Source: Syntrophaceae bacterium (GTDB lineage Bacteria > Desulfobacterota > Syntrophia > Syntrophales > Smithellaceae). Taken from it: DNA of 41,198 bases. Location: positions 1-41,198 of the forward strand of contig PLMQ01000065.1 of the NCBI GenBank assembly GCA_003142535.1. Direction: 5' to 3'. The notes beneath the pieces were generated by a model. That model was not told where the DNA came from. It did no database searches and worked only from the letters and a program-made list of their open reading frames with translations. Of the stretch, positions 1-41,198 are shown one piece after another. The translations under genes and the position numbers were made by a program. Numbering within the stretch: the first letter of the stretch is position 1; every line of letters starts with the position of its first letter.

Positions 1-370
<370 letters not shown>

Positions 371-454
371 AATCCTAGTCAGAAAGATTTCTCTTTCTTA
401 ATTTCGCGTGATTTCAAAAAAATATAGGACCCACAAATTCATTATCCCACTATT

Positions 455-471
455 CAATTTCCAAAGAGCCA
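455..471 (-). promoter_or_regulatory. boxA-like antitermination element of the rrn leader
   Basis: On the minus strand this reads TGGCTCTTTGGAAATTG, close to the boxA consensus TGCTCTTTAACAA. It lies ~85 nt upstream of the 16S 5' end and just downstream of the start predicted for the proximal rrn promoter. boxA is known to recruit NusB/NusE for rRNA antitermination. Position and sequence agree; function is inferred. Confidence 0.55.
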
Positions 472-489
472 TCTCAAAACGAACTATAA

Positions 490-518
490 CAAATAAATCA
501 ATAAGATTTTTTTGTCAA
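490..518 (-). promoter_or_regulatory. candidate proximal rrn promoter (P2)
   Basis: Minus strand: TTGACA (518-513), 17-bp spacer, TATTTG (495-490). The -35 is perfect, the -10 is weak. It would start transcription near 483, immediately before the boxA-like element, giving a leader of ~115 nt to the 16S 5' end. The flanking DNA is AT-rich, as in rrn UP-element regions. Confidence 0.45.
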
Positions 519-663
519 GAACAATCTCAATAAATTCAACAAAGAAACTTTGTGTTCAGCCAGCAATCATTAGAACTATCCGATAACAACTAGATATACT
601 ATCGGTGAACCTGTTGAAAATTTCAACTTAATTTCAAGAACATTTCTGACGAACAGAAGAGGG

Positions 664-692
664 TTTCTACTCCCTCTGATTAAAACTGTCAA
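664..692 (-). promoter_or_regulatory. candidate distal rrn promoter (P1)
   Basis: Minus strand: TTGACA (692-687), 17-bp spacer, TAGAAA (669-664), starting 14 nt after the tyrS stop. Together with the candidate at 490-518 this gives the tandem promoter arrangement common for rRNA operons. The rest of the 371-705 spacer is AT-rich; I see no gene in it and no convincing tyrS terminator (the 6-bp hairpin at 658-677 has no U-run). Confidence 0.45.
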
Positions 693-705
693 GAAAAAAT
701 TTCAA

Positions 706-1989
706 TTATTTTACTTTTATTAACATATATGTTTTTTTCCCTTTTCTTACAAGCATTTGCCTGTTGTCCGTTACGTCTTTAATCGCTATCTTTTCTTCAA
801 AATTTTCGATCTGCCGTTCGTTAATATAGCCGCCTCCCTGAGAGAGTAAACGGCGCGCTTCTCCGCGCGAAGAGCATAAACCACAACGATGAAACAGTTC
901 AAATGCGGGAATGCCATCAGCCAGTTCAGCAGCGATAATTTCCATAAATGGAATGGCAGAAGTATCTCTTGTCGCGGCTGTCCGCGGTATTGTGCTCGAT
1001 GGAAACAAATCGGCATCTACGGGTTTTGAATGAAAAGCTTCCATTGAAGCGCGCCAGGCAGCCTCCGCCGCCTGCTCGCTGTGTGTAATTTTAGTTGCCT
1101 CATAAGCCAGCACTGCTTTGGCCATGTTCAGTTGAGCATCGGTGAGCTTCTTTACAATACTTATTTCCTCCAACGGCAAGAATGTAAAGAGCTTAAGAAA
1201 TCTTTCCACGTCGGCATCGTCCGAGTTAATCCAATACTGATAATACTCATAAGGCTTTGTTAAATTACCATCGAGCCAGATTGTTCCTTTTTCGGTCTTG
1301 CCCATCTTATGCCCAAGCGATGTCGTAATCAGCGGGAATGTAACGGCCTGGGAATCTTTACCTGCGACCTTCCTGATCAGTTCTGTACCGGCCAGCATAT
1401 TACCCCATTGATCATTGCCGCCCATCTGCAGAGCGCAGCCATAATTCTGAAACAAATATAAAAAGTCATAACCTTGCAAAAGCATATAATTGAATTCGAT
1501 AAAGTTAAGGCCTTTTTCCAGGCGTATTTTGTAACTTTCCGCTGCCAACATTCGATTGACGCTGAAATGCCGGCCGATATCGCGCAGGAATTCAATGTAA
1601 TTAATTTTGGTCAGCCAATCGGCATTATTCAGCAACAGCGCTTTGCCATCTTGGAAATCTATATATTGGGAAAGCTGCTTGCCCAGACATTGGGCATTGT
1701 AATCAATTTGTTCACGGGTGAGAACTTGACGCATTTCTGTTTTGCCGCTGGGATCACCGATTAGTCCTGTACCGCCGCCGACAAGCGCAATCGGCTTGTT
1801 ACCGTTTTTCTGCATGTGTGCCAGCGCCATAATGGGAACAAGACTGCCAATGTGCAGACTGGTTGCCGTGGGATCAAAGCCTATATAGCATGTAACCTGC
1901 CCGACCCGAAAAAGCTCTTTGATTAAAGCTTCATCAGTCACCTGCTCGATAAAGCCTCTTTCCTTTAAAATGTCATAAGCGCTTTTCAT
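706..1989 (-). CDS. tyrS: tyrosyl-tRNA synthetase
   Basis: Class I aminoacyl-tRNA synthetase that charges tRNA-Tyr with tyrosine in the cytoplasm; 427 aa, the usual bacterial length. Visible signatures: the HIGH-type motif HIGS at ~46-49, the tyrosine-pocket region around residues 170-200 (YMLLQGYDF), the KMSKS-type loop as KMGKT near 230, and a C-terminal S4-like RNA-binding domain (~360-427). The start is the ATG of MKSAYDILK at 1989, with GGAGG 9 nt upstream; the reading frame stays open for 11 more codons but those codons run towards the repeat at 2010-2118 and are not homologous. It is the last gene of the leftward block, separated from ymdB by that repeat, which therefore lies in its 5' leader. 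No T-box is visible. Confidence 0.96.
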   Translation of the reverse strand: MKSAYDILKERGFIEQVTDEALIKELFRVGQVTCYIGFDPTATSLHIGSLVPIMALAHMQKNGNKPIALVGGGTGLIGDPSGKTEMRQVLTREQIDYNAQCLGKQLSQYIDFQDGKALLLNNADWLTKINYIEFLRDIGRHFSVNRMLAAESYKIRLEKGLNFIEFNYMLLQGYDFLYLFQNYGCALQMGGNDQWGNMLAGTELIRKVAGKDSQAVTFPLITTSLGHKMGKTEKGTIWLDGNLTKPYEYYQYWINSDDADVERFLKLFTFLPLEEISIVKKLTDAQLNMAKAVLAYEATKITHSEQAAEAAWRASMEAFHSKPVDADLFPSSTIPRTAATRDTSAIPFMEIIAAELADGIPAFELFHRCGLCSSRGEARRLLSQGGGYINERQIENFEEKIAIKDVTDNRQMLVRKGKKTYMLIKVK

Positions 1990-2009
1990 TCCCACTTGCC
2001 TCCGTCTAT

Positions 2010-2118
2010 TGTGAAACTCCAATTCTGAAAGCGTAGCGCATCAGAATTGGTAAGTTGAACAATCCCGCACAGCGGAGGGAATAAACCCCTCAACTTGTTG
2101 GGGGTTCATTCCCGTGAT
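2010..2118 (-). repeat. modular hairpin repeat, copy 1 (tyrS/ymdB junction)
   Basis: Read on the minus strand it has the family order: ATCACGGGAATGAACCCC hairpin, a CCCTCCGC/GCGGG hairpin, TTGTTCAACTTA, then the CCAATTC...GAATTGG hairpin and GAGTTTCACAAT. It overlaps the end of ymdB: the TGA at 2108-2106 that stops ymdB is part of the repeat's GGGAATGAACCCC segment. It ends ~20 nt before the tyrS start codon, so it forms most of the tyrS leader. Confidence 0.85.
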
Positions 2119-2900
2119 TCTTGAAGCTTTATGCTGATCCTCTCAATGGAATTTGCTTTGCCGGTTTTCGAATCTATATCCAGGAGGGCTGCCTGTAGTC
2201 GCACATCTCCTTTAGCCACTTCAAATTTATTGGGTATCATAGTTAAAAAACGTTCAATTACCGCGTCTTTTTTTACGCCGAGGACCGAATCGAACGGCCC
2301 GGTCATACCGACATCGCTCAAATAGGCCGTACCTTGCGGCAGGATTTCTTCATCAGCTGTCTGTACATGCGTATGCGTGCCTAATACAGCACTTACTTCA
2401 CCATCAAGATACCAGCCCAGCGCTTTTTTTTCGGATGTCGCCTCCGCATGTATATCGACAATAATCACTTTTGTTTTTTTCTTCAATTCGGCGATTTTGC
2501 TTTTGGCCGTGACAAACGGGCAGTCTATTGGCTGCATAAAAATTCTGCCTGCCAGATTGAGCACTCCGACATATTCTCCGGATGCGGCAGGCATAACAAC
2601 ACTGCCGATACCGGGCACTGTTGCCGGATAATTTGCCGGCCGCAAAAGCGTCTCGTAATCCGCAACAAACTCTAATATTTCTTTTTTATCCCAGATGTGA
2701 TTGCCGGAAGTAAGGATATCAATCCGGTTTTCGTAGAGCTCTTCGACAATATCTCTCGTCACACCGAAACCGGCAGCAGCATTTTCACAATTGGCAATGA
2801 CAAGATCAATCCGCCTATCTTCGATTAATGGCGGCAAAAGCTCTTTCACCGCCAGACGGCCCGGCTTGCCGACGATATCGCCGATAAATAATATTTTCAT
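2106..2900 (-). CDS. ymdB: YmdB-family metallophosphoesterase (TIGR00282 type)
   Basis: 264-aa calcineurin-like phosphoesterase of the YmdB family; the Bacillus member hydrolyses 2',3'-cyclic nucleotides and affects biofilm and RNA turnover. Metal-binding motifs are visible in order: GDIVGKPGR at the N-terminus (D8), NCENAA (~39-44), GNHIWDKKE (~66-74), HAEAT (~150) and HTHVQTAD (~175-182). The ATG at 2900 is preceded by AAAGG at a suitable distance. It lies 33 bp after rny on the same strand, the arrangement also found in Firmicutes, so co-transcription is likely. Its C-terminal codons and stop are supplied by the repeat at 2010-2118, so the original C-terminus may have been altered by repeat insertion. 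Confidence 0.92.
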   Translation of the reverse strand: MKILFIGDIVGKPGRLAVKELLPPLIEDRRIDLVIANCENAAAGFGVTRDIVEELYENRIDILTSGNHIWDKKEILEFVADYETLLRPANYPATVPGIGSVVMPAASGEYVGVLNLAGRIFMQPIDCPFVTAKSKIAELKKKTKVIIVDIHAEATSEKKALGWYLDGEVSAVLGTHTHVQTADEEILPQGTAYLSDVGMTGPFDSVLGVKKDAVIERFLTMIPNKFEVAKGDVRLQAALLDIDSKTGKANSIERISIKLQESRE

Positions 2901-2933
2901 AAATACCTTTAATCCGTCTGCTAAAATACAAGG

Positions 2934-4505
2934 CTATTTCGCATACGAAGAAACTCGCGTCTCTCTAATCACCGTAACTTTTATCTGGCCTGGATAGGTG
3001 AGCTCATTTTCGATTTTCTTAATTATATCGTTGCACAACATCACCGCATCATTATCGGATATCTTTTCATTTTCTACAAGAATACGGATCTCACGGCCGG
3101 CCTGAATAGCGTAACACTTATCAACTCCGTTAAAAGAGTGGGCAATCTTTTCCAACTCTTCGAGTCGCTTGACGTAAGTTTCCAGCATTTCCCGGCGCGC
3201 ACCTGGCCTGGCCGCGGATAGTGTATCGGCCGCCTGTACCAGCACACCCAGAAGCGTGTTATTGCGTCCGTCATCATGGTGCGTGGCAATAGCCTGAATG
3301 ATCCTTGGATTTTCCCCAAAACGTTTGGCGAAGTCAGCTCCAATTGCGGCATGTGGGCCTTCAATCTTATGGTCAATGGCTTTACCGATATCGTGCAGAA
3401 GTCCGGCGCGCTTGGCTTCCTTAATATTCATCTTCAATTCCGAGGCCATAATGCCGGTAAGATAAGCAACGTCTATCGAGTGCTGTAAAACATTTTGCGA
3501 ATAACTGGTGCGGTATTTCAAACTGCCCAGTAAATTAATTATTTCGGGATGGATATCATGAACACCGACATCAAATGAGGCCTTCTCGCCGGTTTCCCGG
3601 ATAATTTGTTCCACTTCTGTCCTGACTTTTTTAACGATTTCTTCGATACGCCCCGGATGAATGCGCCCATCCTGAATCAATCTTTCCAGCGAAATCCTGG
3701 CAACTTCCCTTCTTACCGGATCAAACGATGAAAGAACAACTGCTTCCGGCGTATCGTCAACTATTAAATCTATTCCCGTGGCGGCTTCAATAGCCCGGAT
3801 ATTTCTCCCTTCACGACCAATGATGCGTCCCTTCATTTCTTCACTGGGCAGATTAACAACCGATACCGTATTTTCCGCTACAACATCACCGGAATAGCGC
3901 TGAATCGAATAAGCGATAATTTCTCGCGCTTTTCTATCCGCAGTAAGTTTAGCTTCTTCTTCGATTTTACGGACAATGGCTGCGGCATCACGCTTGGCAT
4001 CAGCCTCCATGGATTGAATCAATAAATTTTTTGCTTCATCCGAAGAAATCCCCGCGATCTTTTCCAGCTTTTCTTTTTGCTCCTGTAATATCACATCCAG
4101 TTTGCGATGTTTTTCCTCAATCGCCGTCTCTTTAGCTGTTATTGATTTCTCGCGGTTTTCAACGCTTGATTCCTTTTGTGCGAGTTGATCAATCCGTTTA
4201 TCCAGGTTTTCTTCTTTGGAACGGATCTGCTTTTCTAATCCATCGAGCTCGTTTTTTTTGTCTTTGGTTTCCCGGTCAAAATCCGCCTTCATTTTCAGAA
4301 GGTTTTCTTTGGCCTGCAGGATGGCCTCCTTTTTTATTGTCTCAGATTCCTTCTTCGCTTCCTCTACAATCCTTGCCGCCAAGCTCTCCGATGATTTAAT
4401 TTTCTTAGCCGCAAACATTTGCTTAAAAATATAACCAAGAACAATACCTGCTAATATTGCGACGACTACAACTATAATCAAGACAAATAAACTTCCATTC
4501 AACAT
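2934..4505 (-). CDS. rny: ribonuclease Y
   Basis: Membrane-anchored endoribonuclease that initiates mRNA decay; 523 aa, matching the family (~520). Architecture: N-terminal transmembrane helix (~5-27), long charged coiled coil (~35-200), KH domain with [15 protein letters not shown] (~225-240), then an HD domain with [10 protein letters not shown] and the later HHDD motif (~360-430). The ATG at 4505 follows GGGGAGG with 7-8 nt spacing. It is preceded by a structured leader and by the 6S RNA gene, and followed by ymdB. A promoter candidate at 4619-4648 suggests rny-ymdB can be transcribed separately from zapA. Confidence 0.96.
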
Positions 4506-4617
4506 TTAACTTTACCTCCCCTTGCGCTGTCGAAGAAAAATACCAGTTGAATTTCCCTCCGACTAACTTACATAAGAACCTTATTGCTTATTTAAGTTAG
4601 CATTCTCCAACAGCGCT
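4506..4617 (-). promoter_or_regulatory. structured 5' leader of rny
   Basis: Nested inverted repeats: outer arms 4524-4530 (GCGCTGT) and 4610-4616 (ACAGCGC), inner arms 4563-4570 (CTAACTTA) and 4593-4600 (TAAGTTAG), with further pairing inside the inner stem (ATAAG/CTTAT). On the minus strand the outer 3' arm is directly followed by AAGGGGAGG, the rny ribosome binding site. A promoter candidate places the transcript start right at the outer 5' arm. It matches no known riboswitch that I recognise. Confidence 0.5.
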
Positions 4618-4618
4618 A

Positions 4619-4648
4619 TATTTAAACCTCCCGGTAAGTAAGGTACAA
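4619..4648 (-). promoter_or_regulatory. candidate rny promoter
   Basis: Minus strand: TTGTAC (4648-4643), 17-18 bp spacer, TTAAAT/TAAATA (~4625-4619). The predicted start (~4612) coincides with the 5' arm of the rny leader structure. The -35 is imperfect. Confidence 0.35.
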
Positions 4649-4741
4649 ACATAAATTTTACCGAAGGATTCATTGCTTTTTGATTTATTTTCTAAAGGCA
4701 GGTAAATGATTTTGTTTTTGCAGGGCAACTGGGGTAGAAAA

Positions 4742-4935
4742 ACCCCCGCCTATGCCGTGTTAATCACCTTTTTGAACCTTTTTACAAGGTGGGCGCCCGG
4801 TGTTGTTTTGCTTTAGGCTTTCTGCCTCCCGACCAGCGGAGAAGAGGCTGACCTGCACACCGCAAACAATGATGGGCCCCAGGTTCAAAGTGTTGGCTCA
4901 AAAACAAATGTTAATCACGTACATCGCAGGGGCTA
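4742..4935 (-). ncRNA. ssrS: 6S RNA
   Basis: A ~190-nt non-coding interval between zapA and rny, the classic location of 6S RNA. On the minus strand a 5' segment TAGCCCCTGCGATGTACGTG faces a 3' segment CACGGCATAGGCGGGG; the CCCC/GGGG and CGTG/CACG pairs form the closing stem. The middle contains the long paired arms with GAACCTGGGGCCCA and GGGCGCCCACC typical of deltaproteobacterial 6S RNAs. The length fits (~185 nt). 6S RNA binds sigma70 RNA polymerase as a mimic of an open promoter. Boundaries are approximate. Confidence 0.75.
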
Positions 4936-4946
4936 ACAAACTTAAA

Positions 4947-5225
4947 TTAACTTGCTTCTTCAATCAGTTGAATCAGTTTTTCGGTTCCGCTTTCTAAATA
5001 ATTGCAGAGCTCCTTATTAACTCCCTTTAATTTTAATAACTCTTCCGAAATGTTCAAAGCCGCCAGGATGGCAACGTCCAGATTTTTGAGGTTATTTGCA
5101 GATTTCAAAACCTCTTCTATTCTTTCATTTACAAACTGGACAATGATCGCCACATGCTCATCTTCTGCATCACTTAAAACTGAAAGCTCCTGTCCCAATA
5201 TCTTAATGTTATAACTCTTTTTCAA
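4947..5225 (-). CDS. zapA: cell division protein ZapA
   Basis: 92-aa ZapA homologue, a cytoplasmic protein that bundles FtsZ at the division ring. The N-terminal module (KKSYNIKILGQELSVLSDAEDEHV) and the C-terminal coiled coil (~50-92) fit the family, including its short length. The start codon is TTG at 5225 (no in-frame ATG exists) with only a weak AGG upstream. It lies 18 bp after the zapB-like gene and directly before 6S RNA, a linkage seen widely in Proteobacteria. Confidence 0.88.
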   Translation of the reverse strand: MKKSYNIKILGQELSVLSDAEDEHVAIIVQFVNERIEEVLKSANNLKNLDVAILAALNISEELLKLKGVNKELCNYLESGTEKLIQLIEEAS

Positions 5226-5243
5226 AACACACGACCTGGAAGC

Positions 5244-5474
5244 TTATTTTGCTAACTCTATATCCGCAAGTAAATCAAGCAATGAATCTACCCTCGCGCG
5301 TACGCTGTTCCTTTCCTCATCTAATGCCTTTAGTTTACTATTTAAAACTTCAAGCTCCGATTCTTTATTTTTTAGTGCTTCCTCCAATATTTGAGTCTGT
5401 TTTTTTAATAAAACCTGTTCGCTAATTATGCCTTTTATTTTATCTTCCAGCTCTTTAAATTTACCCAATTCCAC
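5244..5474 (-). CDS. ZapB-like coiled-coil protein
   Basis: 76-aa protein that is almost entirely a coiled coil rich in E, K, L and Q, starting VELGKFKELEDKIKG. Short coiled-coil genes next to zapA are commonly annotated as ZapB, which links ZapA to the Z ring; placement supports this but sequence alone cannot prove it. I prefer the GTG at 5474, preceded by AAGGG at 11 nt, over the in-frame TTG at 5504, which would put the purine-rich AAGGGAAGGG tract inside the gene. It precedes zapA by 18 bp and is probably co-transcribed. Confidence 0.65.
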   Translation of the reverse strand: MELGKFKELEDKIKGIISEQVLLKKQTQILEEALKNKESELEVLNSKLKALDEERNSVRARVDSLLDLLADIELAK

Positions 5475-5576
5475 TACAATTATTACCCTTCCCTTATATA
5501 GCAAAAAACTTAAAAAATCCTTACAAAAATATTTAATTCGATTTTATTAATGCCCATTTATCCTTTAAAAGTCAAG

Positions 5577-6560
5577 TCATAATTTACCTTGACGCTGCAT
5601 CAAAGACTGGAAATATTTATCCAGTTGATCGAGCATGCTTTCCCTATCCGGCAATGCTCCCACTAGCTGTCGGAACCTGGCAGATCCTTCCAATCCCTTT
5701 GTGTACCATAGCAAATGTTTGCGAAAATTTCTGGTGGCAGCTTTGGCACCGCACATTTCGGCTTCCATTGACCAGTGTTTTTTAATTATTGCATATCTCT
5801 GACTCAATTCCGGCATATAATCGGCAATCTGTCCTGAAAGCAATTGATTTATGCCCGCAAACAACCAGGGATTACCCAGAACTCCTCTTCCGATCATCAC
5901 CGCATCACATGATGTCTGCTGCATCATATTAACTGCGTCTTGCGGCTGCCAGATATCGCCATTACCCATGACGGGAATGCGCACCGCTTCTTTGACAGCC
6001 TTGATAATTTTCCAGTCGGCAATACCGCTGTAACCCTGATCAGCAGTCCGGGCATGGACTGTAATGGCATCCGCTCCGGAATCTTCGGCAATGCGGGCAA
6101 CTTCAACGGCGTTAATCGAACTGCGATTCCAGCCGGAACGAATCTTCACGGTTACAGGAATGGCAACAGCTTTTTTAACGGCATCGACGATACGGGCAAT
6201 CTGTAAGGGGTCCTTCATCAGGATAGCCCCCGCTCCAGCCCTGATAACTTTTTTTACCGGGCAGCCCATATTGATATCAATCAAGTTGGCACCTCTCTCT
6301 ACGGCTATAGATGCTGCTGCGGCCAGCAAATCCGGATCAGCGCCAAAAATCTGCATTCCCAAGGGTTTATCTTCCGGGCTTGTTTTCAAATATTCGAATG
6401 TTTTTTTTGTTTTTCTGATAAGACCATTGGCACTGATCATTTCCGTATAAGCCAATGCACAACCAAAGGAACGCGCAATCAACCGAAAAGGCAAATTGGA
6501 AATACCGGCCAGCGGAGCCAGCAGTGCTTTTCCTTGTAGTGGATTAATAATTGTGACCAC
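5577..6560 (-). CDS. dusB: tRNA-dihydrouridine synthase (DusB-like)
   Basis: 327-aa FMN-dependent enzyme reducing uridine to dihydrouridine in tRNA D-loops. TIM-barrel signatures in order: LAPLAGISNLPFR (~15-27), YTEMISANGLI (~38-48), QIFGADP, the Dus hallmark INMGCPVKKV with catalytic Cys (~100), VKIRSGW, HART, NGDIW and MIGRGVLGNPW. The start is GTG at 6560, 3 nt after the stop of the nucleotidyltransferase gene, so translation is probably coupled. E. coli-type dusB precedes fis; here no fis follows, and the next genes are the zapB-like/zapA pair. Confidence 0.93.
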   Translation of the reverse strand: MVTIINPLQGKALLAPLAGISNLPFRLIARSFGCALAYTEMISANGLIRKTKKTFEYLKTSPEDKPLGMQIFGADPDLLAAAASIAVERGANLIDINMGCPVKKVIRAGAGAILMKDPLQIARIVDAVKKAVAIPVTVKIRSGWNRSSINAVEVARIAEDSGADAITVHARTADQGYSGIADWKIIKAVKEAVRIPVMGNGDIWQPQDAVNMMQQTSCDAVMIGRGVLGNPWLFAGINQLLSGQIADYMPELSQRYAIIKKHWSMEAEMCGAKAATRNFRKHLLWYTKGLEGSARFRQLVGALPDRESMLDQLDKYFQSLMQRQGKL

Positions 6561-6563
6561 TAA

Positions 6564-7313
6564 TTAATCCGACTGCTTTCTATTGGTTGGTAAATGCTTG
6601 CTGGCTATGGAGAGCTCTTCCGGCGTGTTAATTCCCATGACTTCAATATAATCCGGCGCAATATGCGCTTTGACGGACAATCCCTCGAGGCCCGCTATCT
6701 CGACAATATCCGTCAGGTAATATTCTTTTTGATTATTGTCATTCGTTACTTTTCCCAGTGCCTTAAATAAAAAAGGCGTATGGACACAGTAAATGCCGGT
6801 ATTAATTTCACCAATTTGTTTTTCCGCTTCCGTGGCATCGCGCTCTTCTACAATTTTCATAACATTACCACTCCCATCCTTTACGACTCTGCCATAACCT
6901 TCGAGCAAAGGAGGAAAAGTTGTGAGCACTGTGATCTGTGCTTTTGAGGACAAATGGCCAGCTACGAGATTTTCTATTGTGGCCGAACTCAGCAACGGCA
7001 AATCACCGCAGAGAATCACCGTCAATCCCTGATAATTCGCCAATGCGGCTTTTGCTTGTAAAACGGCATGGCCTGTTCCCAACTGCGGCTTTTGTTCGAC
7101 AAAGATTACTCCTGTATCCGCAAATAATTCTCTAACTTTCTCGGCCTCGTGCCCGATGATAACTACTACTTTTTCCGCTCCGGCAGCCTGCGCTGCTGCT
7201 ATAGAATAATAAAGCAACGACTTACCTTCCAAGACATGCAGCGCTTTCGCCAAATCAGACTTCATGCGCGTGCCTTTACCGGCAGCCAAGATTAATGCAC
7301 AAAACTTATTCAC
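6564..7313 (-). CDS. GlmU-like nucleotidyltransferase (uridylyltransferase domain only)
   Basis: ~249-aa NTP-transferase homologous to the N-terminal half of GlmU, which makes UDP-GlcNAc from GlcNAc-1-P and UTP. Visible: LILAAGKGTRMKSDLAKALH at the N-terminus (nucleotide-binding loop with the catalytic Lys region), QLGTGHAVLQA, CGDLPLL (metal-binding Asp), GYGRVVKDGSG, EINTGIY. The left-handed beta-helix acetyltransferase half of bifunctional GlmU (~450 aa) is absent, with no remnant downstream. The start is taken as GTG 7313 (GGAG 5 nt upstream) rather than GTG 7328, which would overlap the upstream gene. It may act with a separate acetyltransferase or on another sugar. Confidence 0.82.
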   Translation of the reverse strand: MNKFCALILAAGKGTRMKSDLAKALHVLEGKSLLYYSIAAAQAAGAEKVVVIIGHEAEKVRELFADTGVIFVEQKPQLGTGHAVLQAKAALANYQGLTVILCGDLPLLSSATIENLVAGHLSSKAQITVLTTFPPLLEGYGRVVKDGSGNVMKIVEERDATEAEKQIGEINTGIYCVHTPFLFKALGKVTNDNNQKEYYLTDIVEIAGLEGLSVKAHIAPDYIEVMGINTPEELSIASKHLPTNRKQSD

Positions 7314-7324
7314 TTGCGCTCCAA

Positions 7325-8629
7325 TCACCCTTCCTGTTTTTTAATCAATTCTTTATCTAATTGAGCCGGAAAAATAACCAGCACTTCTTTGATGGATTTC
7401 TGGTCGGCATTTTCGATAATATATGTAATCCCGTTATAATCCAAACTTTCTTTTCTTTTAGGAATCCTTCCTGTTTTATGCATTAAGAAACCACCGACTG
7501 TTTCATAGTTACCGGATGGAATCTTCATTGCAATTAGTTCGCTCAAGCTCTCAATGCTAATACGCCCATTGACTAAATACCGGCCAGGTGAAATTCTTTT
7601 ATATAACTTTTCTCCGGTAGTATATTCATCATCAATACTGCCGATAATTTCCTCCCCTATGTCTTCAATAGTCACGATACCGACGGCACCGCCGTATTCA
7701 TCAACGACAATGGCCATGTGCTCACGCCTCTTTTGCATATCCATTAAAAGTTCTCTAGCCTTTTTCGTTTCCGGTACATAAAAAACTTCGCCCCGCAGAC
7801 ATGAAGCAATAGTATCATCCAACGGAAAAGCTGCCGCCTTGTCCTGAATATTATGCATAACCGCCAGCAAATCAAAGTAATGCAAAATACCGACAATATT
7901 GAATATCTGCCCCTGATATACCGGTATGCGCAAATATTTTTTACTGGCGACGATTCTGGCTGCTTCCTCAATATTTGTTGTAATCGGCAAAGCAGTCATT
8001 GCCGATAGGGGAATCATTATTTTGTCAACAGTCGCTTCGGAAAAATCAAACACCCGGCTGACCATTTCTCTTTCCGTTTTTAAAATATCACTGCCCTGCG
8101 TCTTTTTGCGCAGGATATATTTTAAACCTTCTTTTGTTATATAGGAAGGTTTCTTTACATTTTGTCCTGTCGAAAAACGCACTGTTTCTTTGGAAACGGC
8201 AGCAATAACATAAGCCAGCGGGTAAAATAATACCGATGAGACCCGGATGAAAATCGCCACTTTCATTGCCAGTGTTTCTGCAAAGTTTTGAAAAATGCTG
8301 CGGGCAATAATCATAACAAACAATGTCGGCAGCATAATGATTAGCGACATTTGTGCGCCCCGCGCCGGGCCAAAAGCAGCAACTAAAATGCCCGTTGTCA
8401 GCGTTGAGCTGGTAACGATAGCAAGGTTAGTGCCGATAATCGTTGTGGAGATAAACCACTCCGGTTTCTCCATAAGTTTAAGAGCCTGCCTGGCGGAAAA
8501 TGAACCACGGCGCGCGAAGAATCTGATCTTGTTGATATCCGAAGAAATTAACGCAATTTCGCCGCCGGAATAAAGGGCTTCCACAATAAGACAAATAAAA
8601 ATGATACAAATAATTAAATAGACACTCAT
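7325..8629 (-). CDS. DUF21/CBS/CorC_HlyC membrane protein (copy 1)
   Basis: 434-aa CNNM-type protein: N-terminal DUF21 transmembrane region (~1-150, about four helices), tandem CBS domains (~205-325) and a C-terminal CorC_HlyC domain (~345-430). The family includes Mg2+/Co2+ efflux and haemolysin-like proteins; ATP/Mg2+ sensing by the CBS pair is family knowledge. MIPLSAM and AIVVDEYGGAVGIVTIEDI are typical CBS signatures. ATG start at 8629, 11 bp after the paralogue at 8641-9903. Confidence 0.88.
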   Translation of the reverse strand: MSVYLIICIIFICLIVEALYSGGEIALISSDINKIRFFARRGSFSARQALKLMEKPEWFISTTIIGTNLAIVTSSTLTTGILVAAFGPARGAQMSLIIMLPTLFVMIIARSIFQNFAETLAMKVAIFIRVSSVLFYPLAYVIAAVSKETVRFSTGQNVKKPSYITKEGLKYILRKKTQGSDILKTEREMVSRVFDFSEATVDKIMIPLSAMTALPITTNIEEAARIVASKKYLRIPVYQGQIFNIVGILHYFDLLAVMHNIQDKAAAFPLDDTIASCLRGEVFYVPETKKARELLMDMQKRREHMAIVVDEYGGAVGIVTIEDIGEEIIGSIDDEYTTGEKLYKRISPGRYLVNGRISIESLSELIAMKIPSGNYETVGGFLMHKTGRIPKRKESLDYNGITYIIENADQKSIKEVLVIFPAQLDKELIKKQEG

Positions 8630-8640
8630 ATATCTTTAAT

Positions 8641-9903
8641 TTAATCCTTTTCCAGCTCTACCCTTATTTTCAATATCCTCGTGCTACCAACACTTTCGAC
8701 ATGAAACTTAATACCCTGATAGATATATTCTTCACCTTTTGCCGGCAGCTTCCCGAACAGGTGCAAAACAAACCCGCTGATTGTATCGAACTCATCCAGC
8801 GGTAATTGCGCCTGTGCTATAATGTTGAATTGTTCCATAGACATTCCCCCGGGAACAATAATCGTTCTTTCATCAATTCTTTCACAATCACCATGAAGAT
8901 TAATGCAATCGCTCAATTCTTCCTTAAATAAATGTTCCAGAATATCTTCCAGGGAAACCAGTCCCGACACTCCACCATACTCATCAACTACTATGGCAAT
9001 TTGTATCCGGCTCTCCCGGAAATCATGCAAGAGTCCGTTGACTGTTTTACCTTCGGGAACAAAATAGGGCCTCCGGAGCAATGTTTCGATGCTGTCCGGT
9101 TTCTTCTGCCGGAAAGCTGCATTTAGTAAATCGCGGGCAAAAAGGATCCCGGTTATGTCATCGCGATCGCCCGTGTAAACCGGGACTCTTTCGTGCCGTG
9201 CCTTGACTACTTCGGCAATAATTTCTTCCATAGGCATCGCTGCCGGAAGGCAAAACATATTCACCCGGGGAACCATAATATCGGTTACCGGTTTATCGCC
9301 CAGCTCAAAAATTCTATTGATCAATTCTTTTTGTGATTCCTCAACAACACCTTCGCGGCTGCCGGTATCAATAAGTGTTTTAAATTCATCTTCCATTATC
9401 GGTTCAGCATTTCGCGATGTATCGCGGCTGTAGCGGCTTAATATAAAATCGGCTATTTTTTCCAAACCAGCAACAAAGGGATATTCCAGGCGGGAAAATA
9501 CTATCATTGGCGGCGAAACGGCGGAAGATATCTGCATGGGATATGTCACCCCAAATGTTTTCGGCACGGCTTCGCCTGCAATTAACAATATTACACTGGT
9601 AAAAATTATGGAAACCCACTGGCCATTAACTCCCAGGAGATTAATAAAAAATGATGCCGCTAAAATGGATATTCCTATGTTGACGGCTTCATTACCTACA
9701 ACAATGGTAATTAAAAGACGGCGCGGATTTTCCAATAATTCAGCGACAAAACGCAGAAAAGGGTAACTGTCCATTTTCATTTTGTGGAGATGCAGGTCCG
9801 ACAGAGAAAACAGCGCAGCTTCGGCTGAGGCAAAGAATCCCGAAAGCAAAAGCAATATTAATATTAAGGTTAACTGAAATATTAAATCCAAAGTTTTAAA
9901 CAA
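8641..9903 (-). CDS. DUF21/CBS/CorC_HlyC membrane protein (copy 2)
   Basis: 420-aa paralogue of the next gene with the same order: DUF21 membrane region (~8-145; LLSGFFASAEAALFSLS), CBS pair (MVPRVNM, VPVYTGDRDDITGIL, IAIVVDEYGGVSGLVSLEDI) and CorC_HlyC domain (~340-418). Tandem pairs of these proteins are common in Deltaproteobacteria and probably function as a heteromer, although that is inference. The start is TTG at 9903; the AGGA is only 1 nt away, so a TTG 12 nt downstream is an alternative. It is the first gene of the leftward block, with the divergent purD promoter 100 bp away. Confidence 0.87.
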   Translation of the reverse strand: MFKTLDLIFQLTLILILLLLSGFFASAEAALFSLSDLHLHKMKMDSYPFLRFVAELLENPRRLLITIVVGNEAVNIGISILAASFFINLLGVNGQWVSIIFTSVILLIAGEAVPKTFGVTYPMQISSAVSPPMIVFSRLEYPFVAGLEKIADFILSRYSRDTSRNAEPIMEDEFKTLIDTGSREGVVEESQKELINRIFELGDKPVTDIMVPRVNMFCLPAAMPMEEIIAEVVKARHERVPVYTGDRDDITGILFARDLLNAAFRQKKPDSIETLLRRPYFVPEGKTVNGLLHDFRESRIQIAIVVDEYGGVSGLVSLEDILEHLFKEELSDCINLHGDCERIDERTIIVPGGMSMEQFNIIAQAQLPLDEFDTISGFVLHLFGKLPAKGEEYIYQGIKFHVESVGSTRILKIRVELEKD

Positions 9904-10004
9904 TCCTGAACGATTTAATTACTAGTAGTAATGTAGCAGATTAAGGTGGGAAAAGACAAATATTTTGTGAGACTGTAAACAAATAAAAATATTCACTCTA
10001 TTAA

Positions 10005-10033
10005 TTGACTTGCAATGGGTTTTCCGGTATTTG
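10005..10033 (+). promoter_or_regulatory. candidate purD promoter
   Basis: TTGACT (10005-10010), 17-bp spacer, TATTTG (10028-10033); the start would be ~25 nt before the purD AAGGAG. No PurR box or guanine/adenine riboswitch is recognisable in the 161-bp divergent spacer. Confidence 0.5.
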
Positions 10034-10064
10034 TGCGCCTAATTAATCAAGAAGGAGTTCATCA

Positions 10065-11393
10065 ATGGCCAATATTCTTTTAGTCGGTAACGGCGCGCGC
10101 GAACACGTCATGGTGGAAGCCATCCTGCGATCAAAAGAAAACCCGCATTTATTTTCTTATATGAAAGCGAATAATCCGGGCATCGCCCAGTTCTCAGAAA
10201 AGATCAAACTGGGCAGCTATTCCGACCTGAAAGCAATCGTTGACTTTGCCCAAGAAAATAAAATTGATTTTGCCGTAATCGGACCGGAAGATCCGCTCAA
10301 TAACGGTGTTGTTGATGCGCTGGCGGGTTCAGGTATCCCCACTGTCGGCCCGACAAAGAGCTTGGCACGATTAGAGACTTCCAAATCGTTCACCCGCAAT
10401 CTGGTTGACAAATATAATATTCCCGGCAATCCGCAGTTTAAAGTGTTTACCTCGTTTGCCGGAGTCGAATCATTTTTGAATGATCTGGAAGGCATTGTTC
10501 TCAAGCCGGATGGATTAACCGGCGGCAAAGGTGTGCTGGTTCAGGGCGACCACTTTGCCACGAAACAGGAAGCACTGAATTTGTGCAAACAAATATTAGC
10601 CGATAGCTCCTCGCTAATTGTTGAAGAAAAGTTCGATGGTGAGGAATTTTCCCTGCAGTGCTTGTGCGACGGCAAAACCGTTGTCGCCACTCCACTGGTG
10701 CAGGATCACAAACGAAGATTTGAAGGAGACAAAGGCCCCAATACCGGCGGAATGGGCTCTTATTCCATGCCTGATCATTCACTGCCTTTTTTGAAACCGC
10801 AAGACATGCAGGAAGGACTGGAGATCACCCGCCAGGTCGCAGCGGCACTTTTAAAGGAAACAGGCAGCCCTTATAAAGGTGTCATGTATGGCGGATTCAT
10901 CGCCACCAGAAATGGTACAAAACTTCTGGAATACAATGCACGTTTCGGCGACCCCGAAGCCATGAACATCCTGCCGCTTCTGGAAACGGATTTTGTGGAG
11001 GTATGCTTTCACATCACCGAAGGTACACTTGATAAACTGAAAATCGAATTTAAGCAGAAAGCTACGGTTTGCAAATATGTCGTGCCCAAAGGCTATGGAC
11101 TCCCCGCCGATCATCCCGACGCGGCGTCATCGAAAGCAAAGATTGAAGTGGACAACGTGGGAAAAGCGAGGCTCTATTATTCATCTGTGGATAAAAAAGA
11201 AGACGGACTCTATCTGAGTTCGTCACGCGCCATCGGCATCGTCGGCATTGCTGATACTCTGGATGCCGCACGCCTCATTGCCGAAGAAGGCGTCAAAGCC
11301 GTGAAAGGCCCCGTCGCCTATCGTGAAGACATCGGCACGGACGCGCTGATTCAAAAGCGAATTGATCATATGAAAAAGATTCGAGGGATTTAA
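10065..11393 (+). CDS. purD: phosphoribosylamine--glycine ligase
   Basis: GAR synthetase, the second step of purine synthesis (phosphoribosylamine + glycine + ATP). 442 aa, slightly longer than the E. coli enzyme (429). Visible: N-terminal LLVGNGAREH (phosphate loop), IGPEDPL, GPTKSLARLETSKSF, the ATP-grasp region with LKPDGLTGGKGVLV and EEKFDGEEFS, the GARS signature PNTGGMGSYS, and EYNARFGDPEAMN. ATG 10065 follows AAGGAG by 7 nt. It stands alone downstream of its promoter, with ppiB convergent after it. Some details (NGAREHVMVEAI, the longer C-terminal domain) remind me of archaeal-type PurD; a tree would be needed. Confidence 0.95.
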   Translation: MANILLVGNGAREHVMVEAILRSKENPHLFSYMKANNPGIAQFSEKIKLGSYSDLKAIVDFAQENKIDFAVIGPEDPLNNGVVDALAGSGIPTVGPTKSLARLETSKSFTRNLVDKYNIPGNPQFKVFTSFAGVESFLNDLEGIVLKPDGLTGGKGVLVQGDHFATKQEALNLCKQILADSSSLIVEEKFDGEEFSLQCLCDGKTVVATPLVQDHKRRFEGDKGPNTGGMGSYSMPDHSLPFLKPQDMQEGLEITRQVAAALLKETGSPYKGVMYGGFIATRNGTKLLEYNARFGDPEAMNILPLLETDFVEVCFHITEGTLDKLKIEFKQKATVCKYVVPKGYGLPADHPDAASSKAKIEVDNVGKARLYYSSVDKKEDGLYLSSSRAIGIVGIADTLDAARLIAEEGVKAVKGPVAYREDIGTDALIQKRIDHMKKIRGI

Positions 11394-11420
11394 TATTATC
11401 TCCGTTATACATCAGTTACT

Positions 11421-11445
11421 GCCTAAAAGCCTTTGAACTTTAGGC
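11421..11445 (+). terminator. possible purD terminator hairpin
   Basis: Inverted repeat GCCTAAA (11421-11427) / TTTAGGC (11439-11445), followed by TCTGAACTTTTATTT. It lies in the 65-bp gap between the convergent purD and ppiB genes. The T-run is late and interrupted, so this is a weak call. Confidence 0.35.
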
Positions 11446-11458
11446 TCTGAACTTTTAT

Positions 11459-11998
11459 TTATACCGGCACTTTCGGCAGATGTAGATAGCGCTGGTCAAT
11501 AATTTTATTCCATTTTTCAATATGAGTGCTGATAGTGTTCATCAGTTCGGCAATATCACCTTCAATCAGGATGGAGCGAATTTTATCCCCCTGAACAATC
11601 TGGTTGACAAGGTCTTGGTCAATCTGGCCAGCGACTTCGCCAAACACCGTATGTTTGCCATCGAGCCATGGTGTCGCCACATGCGTGATAAAAAACTGGC
11701 TGCCGTTGGTCTGCGGCCCGGAATTGGCCATCGAAAGAATACCGGGTTTGCTATGCCGCAATTCCTTGACAAATTCATCCTGAAATTTATATCCGGGTCC
11801 GCCGCGGCCATCGCCATCAGGGCAGCCACCCTGAATCATGAAATCGGGAATGACCCGGTGAAATTTTAAATTATTATAATATCCGCGCCGCGCCAGATTG
11901 ACAAAATTCCCGACGGTAATAGGCGCCTGCTCGGCAAAAAGACGCAAACGGATTGTTCCTTTATCGGTTTCAATAACTGCGACAAGTTTATTTTTCAT
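11459..11998 (-). CDS. ppiB: peptidyl-prolyl cis-trans isomerase, cyclophilin type
   Basis: 179-aa cytoplasmic cyclophilin that isomerises Xaa-Pro bonds. Core motifs: [66 protein letters not shown]. No signal peptide is visible. A ~20-residue C-terminal tail ([19 protein letters not shown]) goes beyond the usual cyclophilin end. The start is ATG 11998 with GGAG 6 nt upstream; the 36 extra open codons upstream are translated from a repeat and are not homologous. It is convergent with purD and divergent from purH. Confidence 0.92.
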
Positions 11999-12024
11999 CA
12001 GCTTCTCCTTTTTGTTAAAGGTAT

Positions 12025-12108
12025 CATCGATCCCACTACGCTTCGCTTCGGGGATAGTTCGACTTACAAATTTCAGTTCGCTTCGCTCCTGAAATTTGAG
12101 TCTCACTA
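12025..12108 (+). repeat. modular hairpin repeat, copy 2 (variant arms)
   Basis: Half-element: GGGGATAGTTCGACTTA, then the hairpin CAAATTTCAG (12067-12076) / CTGAAATTTG (12090-12099), then AGTCTCACTA. The frame (GATAGTTCGACT ... GTCTCAC) matches the other copies, but the hairpin arms are different from the usual CCAATTCCG/CGGAATTGG. It lies immediately upstream of ppiB. Confidence 0.75.
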
Positions 12109-12219
12109 AACTGTAAATATTTTGGACTTGTAAGTCAAGGCAAAAACAATACCAGTAGAAATCAACCTTAAAACAACAGTTGAAGAGAAATTAACTAAAG
12201 CCCTGCGACTCATTTCATT

Positions 12220-12422
12220 GTGAAACTCCAATTTCCATAACGAAGTGTTGGGGAATTGGTAAGTTGAACAATCCCGCACAGCGGAGGGTATGATGCCCCG
12301 CAGCCTACTGCTAAATGGGTTTTCAAAGCCTGCTTTGGGGTTCATACCCTTGATTCGCGCAGGACAATTCGACTGCTTGTCTTTTCTACGGCTCTGCCTT
12401 GAAAAGACAAGTCTCATTGAAA
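12220..12422 (+). repeat. modular hairpin repeat, copy 3 (composite, upstream of purH)
   Basis: Two joined elements. 12220-12355: GTGAAACTCC, CCAATTTCC/GGGAATTGG hairpin, TAAGTTGAACAATCCCGC, CAGCGGAGGG, then a hairpin ending GGGGTTCATACCCTTGAT. 12356-12422: AGGACAATTCGACTG, hairpin CTTGTCTTTTC / GAAAAGACAAG, then TCTCATTGAAA. The second hairpin has arms unlike any other copy but still perfectly complementary. The composite fills most of the ppiB-purH spacer; the remaining ~80 bp before purH show only its RBS. Confidence 0.82.
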
Positions 12423-12502
12423 CTGCCTCTTGCATTTACCCTTTCAATAAGCTATTAGGCGCGAATATTTCATACAAGACTTCGCAGGAGAAAAAAGACT
12501 TC

Positions 12503-14065
12503 ATGAATCAAATTAAACGGGCGTTAATCAGCGTCACCGATAAAAAAGGAATTGTGGAATTTGCGCAAAAGCTGTCTTCATTCGGAGTAGAAATATTATC
12601 CACCGGCGGGACAGCGAAGCAACTGCGCGACAGCGGCATCCCCGTTAAAGACGTTTCCGAATATACGGGATCCCCCGAAATGATGGATGGCCGCCTGAAA
12701 ACCCTGCATCCCAAAATTCACGGCGGGCTTTTGGCGCTGCGCGATAATGCCGAACACGTCAAAGCGATGAAGGAGCATGGCATTGAACCGATTGATATGG
12801 TCGTTATTAATCTTTACCGGTTTGAAGATACAGTGGCTAAAGAAGACTGCGCACTCGACCATGCCATTGAGAATATTGATATCGGCGGGCCGACAATGCT
12901 GCGGGCCGCAGCCAAGAATTATCGTTTTGTGAGCGTGGTTACCGATCCGGCTGATTATGAAGTAATCCTTGCTGAAATGGCCAAAACCGGCGGCAAGATT
13001 TCTGAGGCGACCAACTTTCGCCTGATGGTCAAAACTTTTCAAACGACTGCCCGGTATGATGCGGCCATCTCCAATTATTTAGGCACAATAACGCCGGAAG
13101 GCGCAAAAAAAGAATTTCCCGATACCTTCACCGCCCAGTTTGCGCTGGCGCAAAGCCTGCGCTACGGCGAAAATCCGCACCAGAAGGCCGCCTTCTACCG
13201 CGAAAATGATCCGGCGCTGGCCGCTATTTCCAATGCCAAACAACTGCAAGGGAAAGAACTTTCCTACAACAATATTATGGACAGTGACGCTGCCTGGCTG
13301 GCCGTCTCCGACTTCACCCTTCCTACCGCCGTTATTATCAAGCATGCCAATCCTTGCGGCGCAGCAACCACCGACAAAAATTTGGTGGAAGCTTATAAAA
13401 AAGCAATGGCGACCGATCCTGTTTCCGCGTTCGGCGGCATTGTCGCTTTCAACCGCGAAGTAGATAAAGCAACCGCCGAAGAATTGACCAAAATATTTCT
13501 GGAAGTTATTATTGCACCGGGCTTTACCGCGAAGGCTCTCCAGCTTTTAAGCGCGAGGAAAAACGTGCGCCTACTGGAAATTTCCACGGCATCGGGAAAA
13601 TATGTTTCCGGCTTCGATTTCCGCCGCGTGGCAGGCGGACTCCTGCTGCAAGAACGCGATGCCATCCCTTTTGATATCCGGCAGGCGAAGATCGTCACCA
13701 AGAGACAGCCCACCGCGGAGGAATATCAGGCGCTGGATTTCGCCTGGCGTGTGGTCAAGCATGTCAAATCCAACGCGATTGTTTATGCAACGCAAGACCA
13801 ACTGGTCGGTGTGGGTGCGGGGCAAACAAGCCGCGTGGATTCAGTGAAAATCGCGAAGATGAAAGCTGTGCTGCCGACAAAAGGTTGCGTGCTGGGTTCG
13901 GATGCCTTCTTCCCATTTCGCGACGGAGTGGATATGGCGGCTGAAGCTGGTATCACGGCAATTATTCAGCCCGGCGGCTCCATACGCGACGATGAGGCAA
14001 TTAAGGCAGCAGATGAACATGGCATTGCCATGATATTTACGGGCATCCGGCATTTCAAACATTAA
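12503..14065 (+). CDS. purH: bifunctional AICAR formyltransferase / IMP cyclohydrolase
   Basis: 520-aa enzyme for the last two steps of IMP synthesis, using 10-formyl-THF. N-terminal MGS-like cyclohydrolase domain ([50 protein letters not shown], ~1-150), then the formyltransferase domain with [41 protein letters not shown] and a terminal [10 protein letters not shown] block. Start ATG 12503 with AGGAG upstream; the frame is open 71 codons further up, but that part is repeat DNA. purE follows after 14 bp, so the two are probably one operon continuing into tsaC. Confidence 0.96.
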
Positions 14066-14079
14066 AAGAGGAGTTCCCG

Positions 14080-14604
14080 ATGAAAGCGAAAAATACAGCC
14101 CAAAAAAGCATTGTAGTAAGCGTGGTCATGGGTAGTGATTCCGATTTACCTGTCATGACCGAAGCGACAAAAATTCTGGAAGAATTTGCTATTCCGCATG
14201 AATTATTTTTAACTTCCGCTCACCGCACACCGGAACGTACAACCAAATTCGCGCAGGGTGCCGCAAAACGCGGAGTAAAAATAATTATCGTGGGCGCAGG
14301 CGCAGCCGCGCATCTGGCCGGCGTTATTGCCTCGCAAACTCAATTGCCGGTAATCGGTGTGCCGATTGACGCGACCGCTGTCCATGGCTTGGATGCACTG
14401 CTTTCCACCGTGCAAATGCCCGGCGGCATACCTGTCGCCACTATGGCAATCGGCAAAGCCGGAGCAAAAAATGCCGCCCTGTATGCCGCACGTATTTTAG
14501 CGCTCGCTAACAACAAAATTGCCGCCAGACTTACCGTCTATATTCAAAAGATGGCTAAGGATGTGGAAAAAAAGCAGGAAAACCTTTCATGCCGGAAATC
14601 CTGA
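14080..14604 (+). CDS. purE: N5-carboxyaminoimidazole ribonucleotide mutase
   Basis: 174-aa PurE. Motifs: VVMGSDSDLPVM near the N-terminus, LFLTSAHRTPERT, IIVGAGAAAHLAGV, LPVIGVPI, LLSTVQMPGGIPVATMAIGKAGAKNAA, all in the family order. Start ATG 14080 preceded by AGAGGAG at 8 nt. The protein matches the bacterial class I enzyme acting on N5-CAIR, which would need purK; purK is not in the window. It overlaps tsaC by 16 nt, so translation is coupled. Confidence 0.95.
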   Translation: MKAKNTAQKSIVVSVVMGSDSDLPVMTEATKILEEFAIPHELFLTSAHRTPERTTKFAQGAAKRGVKIIIVGAGAAAHLAGVIASQTQLPVIGVPIDATAVHGLDALLSTVQMPGGIPVATMAIGKAGAKNAALYAARILALANNKIAARLTVYIQKMAKDVEKKQENLSCRKS

Positions 14605-15227
14605 AAGTCATCGGCGATAATTCTGAAGATGCCGTTTTAACTTACGCCGCAGAAATGCTGACTCGCGGCGGTGTCGTTGCTTATCCCACCGAAACCTTCT
14701 ATGGATTGGGTGTGGATGCCACGGATGAAAAGGCCATCCGGAAAATCTTTACTGTAAAAGGCAGAAATTTTAATAATTCTATTTCAGTTATCATTGATAA
14801 AATAGAAAATCTCCAAGCGCTTGTTCAGGAAGTGCCGGATAACGCTCTTAGGCTAATACGGGCATTCTGGCCGGGCGCGCTGACCATTGTCTTTAAAGCA
14901 TCCGCCAGCGTATCACCACTTTTAACAGCGGGTACGGGTAAAATCGGTATTCGAATTTCCAGCCATGCAGCGGCAAGAACAATTGCCGCAAAGCTCGGAC
15001 ATCCTGTTACCGCCACGAGCGCCAACAAATCCCACGCACCCGAATGCTCCACCGCGGACGAGGTTGTAAATCAAATCGGCGATAAGATTGATGCAATTGT
15101 TGATTTAGGAAAAACAGCAGGAGGTATGGGTTCAACAATAATTGATGTTACTTTTAATCCGGCAAAAATTCTTCGGCAGGGAGTGATATCCTGGGACGCC
15201 ATTAAGAAATACGTTGATATTAAGTAG
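14589..15227 (+). CDS. tsaC: L-threonylcarbamoyladenylate synthase (Sua5/YrdC/YwlC family)
   Basis: 212-aa single-domain YrdC-type protein that makes threonylcarbamoyl-AMP for the t6A37 modification of ANN-decoding tRNAs. Motifs: GGVVAYPTETFYGLGVDA, FTVKGR (KxR-type), FWPGALTIVFKA, IGIRISSHAAA, TATSANKSHAPE, GSTIIDVT. The C-terminal Sua5 domain (~340-aa forms) is absent, so it is a TsaC-type form. It overlaps the purE end and is the last gene of the purH-purE-tsaC run; a terminator candidate follows. Confidence 0.93.
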   Translation: MPEILKVIGDNSEDAVLTYAAEMLTRGGVVAYPTETFYGLGVDATDEKAIRKIFTVKGRNFNNSISVIIDKIENLQALVQEVPDNALRLIRAFWPGALTIVFKASASVSPLLTAGTGKIGIRISSHAAARTIAAKLGHPVTATSANKSHAPECSTADEVVNQIGDKIDAIVDLGKTAGGMGSTIIDVTFNPAKILRQGVISWDAIKKYVDIK

Positions 15228-15273
15228 AATTTTGAAATGACAAGAGGGTTAGCTAATAAACTGCTATTTCAAC

Positions 15274-15298
15274 GGCCTATTGCCCAAGGCGCTTTTTT
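15274..15298 (+). terminator. possible terminator after tsaC
   Basis: Short hairpin GCCT (15274-15277) / AGGC (15287-15290) followed by GC and six T residues (15293-15298), 46 nt after the tsaC stop. The stem is short, so strength is uncertain. Confidence 0.4.
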
Positions 15299-15416
15299 CA
15301 TGACCACTTAATCACCTTGCTGACTGAATGTTTCCCAATAAATATATCACTATCTCAATAATTAATTATAGAAGTCTTTTTTTTGCTTCACGGATATAGA
15401 CGAGCTAGTTTAAATC

Positions 15417-16394
15417 TTACAGCAGACGTTCTGCGCCGATAGTTGTTACTGTCGTCTTAATCACACCTGACGGTTCACGGGCAAAAACTATCATGAAAGG
15501 TATCTGGCCGGTGGGCATAATTCTGTCGTTGGAATTGTTGCGGCCTTCTCGCTGGGAAAGTCTCCGCAAAATTTCATCTTGCGGTAAAGTTGTCAATTCT
15601 TCATCGGTCAAAACGTTGCCGGCATAGCTGGCATGTTCGCCCAAAACGACCGCGTAGGCATCAACAATTTCCCCCTTGATCACAATTCGGGAAATAGGAT
15701 AGTCGGCTTGATTGACTGCCGTGCCTTCGACAATGCGAATCTGCCCCAAAACATAATTATTTAAAATCCGCTGCCTTATATCCTGCAATTTAACCTGGCC
15801 TATAACAACTTCAGGACGCGGGGGCTCCTGCATACCGATACCAATATATTTATTGGCAATTTTCAGCAGGCTGTCGCCGACCTGCGGAAACACAAAGAAG
15901 TAAATAACTGCCGGAATAATAACAACCACCAGAAGAATCCATATCGCCACCTTCAAAACTTTCCAGAAACTTTTTCGGGGCACCCGTTCTTCCTCAGGCA
16001 TGTCCTCGTCCTCAACGGAAAGCTTAGCGGCATCAATAGCCTCCCTTACCCGGTTTTTTCCAACTGCCGGTCTATCTATTTCGAAAGCCAATTCTTTATT
16101 CAAATTCTTATCTGCATTCATGACATTGTTCAGAAAGCTAGCGACATCCTCATCGCCACCGGAAGAAGATGCCGTTGCTGGTGATACTTGTGATACATTC
16201 TGCAAAAGTACCGGCTCCTCGGACGAAGCTGCTTCTTTATTTACCGCCGATTCGCTGTCTGTTTTCTGTGCCTGCGGATTATCCTGAAAAAAAACATGCT
16301 GGCAATGGTTGCAACGCATCCAGACTCCGTCCTCTTCCATCAGAACATCGTCAAAACGAAATTTAGTCCGGCATTGTTTGCATTGAATAATCAT
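15417..16394 (-). CDS. zinc-ribbon / DUF3426 single-pass membrane protein
   Basis: 325 aa. The N-terminus is an MJ0042-type zinc finger (IQCKQCRTKFRF...MRCNHCQHVFF; Cys at 5, 8, 28 and 31). A low-complexity acidic stretch (~40-140) leads to one transmembrane helix (~147-168, IWILLVVVIIPAVIYFFVF). The rest (~170-325) is an extracytoplasmic DUF3426-like beta domain with IRIVEGTAVNQADYPISRIVIKG-type sequence, similar in style to FxLYD domains. Function is unknown. ATG 16394 follows GGGGGGAAA closely. hpt precedes it by ~15 bp on the same strand. Confidence 0.8.
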   Translation of the reverse strand: MIIQCKQCRTKFRFDDVLMEEDGVWMRCNHCQHVFFQDNPQAQKTDSESAVNKEAASSEEPVLLQNVSQVSPATASSSGGDEDVASFLNNVMNADKNLNKELAFEIDRPAVGKNRVREAIDAAKLSVEDEDMPEEERVPRKSFWKVLKVAIWILLVVVIIPAVIYFFVFPQVGDSLLKIANKYIGIGMQEPPRPEVVIGQVKLQDIRQRILNNYVLGQIRIVEGTAVNQADYPISRIVIKGEIVDAYAVVLGEHASYAGNVLTDEELTTLPQDEILRRLSQREGRNNSNDRIMPTGQIPFMIVFAREPSGVIKTTVTTIGAERLL

Positions 16395-16409
16395 TTTCCC
16401 CCCTCGCCA

Positions 16410-16934
16410 CTATTTCTTTACAAGATAGACTTCCGGCAGATAACGCGACTGCTCATTGAAATCGAGTCCATAACCGACAACAAAGCCATCGTCCATAGTA
16501 AAGCCTACATAATCGGCTTCAAAGTCAACTTTTCTTCTTTTACGTTTATCCAAAAAAGCGCACACTTTAAGTGATCTCGGGTTTCTCTCCTTCAACCAGC
16601 CAACGAGATAAGCCAAAGTCAATCCGGTATCTACAATATCTTCGACAATCAGAATGTCTTTACCTTTGATTGATGTTTCAATATCCTTGGTCATTACTAC
16701 TTTACCTGAGGTCTCCTGCCCCGCGCCATAGCTTGCCGCTCTTACAAAATCAATCATACAGGGGATACTCAGCTCCCGGATTAAATCAGCCATAAATATA
16801 AAAGCGCCTTTCAGAATGCCGATAATAATCAATTCCCGCCCGGCATAATCATGAGAAATCCGGCTGGCTATTTCTTTTACCTTTTTTTGAATCTCGGCAC
16901 GGGAATAAAGCACTTCTTTGCGCATTTCGTCCAT
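16410..16934 (-). CDS. hpt: hypoxanthine phosphoribosyltransferase
   Basis: 174-aa purine salvage enzyme transferring ribose-5-P from PRPP to hypoxanthine/guanine. Motifs: ELIIIGILKGAFIFMADL (~43-60), the mobile-loop region FVRAASYG, the PRPP-binding signature IVEDIVDTGLTLAYL (~104-118), and C-terminal KVDFEADYVGFTMDDGFVVGYGLDFNE. I chose ATG 16934 because it aligns with the N-terminus of Bacillus HPRT; an ATG at 16943 and a TTG at 16952 are alternatives. It lies upstream of the DUF3426 gene and downstream of a degenerate repeat. Confidence 0.93.
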   Translation of the reverse strand: MDEMRKEVLYSRAEIQKKVKEIASRISHDYAGRELIIIGILKGAFIFMADLIRELSIPCMIDFVRAASYGAGQETSGKVVMTKDIETSIKGKDILIVEDIVDTGLTLAYLVGWLKERNPRSLKVCAFLDKRKRRKVDFEADYVGFTMDDGFVVGYGLDFNEQSRYLPEVYLVKK

Positions 16935-17004
16935 ATAAAGCATCTCTTCCAATTATTTATGCCACTACACTACCCAATATGGGTCATCTCTGTCAATAAG
17001 AATT

Positions 17005-17046
17005 GAAGCTCCCGGCGGCAAGCTTTGGGGTTCATACCCAAGGATT
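17005..17046 (+). repeat. remnant of the modular hairpin repeat (copy 4)
   Basis: Only the GCAAGCTTTGGGGTTCAT/ACCC module plus AGGATTC is recognisable, next to the end of the YkgJ-like gene. The other modules are missing, so this is a truncated copy. Confidence 0.55.
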
Positions 17047-17060
17047 CATCATTCGCCTGC

Positions 17061-17876
17061 TCATTCAAAAAATCGTTGATAGGCAGAGACAAAACTCTGC
17101 ACATTAGCCCAGACTAAACCTTCGGCTTTTGCTACTTCTTCCGCATTATGGAAAGTGGAAGAAAAGCTCATAAAAATTTTATCCAGCGGCGAAATGGATA
17201 TCCCCAGTTTCTCATAATCAATATAGCCAATCATGAGCTGAGAACCGTCAAAATAATATTTACCCAGCCGGTTAATTTCCTCCGACCGGAACGGCCAGTT
17301 AATTTTCCATTTAAAAAACTCACGGGCTACGCCTTTTAATAACAGATTGTCAAAAAAATCCGGCTTCAGCTCTTCACCGATTCTATCGGCCAGCAGGCGG
17401 AAATAATTGGTTACCAGATCAATGTCCGTAAGGCAGAGTCCATAGAGATACCAATCATTAATTATTTTAATCATAATCTGCGCCTGATTTACGGGGATAA
17501 AATGATGACTGGGGCAGATATGACCGGCACAGATTTCCTGGCCGTAAAATGAACCCGCCCGCAGATCGAGACCGGAATTTTGCGTCGGATGCAGTAAACA
17601 GCCGACTTTCTTTCCGGCTTCATCCAGAAAGCCGAGGAATTCGCAGCAATAAATAACCGCGTATCTGGGGGTAAAATCTTCCGCAGAAAATGTTGCCTTT
17701 GCATAGCATTCAATATCACCGGGAACTTTCACCAGTTGCCGGAAACGCAACGTACGTAAACGTAAACGCGCGGTAATCGCAGAGAGTGAGCTATCGGCAT
17801 AATTATACAGGCCGCAGCAAGCGCCACAGGATTTCCGCTCATCCGGCTGACAGAAAACTGTCAAATTTGTATCCAT
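17061..17876 (-). CDS. YkgJ-like cysteine-cluster protein
   Basis: 271-aa soluble protein with a cysteine pattern like the YkgJ/CxxCxxCC putative metal-chelating family (PF03692): KSCGACCGLYNY near residue 17, then YCCEFLGF, VGCLLHPTQNSGLDLR and GHICPSHHF. The rest is helical and unrecognised. Function unknown; metal binding is inference from the Cys spacing. Start ATG 17876 (MDTNLTVF) with GGGA 4 nt upstream; 25 upstream codons come from the repeat at 17886-18000. purU lies 195 bp upstream on the same strand with the repeat in between. Confidence 0.72.
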   Translation of the reverse strand: MDTNLTVFCQPDERKSCGACCGLYNYADSSLSAITARLRLRTLRFRQLVKVPGDIECYAKATFSAEDFTPRYAVIYCCEFLGFLDEAGKKVGCLLHPTQNSGLDLRAGSFYGQEICAGHICPSHHFIPVNQAQIMIKIINDWYLYGLCLTDIDLVTNYFRLLADRIGEELKPDFFDNLLLKGVAREFFKWKINWPFRSEEINRLGKYYFDGSQLMIGYIDYEKLGISISPLDKIFMSFSSTFHNAEEVAKAEGLVWANVQSFVSAYQRFFE

Positions 17877-17885
17877 TCGTTCCCA

Positions 17886-18000
17886 ATCACGGGTATGAAC
17901 CCCAAAGCAAGCTGTGGGGTTTTCTTCCCTCTGCTTCGCGGGATTGTTCAACTTACCAATTCCGCTACGCTGCGCTTTCGGAATTGGAGTTTCACAAATA
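17886..18000 (+). repeat. modular hairpin repeat, copy 5
   Basis: A full, clean copy: ATCACGGGTATGAACCCC, AAAGCAAGCTGTGGGG, CCCTCTGCTTCGCGGGATTG, TTCAACTTA, hairpin CCAATTCCG...CGGAATTGG with the loop CTACGCTGCGCTTT, then AGTTTCACAAATA. It sits between purU and the YkgJ-like gene, 10 bp from the latter's start codon, in the opposite orientation to those genes (compare copy 1 next to tyrS). Confidence 0.88.
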
Positions 18001-18071
18001 ATATTATATTTCTTACACTTTTTGGAATTTGCCAGCAGCCAATTTCCAAAAAATATCTTCGCTGAATTTTC

Positions 18072-18932
18072 TTATTCGAATACAACAGTCTTTGATCCGT
18101 AAACCAGGATTCTGTTTTCCAGATGCAAGCGCAAGGCTCGGGCCAGCACTATTCTTTCCAGGTCTTTACTCTTCATTTGAATATCGGCGATGGAATCCCG
18201 GTGGCTGATTTTAATTACATCCTGCGCGATGATTGGCCCCTCATCAAGATTTTCCGTCACGTAATGTCCGGTTGCTCCGATAATCTTGACGCCGCGGTCA
18301 TATGCCTGCTGGTAAGGGTTCCCTCCGGCAAAGGCGGGCAAAAACGAATGATGAATATTGATTATCCTGTCGTGATAAACCTTGAGAAATTTCCCCGTGA
18401 TAATTTGCATATAACGGGCAAGAACAACTATATCTATTTTCATCCCCTGTAAAAGTTCCATTTCGAGCTTTTCCTGTTTGGCTTTATTTGCCTGTGTAAT
18501 CGGAAAATGAAAGAACTGGAGGCCAAATTGTTCCACCGATTCCCGGGCATCGAGATGGTTACTGATAACTAAAGGTATTTCCGCCTTAAATTCGCTCATA
18601 TGGTTGCGCAAAATTAAATCGTTAAGGCAATGGAGATGTCGGGACACAAAAACGGCTATACGCGGCACATAATCGGTAAAATGCAATTTCCACTTCATCT
18701 CAAATTGTTCCGCCAGTGGCGCAAAAGCGGCAGGAATTTCTTCCCTGCCCAGTGAAAAGCCGTTGAGTTCCCATTCAACCCGCATGAAAAATATTTTTCC
18801 TCTTTTCGATGTATGCTGGTCGGCATGGACAATGTTGCCGTTGTGATTGAATATAAAATTGGAAATCTTGGCAACCAGACCACGGCGGTCAGGACAGGAC
18901 AAAAGCAAAATGGCATTGACGGCATTCTTCAT
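18072..18932 (-). CDS. purU: formyltetrahydrofolate deformylase
   Basis: 286-aa enzyme hydrolysing 10-formyl-THF to formate and THF. N-terminal ACT domain (~5-80; LLSCPDRRGLVAKISNFIF, NHNGNIVHADQHTS) and C-terminal formyltransferase fold with VFVSRHLHCLNDLI, VISNH, MQIITGKFLKVYHDRIINIHHSFLPAF (catalytic His region) and ATGHYVTENLDEGPII. Start ATG 18932; the RBS is poor. It has its own strong promoter candidate. In an anaerobe with purH nearby it could balance the formyl-THF/formate pools. Confidence 0.94.
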   Translation of the reverse strand: MKNAVNAILLLSCPDRRGLVAKISNFIFNHNGNIVHADQHTSKRGKIFFMRVEWELNGFSLGREEIPAAFAPLAEQFEMKWKLHFTDYVPRIAVFVSRHLHCLNDLILRNHMSEFKAEIPLVISNHLDARESVEQFGLQFFHFPITQANKAKQEKLEMELLQGMKIDIVVLARYMQIITGKFLKVYHDRIINIHHSFLPAFAGGNPYQQAYDRGVKIIGATGHYVTENLDEGPIIAQDVIKISHRDSIADIQMKSKDLERIVLARALRLHLENRILVYGSKTVVFE

Positions 18933-18978
18933 AAAGGATTCTCATTCCCCTATCTTGTAAATTCGCTCAATATATCTA

Positions 18979-19007
18979 AATATAGAAGGAATAGGATTGC
19001 AGGTCAA
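18979..19007 (-). promoter_or_regulatory. candidate purU promoter
   Basis: Minus strand: TTGACC (19007-19002), 17-bp spacer, TATATT (18984-18979). The start would be near 18972, giving a ~40-nt leader. On the opposite strand TTGTAA (18955-18960) with AATATA (~18979) could serve the divergent gene at 19067. Confidence 0.6.
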
Positions 19008-19026
19008 GCTTAAAAATGCTAAGAGA

Positions 19027-19052
19027 CACCGCCCCTAAATAGGGGTAAGCGG
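19027..19052 (+). promoter_or_regulatory. leader hairpin upstream of the 19067 gene
   Basis: CCCCTA (19031-19036) / TAGGGG (19039-19044) extended by ACCG (19027-19030) / CGGT (19049-19052). It ends a few nt before the GAGG ribosome binding site of the following gene. It could be an operator or a translational control hairpin; no downstream U-run, so not an intrinsic terminator. Confidence 0.4.
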
Positions 19053-19066
19053 TTATTCGAGGTAAA

Positions 19067-19459
19067 ATGGAATTAATTGAAGAAATAAATTTGCCTAACG
19101 GATTGAAGTTAAATGTTTTTGATCTGTCCAGGGAAATAGCAGCCGATACGATCAAAGCGGAAATGGCATTCAAGGTCGATATCGAATTAAAAGAATCATT
19201 TTTCGCCAACAGGGAAGATTACCTGCAGGTCGAAAATATTTTTGGCGGCACGCTTACATATGAGCATAAAATGGAAAGAGCTTTTGTGCAAAAAGAAAAA
19301 CAGAATGCAGTGCGCGAAGAATTAATTAATGCCTTTAAGGCCAACTCTCTTGGTTATCTGAGTGCAGACAATTTTGCCGAAAAACTGGCGCTGGCCATGC
19401 TCCGGGATATTAAAAATAATCCTTATAAGTATCAAACCGGAACTGAAAGTGAAACATGA
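19067..19459 (+). CDS. conserved-looking small protein of unknown function
   Basis: 130-aa soluble protein (MELIEEINLPNGLKLNVFDLSREIAADT...), mixed alpha/beta, with no motif I recognise and no membrane segment. GAGG lies 5 nt before ATG 19067. Its stop overlaps the start of the radical SAM gene in an ATGA arrangement, so the two are translationally coupled and likely function together. Codon use and composition match neighbouring genes, so it is a real gene. Confidence 0.75.
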   Translation: MELIEEINLPNGLKLNVFDLSREIAADTIKAEMAFKVDIELKESFFANREDYLQVENIFGGTLTYEHKMERAFVQKEKQNAVREELINAFKANSLGYLSADNFAEKLALAMLRDIKNNPYKYQTGTESET

Positions 19460-21942
19460 CCAATTATAATTTCGATGAGCTTTTGCTCAGCGCGGAAAAG
19501 CCCAGCCGTTACATCGGTGCCGAAGTAAATTCGATTCATAAAACAAACGCCGAAATTAATTTCCTTCTGGCCTTCCCGGATACTTACGAAGTGGGCATGT
19601 CGCATCTGGGAATACAGATACTTTATTCCATTTTAAATGAAATTCCCTATGTGGCCGCACAAAGATGCTTTGCTCCCTGGCCGGATCGGGAAAAGCAATT
19701 ACGCGATCGGCATCTGCCGTTGACTTCTCTGGAGGAGCAAATGCCTCTCCACGATTTTGATATTGCCGGCTTCTCTCTTCAATATGAACTATCCTACACA
19801 AATGTATTAAATATGCTGGATTTAGGCGGTATCCCATTGAAACGCATTGATCGCCGGGAAACTGATCCGTTGGTAATTGCCGGAGGCCCCTGCTGTTTCA
19901 ATCCGACGCCGCTTGTTGATTTTTTTGATGCCTTTGTCATCGGTGAGGGCGAAGAAGCTGTCGTCGAAATTGCCGCTGCCGTCCGCGAAGGCAAGAAGCA
20001 AAAATTTTCCCGATCGGAGTTAATTGCGCAGCTGGCAAAAATTCCCGGTATTTATGTCCCGGAAGTTCACAGCAGAAATCAAATTATAAAAAAACGAAAA
20101 CCGGTTGATCTCAATTTTTGGTCACATCCTAAAGCGCCCGTTGTTCCTTTGATGCAAACAGTTCACGACCGGATTATCCTGGAAATTGCGCGCGGCTGTA
20201 CCCGCGGCTGCCGCTTTTGCCAGGCGGGAATGTTGTGGCGTCCCTATCGTGAAAGGAACTTATCTCTTCTCCTCAATATGGCGGAAAAACTACTGGCCGC
20301 AACAGGGCATGATGAAATATCTCTTCTGGCATTGAGTGCCGGCGATTACAGCTGCCTGGAATCTTTACTCAAAGACCTGATGAAGCGTTATTACTCACGG
20401 CGTGTAGCTCTGGCGCTGCCTTCTTTGCGCGTAGAATCACTGACGGAGGCATTAATCGAAGAAATTAAACGTACGCGCAAGACCAGCTTTACGCTGGCAC
20501 CGGAAGCCGGCACCGAGAAAATGCGCCAGATCATCAACAAGGGCAATACCGCAGAAGATTTGCTGGCGACAGTGGATAAGGTTTTCACCGCCGGCTGGAA
20601 ATCAATCAAACTTTACTTTATGATCGGCTTACCGGGTGAAACGCAGGAAGATCTGGAGGGGATTATTGATCTGGGCTATCAGGCTCTGCGGGCAGCTAAA
20701 AACCGCGGGCAGGTAACCATCAGCCTTTCCACTTTTGTTCCTAAACCCCATACTCCTTTCCAATGGCATCGTCAGATTTCTTTAGACGAAACGTATAGTA
20801 AACAGGAATTCATCCGCCAGCGAATTCGCAGCCGTAATCTGGCAGTTAAATGGCATGATGCCGAGATGAGCATGCTGGAAGGATTATTTTCCCGTGGTGA
20901 TGAAAAATTGGGGATGCTCCTGGAAACGGTATTCCACAAGGGCTGCCGCTTTGATGGATGGACTGACTTATTCCGTTTTGATCTCTGGCAGGAAGCATTC
21001 CATGAAACGGGCATCAGACCGGAAAATTTCACCGGCGAACGCGATACAAATGAAGTCCTGCCGTGGGATAATATTGATTGCACAGTCAGCCGCGAATTCT
21101 TGCTCGAAGAAAAGCAAAAAGCAACAGATGCTCTGTCAACACCAGATTGCCGTTCTGCAAATTGTCAAAACTGCGGTGTTTGTGATTTTTCTGAGATTAA
21201 AAATATATTTGCCGAAGCCGATAAAATAATACCTTCTACTAACACTAAAATACCTGCGCGGCCCGATTCTCCAATCATTGATAAGCACTATCGTTTTACT
21301 TTTACCAAACTCGGACGCGCACGGTTCTTATCCCACCTGGAACTTTCTTCCGCATTAGTCCGGGCGTTGCGCCGCAGCAGCTTGGCTTTGTCTTATTCCG
21401 CAGGCTACCATCCCCATCCTAAAATATCTTTTGCTACTGCTACTTCGGTGGGCATGGAAAGCTCCCAGGAGTTCTTTGACTTAACAGCGCAGGAATATTC
21501 GGCGGATTTGAACACCTTGAAGAAGGAAATAAACTCCGGACTGCCGCCGGGTGTTGAAGTTTTGGAAATCAGAACACTCAGCACGGGAGAGGCCGATCTA
21601 GCCCGAACACTACAGGGGTTTTCCTATGAGCTATATTTGCCGGCCGACACGACTTCTGAACGTTTAACCGCGATGGCAGATAACATTCAAAAATTTCTTG
21701 CCACAGCTTCATTTAACATTAACCGGCTGGCCAAGGGGAAACCCATCTCCAAAAACATACGGCCGTTTGTGGAAAAACTGGTTATTCAGTCCATGGAAAA
21801 AAAGATTGAATTGACCGTACGGCACTTCCAACAGGGTTCCGCAAGACCTATGGATATTATAGTGAATATTTTGGGTTTCAATGCTGAAGAGAGTAAGCAA
21901 ATCCGCGTTGTTAAGACAAAAACATTGCTCCAAAGTTTTTGA
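19456..21942 (+). CDS. TIGR03960-type B12-binding-like radical SAM protein fused to DUF2344 (TIGR03936)
   Basis: 828 aa. N-terminal region (~1-200) with B12-binding-like fold features (LAFPDTYEVGMSHLGIQIL, DIAGFSLQYELSYTNVLNML, VIAGGPCCFNPTPL, FVIGEGEEAVVEI). Radical SAM core with CTRGCRFC (Cys 248, 252, 255) and downstream EAGTEKMR and IKLYFMIGLPGE. A second cysteine group CRSANCQNCGVC lies near 565-580. C-terminal DUF2344 domain (~610-828; HYRFTFTKLGRARFLSHLEL, SAGYHPHPKISFA). Function unproven; a role linked to rRNA/ribosome genes is suspected because homologues usually lie beside rng and rplU-rpmA. Here rng is absent and an acyl-CoA module intervenes. Confidence 0.9.
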   Translation: MTNYNFDELLLSAEKPSRYIGAEVNSIHKTNAEINFLLAFPDTYEVGMSHLGIQILYSILNEIPYVAAQRCFAPWPDREKQLRDRHLPLTSLEEQMPLHDFDIAGFSLQYELSYTNVLNMLDLGGIPLKRIDRRETDPLVIAGGPCCFNPTPLVDFFDAFVIGEGEEAVVEIAAAVREGKKQKFSRSELIAQLAKIPGIYVPEVHSRNQIIKKRKPVDLNFWSHPKAPVVPLMQTVHDRIILEIARGCTRGCRFCQAGMLWRPYRERNLSLLLNMAEKLLAATGHDEISLLALSAGDYSCLESLLKDLMKRYYSRRVALALPSLRVESLTEALIEEIKRTRKTSFTLAPEAGTEKMRQIINKGNTAEDLLATVDKVFTAGWKSIKLYFMIGLPGETQEDLEGIIDLGYQALRAAKNRGQVTISLSTFVPKPHTPFQWHRQISLDETYSKQEFIRQRIRSRNLAVKWHDAEMSMLEGLFSRGDEKLGMLLETVFHKGCRFDGWTDLFRFDLWQEAFHETGIRPENFTGERDTNEVLPWDNIDCTVSREFLLEEKQKATDALSTPDCRSANCQNCGVCDFSEIKNIFAEADKIIPSTNTKIPARPDSPIIDKHYRFTFTKLGRARFLSHLELSSALVRALRRSSLALSYSAGYHPHPKISFATATSVGMESSQEFFDLTAQEYSADLNTLKKEINSGLPPGVEVLEIRTLSTGEADLARTLQGFSYELYLPADTTSERLTAMADNIQKFLATASFNINRLAKGKPISKNIRPFVEKLVIQSMEKKIELTVRHFQQGSARPMDIIVNILGFNAEESKQIRVVKTKTLLQSF

Positions 21943-21981
21943 ACTCCCTGATGGCATGAGATAGCATTGCCCGGAAAGATA

Positions 21982-22205
21982 ATCACGGGTATGAATCCCG
22001 CAGCAAACTTTGGAAACCAGTTCCGCAGCTCGTTGCGTGGTATCATACCCTCCGCTGTGCGGGATAATTCGACCTGCAAGTTTCAGTACATTACATTTCT
22101 GAAACTTGGGTCTCATTACAACTTACCAATTTCCGACTTGTGACCTTTAGGTTACTTGTGACCCTCAGGTTATACACTTCGTTAAGGAAATTGGAGTTTC
22201 ACAAT
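21982..22205 (+). repeat. modular hairpin repeat, copy 6 (largest composite, 224 bp)
   Basis: ATCACGGGTATGAATCCC, a TTTGGAAACC segment, GGTATCATACCCTCCGCTGTGCGGGATAATTCGACCTG, hairpin CAAGTTTCAG / CTGAAACTTG, GGTCTCATTA, then CAACTTA with hairpin CCAATTTCC / GGAAATTGG and GAGTTTCACAAT. The loop of the last hairpin holds two tandem copies of a CTTGTGACCYTNAGGTTA unit. Two different variable hairpins therefore sit in one locus. It borders the acyl-CoA module on its left, in the same orientation as copy 7 on its right. Confidence 0.85.
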
Positions 22206-22257
22206 GAGAAAAATAAGTAATATTATCAGCAAGAAGTTAAAAGTTATTTCTTTTTTA

Positions 22258-22286
22258 TTGTTTTTTAATAATTCTGCCTATATAAC
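22258..22286 (+). promoter_or_regulatory. candidate promoter of the acyl-CoA operon
   Basis: TTGTTT (22258-22263), 17-bp spacer, TATAAC (22281-22286). The predicted start (~22293) falls between the arms of the nested palindrome at 22276-22328. The DNA from 22205 to 22347 is very AT-rich. Confidence 0.5.
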
Positions 22287-22328
22287 ATTTAATTAGTTAG
22301 TTTTTTATAAACTAACAGGTTTATAGGC
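22276..22328 (+). promoter_or_regulatory. nested palindrome at promoter/leader of the acyl-CoA operon
   Basis: Inner perfect inverted repeat GTTAGTTT (22296-22303) / AAACTAAC (22309-22316) with a 5-nt loop; outer repeat GCCTATA (22276-22282) / TATAGGC (22322-22328). The outer left arm overlaps the candidate -10. This looks like a dimeric repressor operator or an RNA leader hairpin placed just upstream of the 22348 start codon. No known regulator motif is recognised. Confidence 0.5.
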
Positions 22329-22347
22329 AATAGGGCAACAATATTAT

Positions 22348-24270
22348 ATGAGCGACAACGATAAGAAGCAGACAAAACGTCAAGCTGACATTCTTAACCA
22401 ATTAAGAGAATCATATCCTGATAAGTTTTGTTCGGAAGAAGAAATATTCAGCCATATCAATCGCGGGGATAGAATATTCATCGGTACCGCCTGCGGAGAA
22501 CCGCAGTATTTGGTAACCGCAATGGCGGAATATATTACCAGCCACCCCAAAGCTATAGCTGATGCCGAAGTTATGCAGATCTGGACACTTGGCGTCGCGC
22601 CTTATACCGATGAAAAATACAACTTCAATTTCCGGCATAATTCCTTTTTTGTCGGTAATAATACAAGGGAGTCGGTCAACTCCGGTTTAGCTGATTACAC
22701 CCCCATTCATCTTTCCCGGATTCCCCAGCTTCTCAAAAATAAAATGATTCCGATCGATATCGCTCTTATCCAGACATCCATACCGGATAAAAACGGCTAT
22801 GTCAGCCTGGGAGTAAGTGTTGATATAACAAAAACAGCAATTGAATGCGCGAAAATTGTCATCGCGCAGCTGAATCCAATGATGCCCCGTGTCCACGGTG
22901 ATACTTTCGTCCACATCAAAGATATTAACTATATGATATATCATGAAGAGGATTTGTTGGAATTTAAAACTCATGTCCCCGATGAAATTGCCCATCAAAT
23001 CGGCCACTATGTGGCGGGTATCGTCAACGATGGCGATACAATCCAAATCGGCTACGGGAGCATGCCCAATGCAATTTTGCACAATCTCATCGATAAAAAG
23101 CACTTGGGAATCCACACCGAGCTTCTGACTCAATCCATGGTGGAGTTAATGAAAAAAGGGGCAATTGACAATTCACAAAAATCCATCGATCGCGGAAAAA
23201 CAGTTGCTTCATTTTGCATGGGCACGAAAGATACTTACGACTTCATCAATGACAATCCCGTTATCCAGTTCCGCGAAATCAACTATACCAATCATCCCCT
23301 GGTGATTGCACAGCATAATAACATGACGGCTATCAATGCCGCCCTGCAGATCGATCTCACCGGCCAAGCGACGGCTGAGTCCATCGGCAGCATGTTTTTC
23401 AGCGGTATCGGCGGAAGCGCCGATTTCATGCGCGGCGCAGTTATTTCTCCCGGGGGGAAGACGATTCTTGTATTGCAATCCACCGCGCGTGACGGAACTG
23501 TTTCACGCATAGTGCCCTTTCTCGAAAGCGGCGCCGGTGTAACGTTGAACCGCGGAGATATCATGTATGTGGTTACCGAATACGGCATAGCTTACCTCAA
23601 TGGAAAAAACATCCGGGAGCGGGCTATGGATCTTATTTCCATAGCTCATCCCAAATTCAGACAGGAACTGATCGAAAGCGCAAAGAAGCTCAACCTTATT
23701 TACCGCGACCAGGCATTCATTCCCGGAAAACGGGGTGAATATCCGGAGCACTTGGAAACAGTAAGAACTACGAGAAGCGGCTTGGTTATCCGTTTGCGTC
23801 CTGTTAGAATCAATGATGAAACGAACATCAAGGATTTCTTTTATTCCCTGTCCGATCAAAGTTTTCAACGGCGGTTTATGTCCTCCCGCAGAGACATGCC
23901 GCATAAATTGAGACAAGATTATGTAGTAATTGATTATTCCAAAGAAATGGTCATTCTTGCCTGTATTGAAGATCAGGGCAAAGAGATTGTTGTCGGTATG
24001 GGCCAAACGATAAAAGACGAAAACCAGATGGCGGAAGTTGCTTTTGCGGTACGCGACGATTATCATAACAAAGGAGTTGGCAGCGAACTTCTTTCTTATT
24101 TAACTGTTTTAGCCAAACGCGAAGGTCTACAGGGCTTTACCGCCGAAGTTCTCGTGGAAAATATACCTATGTTGCATGTCTTTGAGAAAATGATGCCGGA
24201 CATGCATAAAAAAATTAATTATGGAGCGTATGAATTAATTATGCGGTTTGGAGTCAGTCATGAAAAGTAA
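22348..24270 (+). CDS. acetyl-CoA hydrolase/CoA-transferase fused to a C-terminal GNAT domain
   Basis: 640 aa. Residues ~20-460 form an acetyl-CoA hydrolase/4-hydroxybutyrate CoA-transferase-type protein with IQIGYGSMPNAIL, the likely catalytic Glu in GIHTELL (E258), FFSGIGGSADFMRGA and VVTEYGIAYLNGKNIRERA. Residues ~480-640 are a GNAT acetyltransferase (IRLRPVRINDET, VGMGQTIKDENQMAEVAFAV, the acetyl-CoA loop RDDYHNKGVGSELL). Such fusions are known in anaerobes. The first part would move CoA between acetate and another acyl group; the GNAT part could acetylate lysines or act as a sensor (inference). ATG 22348 has only a distant AGGG. It overlaps the next gene by 11 nt. Confidence 0.9.
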   Translation: MSDNDKKQTKRQADILNQLRESYPDKFCSEEEIFSHINRGDRIFIGTACGEPQYLVTAMAEYITSHPKAIADAEVMQIWTLGVAPYTDEKYNFNFRHNSFFVGNNTRESVNSGLADYTPIHLSRIPQLLKNKMIPIDIALIQTSIPDKNGYVSLGVSVDITKTAIECAKIVIAQLNPMMPRVHGDTFVHIKDINYMIYHEEDLLEFKTHVPDEIAHQIGHYVAGIVNDGDTIQIGYGSMPNAILHNLIDKKHLGIHTELLTQSMVELMKKGAIDNSQKSIDRGKTVASFCMGTKDTYDFINDNPVIQFREINYTNHPLVIAQHNNMTAINAALQIDLTGQATAESIGSMFFSGIGGSADFMRGAVISPGGKTILVLQSTARDGTVSRIVPFLESGAGVTLNRGDIMYVVTEYGIAYLNGKNIRERAMDLISIAHPKFRQELIESAKKLNLIYRDQAFIPGKRGEYPEHLETVRTTRSGLVIRLRPVRINDETNIKDFFYSLSDQSFQRRFMSSRRDMPHKLRQDYVVIDYSKEMVILACIEDQGKEIVVGMGQTIKDENQMAEVAFAVRDDYHNKGVGSELLSYLTVLAKREGLQGFTAEVLVENIPMLHVFEKMMPDMHKKINYGAYELIMRFGVSHEK

Positions 24271-26389
24271 TAAGCAACATCCGATAAAGTCACTATTTGA
24301 ACCAAAGAGTTTTGCAATTATAGGTGCGTCCCACGATTCTAAAAAAATCGGCTATGCTGTCGTACGTAATCTTTTAGCCGGCGGCTATAAAGGCAAAATA
24401 TATCCGGTATCTCCCAAGGGAGGTGAAATATCCGGCATTAAAGTATATCCGAGTATTATGGATATAAAAGATGAAATTGATGTCGCATCAATTACCATCC
24501 CGGCGCATCTTTGCGTTGCGGCGGTAAAAGAATGTGCCGCAAAGGGAGTTAAAAATGTCCAGATTATTACTTCCGGCTTTTCCGAGATAGGTAATCACGC
24601 GGACGAAGATGAAATTACACGAATTGCCAATACAACGGGGATGAGGGTTTTGGGTCCGAATATCTTCGGCATGTATTCGGCGAGAGTTTCCATGAATTCG
24701 ACTTTCTCGGCAAGCACGATTGTTCCCGGCAATGTAGCGATTATTACCCAGAGCGGTGCGCTGGGGATCGCCATGATCGGCAAGACAGCTGTGGAAAATA
24801 TGGGTATGTCGGCAATTATTTCCACCGGAAATAAATGCGATATAAGTGAAATCGAACTTTTGGAATATTTGATCGATCAGGAAGAAACTCATGTCATCTT
24901 GATGTATATCGAAGGAGTTAAAAACGGGGATAGACTAATACCGCTTATGCAGAAAGTAGGCAAGATAAAGCCGATTGTCGTCATCAAATCAGGCCGATCG
25001 AAGCGCGGCGCAATGGCCGCTGCATCACATACCGGATCGCTTGCCGGTTCCGATACTATCTTTGATGCCATTATGCGGCAATGTGGTGTCCTTAGGGCAG
25101 AAAGCCTTGATGAAGCCTTTAACTGGTGCAAATTCTTGGCGGCATCCCCGAAACCAAAAGGAAAGCATGTTGTTATCGTGACCAATGGAGGCGGTATCGG
25201 TGTTATGGCGACGGATGCCTGTGAAAAATATGGCGTTGACCTTTATGATAATCAGGGAATATTACATGATACTTTCGGACCGGCCACACCGTCATTCGGC
25301 TCAACAAAAAATCCCGTTGATATTACGGGCGCGGCGATGGCCAATGATTACAATCTGGCGTTAAGCGCACCGGCAACCAGCAAGAATCTGGATGCAACCA
25401 TTGCCCTGTATTGCGAATCGGCAATATTTGATTCGGATAACCTGGCACCAATGATCAGAGACACTTATGAAAAACATGTAAAGCAGGAAAAACCGATAAC
25501 GTATGCCATTGTCGGCGGCGAATCTGTAGAAAAGACTTTGGTAACACTGAGGCGCGAAAATATCCCCGTGTATAGCGATGTTTATCCTGCCGTTTCCTGC
25601 CTCGGAGCTGCTTACAAATATTATAATTATCAGGAATTGCCTATTGATCCCCCTGATTTTGCAACAATAGATGAGCAGGCAATCAATAATCTCATCGATA
25701 CGGTTCAAAAAGACGGCAGAAATTTTCTTCTCGCGCATGAAGCACAGGAGGTCATGCGTGTTGCCGGCATCAACATGCCCAAAAGCAAGGTTGCCAGAAA
25801 TTTGACTGAAGCAATTACAGCGGCAAATGATATGGGATTCCCTATCGTCATGAAAGTAGTTTCCCGTGACATCATCCATAAAAGTGATGCCGGAGGTATT
25901 GCGCTCGGCCTGGATAATGTTGATGAAGTTATTGATGCTTATGAAGCTATCATGAAAAATTGCAAGGCCTATAATCCTAACGCGATGATTACCGGAGTTG
26001 AACTTGCTGAAATGGTTACACCGGGACTGGAGCTTGTCGTTGGGGCAATCCGCGATGGATCTTTCGGCCCCATTGTCATGTGCGGACTAGGCGGCGTTTA
26101 TGTAGAAGTTATGAAGGATGTAAGTTTCCGTTCCTATCCGCTAAACCACAAAGAGGTTCACACCATGCTGCAGGAGATTCGTTCATTCCCTTTGCTGATG
26201 GGTGTGCGCGGAGAAAAAAAGAAGTATATTGAAGGTGTGATCGATACGATTATCAAAGTTGGTACGATTCTGCATTACTGCCCGCAAATAACCGATATTG
26301 AAATTAATCCCCTTCGCGTTTACGAACAACAAAAAGGGATAAAAGCCTTAGACGTTAGAATTTTATTAAGAAAATCCGGAGGAAAATAA
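24260..26389 (+). CDS. ADP-forming acyl-CoA synthetase (fused alpha-beta)
   Basis: 709 aa. N-terminal CoA-binding domain (~10-110; LFEPKSFAIIGASHDSKKIG), succinyl-CoA-ligase-like flavodoxin domains (~125-450; LGPNIFGMYS, ITQSGALGIA, the phosphohistidine region AAASHTGSLAGSD with H257, TNGGGIGVMATDACE), and a C-terminal ATP-grasp domain (~490-709; IVMKVVSRDIIHKSDAGGIALGL, GVELAEMVTPGLELVVGAI, FGPIVMCGLGG, DIEINPLRVY). It interconverts acyl-CoA + ADP + Pi with acid + CoA + ATP. The GNAT domain that follows this fold in Pat/YfiQ-type acetyltransferases is absent here but present at the end of the upstream gene. ATG 24260 has GGAG 6 nt upstream. Confidence 0.92.
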   Translation: MKSNKQHPIKSLFEPKSFAIIGASHDSKKIGYAVVRNLLAGGYKGKIYPVSPKGGEISGIKVYPSIMDIKDEIDVASITIPAHLCVAAVKECAAKGVKNVQIITSGFSEIGNHADEDEITRIANTTGMRVLGPNIFGMYSARVSMNSTFSASTIVPGNVAIITQSGALGIAMIGKTAVENMGMSAIISTGNKCDISEIELLEYLIDQEETHVILMYIEGVKNGDRLIPLMQKVGKIKPIVVIKSGRSKRGAMAAASHTGSLAGSDTIFDAIMRQCGVLRAESLDEAFNWCKFLAASPKPKGKHVVIVTNGGGIGVMATDACEKYGVDLYDNQGILHDTFGPATPSFGSTKNPVDITGAAMANDYNLALSAPATSKNLDATIALYCESAIFDSDNLAPMIRDTYEKHVKQEKPITYAIVGGESVEKTLVTLRRENIPVYSDVYPAVSCLGAAYKYYNYQELPIDPPDFATIDEQAINNLIDTVQKDGRNFLLAHEAQEVMRVAGINMPKSKVARNLTEAITAANDMGFPIVMKVVSRDIIHKSDAGGIALGLDNVDEVIDAYEAIMKNCKAYNPNAMITGVELAEMVTPGLELVVGAIRDGSFGPIVMCGLGGVYVEVMKDVSFRSYPLNHKEVHTMLQEIRSFPLLMGVRGEKKKYIEGVIDTIIKVGTILHYCPQITDIEINPLRVYEQQKGIKALDVRILLRKSGGK

Positions 26390-26390
26390 A

Positions 26391-27428
26391 ATGAAGACCA
26401 TCGTTATTGCATCAACGCGAGAAAGCGCAGGAAAAACCAGTATTATCACTGGAATTTTAGCCGCCAGCGGCTCTCGATGTGGATATATCAAGCCTTTCGG
26501 CGATCGCCTGATTTACCGGCACAAACGGAACTGGGATTACGATGCCAGCCTTATTATTGATATATTCAAACTCAACGAAGAAGCAGAGAACATTACACTG
26601 GGATTTGACCATTCCAAACTCCGTTACGTATATGACGAAGAAAACATCAAAAAAACTTTGAAGCAGATGGTCACTACAGTTGGCAGCGGCAAGGATTTCG
26701 TTTTTGCCGAGGGAGGAAAAGACATTTTTCACGGTTCATCCCTGCATCTTGACTCTTTGTCGGTGGTAGAATATTTGGATGCGAAATTAGTTTTAGTAGT
26801 CAGCGGAGACAATGACACTGTTCTTGATGATCTCCATTTTGTAAAACGACATATCGATTGCATGGGAATTAATTTCGGTGGTGTCATCATCAACAAGATT
26901 CAGGATCTCGACGAATTTGAAAATGTTTATTTGAAAGAAATCAAGGACATGAAAATTCCCATTTTGGGCATTATACCATCAAAAATCCAGCTGACCCATT
27001 TTACAATCAACTATCTGGCGGAAAAGCTTTATGCCAAAGTTATTGCCGGAGATAAGGGAATTAACAACGTGGTTAAAAACATCTTCGTGGGCGCCATGTC
27101 CACAGATGAATCCTTGAGAAACCCTCTGTTCAATAAAGAGCATAAATTTTTGATCACCAGCGGCGATAGAAGCGATATGATTCTGGCCGCACTCGATAGC
27201 GATACAAGAGGAATTTTATTGACTAATAATATTTTGCCGCCGTCACATATCATTGCCAAAGCCGACGACAAAAAAATCCCTTTATTGCTATTAACAATGG
27301 ATACATACGAGGCAACAAAACAAATTGACAAGATGGAAGCTCTACTTACGTCGGACAATACTGAGCGGATACAAATGCTTGGACAGCTTGTTGCAAAATA
27401 TTGTAAGATAGAAGACATAACTCGCTAG
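26391..27428 (+). CDS. P-loop/DRTGG protein (phosphotransacetylase N-terminal-like, no catalytic domain)
   Basis: 345 aa. N-terminal dethiobiotin-synthetase-like P-loop domain (~1-215) with ASTRESAGKTSI as nucleotide-binding loop, KPFGDRL, EGGKDIFHG, LVVSGDN and GVIINKI. Then a DRTGG-type domain (~220-340) with FLITSGDRSDMILAAL and ILLTNNILPP. This equals the regulatory N-terminal half of long Pta enzymes, but the PTA_PTB catalytic domain is missing, so it is not a phosphotransacetylase. It begins 1 bp after the synthetase stop and ends the operon; a nucleotide-responsive regulator of the acyl-CoA enzymes is plausible. Confidence 0.85.
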   Translation: MKTIVIASTRESAGKTSIITGILAASGSRCGYIKPFGDRLIYRHKRNWDYDASLIIDIFKLNEEAENITLGFDHSKLRYVYDEENIKKTLKQMVTTVGSGKDFVFAEGGKDIFHGSSLHLDSLSVVEYLDAKLVLVVSGDNDTVLDDLHFVKRHIDCMGINFGGVIINKIQDLDEFENVYLKEIKDMKIPILGIIPSKIQLTHFTINYLAEKLYAKVIAGDKGINNVVKNIFVGAMSTDESLRNPLFNKEHKFLITSGDRSDMILAALDSDTRGILLTNNILPPSHIIAKADDKKIPLLLLTMDTYEATKQIDKMEALLTSDNTERIQMLGQLVAKYCKIEDITR

Positions 27429-27495
27429 TAATAGATAGTGAATTTTGTTTAACAACACTGGCATACGTCATGGTTGGCGGATTCTATTCGCGTTG

Positions 27496-27610
27496 ATCAC
27501 GGGTATGAACCCCCAAAGCAAGCTGCGGCGTATTGTACCCTCCGCTTCGCGGGATTGTTCAACTTACCAGTTCCGATGCGCTGCGCTTTCGGAATTGGAG
27601 TTTCACAAAT
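27496..27610 (+). repeat. modular hairpin repeat, copy 7
   Basis: Full copy: ATCACGGGTATGAACCCCC, AAAGCAAGCTGCGGCG, ACCCTCCGCTTCGCGGGATTG, TTCAACTTA, CCAGTTCCG/CGGAATTGG hairpin (one arm mismatch, loop ATGCGCTGCGCTTT), AGTTTCACAAATA. It lies between the acyl-CoA operon and the rplU promoter, in the same orientation as copy 6. Confidence 0.88.
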
Positions 27611-27630
27611 AAATTGTCTGTTAAATTATA

Positions 27631-27659
27631 TTGACAAACAAATACAAATCAATTATATG
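27631..27659 (+). promoter_or_regulatory. rplU-rpmA promoter
   Basis: TTGACA (27631-27636), 17-bp spacer, TATATG (27654-27659): a near-consensus sigma70 promoter, ~33 nt before the rplU start codon and just after repeat copy 7. Confidence 0.65.
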
Positions 27660-27691
27660 TCCAAACCTTAATTCAAACAGAGGTTCTTTAT

Positions 27692-28003
27692 ATGTATGCA
27701 GTCATAAAAACAGGTGGTAAACAGCACAAAGTAACCGAAGGTGATGTTTTATCCATAGAAAAGCTGGAAGGCGAAAAGGGCGCGGAAATTGTTTTCCAGG
27801 AAGTCCTGATGGTTTCCGATGATAAAAATGTAAAAGTCGGCAAACCTTTTGTAGAAGGCGCAAAAGTTGTAGGCGAAATAGTTGCTCAGAAAAAAGGTCA
27901 GAAGCTTATCGTTTATAAAATGACACGCCGCAAAGGTTTCCATAAGAAAAACGGCCATCGTCAGCTATTAACCAGCATGAAAATAACAAAGATTTCGATA
28001 TAA
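27692..28003 (+). CDS. rplU: 50S ribosomal protein L21
   Basis: 103 aa, the usual L21 length, starting [18 protein letters not shown] and containing [17 protein letters not shown] and the basic C-terminal [16 protein letters not shown] signature. It binds 23S rRNA. It is followed by rpmA after 12 bp with a GGAGG site, the standard L21-L27 pair. Confidence 0.97.
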
Positions 28004-28015
28004 GCGGAGGAAGTC

Positions 28016-28270
28016 ATGGCACATAAAAAAGGTCAGGGAAGTTCCCGCAACGGTAGAGATAGCAATTCCCAAAGACGCGGCGTGAAGGTATTTGGCGGCG
28101 AGAAAATTAATGCGGGATCAATTATCGTGCGGCAGGTAGGAACAAAAATTCATCCGGGTAACAATGTCGGGCTGGGAAAAGATTTTACTCTTTTTTCTTT
28201 AATTAACGGTATTGTCAAATTTGAAAGACTTGATAAGACGAGGAAGAAAGTAAGCGTTTACGCAGCTTAA
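28016..28270 (+). CDS. rpmA: 50S ribosomal protein L27
   Basis: 84 aa, begins [29 protein letters not shown], the conserved L27 N-terminus that reaches the peptidyl-transferase centre. There is no Firmicutes-type cleaved N-terminal extension. A strong intrinsic terminator follows 27 nt after the stop, so L21-L27 form a closed operon separate from obgE. Confidence 0.97.
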
Positions 28271-28297
28271 TTTTCTAAAAATATGTTGATTGTAAGA

Positions 28298-28321
28298 GGC
28301 GCTTGATAAAGCGCCTTTTTT
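28298..28321 (+). terminator. rho-independent terminator of rplU-rpmA
   Basis: Perfect 7-bp stem GGCGCTT (28298-28304) / AAGCGCC (28309-28315), 4-nt loop, followed by TTTTTT (28316-28321). It stops rplU-rpmA transcription before obgE. Confidence 0.9.
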
Positions 28322-28325
28322 ATTA

Positions 28326-28462
28326 ATGAGGCTCCAATTTCAAGAGCGCAGCAAATTAAAATTGGCCAGCCGAATTATCCCGTACAAGTAGGGATATAAT
28401 GCCCCGCAGCGAGTTTAGGAATGCGTTTCAAAAGCTTGCTTTAGGGTTCTATACCCGTGATT
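28326..28462 (+). repeat. modular hairpin repeat, copy 8 (rpmA/obgE junction)
   Basis: Diverged copy in reverse order: TGAGGCTCC, CCAATTT...AAATTGG hairpin, GCCGAATTATCCCGTAC, AAGTAGGGATATAATGCCCC, a TTTAGGAATGCGTTTCAAAAGC segment, then GGGTTCTATACCCGTGAT. It fills the interval between the rpmA terminator and the obgE start codon, so the obgE promoter and leader must lie in or across it; its GGGATATAATGCC segment contains a consensus-like TATAAT (28393-28398 region). Confidence 0.75.
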
Positions 28463-28474
28463 TTGTGAGAAGCC

Positions 28475-29485
28475 ATGAAATTCGTTGATGAAGTAAAAAT
28501 ATATGTCAAAGCGGGACACGGTGGAGCCGGGTGCGTAAGTTTTCGCAGAGAAAAATTTGTGCCCAAAGGCGGGCCAGACGGTGGTAACGGCGGTAAGGGC
28601 GGCGATGTATTTTTTACGACATCGGAAAGCCACCGAACCCTTCTGGATTTAAGGTATCAACAGCATTTCCTGGTGAAAAACGGCGGCCACGGTTCGGGCA
28701 ACAATCGCAGTGGAAAAAACTCTGATGATCTGGAAATCATAGTGCCCGTAGGCACAGTAATTAAGGACGCTGAAACTCAGGAAGTGCTTGCCGATTTATC
28801 CGCAGTTGGGCAAACATTTATTGTAGCTCACGGCGGAATCGGCGGCAAGGGCAATGCTCATTTTGCCACCTCCACCCATCAGACGCCGCGCTTTGCCCAG
28901 GAGGGTATGCCTGGTGACGAACACTGGCTTAAGCTGGAACTCAAGCTTCTGGCCGATGTCGGCATTGTCGGTTTTCCCAATGCCGGCAAATCTACATTTA
29001 TTTCCCGCGTCTCTGCGGCCCGACCAAAAATCGCCGATTACCCTTTTACCACTCTTACCCCGCATTTGGGAGTCGTCAAATATCTCGACAGCAAAAGTTT
29101 TGTCCTAGCCGATATTCCAGGGCTTATCACCGGAGCGCATGAAGGGCACGGCATGGGTATCAAGTTTTTAAAACACGTGGAGCGAACATCGCTCCTGCTT
29201 CATATAATTGACATCTCGGCCCAACCGGATACCAATGCCTGGTCCAATTATGAAACAATCAATAAGGAACTGGGATTTTTCAATCCCGAATTATTAGATA
29301 AACCGCATATTGTTGCTTTAAATAAAATTGATCTGCCCGATGTAAGAGAGCAGGCCAAAAAAGAAGTTGCGCTATTTAAAAAAAAAGGGATAATGTTGCA
29401 TCCTTTTTCCGCTGTAACCGGCGAGGGTATAACGGAAATATTAAATAAAATTATTGAGATCCTAAGCAAGACTCAAAATACTTAA
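28475..29485 (+). CDS. obgE: GTPase Obg/CgtA
   Basis: 336-aa ribosome-assembly and stringent-response GTPase. Glycine-rich Obg fold (~1-158; FVDEVKIYVKAGHGGAGCVSFRREKF, GPDGGNGGKGG), then the G domain with G1 GFPNAGKST (~166-174), G2 region DYPFTTLTPHLG, G3 DIPGLI, G4 NKID, G5 SAVTGEG. No long C-terminal Obg extension. ATG 28475 has a poor RBS, and repeat copy 8 ends 12 bp before it. proB follows 3 bp after the stop. Confidence 0.96.
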   Translation: MKFVDEVKIYVKAGHGGAGCVSFRREKFVPKGGPDGGNGGKGGDVFFTTSESHRTLLDLRYQQHFLVKNGGHGSGNNRSGKNSDDLEIIVPVGTVIKDAETQEVLADLSAVGQTFIVAHGGIGGKGNAHFATSTHQTPRFAQEGMPGDEHWLKLELKLLADVGIVGFPNAGKSTFISRVSAARPKIADYPFTTLTPHLGVVKYLDSKSFVLADIPGLITGAHEGHGMGIKFLKHVERTSLLLHIIDISAQPDTNAWSNYETINKELGFFNPELLDKPHIVALNKIDLPDVREQAKKEVALFKKKGIMLHPFSAVTGEGITEILNKIIEILSKTQNT

Positions 29486-29488
29486 GCA

Positions 29489-30640
29489 ATGAAAAATATT
29501 CGACAAGAAACGCTAGCACACGTAAAAAAACTTCTCATCAAGGTCGGCTCTGCCGTCCTTACCGGAGCAGACGGCCTTGATCTGAAAATCATTGATTCTT
29601 TGGTTGCCGAAATAACTGAGCTGGTGCGTCAGGGATATGCGGTAGTTCTTGTTACTTCCGGAGCAATTGCTTCGGGGAAAAACCGCATGGGAATAGTAGG
29701 CAAGCTCAAAAGTATGCCGGAAAAGCAGGCTGCTGCCGCTATCGGACAGGGACGGTTGATGCGGGTGTATTCTAAAGCGTTTGAAAAAAACGACCTCTGC
29801 GTCGCCCAGATTCTTTTAACACTCTCCGATCTTACTGACCGCCAAAGATATTTGAACATACGCAATACACTTTCAACACTTATGCAATGGGGCGTTATCC
29901 CCATTATCAATGAAAATGACACTGTCGCCGTTGACGAAATCAAATTTGGCGATAACGATAACTTGGCGGCTATGATCGCCAACATTATCGAAGCCGATCT
30001 TTTTATAAATCTGACAAATACTGCCGGGCTACATGACTGTAACCCTTCCGAATCCAAAAAGGCCAGACTAATTCCTCTGGTCCGTGAACTCTCAGAAGAA
30101 ATCGAAGCAATCGCTACCGATGATACTTCTTCCGTGGGAACAGGCGGAATGAAAAGTAAAGTAATAGCAGCGAAAAAGGTTACAGTCAGCGGTATTCCCT
30201 GCGTTATAGCACCCGGCAAGAGGAAAAAAGTGCTGGCCGATATTCTTGCCGGTAAAGAAATAGGCACCCTTTTCCTGCCTGTAGCCGATCGCTTAAACAG
30301 CAAAAAGTACTGGATTGCTTTTACTTTGCGGCCACGCGGAAGATTGGTCATTGATGATGGCGCCAAGAAAGCTTTATTGGAAAAAGGTAAAAGCCTTCTT
30401 CCTTCCGGTATTATTGATGTGGAAGGTAATTTTGCGCTGGGCGATCCTGTAAGTTGTGTGGATGCGGAAGGAATAACTATGGCTAAGGGGCTTGTCAACT
30501 TCAGCTCTGACGAAATTCGTAAAATCATGGGCATGAAAACCGCCAAAATCAGTCAGATTCTCGGTCATAAGGATTATGATGAAGTGATTCACAGAGATAA
30601 CCTGGCTATTACAGAGAATAATCCCAAAATCAGAATTTAA
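29489..30640 (+). CDS. proB: glutamate 5-kinase
   Basis: 383-aa enzyme of proline synthesis (glutamate + ATP to glutamyl-5-phosphate). N-terminal amino-acid kinase domain (KKLLIKVGSAVLTG, VTSGAIASGKNRMG, NENDTVAVDEIKFGDNDNLAA, GTGGMKSKVIAAK) and C-terminal PUA domain (~285-375; GRLVIDDGAKKALLEKGKSLL, GMKTAKISQILGHKDYDEVIHRDNLA). It is coupled to obgE; no RBS is needed if ribosomes re-initiate. The usual followers proA and nadD are not here: an APC transporter comes next. Confidence 0.96.
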   Translation: MKNIRQETLAHVKKLLIKVGSAVLTGADGLDLKIIDSLVAEITELVRQGYAVVLVTSGAIASGKNRMGIVGKLKSMPEKQAAAAIGQGRLMRVYSKAFEKNDLCVAQILLTLSDLTDRQRYLNIRNTLSTLMQWGVIPIINENDTVAVDEIKFGDNDNLAAMIANIIEADLFINLTNTAGLHDCNPSESKKARLIPLVRELSEEIEAIATDDTSSVGTGGMKSKVIAAKKVTVSGIPCVIAPGKRKKVLADILAGKEIGTLFLPVADRLNSKKYWIAFTLRPRGRLVIDDGAKKALLEKGKSLLPSGIIDVEGNFALGDPVSCVDAEGITMAKGLVNFSSDEIRKIMGMKTAKISQILGHKDYDEVIHRDNLAITENNPKIRI

Positions 30641-30701
30641 TTTTAGAAATGATCATAAAGAATATACCTGTAGATATTTCGCGTGGGAGTAAATACTAAT
30701 C

Positions 30702-32678
30702 ATGGAAATTTCTGACTCGAAACACGAAAAGAGCCTGAAGCATCGACTCTGGCATAAGCTTGTCGGTGAGCCGCGCAATATCAACGAACCTTCTCTCTTT
30801 CATAAGATGTCGCTTATTCCCATCCTGGCCTGGATTGGTCTGGGTGCCGACGGATTATCTTCATCTTCTTACGGCCCGGAAGAAGCCTTCCGTGCTCTGG
30901 GCAGCCATACTTATATCGCTGTCCTAATAGGAGTAGCCACAGCTTTCACTGTTTTTATTATTGCTTATGCCTATACACGTATTATTGAACATTTTCCCCA
31001 GGGCGGCGGCGGATATATTGTATCGACAAAAACCATCAGTCAGAGCGCGGGAGTTATATCCGGCAGCGCTCTGATTGTTGACTATATGCTGACTATTACT
31101 GTTTCTCTGGTCTCCTGCGGAGATGCACTTTTCAGTTTTCTTCCCATTACCTTTCAAAAATACAAACTGATTTTCGTGGCTTTTCTGATTATTGTCCTGA
31201 TCATCATGAATTTACGCGGTGTCAAGGAATCGGTTTTGGCCCTTGCCCCTATTTTTGCTATATTTGTTGTGACCCATATTGTCCTTATCGGTTATGGCAT
31301 ATTCCACCATGCCGATCAGGTTGGTCCCGTTTTCAGTCAATTTAACAATAGCTTCAAGCAGGATATTGGCACCATTGGTTTTATCGGCATACTGGCTATT
31401 TTTTTACGAGCGTTCTCTATGGGCGGTGGTACTTACACCGGATTAGAAGCCGTATCCAACGGTATGCAAATCATGCGGGAACCAAGAGTACAAACAGGCA
31501 AGCGAACAATGGCCTATATGGCGGCATCACTGGCCTTTACAGCATGCGGCTTATTGATCTGTTATGCGCTTTTTCAGGTCAAGCCGGCGGAGGGAAGAAC
31601 ACTCAATGCGATTCTTGCCGATGAAGTATTTCGCAATTGGCCTTTGGCAGCAGGGATAGCGCTTATAACTATTCTTTCCGAAGGCGCGCTTTTGCTGGTC
31701 GGCGCTCAGGCCGGTTTTGTTGATGGACCGCGGGTTATGGCCAACATGGCTACTGATTATTGGCTGCCGCGACGTTTTGCAATGCTTTCCGAGCGTCTCA
31801 CTATGCACAATGGCGTTTTACTAATGGGCATTGCCTCAATTATCTTGCTTTTCTATACTAACGGCTCCATTTCTGCTCTAGTTGTTATGTATTCAATAAA
31901 CGTATTTTTAACTTTTTCATTATCACAGTTTGGAATGATTCGTTTTTTTCTTCATGATAAAGATAAAGACAAAAAATGGAAAAGGCACATAGTTATCCAT
32001 GTAATTGGATTTATCCTCTGTATAACAATTCTTTGTGTTACAGTTTATGAAAAATTCGGAGAAGGCGGCTGGGCTACATTAGTCATAACCTCAGTTCTTA
32101 TTGGTTTCTGTTATCTGATCAAACGGCATTATCTCAAAGTGAGGAAGGCTGCGCTCCAATTGGAGGATATTTTACAAAAGATCCGTCCGGGAAAAGCTTA
32201 TAATGATGAACCGCTCAACCAGAAAGAACCGACAGCAATTTTACTGGTCAGTGGATTCAATGGGTTTGGCTTGCACACCTGGCTTTCCATCAATCGTAAG
32301 TTCCCTCATTTCTATAAAAATTTTATATTTGTCTCGATTGCCGAAGTTGATCAGGAATCATTTAAAGGTTCCGAAGAAATGCAGCAGCTAAGGGTTACCG
32401 TTGAAGAAGGCCTGAAAAAATATGTTCATCTTGTCCGTTCCTATGGTTTTGCTGCCGATTTCCGCATGGCTGCCGGGACTGATGTGGTAGATACGGCAAC
32501 ACACTTGTGTTCCTCTCTGGCGAAAGAATATTCACGATCAATGGTCTTTACCGGCAAATTGATTTTCCGGAAGGAACATTTTTTACAGAAACTGCTTCAC
32601 AACGAAACGGCCTACGCCATTCAGCGCCGTCTCCAATGGGATGGAATCGAGACTGTAATATTGCCGATACGGGTTTGA
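30702..32678 (+). CDS. APC-superfamily transporter with soluble C-terminal domain
   Basis: 658-aa membrane protein with about 12 hydrophobic helices (~30-500) and a ~140-residue cytoplasmic tail (LEDILQKIRPGKAYNDEPLNQ onward) ending in ILPIRV. The first helix region IGLGADGLSSSSYGPEEAFRAL, the FPQGGGGYIVSTKTI helix (consensus Gly-rich substrate motif) and FSMGGGTYTGLEAVSNG place it in the APC amino-acid/K+ (COG0531) group. The substrate cannot be read from the sequence. The tail resembles a universal-stress/regulatory alpha-beta domain in style (TAILLVSGFNGFGLHTWLSI) but is not identified. ATG 30702 has a distant GGGAG; it may form the end of the obgE-proB transcript. Confidence 0.82.
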   Translation: MEISDSKHEKSLKHRLWHKLVGEPRNINEPSLFHKMSLIPILAWIGLGADGLSSSSYGPEEAFRALGSHTYIAVLIGVATAFTVFIIAYAYTRIIEHFPQGGGGYIVSTKTISQSAGVISGSALIVDYMLTITVSLVSCGDALFSFLPITFQKYKLIFVAFLIIVLIIMNLRGVKESVLALAPIFAIFVVTHIVLIGYGIFHHADQVGPVFSQFNNSFKQDIGTIGFIGILAIFLRAFSMGGGTYTGLEAVSNGMQIMREPRVQTGKRTMAYMAASLAFTACGLLICYALFQVKPAEGRTLNAILADEVFRNWPLAAGIALITILSEGALLLVGAQAGFVDGPRVMANMATDYWLPRRFAMLSERLTMHNGVLLMGIASIILLFYTNGSISALVVMYSINVFLTFSLSQFGMIRFFLHDKDKDKKWKRHIVIHVIGFILCITILCVTVYEKFGEGGWATLVITSVLIGFCYLIKRHYLKVRKAALQLEDILQKIRPGKAYNDEPLNQKEPTAILLVSGFNGFGLHTWLSINRKFPHFYKNFIFVSIAEVDQESFKGSEEMQQLRVTVEEGLKKYVHLVRSYGFAADFRMAAGTDVVDTATHLCSSLAKEYSRSMVFTGKLIFRKEHFLQKLLHNETAYAIQRRLQWDGIETVILPIRV

Positions 32679-32738
32679 AGAGTATAAAAACTTTTGGGGG
32701 TTAAGCGAACAGGACAATTCAGACTTAAAGCATACAGA

Positions 32739-32889
32739 ATCACGGGTATGAACCCCAAAGCAAGATTTGGAAGCTGATTGCGCAGTCCGCCGCAGGCGGA
32801 TTCAACTAACCAATTCCGGCTTGTAACCTCTCGTGACCTTTAGGTTATTAGGTTATGCACTTTGCTTTCGGAATTGGAGTTTCACAAAT
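32739..32889 (+). repeat. modular hairpin repeat, copy 9
   Basis: ATCACGGGTATGAACCCC, AAAGCAAGATTTGG, the substituted middle hairpin GTCCGCCGCAGGCGGATTCAAC, TAACCAATTCCG...CGGAATTGG with a long loop containing CTTGTAACCTCTCGTGACCTTTAGGTTATTAGGTTA-type units, then AGTTTCACAAATA. A short related fragment AGGACAATTCAGACTTA lies at 32710-32727. It lies between the convergent APC and hydrolase genes. Confidence 0.86.
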
Positions 32890-32890
32890 A

Positions 32891-32930
32891 AAAAACCTCG
32901 TTGCAGTCAGTATTCGGGGCTTTTTGTTTT
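32891..32930. terminator. bidirectional terminator between APC gene and hydrolase
   Basis: AAAAACCTCG (32891-32900) / CGGGGCTTTTT (32915-32925): stem CCTCG/CGGGG flanked by A-run and T-run, so a T-run follows the hairpin on either strand. It separates the convergent genes ending at 32678 and 32950. Confidence 0.6.
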
Positions 32931-32949
32931 TAACGTAAGACAATATACA

Positions 32950-33774
32950 CTACATTGCCTTAATTTCCTTTTTATATACCTCTAAAAATCCCAGAATTGT
33001 GGCACAAAAAGCATAAGGTTTTTCATAGGGCAAAACATGCGCAGCCCCATCCACAATGATCAAAGTGGAATTCTTTATTTTAGCGGCAATTTGCTGCTGA
33101 TATTTAACAGGTGTTATCCTATCCATGTTACCGCCGATTATCAGCGTCTTTGTATTTATTTTATGCAACTCATTTTCGGGATCATAATCATCACCGCTTT
33201 CCAATAGCCGGACCATACCGTCATACCACTCCTTGGGAAGAATTTGATTAAAGAACTTTTCTTTCTCTACCAGCCAATCAGGGTGCTCATCATAAAAATT
33301 TTCGGAGTAAATAAGCTGGCTGACTTCCCGGAAAAACGCAATGCCGTCATAAGTCTTAAATACATCGGCCCAGCGCTTGGCACTATATCTGAGCATTCCG
33401 TTCGTTTTAAAAGGTACGTTGGATAATATCAAAGAATGAAGCATATCTTCATGTGTCAGCGCAAATTTAATGGCCACTTCCCCGCCGTAGGAAATGCCAA
33501 ATAAATGAATTTTCCCTAGATTCAGCTTTTCAATCAGCTCTCTGATTATTTCTACATGATAGTCCTGCGTGTAAAAAGGCTCTCCGGCCATCTTGTCGGA
33601 TTGTCCCTGGTCAACCATATCGAACAGAACGAGCTTGTATTTGCTTGTTAAAGCTTCTTTAAAAGGCAGCCAACTGGCTGTGCTCATCATAATACCATTA
33701 ACGATCAGCAGCGGCTCTCCTTCGCCGTGAATTTCGTAGTAGATGTTTTTGTTCCTGCATTGAATTTTGGGCAT
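32950..33774 (-). CDS. alpha/beta hydrolase
   Basis: 274-aa alpha/beta-hydrolase-fold enzyme. Nucleophile elbow GISYGG (S95), oxyanion region NGIMMSTASW, acid in GGNMDRI (D218) and His in DGAAHVLPYEKP (H246) complete the triad. No signal peptide. The cap between 115 and 205 is helical. The substrate is unknown; esterase or dienelactone-hydrolase-like activity is possible. ATG 33774 is preceded by GAGGTGAT. A single-gene unit with a terminator downstream. Confidence 0.85.
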   Translation of the reverse strand: MPKIQCRNKNIYYEIHGEGEPLLIVNGIMMSTASWLPFKEALTSKYKLVLFDMVDQGQSDKMAGEPFYTQDYHVEIIRELIEKLNLGKIHLFGISYGGEVAIKFALTHEDMLHSLILSNVPFKTNGMLRYSAKRWADVFKTYDGIAFFREVSQLIYSENFYDEHPDWLVEKEKFFNQILPKEWYDGMVRLLESGDDYDPENELHKINTKTLIIGGNMDRITPVKYQQQIAAKIKNSTLIIVDGAAHVLPYEKPYAFCATILGFLEVYKKEIKAM

Positions 33775-33982
33775 CTCATCACCTCGTACATAAATTTGCT
33801 ATGCATTTACAAAATATTTCATGTATCTGCAAGTATTATATAGCTCTTTTCTTTCATAGTGTTCATTAAACATATTTTTTGAAAATATCCACTGATTTTC
33901 AGTACACTGGATAATTATTTACTGTTTTGTATTTAATATTGATATTGCCAAGATAATAGTTTAAATTATAGACAATTAATTA
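33775..33982. other. AT-rich intergenic spacer, no gene seen
   Basis: 208 bp between the divergent hydrolase and lemA. A weak minus-strand promoter candidate, TTGCAG (~33833-33828), 17-bp spacer, TAAATG (~33810-33805), could serve the hydrolase. I see no RNA gene, ORF or repeat in it. Confidence 0.4.
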
Positions 33983-34116
33983 ATCACAGGTATGAACTCC
34001 AAAGCAAGCTTTGGAAATAGATTGCGTAGTCCGCCGCAGGCGGATTCAACTTACCGATTCCGACTTGTGACCTTTAGGTTATGCGCTTCGCTTTCGGAAT
34101 TGGAGTCTCACAAATA
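33983..34116 (+). repeat. modular hairpin repeat, copy 10 (upstream of lemA)
   Basis: ATCACAGGTATGAACTCC, AAAGCAAGCTTTGG, GTCCGCCGCAGGCGGATTCAAC, TTACCGATTCCG...CGGAATTGG with one CTTGTGACCTTTAGGTTA unit in the loop, AGTCTCACAAATA. It ends 3 bp before the AAGGAGGAGG ribosome binding site of lemA, so the lemA leader is made of repeat. Compared with copy 6 it has one instead of two loop units. Confidence 0.87.
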
Positions 34117-34131
34117 AGAAGGAGGAGGACT

Positions 34132-34725
34132 ATGATGCCGTTAATCGTACTTATTGTAATTATTGTTGTCATTGCATTCTATTTCATCAGCATTTATAAT
34201 AAGCTGGTTACATTGCGCAATCGCTACCTGAATGCTTTCAAGCAAATCGATGTTCAATTGAAACGCCGGTATGACCTTATTCCCAATCTGGTGGAAAGCA
34301 CAAAAGGGTATCTGGCGCACGAACGGGGAACTCTGGAAGAAGTCATCAAAGCACGCAATACCGCATTTGATGCCAGCAAAAAAGCTGCCGCAAACCCTGG
34401 TGAGGCAGCGGCAATGACAGGACTGATGCAAGCGGAAGGCGTCCTCAGCGGAGTGATGGGAAAACTGCTTGCCGTTGTTGAATCTTATCCCGATTTGAAG
34501 GCGAATCAGACCGTCAGCCAATTAATGGAAGAAATAACATCGACGGAAAATAAAATTTCTTTTGCCCGTCAGGCTTATAATGATGATGTCGCCGAATACA
34601 ATATTGGCCGGGAGCAATTCCCCAACAGTATAATTGCCGGTTCTTTTAATTTCCAGAAAGCCGAGCTGTTGGAAGCTATCGAAAATACGGAAGAGCGCAA
34701 AGCGCCAAAAGTTTCTTTCACCTGA
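34132..34725 (+). CDS. lemA: LemA family protein
   Basis: 197 aa. N-terminal membrane helix (~4-24, IVLIVIIVVIAFYFI) with the bulk outside the membrane as a helical bundle: YNKLVTLRNRYLNAFKQIDVQLKRRYDLIPNLVESTKGY is the LemA signature (~25-64), followed by ENKISFARQAYNDDVAEYN and FPNSIIAG. Function is unclear in the family. Start ATG 34132 (or 34135) after AAGGAGGAGG; the frame continues upstream into the repeat. A 31-bp gap leads to the M48 protease, a frequent partner. Confidence 0.93.
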   Translation: MMPLIVLIVIIVVIAFYFISIYNKLVTLRNRYLNAFKQIDVQLKRRYDLIPNLVESTKGYLAHERGTLEEVIKARNTAFDASKKAAANPGEAAAMTGLMQAEGVLSGVMGKLLAVVESYPDLKANQTVSQLMEEITSTENKISFARQAYNDDVAEYNIGREQFPNSIIAGSFNFQKAELLEAIENTEERKAPKVSFT

Positions 34726-34756
34726 TTAAACAGAATATTATCCGCGACAGTAAAAA

Positions 34757-36745
34757 ATGGCCAACAAGCGTTCGACTAATTTCTTTGAGAGACAAGAGCA
34801 GGCCCGCAGCAATTGCCGGAATCTGGTGTATTTGTTTGTTATTGCGGTGCTGTGTATTATTGTGGCTATCTATTTTGCTTTTCGTCTGGTCCGTTATATC
34901 TATTTAGTTACCGAAGTTATAAAAGTAACCAATACTTCCCGCATTTTGGGAAAAACTGCCGTCTTTTCCTGGTGGGATCCGGCATCTTTTGTTTTGGTCT
35001 TTATCACGGTTACTCTTTTTATCCTCGTCGCCAGCCTGATCAAGATGCATCAATTGCAAAAAGGAGGGGGCGCTATAGCAGAAATGCTGGGCGGCAGGCT
35101 TATCCCGAAAAACTCCGCTAATCCTGCTGAACATCAATTATTGAATGTAGTGGAAGAAATGGCCATCGCTTCGGGCATTCCCGTACCGGTGGTTTATATA
35201 CTGGATAAAGAGGACGGCATTAACGCTTTTGCTGCCGGATTGACAATAAATGATGCGGCCATCGCCGTAACGCAAGGCGCACTCGACCTGTTTACCCGTG
35301 ATGAAATGCAGGGAGTAATTGCCCATGAGTTCAGCCATATTTTGCATGGTGATATGCGTTTGAATATTCAATTGATTGGAATAATTTACGGCATTCTTGT
35401 TATCGGAATTATCGGCGGAGAAATCCTGGAAAGTCATCGCATTTCATCAAAATCTATTGTCCTTTTTATTGGCGGCATATTGCTGGTAATAATTGGCTAT
35501 ATAGGAACTTTTGCCGGACGGCTTATTCAAAGCGCCGTTTCCCGGCAGAAAGAATTTTTAGCCGATGCCTCCGCGGTCAAGTTCACCCGTAACCCCAGTG
35601 GTTTGGCTAACGCTCTAAAAAAAATCGGCGGATATATTTTTGGTTCGCAGATTGATTCCTCAACCGCGAAACAGGCCAGCCATCTTTTTTTCGGTGAAAG
35701 CCATAGTGATTTTCTTTTCCCGGATTCCCTGGCTACGCACCCGCCGCTGATGGAACGCATTTTATGTTTGGATCCATCTTTCGATGGAATATTCCCGAAA
35801 GTAAAAAAGGGCATAGCTGTTCTGCAGCCTTTATCACAAGATATTCCGGCATCCGAATCAAACCGTGTTGATGCATCTGCACTAGCTGACCAGCCGGTAA
35901 GTACAAAAGCAGCGGATATCATTAATGGTGTCGGTAAACCGACTGCCGCTCATTTAGATCACAGTTCTGTTCTTTTGGTGTCTATTGGCGACAATATCAA
36001 ACAGGCTCTAAACACTCCTGAAGATGCGGCAAACTTTATTTTTGCGCTACTTTTGGGGAAAGACTACCGGGAGCGGGAATTGCAGCTCGGTGCAATTCAG
36101 CGATCTTTAGTGGGCAAGGGTAATAAAGATGAAGCGCTCCGCCTGTGCAACCTGACGGAAAATCTGCCGGAAGATCAGAAATTGCCTTTGGTGGAGTTGG
36201 CTATGCCACAATTACGAAGCCTAACAGCGATAGAGAGGAGAAACTTTCTGGAAATTATTAATTCTCTGATCAGAGCTGACGAAAAGACTACCTTGTTTGA
36301 ATTCTCCCTGCAGTGGATAGTTCAGCAATACTTAATTCCGGAAAATGAAAAAATATTCGGGGAGACTACATTTTTTGATGTTTCTCAGGTAGGATATCAA
36401 ATCTTGATAACTTTAAGAGCATTAGCTAATGCCGGAAACATGGGAAATGCTGATGCGGCACGACTAGCTTTCAGTGCCGGTGTGGAGCGAATTCCCGAAC
36501 TGGCGTGCAAAAACCCCGATTATTCTTATACAGAAAATATTAATTTTGCTGAGATTAACACGGCATTAAAAAAACTGGCTTATTCATCCTTTAAAATCAA
36601 ACAGATGATAATTGACGCCTGCGCTCACTGCGCCTTTGCCGACGAAACAATCACCGTCGCGGAAGCTGAGTTGCTCCGCGTTATCTCTCTCGCCCTGCGC
36701 TGCCCGCTGCCTCCGTTTCTGCCTCAAGCGTACGCACAGCATTAA
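34757..36745 (+). CDS. M48 family membrane metalloprotease with extended C-terminal region
   Basis: 662 aa, about twice the length of HtpX. Two N-terminal membrane helices (~22-45 and ~75-95), then the M48 domain with AHEFSH (H190, E191, H194), two more helices (~205-265) and the third ligand region KEFLADASAVKFTRNPSGL. Residues ~370-662 form a soluble helical tail; ~600-650 (IKQMIIDACAHCAFADETITVAEAELLRVIS) looks like a TerB/DnaJ-N-type module, which is only a resemblance. The neighbouring lemA is a typical partner. The tail may recruit substrates or sense stress. No clear RBS before ATG 34757. Confidence 0.88.
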   Translation: MANKRSTNFFERQEQARSNCRNLVYLFVIAVLCIIVAIYFAFRLVRYIYLVTEVIKVTNTSRILGKTAVFSWWDPASFVLVFITVTLFILVASLIKMHQLQKGGGAIAEMLGGRLIPKNSANPAEHQLLNVVEEMAIASGIPVPVVYILDKEDGINAFAAGLTINDAAIAVTQGALDLFTRDEMQGVIAHEFSHILHGDMRLNIQLIGIIYGILVIGIIGGEILESHRISSKSIVLFIGGILLVIIGYIGTFAGRLIQSAVSRQKEFLADASAVKFTRNPSGLANALKKIGGYIFGSQIDSSTAKQASHLFFGESHSDFLFPDSLATHPPLMERILCLDPSFDGIFPKVKKGIAVLQPLSQDIPASESNRVDASALADQPVSTKAADIINGVGKPTAAHLDHSSVLLVSIGDNIKQALNTPEDAANFIFALLLGKDYRERELQLGAIQRSLVGKGNKDEALRLCNLTENLPEDQKLPLVELAMPQLRSLTAIERRNFLEIINSLIRADEKTTLFEFSLQWIVQQYLIPENEKIFGETTFFDVSQVGYQILITLRALANAGNMGNADAARLAFSAGVERIPELACKNPDYSYTENINFAEINTALKKLAYSSFKIKQMIIDACAHCAFADETITVAEAELLRVISLALRCPLPPFLPQAYAQH

Positions 36746-36758
36746 TCAGATTGCAATT

Positions 36759-37307
36759 TTAAATATCGAAACATTCCCCGGCAACGTATCCCTTTTTGTC
36801 TGTCTTTATGCCTTCTCTGGACAGTAATTCTTTTTTCATTTTTATTCCGCCGCCAAATCCGCCCAGCGAACCATCCGCCCGGACGACCCGATGGCAGGGA
36901 ATAACCAGAGGAAAAGGATTATTCGCTAGCGCCGTGCCTACTGCGCGTACGGCACGCGGAGAGCCAACTTTTGTCGCAAGACCTGAATAAGTACCAACTT
37001 TCCCGTGCGGTATTTTGCAGGTCTCTTTTAAAACCTTCGCCGAGAATCCGGATAGCTTTTTTAGATTTAAAATAGAGAAATCGAATTTAGCTTTCTTGCC
37101 GGCATATAATTCGGCAATCTGCGTTGCGGTTTTGCCGGGTATCTTTTGCTCTTTTTCATTTATCGCCGGAAACTCTTTTTCAATTTCAGAGATAAGCTTA
37201 GCCTTCCCACTAGGCAGGAAGATGCGCTCGATTTGCGGTTTACCGCCAATATTCTGCCAAACAATTCCGATGCTTTCTTTACTGACATTGATAATTTGAT
37301 AATACAT
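36759..37307 (-). CDS. ogt: methylated-DNA--[protein]-cysteine S-methyltransferase
   Basis: 182-aa suicide DNA-repair protein that accepts the alkyl group from O6-alkylguanine. IPCHRVV with acceptor Cys138, the helix-turn-helix region GKVGTYSGLATKVGSPRAVRAVGTALANN, and the C-terminal GSLGGFGGGIKMKKELLSREG. Start ATG 37307, preceded by AGAGGTGAT at ~8 nt; 27 more open codons upstream are not homologous. It is convergent with the M48 gene with only 13 bp between stops and no visible terminator. Confidence 0.93.
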   Translation of the reverse strand: MYYQIINVSKESIGIVWQNIGGKPQIERIFLPSGKAKLISEIEKEFPAINEKEQKIPGKTATQIAELYAGKKAKFDFSILNLKKLSGFSAKVLKETCKIPHGKVGTYSGLATKVGSPRAVRAVGTALANNPFPLVIPCHRVVRADGSLGGFGGGIKMKKELLSREGIKTDKKGYVAGECFDI

Positions 37308-37422
37308 TTTATTTATCACCTCTTTTTTCTTGATTCCGCTGGAGTTTACCCGGCATCCCAGACTGTGTCGCAATAGTTTTTGCGGCATAATATTTACCCA
37401 CTCTTTGACAACAGAATATTAG

Positions 37423-37746
37423 AAATTACCCGTAAAGACCAAGCCGACAAAATATCAGGCGCCGGAACATACTGCTGCGGGTGTCCTGATTCTTACTTAT
37501 TATTTTATTGCTGCCCATCCGGGATGCACTGAAGAAGATATGCGCGAGTTTAAATCTTTCACCACCAGAGAGCTGAAAATTAATCCGCAGCAGATACAGA
37601 TTCTTACGCCTCTGCCTTCCACTTATTCCGGCCTGATGTATTTTACCGGAATTGATCCCGCAACCGGCAGAAAGATTTTCGTGGAAAAAAATATTGCGAA
37701 AAAACAGAGACAAAAAGATATTATTGTGGGAAAAGCGATCAAGTAG
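37423..37746 (+). pseudogene. fragment of a YgiQ-like radical SAM protein with internal deletion
   Basis: The frame is open from 37423 to the TAG at 37744. It reads KYQAPEHTAAGVL (YgiQ-family LKVAPEHT... motif) and then jumps directly to TYYFIAAHPGCTEEDM, followed by REFKSFTTRELKINPQQI, LTPLPSTYSGLMYFTG and IFVEKN, the usual C-terminal part of YgiQ. About 40 residues between the two motifs are missing, as are the ~350 N-terminal residues including the FeS-cluster cysteines. No start codon with RBS precedes it. It is therefore a decayed remnant; the identity is from motif recognition. Confidence 0.8.
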
Positions 37747-37775
37747 CGGAGAGATTGTTTCGCAGCCGATTAGAC

Positions 37776-38383
37776 TTAAAATGTGCTTGGCCAACTGAAA
37801 TGGCATCTGCCTTCATAGTACTTCTTTTGCAGGTACTCCAGATCAGATTCCCACTCATGAATCGCTTCGTCAAAATCTTGTCCGTCTTTTGCCCTTGCCC
37901 TTGCGTTGCGGCAAAGAGCAACTATCACTTTTGACATCTTTTGCAAACGCTTCTCGCTTTCAGGATCCCCCATTTATTTAAGTAAGACTGCGAAAAGCTT
38001 CTTTCTGGAAGCGTCCCCACTCTAACACTATATATGTCTTCTAGTATCTTTCGTCTCTTATCGACACCTAAATTAGACTGCTGCCCTACGTGATAACCGA
38101 AGCGCCCCAAAAGTCCTTCATTCGGCGCATCGTTTTCAGGGATATCAATAAGCTTTCTTGGCGAGTTTTCAATCTCTCTTGACAAGGCTTCAATCTCTCT
38201 TCTTCGATTTGAAACAATTATATTTTGACCATCTCTATTAGCATTCTGTTCGAGTTTTATTAACAGCTCACGAGCTGCTTCAATTAACTGTTCTGATTTA
38301 GAAATACCTTCCTTTTTTATGCATGATTTGATTTCGTCAATTAAAGAATTTAGGGATTCACTAACATACCGAAAATCGTCCAT
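37776..38383 (-). pseudogene. frameshifted gene of unknown function
   Basis: Two overlapping frames join into one ~202-aa protein: the first (from ATG 38383, GGAGG 10 nt upstream) reads MDDFRYVSESLNSLIDEIK to SQSYLNKWG, the second continues DPESEKRLQKMSKVIVALC to CHFSWPSTF. They meet at a run of five C (37967-37971; G on the coding strand); one extra G would give a continuous WGDPESEKR reading. Total length 608 bp fits a single lost base. The product is soluble and helical with a GYHVGQQSN segment; I recognise no known family. Real mutation, slippage, or assembly error cannot be told apart here. Confidence 0.7.
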
Positions 38384-38420
38384 CAATTTTGAACCTCCAC
38401 AAACAAAACTATGATGCCAA

Positions 38421-38764
38421 TTAGACACGACCGTATTTATCTTCCAGCCTCTCTATATCATCCTCACCGAAATATTTCCCTGTCTGCGCTTCGATAATTA
38501 CTAAATCTTCGGTCGATGAATTCTCCAGGCGGTGAGTTTTTTTTGAAGGAATATCAACGCGCTTCCGTTTTGCACAGAACAATCTTTATTGTCAACAAAC
38601 GCAGTGCCCTTGCCCGATACGACAAACCAGTGTTCACTGCGCAGCTTGTGCCGTTGCAAACTTAAGATGCCGCCCGGTTCAACGACAATTCTTTTTACTT
38701 TATGATCGGGAGCGTCTGACAAAACTTAAAAATATCCCCAGGGACGTTTATTCTTTAGAGTCAT
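38421..38764 (-). pseudogene. broken cupin (mannose-6-phosphate isomerase type II C-terminal type)
   Basis: A ~113-aa standalone cupin. From ATG 38764 it reads MTLKNKRPWGYF, then TAA (38728-38726) where Glu (GAA) is expected, then VLSDAPDHKVKRIVVEPGG, SLQRHKLRSEHWFVVSGKGTAFV. Near 38570 the frame shifts by two bases (a GC doubling in AAGCGCGTT would explain it) and continues VDIPSKKTHRLENSSTEDLVIIEAQTGKYFGEDDIERLEDKYGRV to the stop at 38421. The length 344 bp (3n+2) fits. With a nonsense codon plus a frameshift it is almost certainly dead. In intact form it would bind mannose-type sugar phosphates. Confidence 0.85.
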
Positions 38765-38830
38765 TTCACCAAACTCACGGATTTTGTTTTAATTATTAGC
38801 ACATTTATGAATCAATGTGAAGGTGTCTTT

Positions 38831-38861
38831 ATACCGTTTCGCTTTCAAAGGATAACGCAGC
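38831..38861 (+). repeat. 31-bp direct repeat, left copy
   Basis: Positions 38831-38861 match 41168-41198 at 27 of 31 bases; the core TTTCAAAGGATAACGC is identical. The two copies flank the inverted-repeat element and the helicase gene. The rest of 38765-38923 contains no gene that I can support. Confidence 0.7.
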
Positions 38862-38923
38862 AGCAAGGAGGAGGCTTCGCGTACACTAACGCTCTCAACA
38901 GATCGCGCACGCTTATTTTACCG

Positions 38924-39062
38924 GGCTGTTCAAAAATGCTCAGATGCAAGGCGCGCAAGGCCTGGGTCGTGAGGTCCGCCGCGGCGGATTGAACGACACA
39001 GGGCGCTGCGCAACCCGAGCATGCGTCGGGCAGGCTCCGCAGATGAGCGTTTTTCAACAGCC
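38924..39062. repeat. 139-bp inverted-repeat element
   Basis: Terminal inverted repeats GGCTGTTCAAAAATGCTCAG (left) and the complement of CTGAGCGTTTTTGAACAGCC-like right end (here GATGAGCGTTTTTCAACAGCC at 39042-39062), with a GC-rich interior containing CCGCCGCGGCGG and GCTGCGCAACCCGAGCATGCGTCGGG. It starts 9 bp after the helicase stop codon. Similar GGCTGTTGAAAAACGCTC palindromes are widespread non-coding repeats in Deltaproteobacteria (recalled, not searched). No transposase is inside. Confidence 0.75.
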
Positions 39063-39070
39063 TTTCAGTA

Positions 39071-41068
39071 TCATAAAAACAACACCGGCTCCCGCAATAT
39101 CATTTCTCTCGCCCGATATGCGCAGGCGGCCACATCCGGGTGCGTATCTTTCAATGCGCCGATCTGCCGCAGATTATCTGCCGTGCGCAAAACAAGCGTT
39201 GCCATATCGCCTTCGGCAATTCCCGTGGCTTTAATCAGGCTGTCCCAATCTCGCCCATTAGCCCAGGAATACATGGCGGCACCTGCCGCGGGGTAAAGCG
39301 GCGATACGGCAAACCCAGCGGCATCAAGGCGCCTCGCCAGCGGGCGCACAGCCACAATTGCGCCTTTTAATGCTGCCAGTAATTTCGGCGAAATATTTTT
39401 CAGCTCCACCTTAATTTCATTATCGCGGTCATAAGCAAACATAGAGACAGTAGCTGCCAGAAGTTTTTCGTTTTGCTCCGGAAAAGCGTTCTTCCGTAAG
39501 CATTCCGCAACCAACAGCGGCTGATCCAACCTTAATTTTGCCGCCCAGTGGCCATCTTCTGTCAACCGGCCTTCTTTGTTTACAAATCCCTCAGTCTGTA
39601 AAAATTCCAGATGCCGACAAAAATCTTTCCAGATGTTTTTTGCCGCACTCGCCTCGGCAATTGGCCTGCGCTTGTTTTGCTGATAGGCGGCCAGCGACTT
39701 TTCAAAAATGCTGCGAATATCAGCCGGAGTCTGCGACAAAAGCAAATTAAGAACCATCACAAAATCATTTTTCAATTGGCTCAAAATATCCTCCGGCGCG
39801 CGAAACAACAATCGCCGAATATGATTGAGATCCATAAAACGGCCGCTTATCGCCAGCATGAAACCGATTTTATCCTGCCCGCGCCTTCCGGCCCTGCCAG
39901 TCATCTGCCGGAATTCCGTGGCGTTCATGGGATTAAAATTGTGGCCATTGAACAAATCAGAGTTAAATAAAACTATTGTCCGCGCCGGAAAATTCACCCC
40001 GGCCGCTATCGTGGATGTGGCAAAGATTACACGCAGGTGGCCTTCCTTCATCATTTCTTCCACAACAAATTTCCAGGCCGGCAACTGTCCGCCGTGATGA
40101 GCGGTAAGACCAAATGATTTGAGAATTTTCCATTGACGGTGACTTTGCAGCGCCGGATAGCGACGCAACAATTCATTAACTGTTTCTGAGAATTCCCACG
40201 ATTGATTAAGAGGCTTCAAAGCGGATGCCGATTTCAAGGCAGCATCACATTCCGCGCGCGACTTCAAAAAAAAGATAGCCGGTAATAAATTGAATTCCTC
40301 TAGAATACGGATGATGCCGCCGTAATTCGGCATATACCTTCTTGACCTGTGTTCGCCCGCCTCTTTAACTAAATATTTCGTTACAGGTGCGGATAACTTT
40401 TTATCTTCCAATAAAGGCAGAAGACGCCCGGAAGGGTGCAAAAAAAGCGGATATAGCGGCACCGGCCGTTTTTCTTCTTTAATGACAACGCACTTTTTCT
40501 TACGGATAGTTTCCAGCCACTGCGCAATCTCATCACCATTGCCAATTGTTGCCGATAACAAGAGCAAATTGACGCGCACCGGCAGAAAAGTCATCACTTC
40601 TTCCCAGACCACCCCGCGGTCAATGTCACCCAGAAAATGAGCCTCATCAAGGATTACCAGATCGCAACCCAGATCATATCCCTGATGCATGGCATCATAG
40701 AGCTGGTTGCGCAGGATTTCCGTAGTGCCGACAATTATCGGCGCTTCCGTATTCTCTTTGGTATCTCCGGTAATAATACCTACGTTTTCTTTGTCAAAAT
40801 GCAGGCCGAATTCCACCCATTTGGAATTGGTCAGCGCCTTGAGCGGCGAGGCATACCAGGCACGCCCGCCTTTTTCCAATACCGATAAAATCGCCTCGCG
40901 CGCAATCCATGTTTTGCCGGAACCCGTTGGGGCAATCGCCAGACAATCGGTCTCTTTAATCGCACGCAGCGCCTCGGACTGATAAGCATCGGGAACAAAT
41001 GCCGTCTCTTCCGGTTTGCCGATTTTTGCCAGTACTTTTTTCAGGGCCGGATCAATTTCCGGCTTCAT
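39071..41068 (-). CDS. Ski2-like DEAD/DEAH-box helicase
   Basis: ~665-aa superfamily 2 helicase. Motif Q region with DAYQSEALRAI, motif I APTGSGKTW, Ia YASPLKALTNSKW, motif II DEAH, motif III SATIG, IV LKSRAECD, V ATSTIAAGVNFPARTIV, and VI QMTGRAGRRGQDK, which together are typical of the Ski2/Mtr4/Hel308 group. The C-terminal ~250 residues are helical (winged helix/ratchet-like). The start is taken as ATG 41068 (MKPEIDPALKKV); 39 more open codons upstream begin with TTG inside the direct repeat and are basic and unrecognised. No good RBS is seen. It may act in RNA processing or DNA repair. Confidence 0.87.
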   Translation of the reverse strand: MKPEIDPALKKVLAKIGKPEETAFVPDAYQSEALRAIKETDCLAIAPTGSGKTWIAREAILSVLEKGGRAWYASPLKALTNSKWVEFGLHFDKENVGIITGDTKENTEAPIIVGTTEILRNQLYDAMHQGYDLGCDLVILDEAHFLGDIDRGVVWEEVMTFLPVRVNLLLLSATIGNGDEIAQWLETIRKKKCVVIKEEKRPVPLYPLFLHPSGRLLPLLEDKKLSAPVTKYLVKEAGEHRSRRYMPNYGGIIRILEEFNLLPAIFFLKSRAECDAALKSASALKPLNQSWEFSETVNELLRRYPALQSHRQWKILKSFGLTAHHGGQLPAWKFVVEEMMKEGHLRVIFATSTIAAGVNFPARTIVLFNSDLFNGHNFNPMNATEFRQMTGRAGRRGQDKIGFMLAISGRFMDLNHIRRLLFRAPEDILSQLKNDFVMVLNLLLSQTPADIRSIFEKSLAAYQQNKRRPIAEASAAKNIWKDFCRHLEFLQTEGFVNKEGRLTEDGHWAAKLRLDQPLLVAECLRKNAFPEQNEKLLAATVSMFAYDRDNEIKVELKNISPKLLAALKGAIVAVRPLARRLDAAGFAVSPLYPAAGAAMYSWANGRDWDSLIKATGIAEGDMATLVLRTADNLRQIGALKDTHPDVAACAYRAREMILREPVLFL

Positions 41069-41167
41069 AAAAAGGGAATCAGATCCGCCTAGCTTTTTCT
41101 TGCCGAAAAACTTGCGCCCGGAGCGCTGAAATATTCTGTCTCTTTTAATAGTGGCACCTCGACGATA

Positions 41168-41198
41168 ATACCATATCGATTTCAAAGGATAACGCGGC
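41168..41198 (+). repeat. 31-bp direct repeat, right copy at window end
   Basis: See the left copy at 38831-38861. The window stops inside this repeat, so the repeated unit may extend beyond the end. Confidence 0.7.

Follow-up and report, generated by a model that had tools for sequence, protein, structure and literature searches.

What might be the role of three adjacent genes in which a CoA-transferase carries an acetyltransferase domain, an acyl-CoA synthetase follows without one, and half of a phosphotransacetylase comes last? This question is raised by positions 22348-27428, on the forward strand, of the window, by which we mean the whole stretch of 41,198 nucleotides that was analysed. 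The genome holding the operon comprises 2.93 Mb in 70 contigs, and the operon lies on contig C68. Gene 1 (22348-24270, 640 aa) consists of a CoA-transferase (CoAT) part resembling 4-hydroxybutyrate/butyryl-CoA:acetate CoA-transferases (22348-23742), followed by a C-terminal, Pat-like GNAT domain with the stop codon (23743-24270). Gene 2 (24260-26389, 709 aa, the stop ending at 26389) encodes a single-chain ADP-forming acyl-CoA synthetase (ACD) and overlaps gene 1 by 11 nt (24260-24270). The open-frame listing puts a TTG for this gene at 24248; we took the ATG at 24260, because it yields the H257 numbering of the first reading. Gene 3 (26391-27428, 345 aa) begins one base past gene 2 and encodes a BioD-like P-loop domain (AAA_26) and a DRTGG domain. 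Upstream lies a radical SAM/DUF2344 gene, and downstream lie genes named by eye as L21, ObgE and proB.

An earlier note had interpreted the locus as a reshuffling of domains, with the GNAT domain at the C-terminus of the CoA-transferase, an adjacent synthetase overlapping it by 11 nt and lacking GNAT, and, as the third gene, the P-loop/DRTGG half of Pta devoid of its catalytic domain. The coordinates and the Pfam assignments bear out this description. Gene 1 comprises AcetylCoA_hydro (residues 17-203), AcetylCoA_hyd_C (292-445) and the GNAT family Acetyltransf_1 (522-615); gene 2 unites CoA_binding_2, Succ_CoA_lig, Ligase_CoA_2 and ATP-grasp_5 in one protein, with no GNAT; and gene 3 comprises AAA_26 (2-202) and DRTGG (209-314), with no PTA_PTB match. 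A search of the same genome with a GNAT query returned two CoAT-GNAT proteins and a 182-aa frame, and no ACD-GNAT protein was found, in line with the reshuffling. The second CoAT-GNAT protein (G000:C12:261417-263249) is 32% identical to gene 1, and such fusions are common across the order, also outside this operon. Among the gene-3 loci fetched from named species genomes (see below), the CoAT and GNAT parts share a single frame in 52 of 53 cases, the remaining one being split (L111).

The residues expected of working enzymes are retained in genes 1 and 2. Gene 1 matches the 4-hydroxybutyrate CoA-transferases of the PDB (E 1e-112), and its E258, which we take to be the catalytic glutamate of the transferase, is invariant in a set of 44 complete operons, window included. 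Gene 2 matches PDB 8wzu over its full length (E 3e-141), and E218, H257 and H540 are present in 44/44 complete operons and in 18/18 divergent ACDs. We assume that H257 is the phospho-histidine, E218 its glutamate and H540 the second histidine. The positions given in the earlier note for E258 and H257 are correct, and both residues are intact. Both proteins fall below every NCBIfam cut-off, gene 1 with at best 273 against 674.8 bits (TIGR03948) and gene 2 with at best 579 against 1300, or with 494 where the acetate-CoA ligase alpha model demands 567; neither can consequently be given a substrate. Five lysines that are invariant in the operon ACDs (K192, K237, K243, K532 and K541) were considered as a clue to acylation targets and dismissed; they point to no target, because 17-18 of the 18 divergent ACDs keep them too. 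The predicted model of gene 1 is of middling quality (pLDDT 71.5), and no argument rests on it.

The nearest solved relatives of the GNAT domain are lysine acetyltransferase/Pat chains (E 9e-13 to 8e-9), and its E563 aligns with E235 of 4ava, the Pat catalytic glutamate. The acetyl-CoA-binding residues, whose retention the earlier note had made a touchstone of its proposal, are kept: G576 and G578 are found in 44/44 operons, within a loop R/Q-x-x-G-x-G/A whose first position is Q in 36 and H, as in the window, in 8. N605, M608 and F612 are likewise invariant (44/44). The position of E563 is less strict, with E in 34 of the 44 operons and D in the other 10, which would suit a domain that acylates nothing and serves to sense acetyl-CoA or to support the structure. 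According to excerpts of PMC8556138, the Pat glutamate is not strictly required and accessory acyl-CoA-binding domains do regulate. We nevertheless find a mere sensor somewhat unlikely, given the invariant G-x-G of the CoA loop, the three further invariant residues and the identity of the nearest solved relatives. Protein acylation by the GNAT domain is the reading that we prefer.

Gene 3 matches the first half of PRK05632, and AAA_26 and DRTGG were found in all 43 relatives scanned, PTA_PTB being absent from the families listed. Its predicted model (pLDDT 88.3) is structurally closest to dethiobiotin synthetases (Z 17-19), followed by CTP synthases (Z about 15), and it also resembles the DRTGG domain of AF1212, the nearest solved one. 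In the operon form G14-K15-T16, K34, D49, D51, E107, D146, G258-D259-R260 and D262, and with them the GKT and GDRxD motifs, are invariant in the 44 complete operons, and N168 is found in 43. K34, D51, E107 and N168 presumably correspond to BioD ATP/metal residues, an equivalence based on residue spacing and general knowledge of BioD, the alignments being weak at E107 and N168. Such features could indicate an enzyme, not a regulator, with a BioD-like head that transfers phosphate to a carboxylate or splits ATP in acid activation beside the ACD. Outside the operon form, T16, D51 and E107 vary among 20 divergent gene-3 relatives and, in the one Pta compared (G052), K34, D51 and E107 are replaced, K15 and T16 being kept. 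However, an ACD requires no such step, and the degenerate state of the divergent forms that also adjoin an ACD means that the role they share cannot be catalytic; together with the uncertain residue equivalences, this makes an enzymatic gene 3 improbable in our judgement. We favor a nucleotide-binding partner of the synthetase.

Gene 3 was also considered as the sign of a nearby Pta and rejected as such, as its own genome has no PTA_PTB match. The converse idea, a genome without any phosphotransacylase, is ruled out by a 775-aa protein in which cNMP-binding, acetate kinase and PTAC (PduL-type phosphotransacylase) domains are fused (L148:1220-3547, contig C34 of the same genome); several relatives have AckA matches that lie in frames some 780-930 aa long. 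Across 59 Syntrophales-type genomes there was no contrast by which gene 3 and Pta might be seen to exclude each other: only G052 strongly matches the whole PTA_PTB profile, and weaker, Ptb-like matches occur in 5 of 19 genomes with gene 3. Two further arrangements of gene 3 were seen, namely a second, tandem copy behind the first one (four loci of Spirochaetes, L065, L068, L070 and L071) and an adjoining gene, named by eye as cytidylate-kinase-like, in L042, L045 and L047 (G012, G043 and G056).

The co-occurrence of the three genes, on which the earlier note had also staked its interpretation, was examined beyond the order by scanning named species genomes with a gene-3 profile and fetching the best 80 of 174 relatives, all MAG-titled. 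The order CoAT-GNAT, ACD, gene 3 is found in 49 of these 80 loci, a sample picked by likeness to the query and no census, and in 74 an ACD immediately precedes gene 3. Since it recurs in 49 of the 80, the three-gene order is more than chance. The CoAT is partial or split in six of the 49; in five further loci the contig starts inside the GNAT domain, in four, CoAT-GNAT precedes gene 3 and the ACD is missing, and two (L062 and L134) have neither gene. The 57 loci whose upstream sequence extends for 4.2 kb or more comprise 43 full ones, 10 with the ACD only (in one of these, L075, CoAT-GNAT lies farther upstream), 2 with CoAT-GNAT only and 2 with neither. The 49 full-order loci bear eight bacterial group labels (Spirochaetes, Bradymonadales, Deltaproteobacteria/Thermodesulfobacteriota, Eisenbacteria, Zixiibacteriota, Dehalococcoidia, Bipolaricaulota/Acetothermia and Neomarinimicrobiota) and four archaeal ones (Theionarchaea, Thermoplasmata, Altiarchaeota and Euryarchaeota), as given by MAG titles that may be wrong for single contigs. 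With frames overlying the three genes excluded, no other neighbour family occurs in more than six loci, and no fourth operon member emerged; in six loci gene 3 is followed by a gene that, by eye, was named phosphomannomutase-like. As a whole, the earlier interpretation is partly supported: it holds for the co-occurrence, the CoA-loop residues and the reshuffling, the GNAT glutamate is D in the 10 operons mentioned above, and a single complex controlled by acetylation and nucleotides stays a proposal.

Within the 59 Syntrophales-type genomes the picture is more varied. Every one of the 59 has ACD relatives and 56 have CoAT relatives; gene-3 matches of any kind occur in 23, and close gene-3 relatives (at least 40% identity) in 19. 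The closest gene-2 relatives (at least 48% identity, E <1e-200) adjoin gene 3 in 15 of 15 cases. All three genes are clustered in only 8 of the 59 genomes, six times as 1-2-3 and twice as 2-3-1 (G009 and G025). Seven of the 19 gene-3 genomes have the ACD and gene 3 with no CoAT alongside, and three have CoAT-GNAT and gene 3 with no intact ACD; G041, where the ACD is not intact, retains a 181-aa frame with an ACD-like end, and G043 has gene 3 alone. Such permuted orders and missing members, and the inferential nature of product contact, would be accommodated if the genes were merely co-regulated, serving the same pathway through products that do not touch. This explanation appears improbable to us, because precisely these three genes come together again and again, closely joined, amid neighbours that are otherwise unrelated, and because the pairing of ACD and gene 3 persists at 25-31% identity. 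Overlaps between genes 1 and 2, with starts projected from the alignment, are also seen in 37 of the 43 other operons. A physical or functional unit remains our preferred reading.

The pairing of ACD and gene 3 deserves closer attention. Of 297 genomes from the phylum, 159 have a match to the gene-3 profile at E 0.001, a count that takes in full-length Pta; 19 of these score above 440 bits. We took 20 divergent stand-alone relatives (25-31% identity) that led the following tier of scores; an ACD (35-39% identity) is directly adjacent at 16 of these 20 loci. At L177 and L182 it lies 1.2 or 2.4 kb off, none was seen at L179, and at L186 the contig breaks off. The 20 divergent loci yielded no CoAT, and L170 has a GNAT-plus-ACD frame at the locus edge. 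The 20 close loci of the phylum set, several of which are the same contigs as in the 80-locus set and hence not independent of it, comprise 10 with the full 1-2-3 order, 2 with 2-3-1, 3 with CoAT-GNAT and gene 3, 3 with ACD and gene 3, 1 truncated within the GNAT domain and 1 with gene 3 alone. Because the divergent stand-alone relatives also adjoin an ACD, the ACD and gene 3 are probably the older pair, which CoAT-GNAT joined afterwards. Judging from these neighbourhoods, the link between ACD and gene 3 looks both older and tighter than their link to CoAT-GNAT.

The three genes of the cassette share an inheritance. In the 44 complete operons the tree-distance correlations are 0.70 (genes 1-2), 0.72 (2-3) and 0.77 (1-3), and the highest values reached after permutation are 0.21, 0.16 and 0.32, respectively; the correlations do not distinguish coupling from species history, which contributes to them. 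In all three gene trees the genes of the window group with those of the Spirochaetes loci L059 and L060 (support 0.94, 1.0 and 0.85). Within the same family, operon proteins 1, 2 and 3 reach at most 63, 61 and 50% identity, whereas the neighbouring ObgE is up to 84% identical (to G003). Based on this grouping and on the low in-family identity compared with ObgE, the operon of the window was probably acquired horizontally, as one unit, from outside. A wrongly binned contig was considered and is unlikely, in view of the ObgE identity and of a dispersed repeat of this genome that flanks the operon on both sides. This intergenic repeat, about 110-180 bp long, has 46 matches in the genome; the copies in the window lie at 2009-2118, 12212-12304, 17886-18001, 21981-22211 (degenerate), 27490-27615, 32738-32894 and 33982-34120. 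Beside one of them lies an open frame of 296 aa (17061-17951, reverse strand) that matches no Pfam family.

What, then, might the cassette do? We propose that the three genes constitute one translationally coupled acyl-CoA energy unit, probably mobile as a module; to this mechanism as a whole we give an even chance. Gene 2 would reversibly convert acyl-CoA, ADP and Pi into the acid, ATP and CoA via its phospho-histidine. The CoAT part of gene 1 would move CoA between acids, so that other acyl-CoAs could feed gene 2 or derive from its product. The GNAT domain may use acetyl- or acyl-CoA to acylate lysines of the unit or of another synthetase, for example the AMP-forming Acs of the same genome, and this acylation would act as feedback of the acyl-CoA status. 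That Acs carries PKTRSGK, which we take to be a Pat target motif, and the genome also carries a sirtuin. Gene 3 may bind nucleotide as the partner of gene 2, an in-trans version of the role of the P-loop/DRTGG part in class II Pta; in E. coli, excerpts of PMC12724200 report, the N-terminal part of this enzyme is required for full activity and oligomerisation. The activities, direction and substrates of the cassette, the contact of its proteins in a complex, the acylation targets and the regulation are what we infer from gene order, domains and conserved residues.

Several observations count against such a unit: the gene order varies, few Syntrophales-type genomes have the full cluster, the GNAT glutamate gives way to D in 10 of the 44 operons, the CoA loop of the window has H in place of Q, and the cNMP-AckA-PduL fusion of the same genome offers a second route from acetyl-CoA to ATP. 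In Syntrophus aciditrophicus, moreover, ATP comes mainly from the AMP-forming Acs1 and the nine annotated ACDs are weakly expressed, as stated in excerpts of PMC4992975; caution is therefore needed in assigning the main flux to the cassette. A bolder version, a mobile bacterial and archaeal module in which an intact ACD is run by an ATP-active BioD/DRTGG partner and a CoAT-GNAT acylates the module or Acs, seems unlikely to us. If it were true, the regulatory half of Pta and the GNAT of Pat would be parts that move among acyl-CoA enzymes, and CoAT-GNAT would be a further protein acyltransferase architecture, one that reads the acyl-CoA pool. Under the main proposal, too, the CoA-transferase would join the proteins bearing Pat-like GNATs, and stand-alone Pta-like regulatory proteins such as DVU3031 would gain a likely partner, the ADP-forming synthetase. 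That proposal also makes it testable how anaerobes near the energy limit might combine the exchange of acids with ATP formation and feedback in a single unit.

All parts of the cassette belong to known families. No description of the cassette or of a CoA-transferase-GNAT protein was found in the open-access literature searched, which does not prove its absence. Gene 2 shares its full length and both histidines with the ADP-forming synthetases 8wzu (a 4-hydroxybutyrate-CoA ligase) and 4xyl (presumably the Korarchaeum ACD), but it differs from them in falling below every NCBIfam cut-off and in being tied to gene 3 and mostly to CoAT-GNAT as well. Gene 3 shares the P-loop and DRTGG domains of the N-terminal half of class II phosphotransacetylase, and the fold of the E. 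coli Pta N-domain (7t85); unlike that enzyme, it lacks PTA_PTB and stands alone beside an ACD. Its nearest stand-alone relative that we found discussed is DVU3031 of Desulfovibrio vulgaris, an AAA + DRTGG protein beside pta-ack that excerpts of PMC4481167 call of unknown function; the same excerpts report that its homologs are usually absent from other Desulfovibrio and that six species have a putative ACD in place of Ack-Pta. In Archaeoglobus, AF_1211 is listed as an acetate-CoA ligase in the part of PMC8359953 at hand, and, judging from the tag numbers, it would adjoin AF1212. The published descriptions through which these two loci were compared, available as excerpts, mention CoAT-GNAT for neither DVU3031 nor AF1212. 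The Bacillus AcuABC operon likewise joins a GNAT and a nucleotide-binding protein in the control of acetyl-CoA synthesis, but, in the excerpted account of PMC13039410, AcuB is a CBS-ACT protein acting on the deacetylase AcuC, and the cassette has no deacetylase. The Pat/YfiQ (PatZ) lysine acetyltransferases of types I and II combine a GNAT with an acyl-CoA synthetase of the NDP-forming kind; the cassette has such a synthetase and a Pat-like GNAT in adjacent genes. In those types the two form one chain and the synthetase is inactive, without its catalytic histidine (PMC8556138, excerpts). The cassette differs in both respects, as its synthetase is a separate protein with H257 and H540 and its GNAT domain is borne by a CoA-transferase, an architecture outside the types I-V named in those excerpts.
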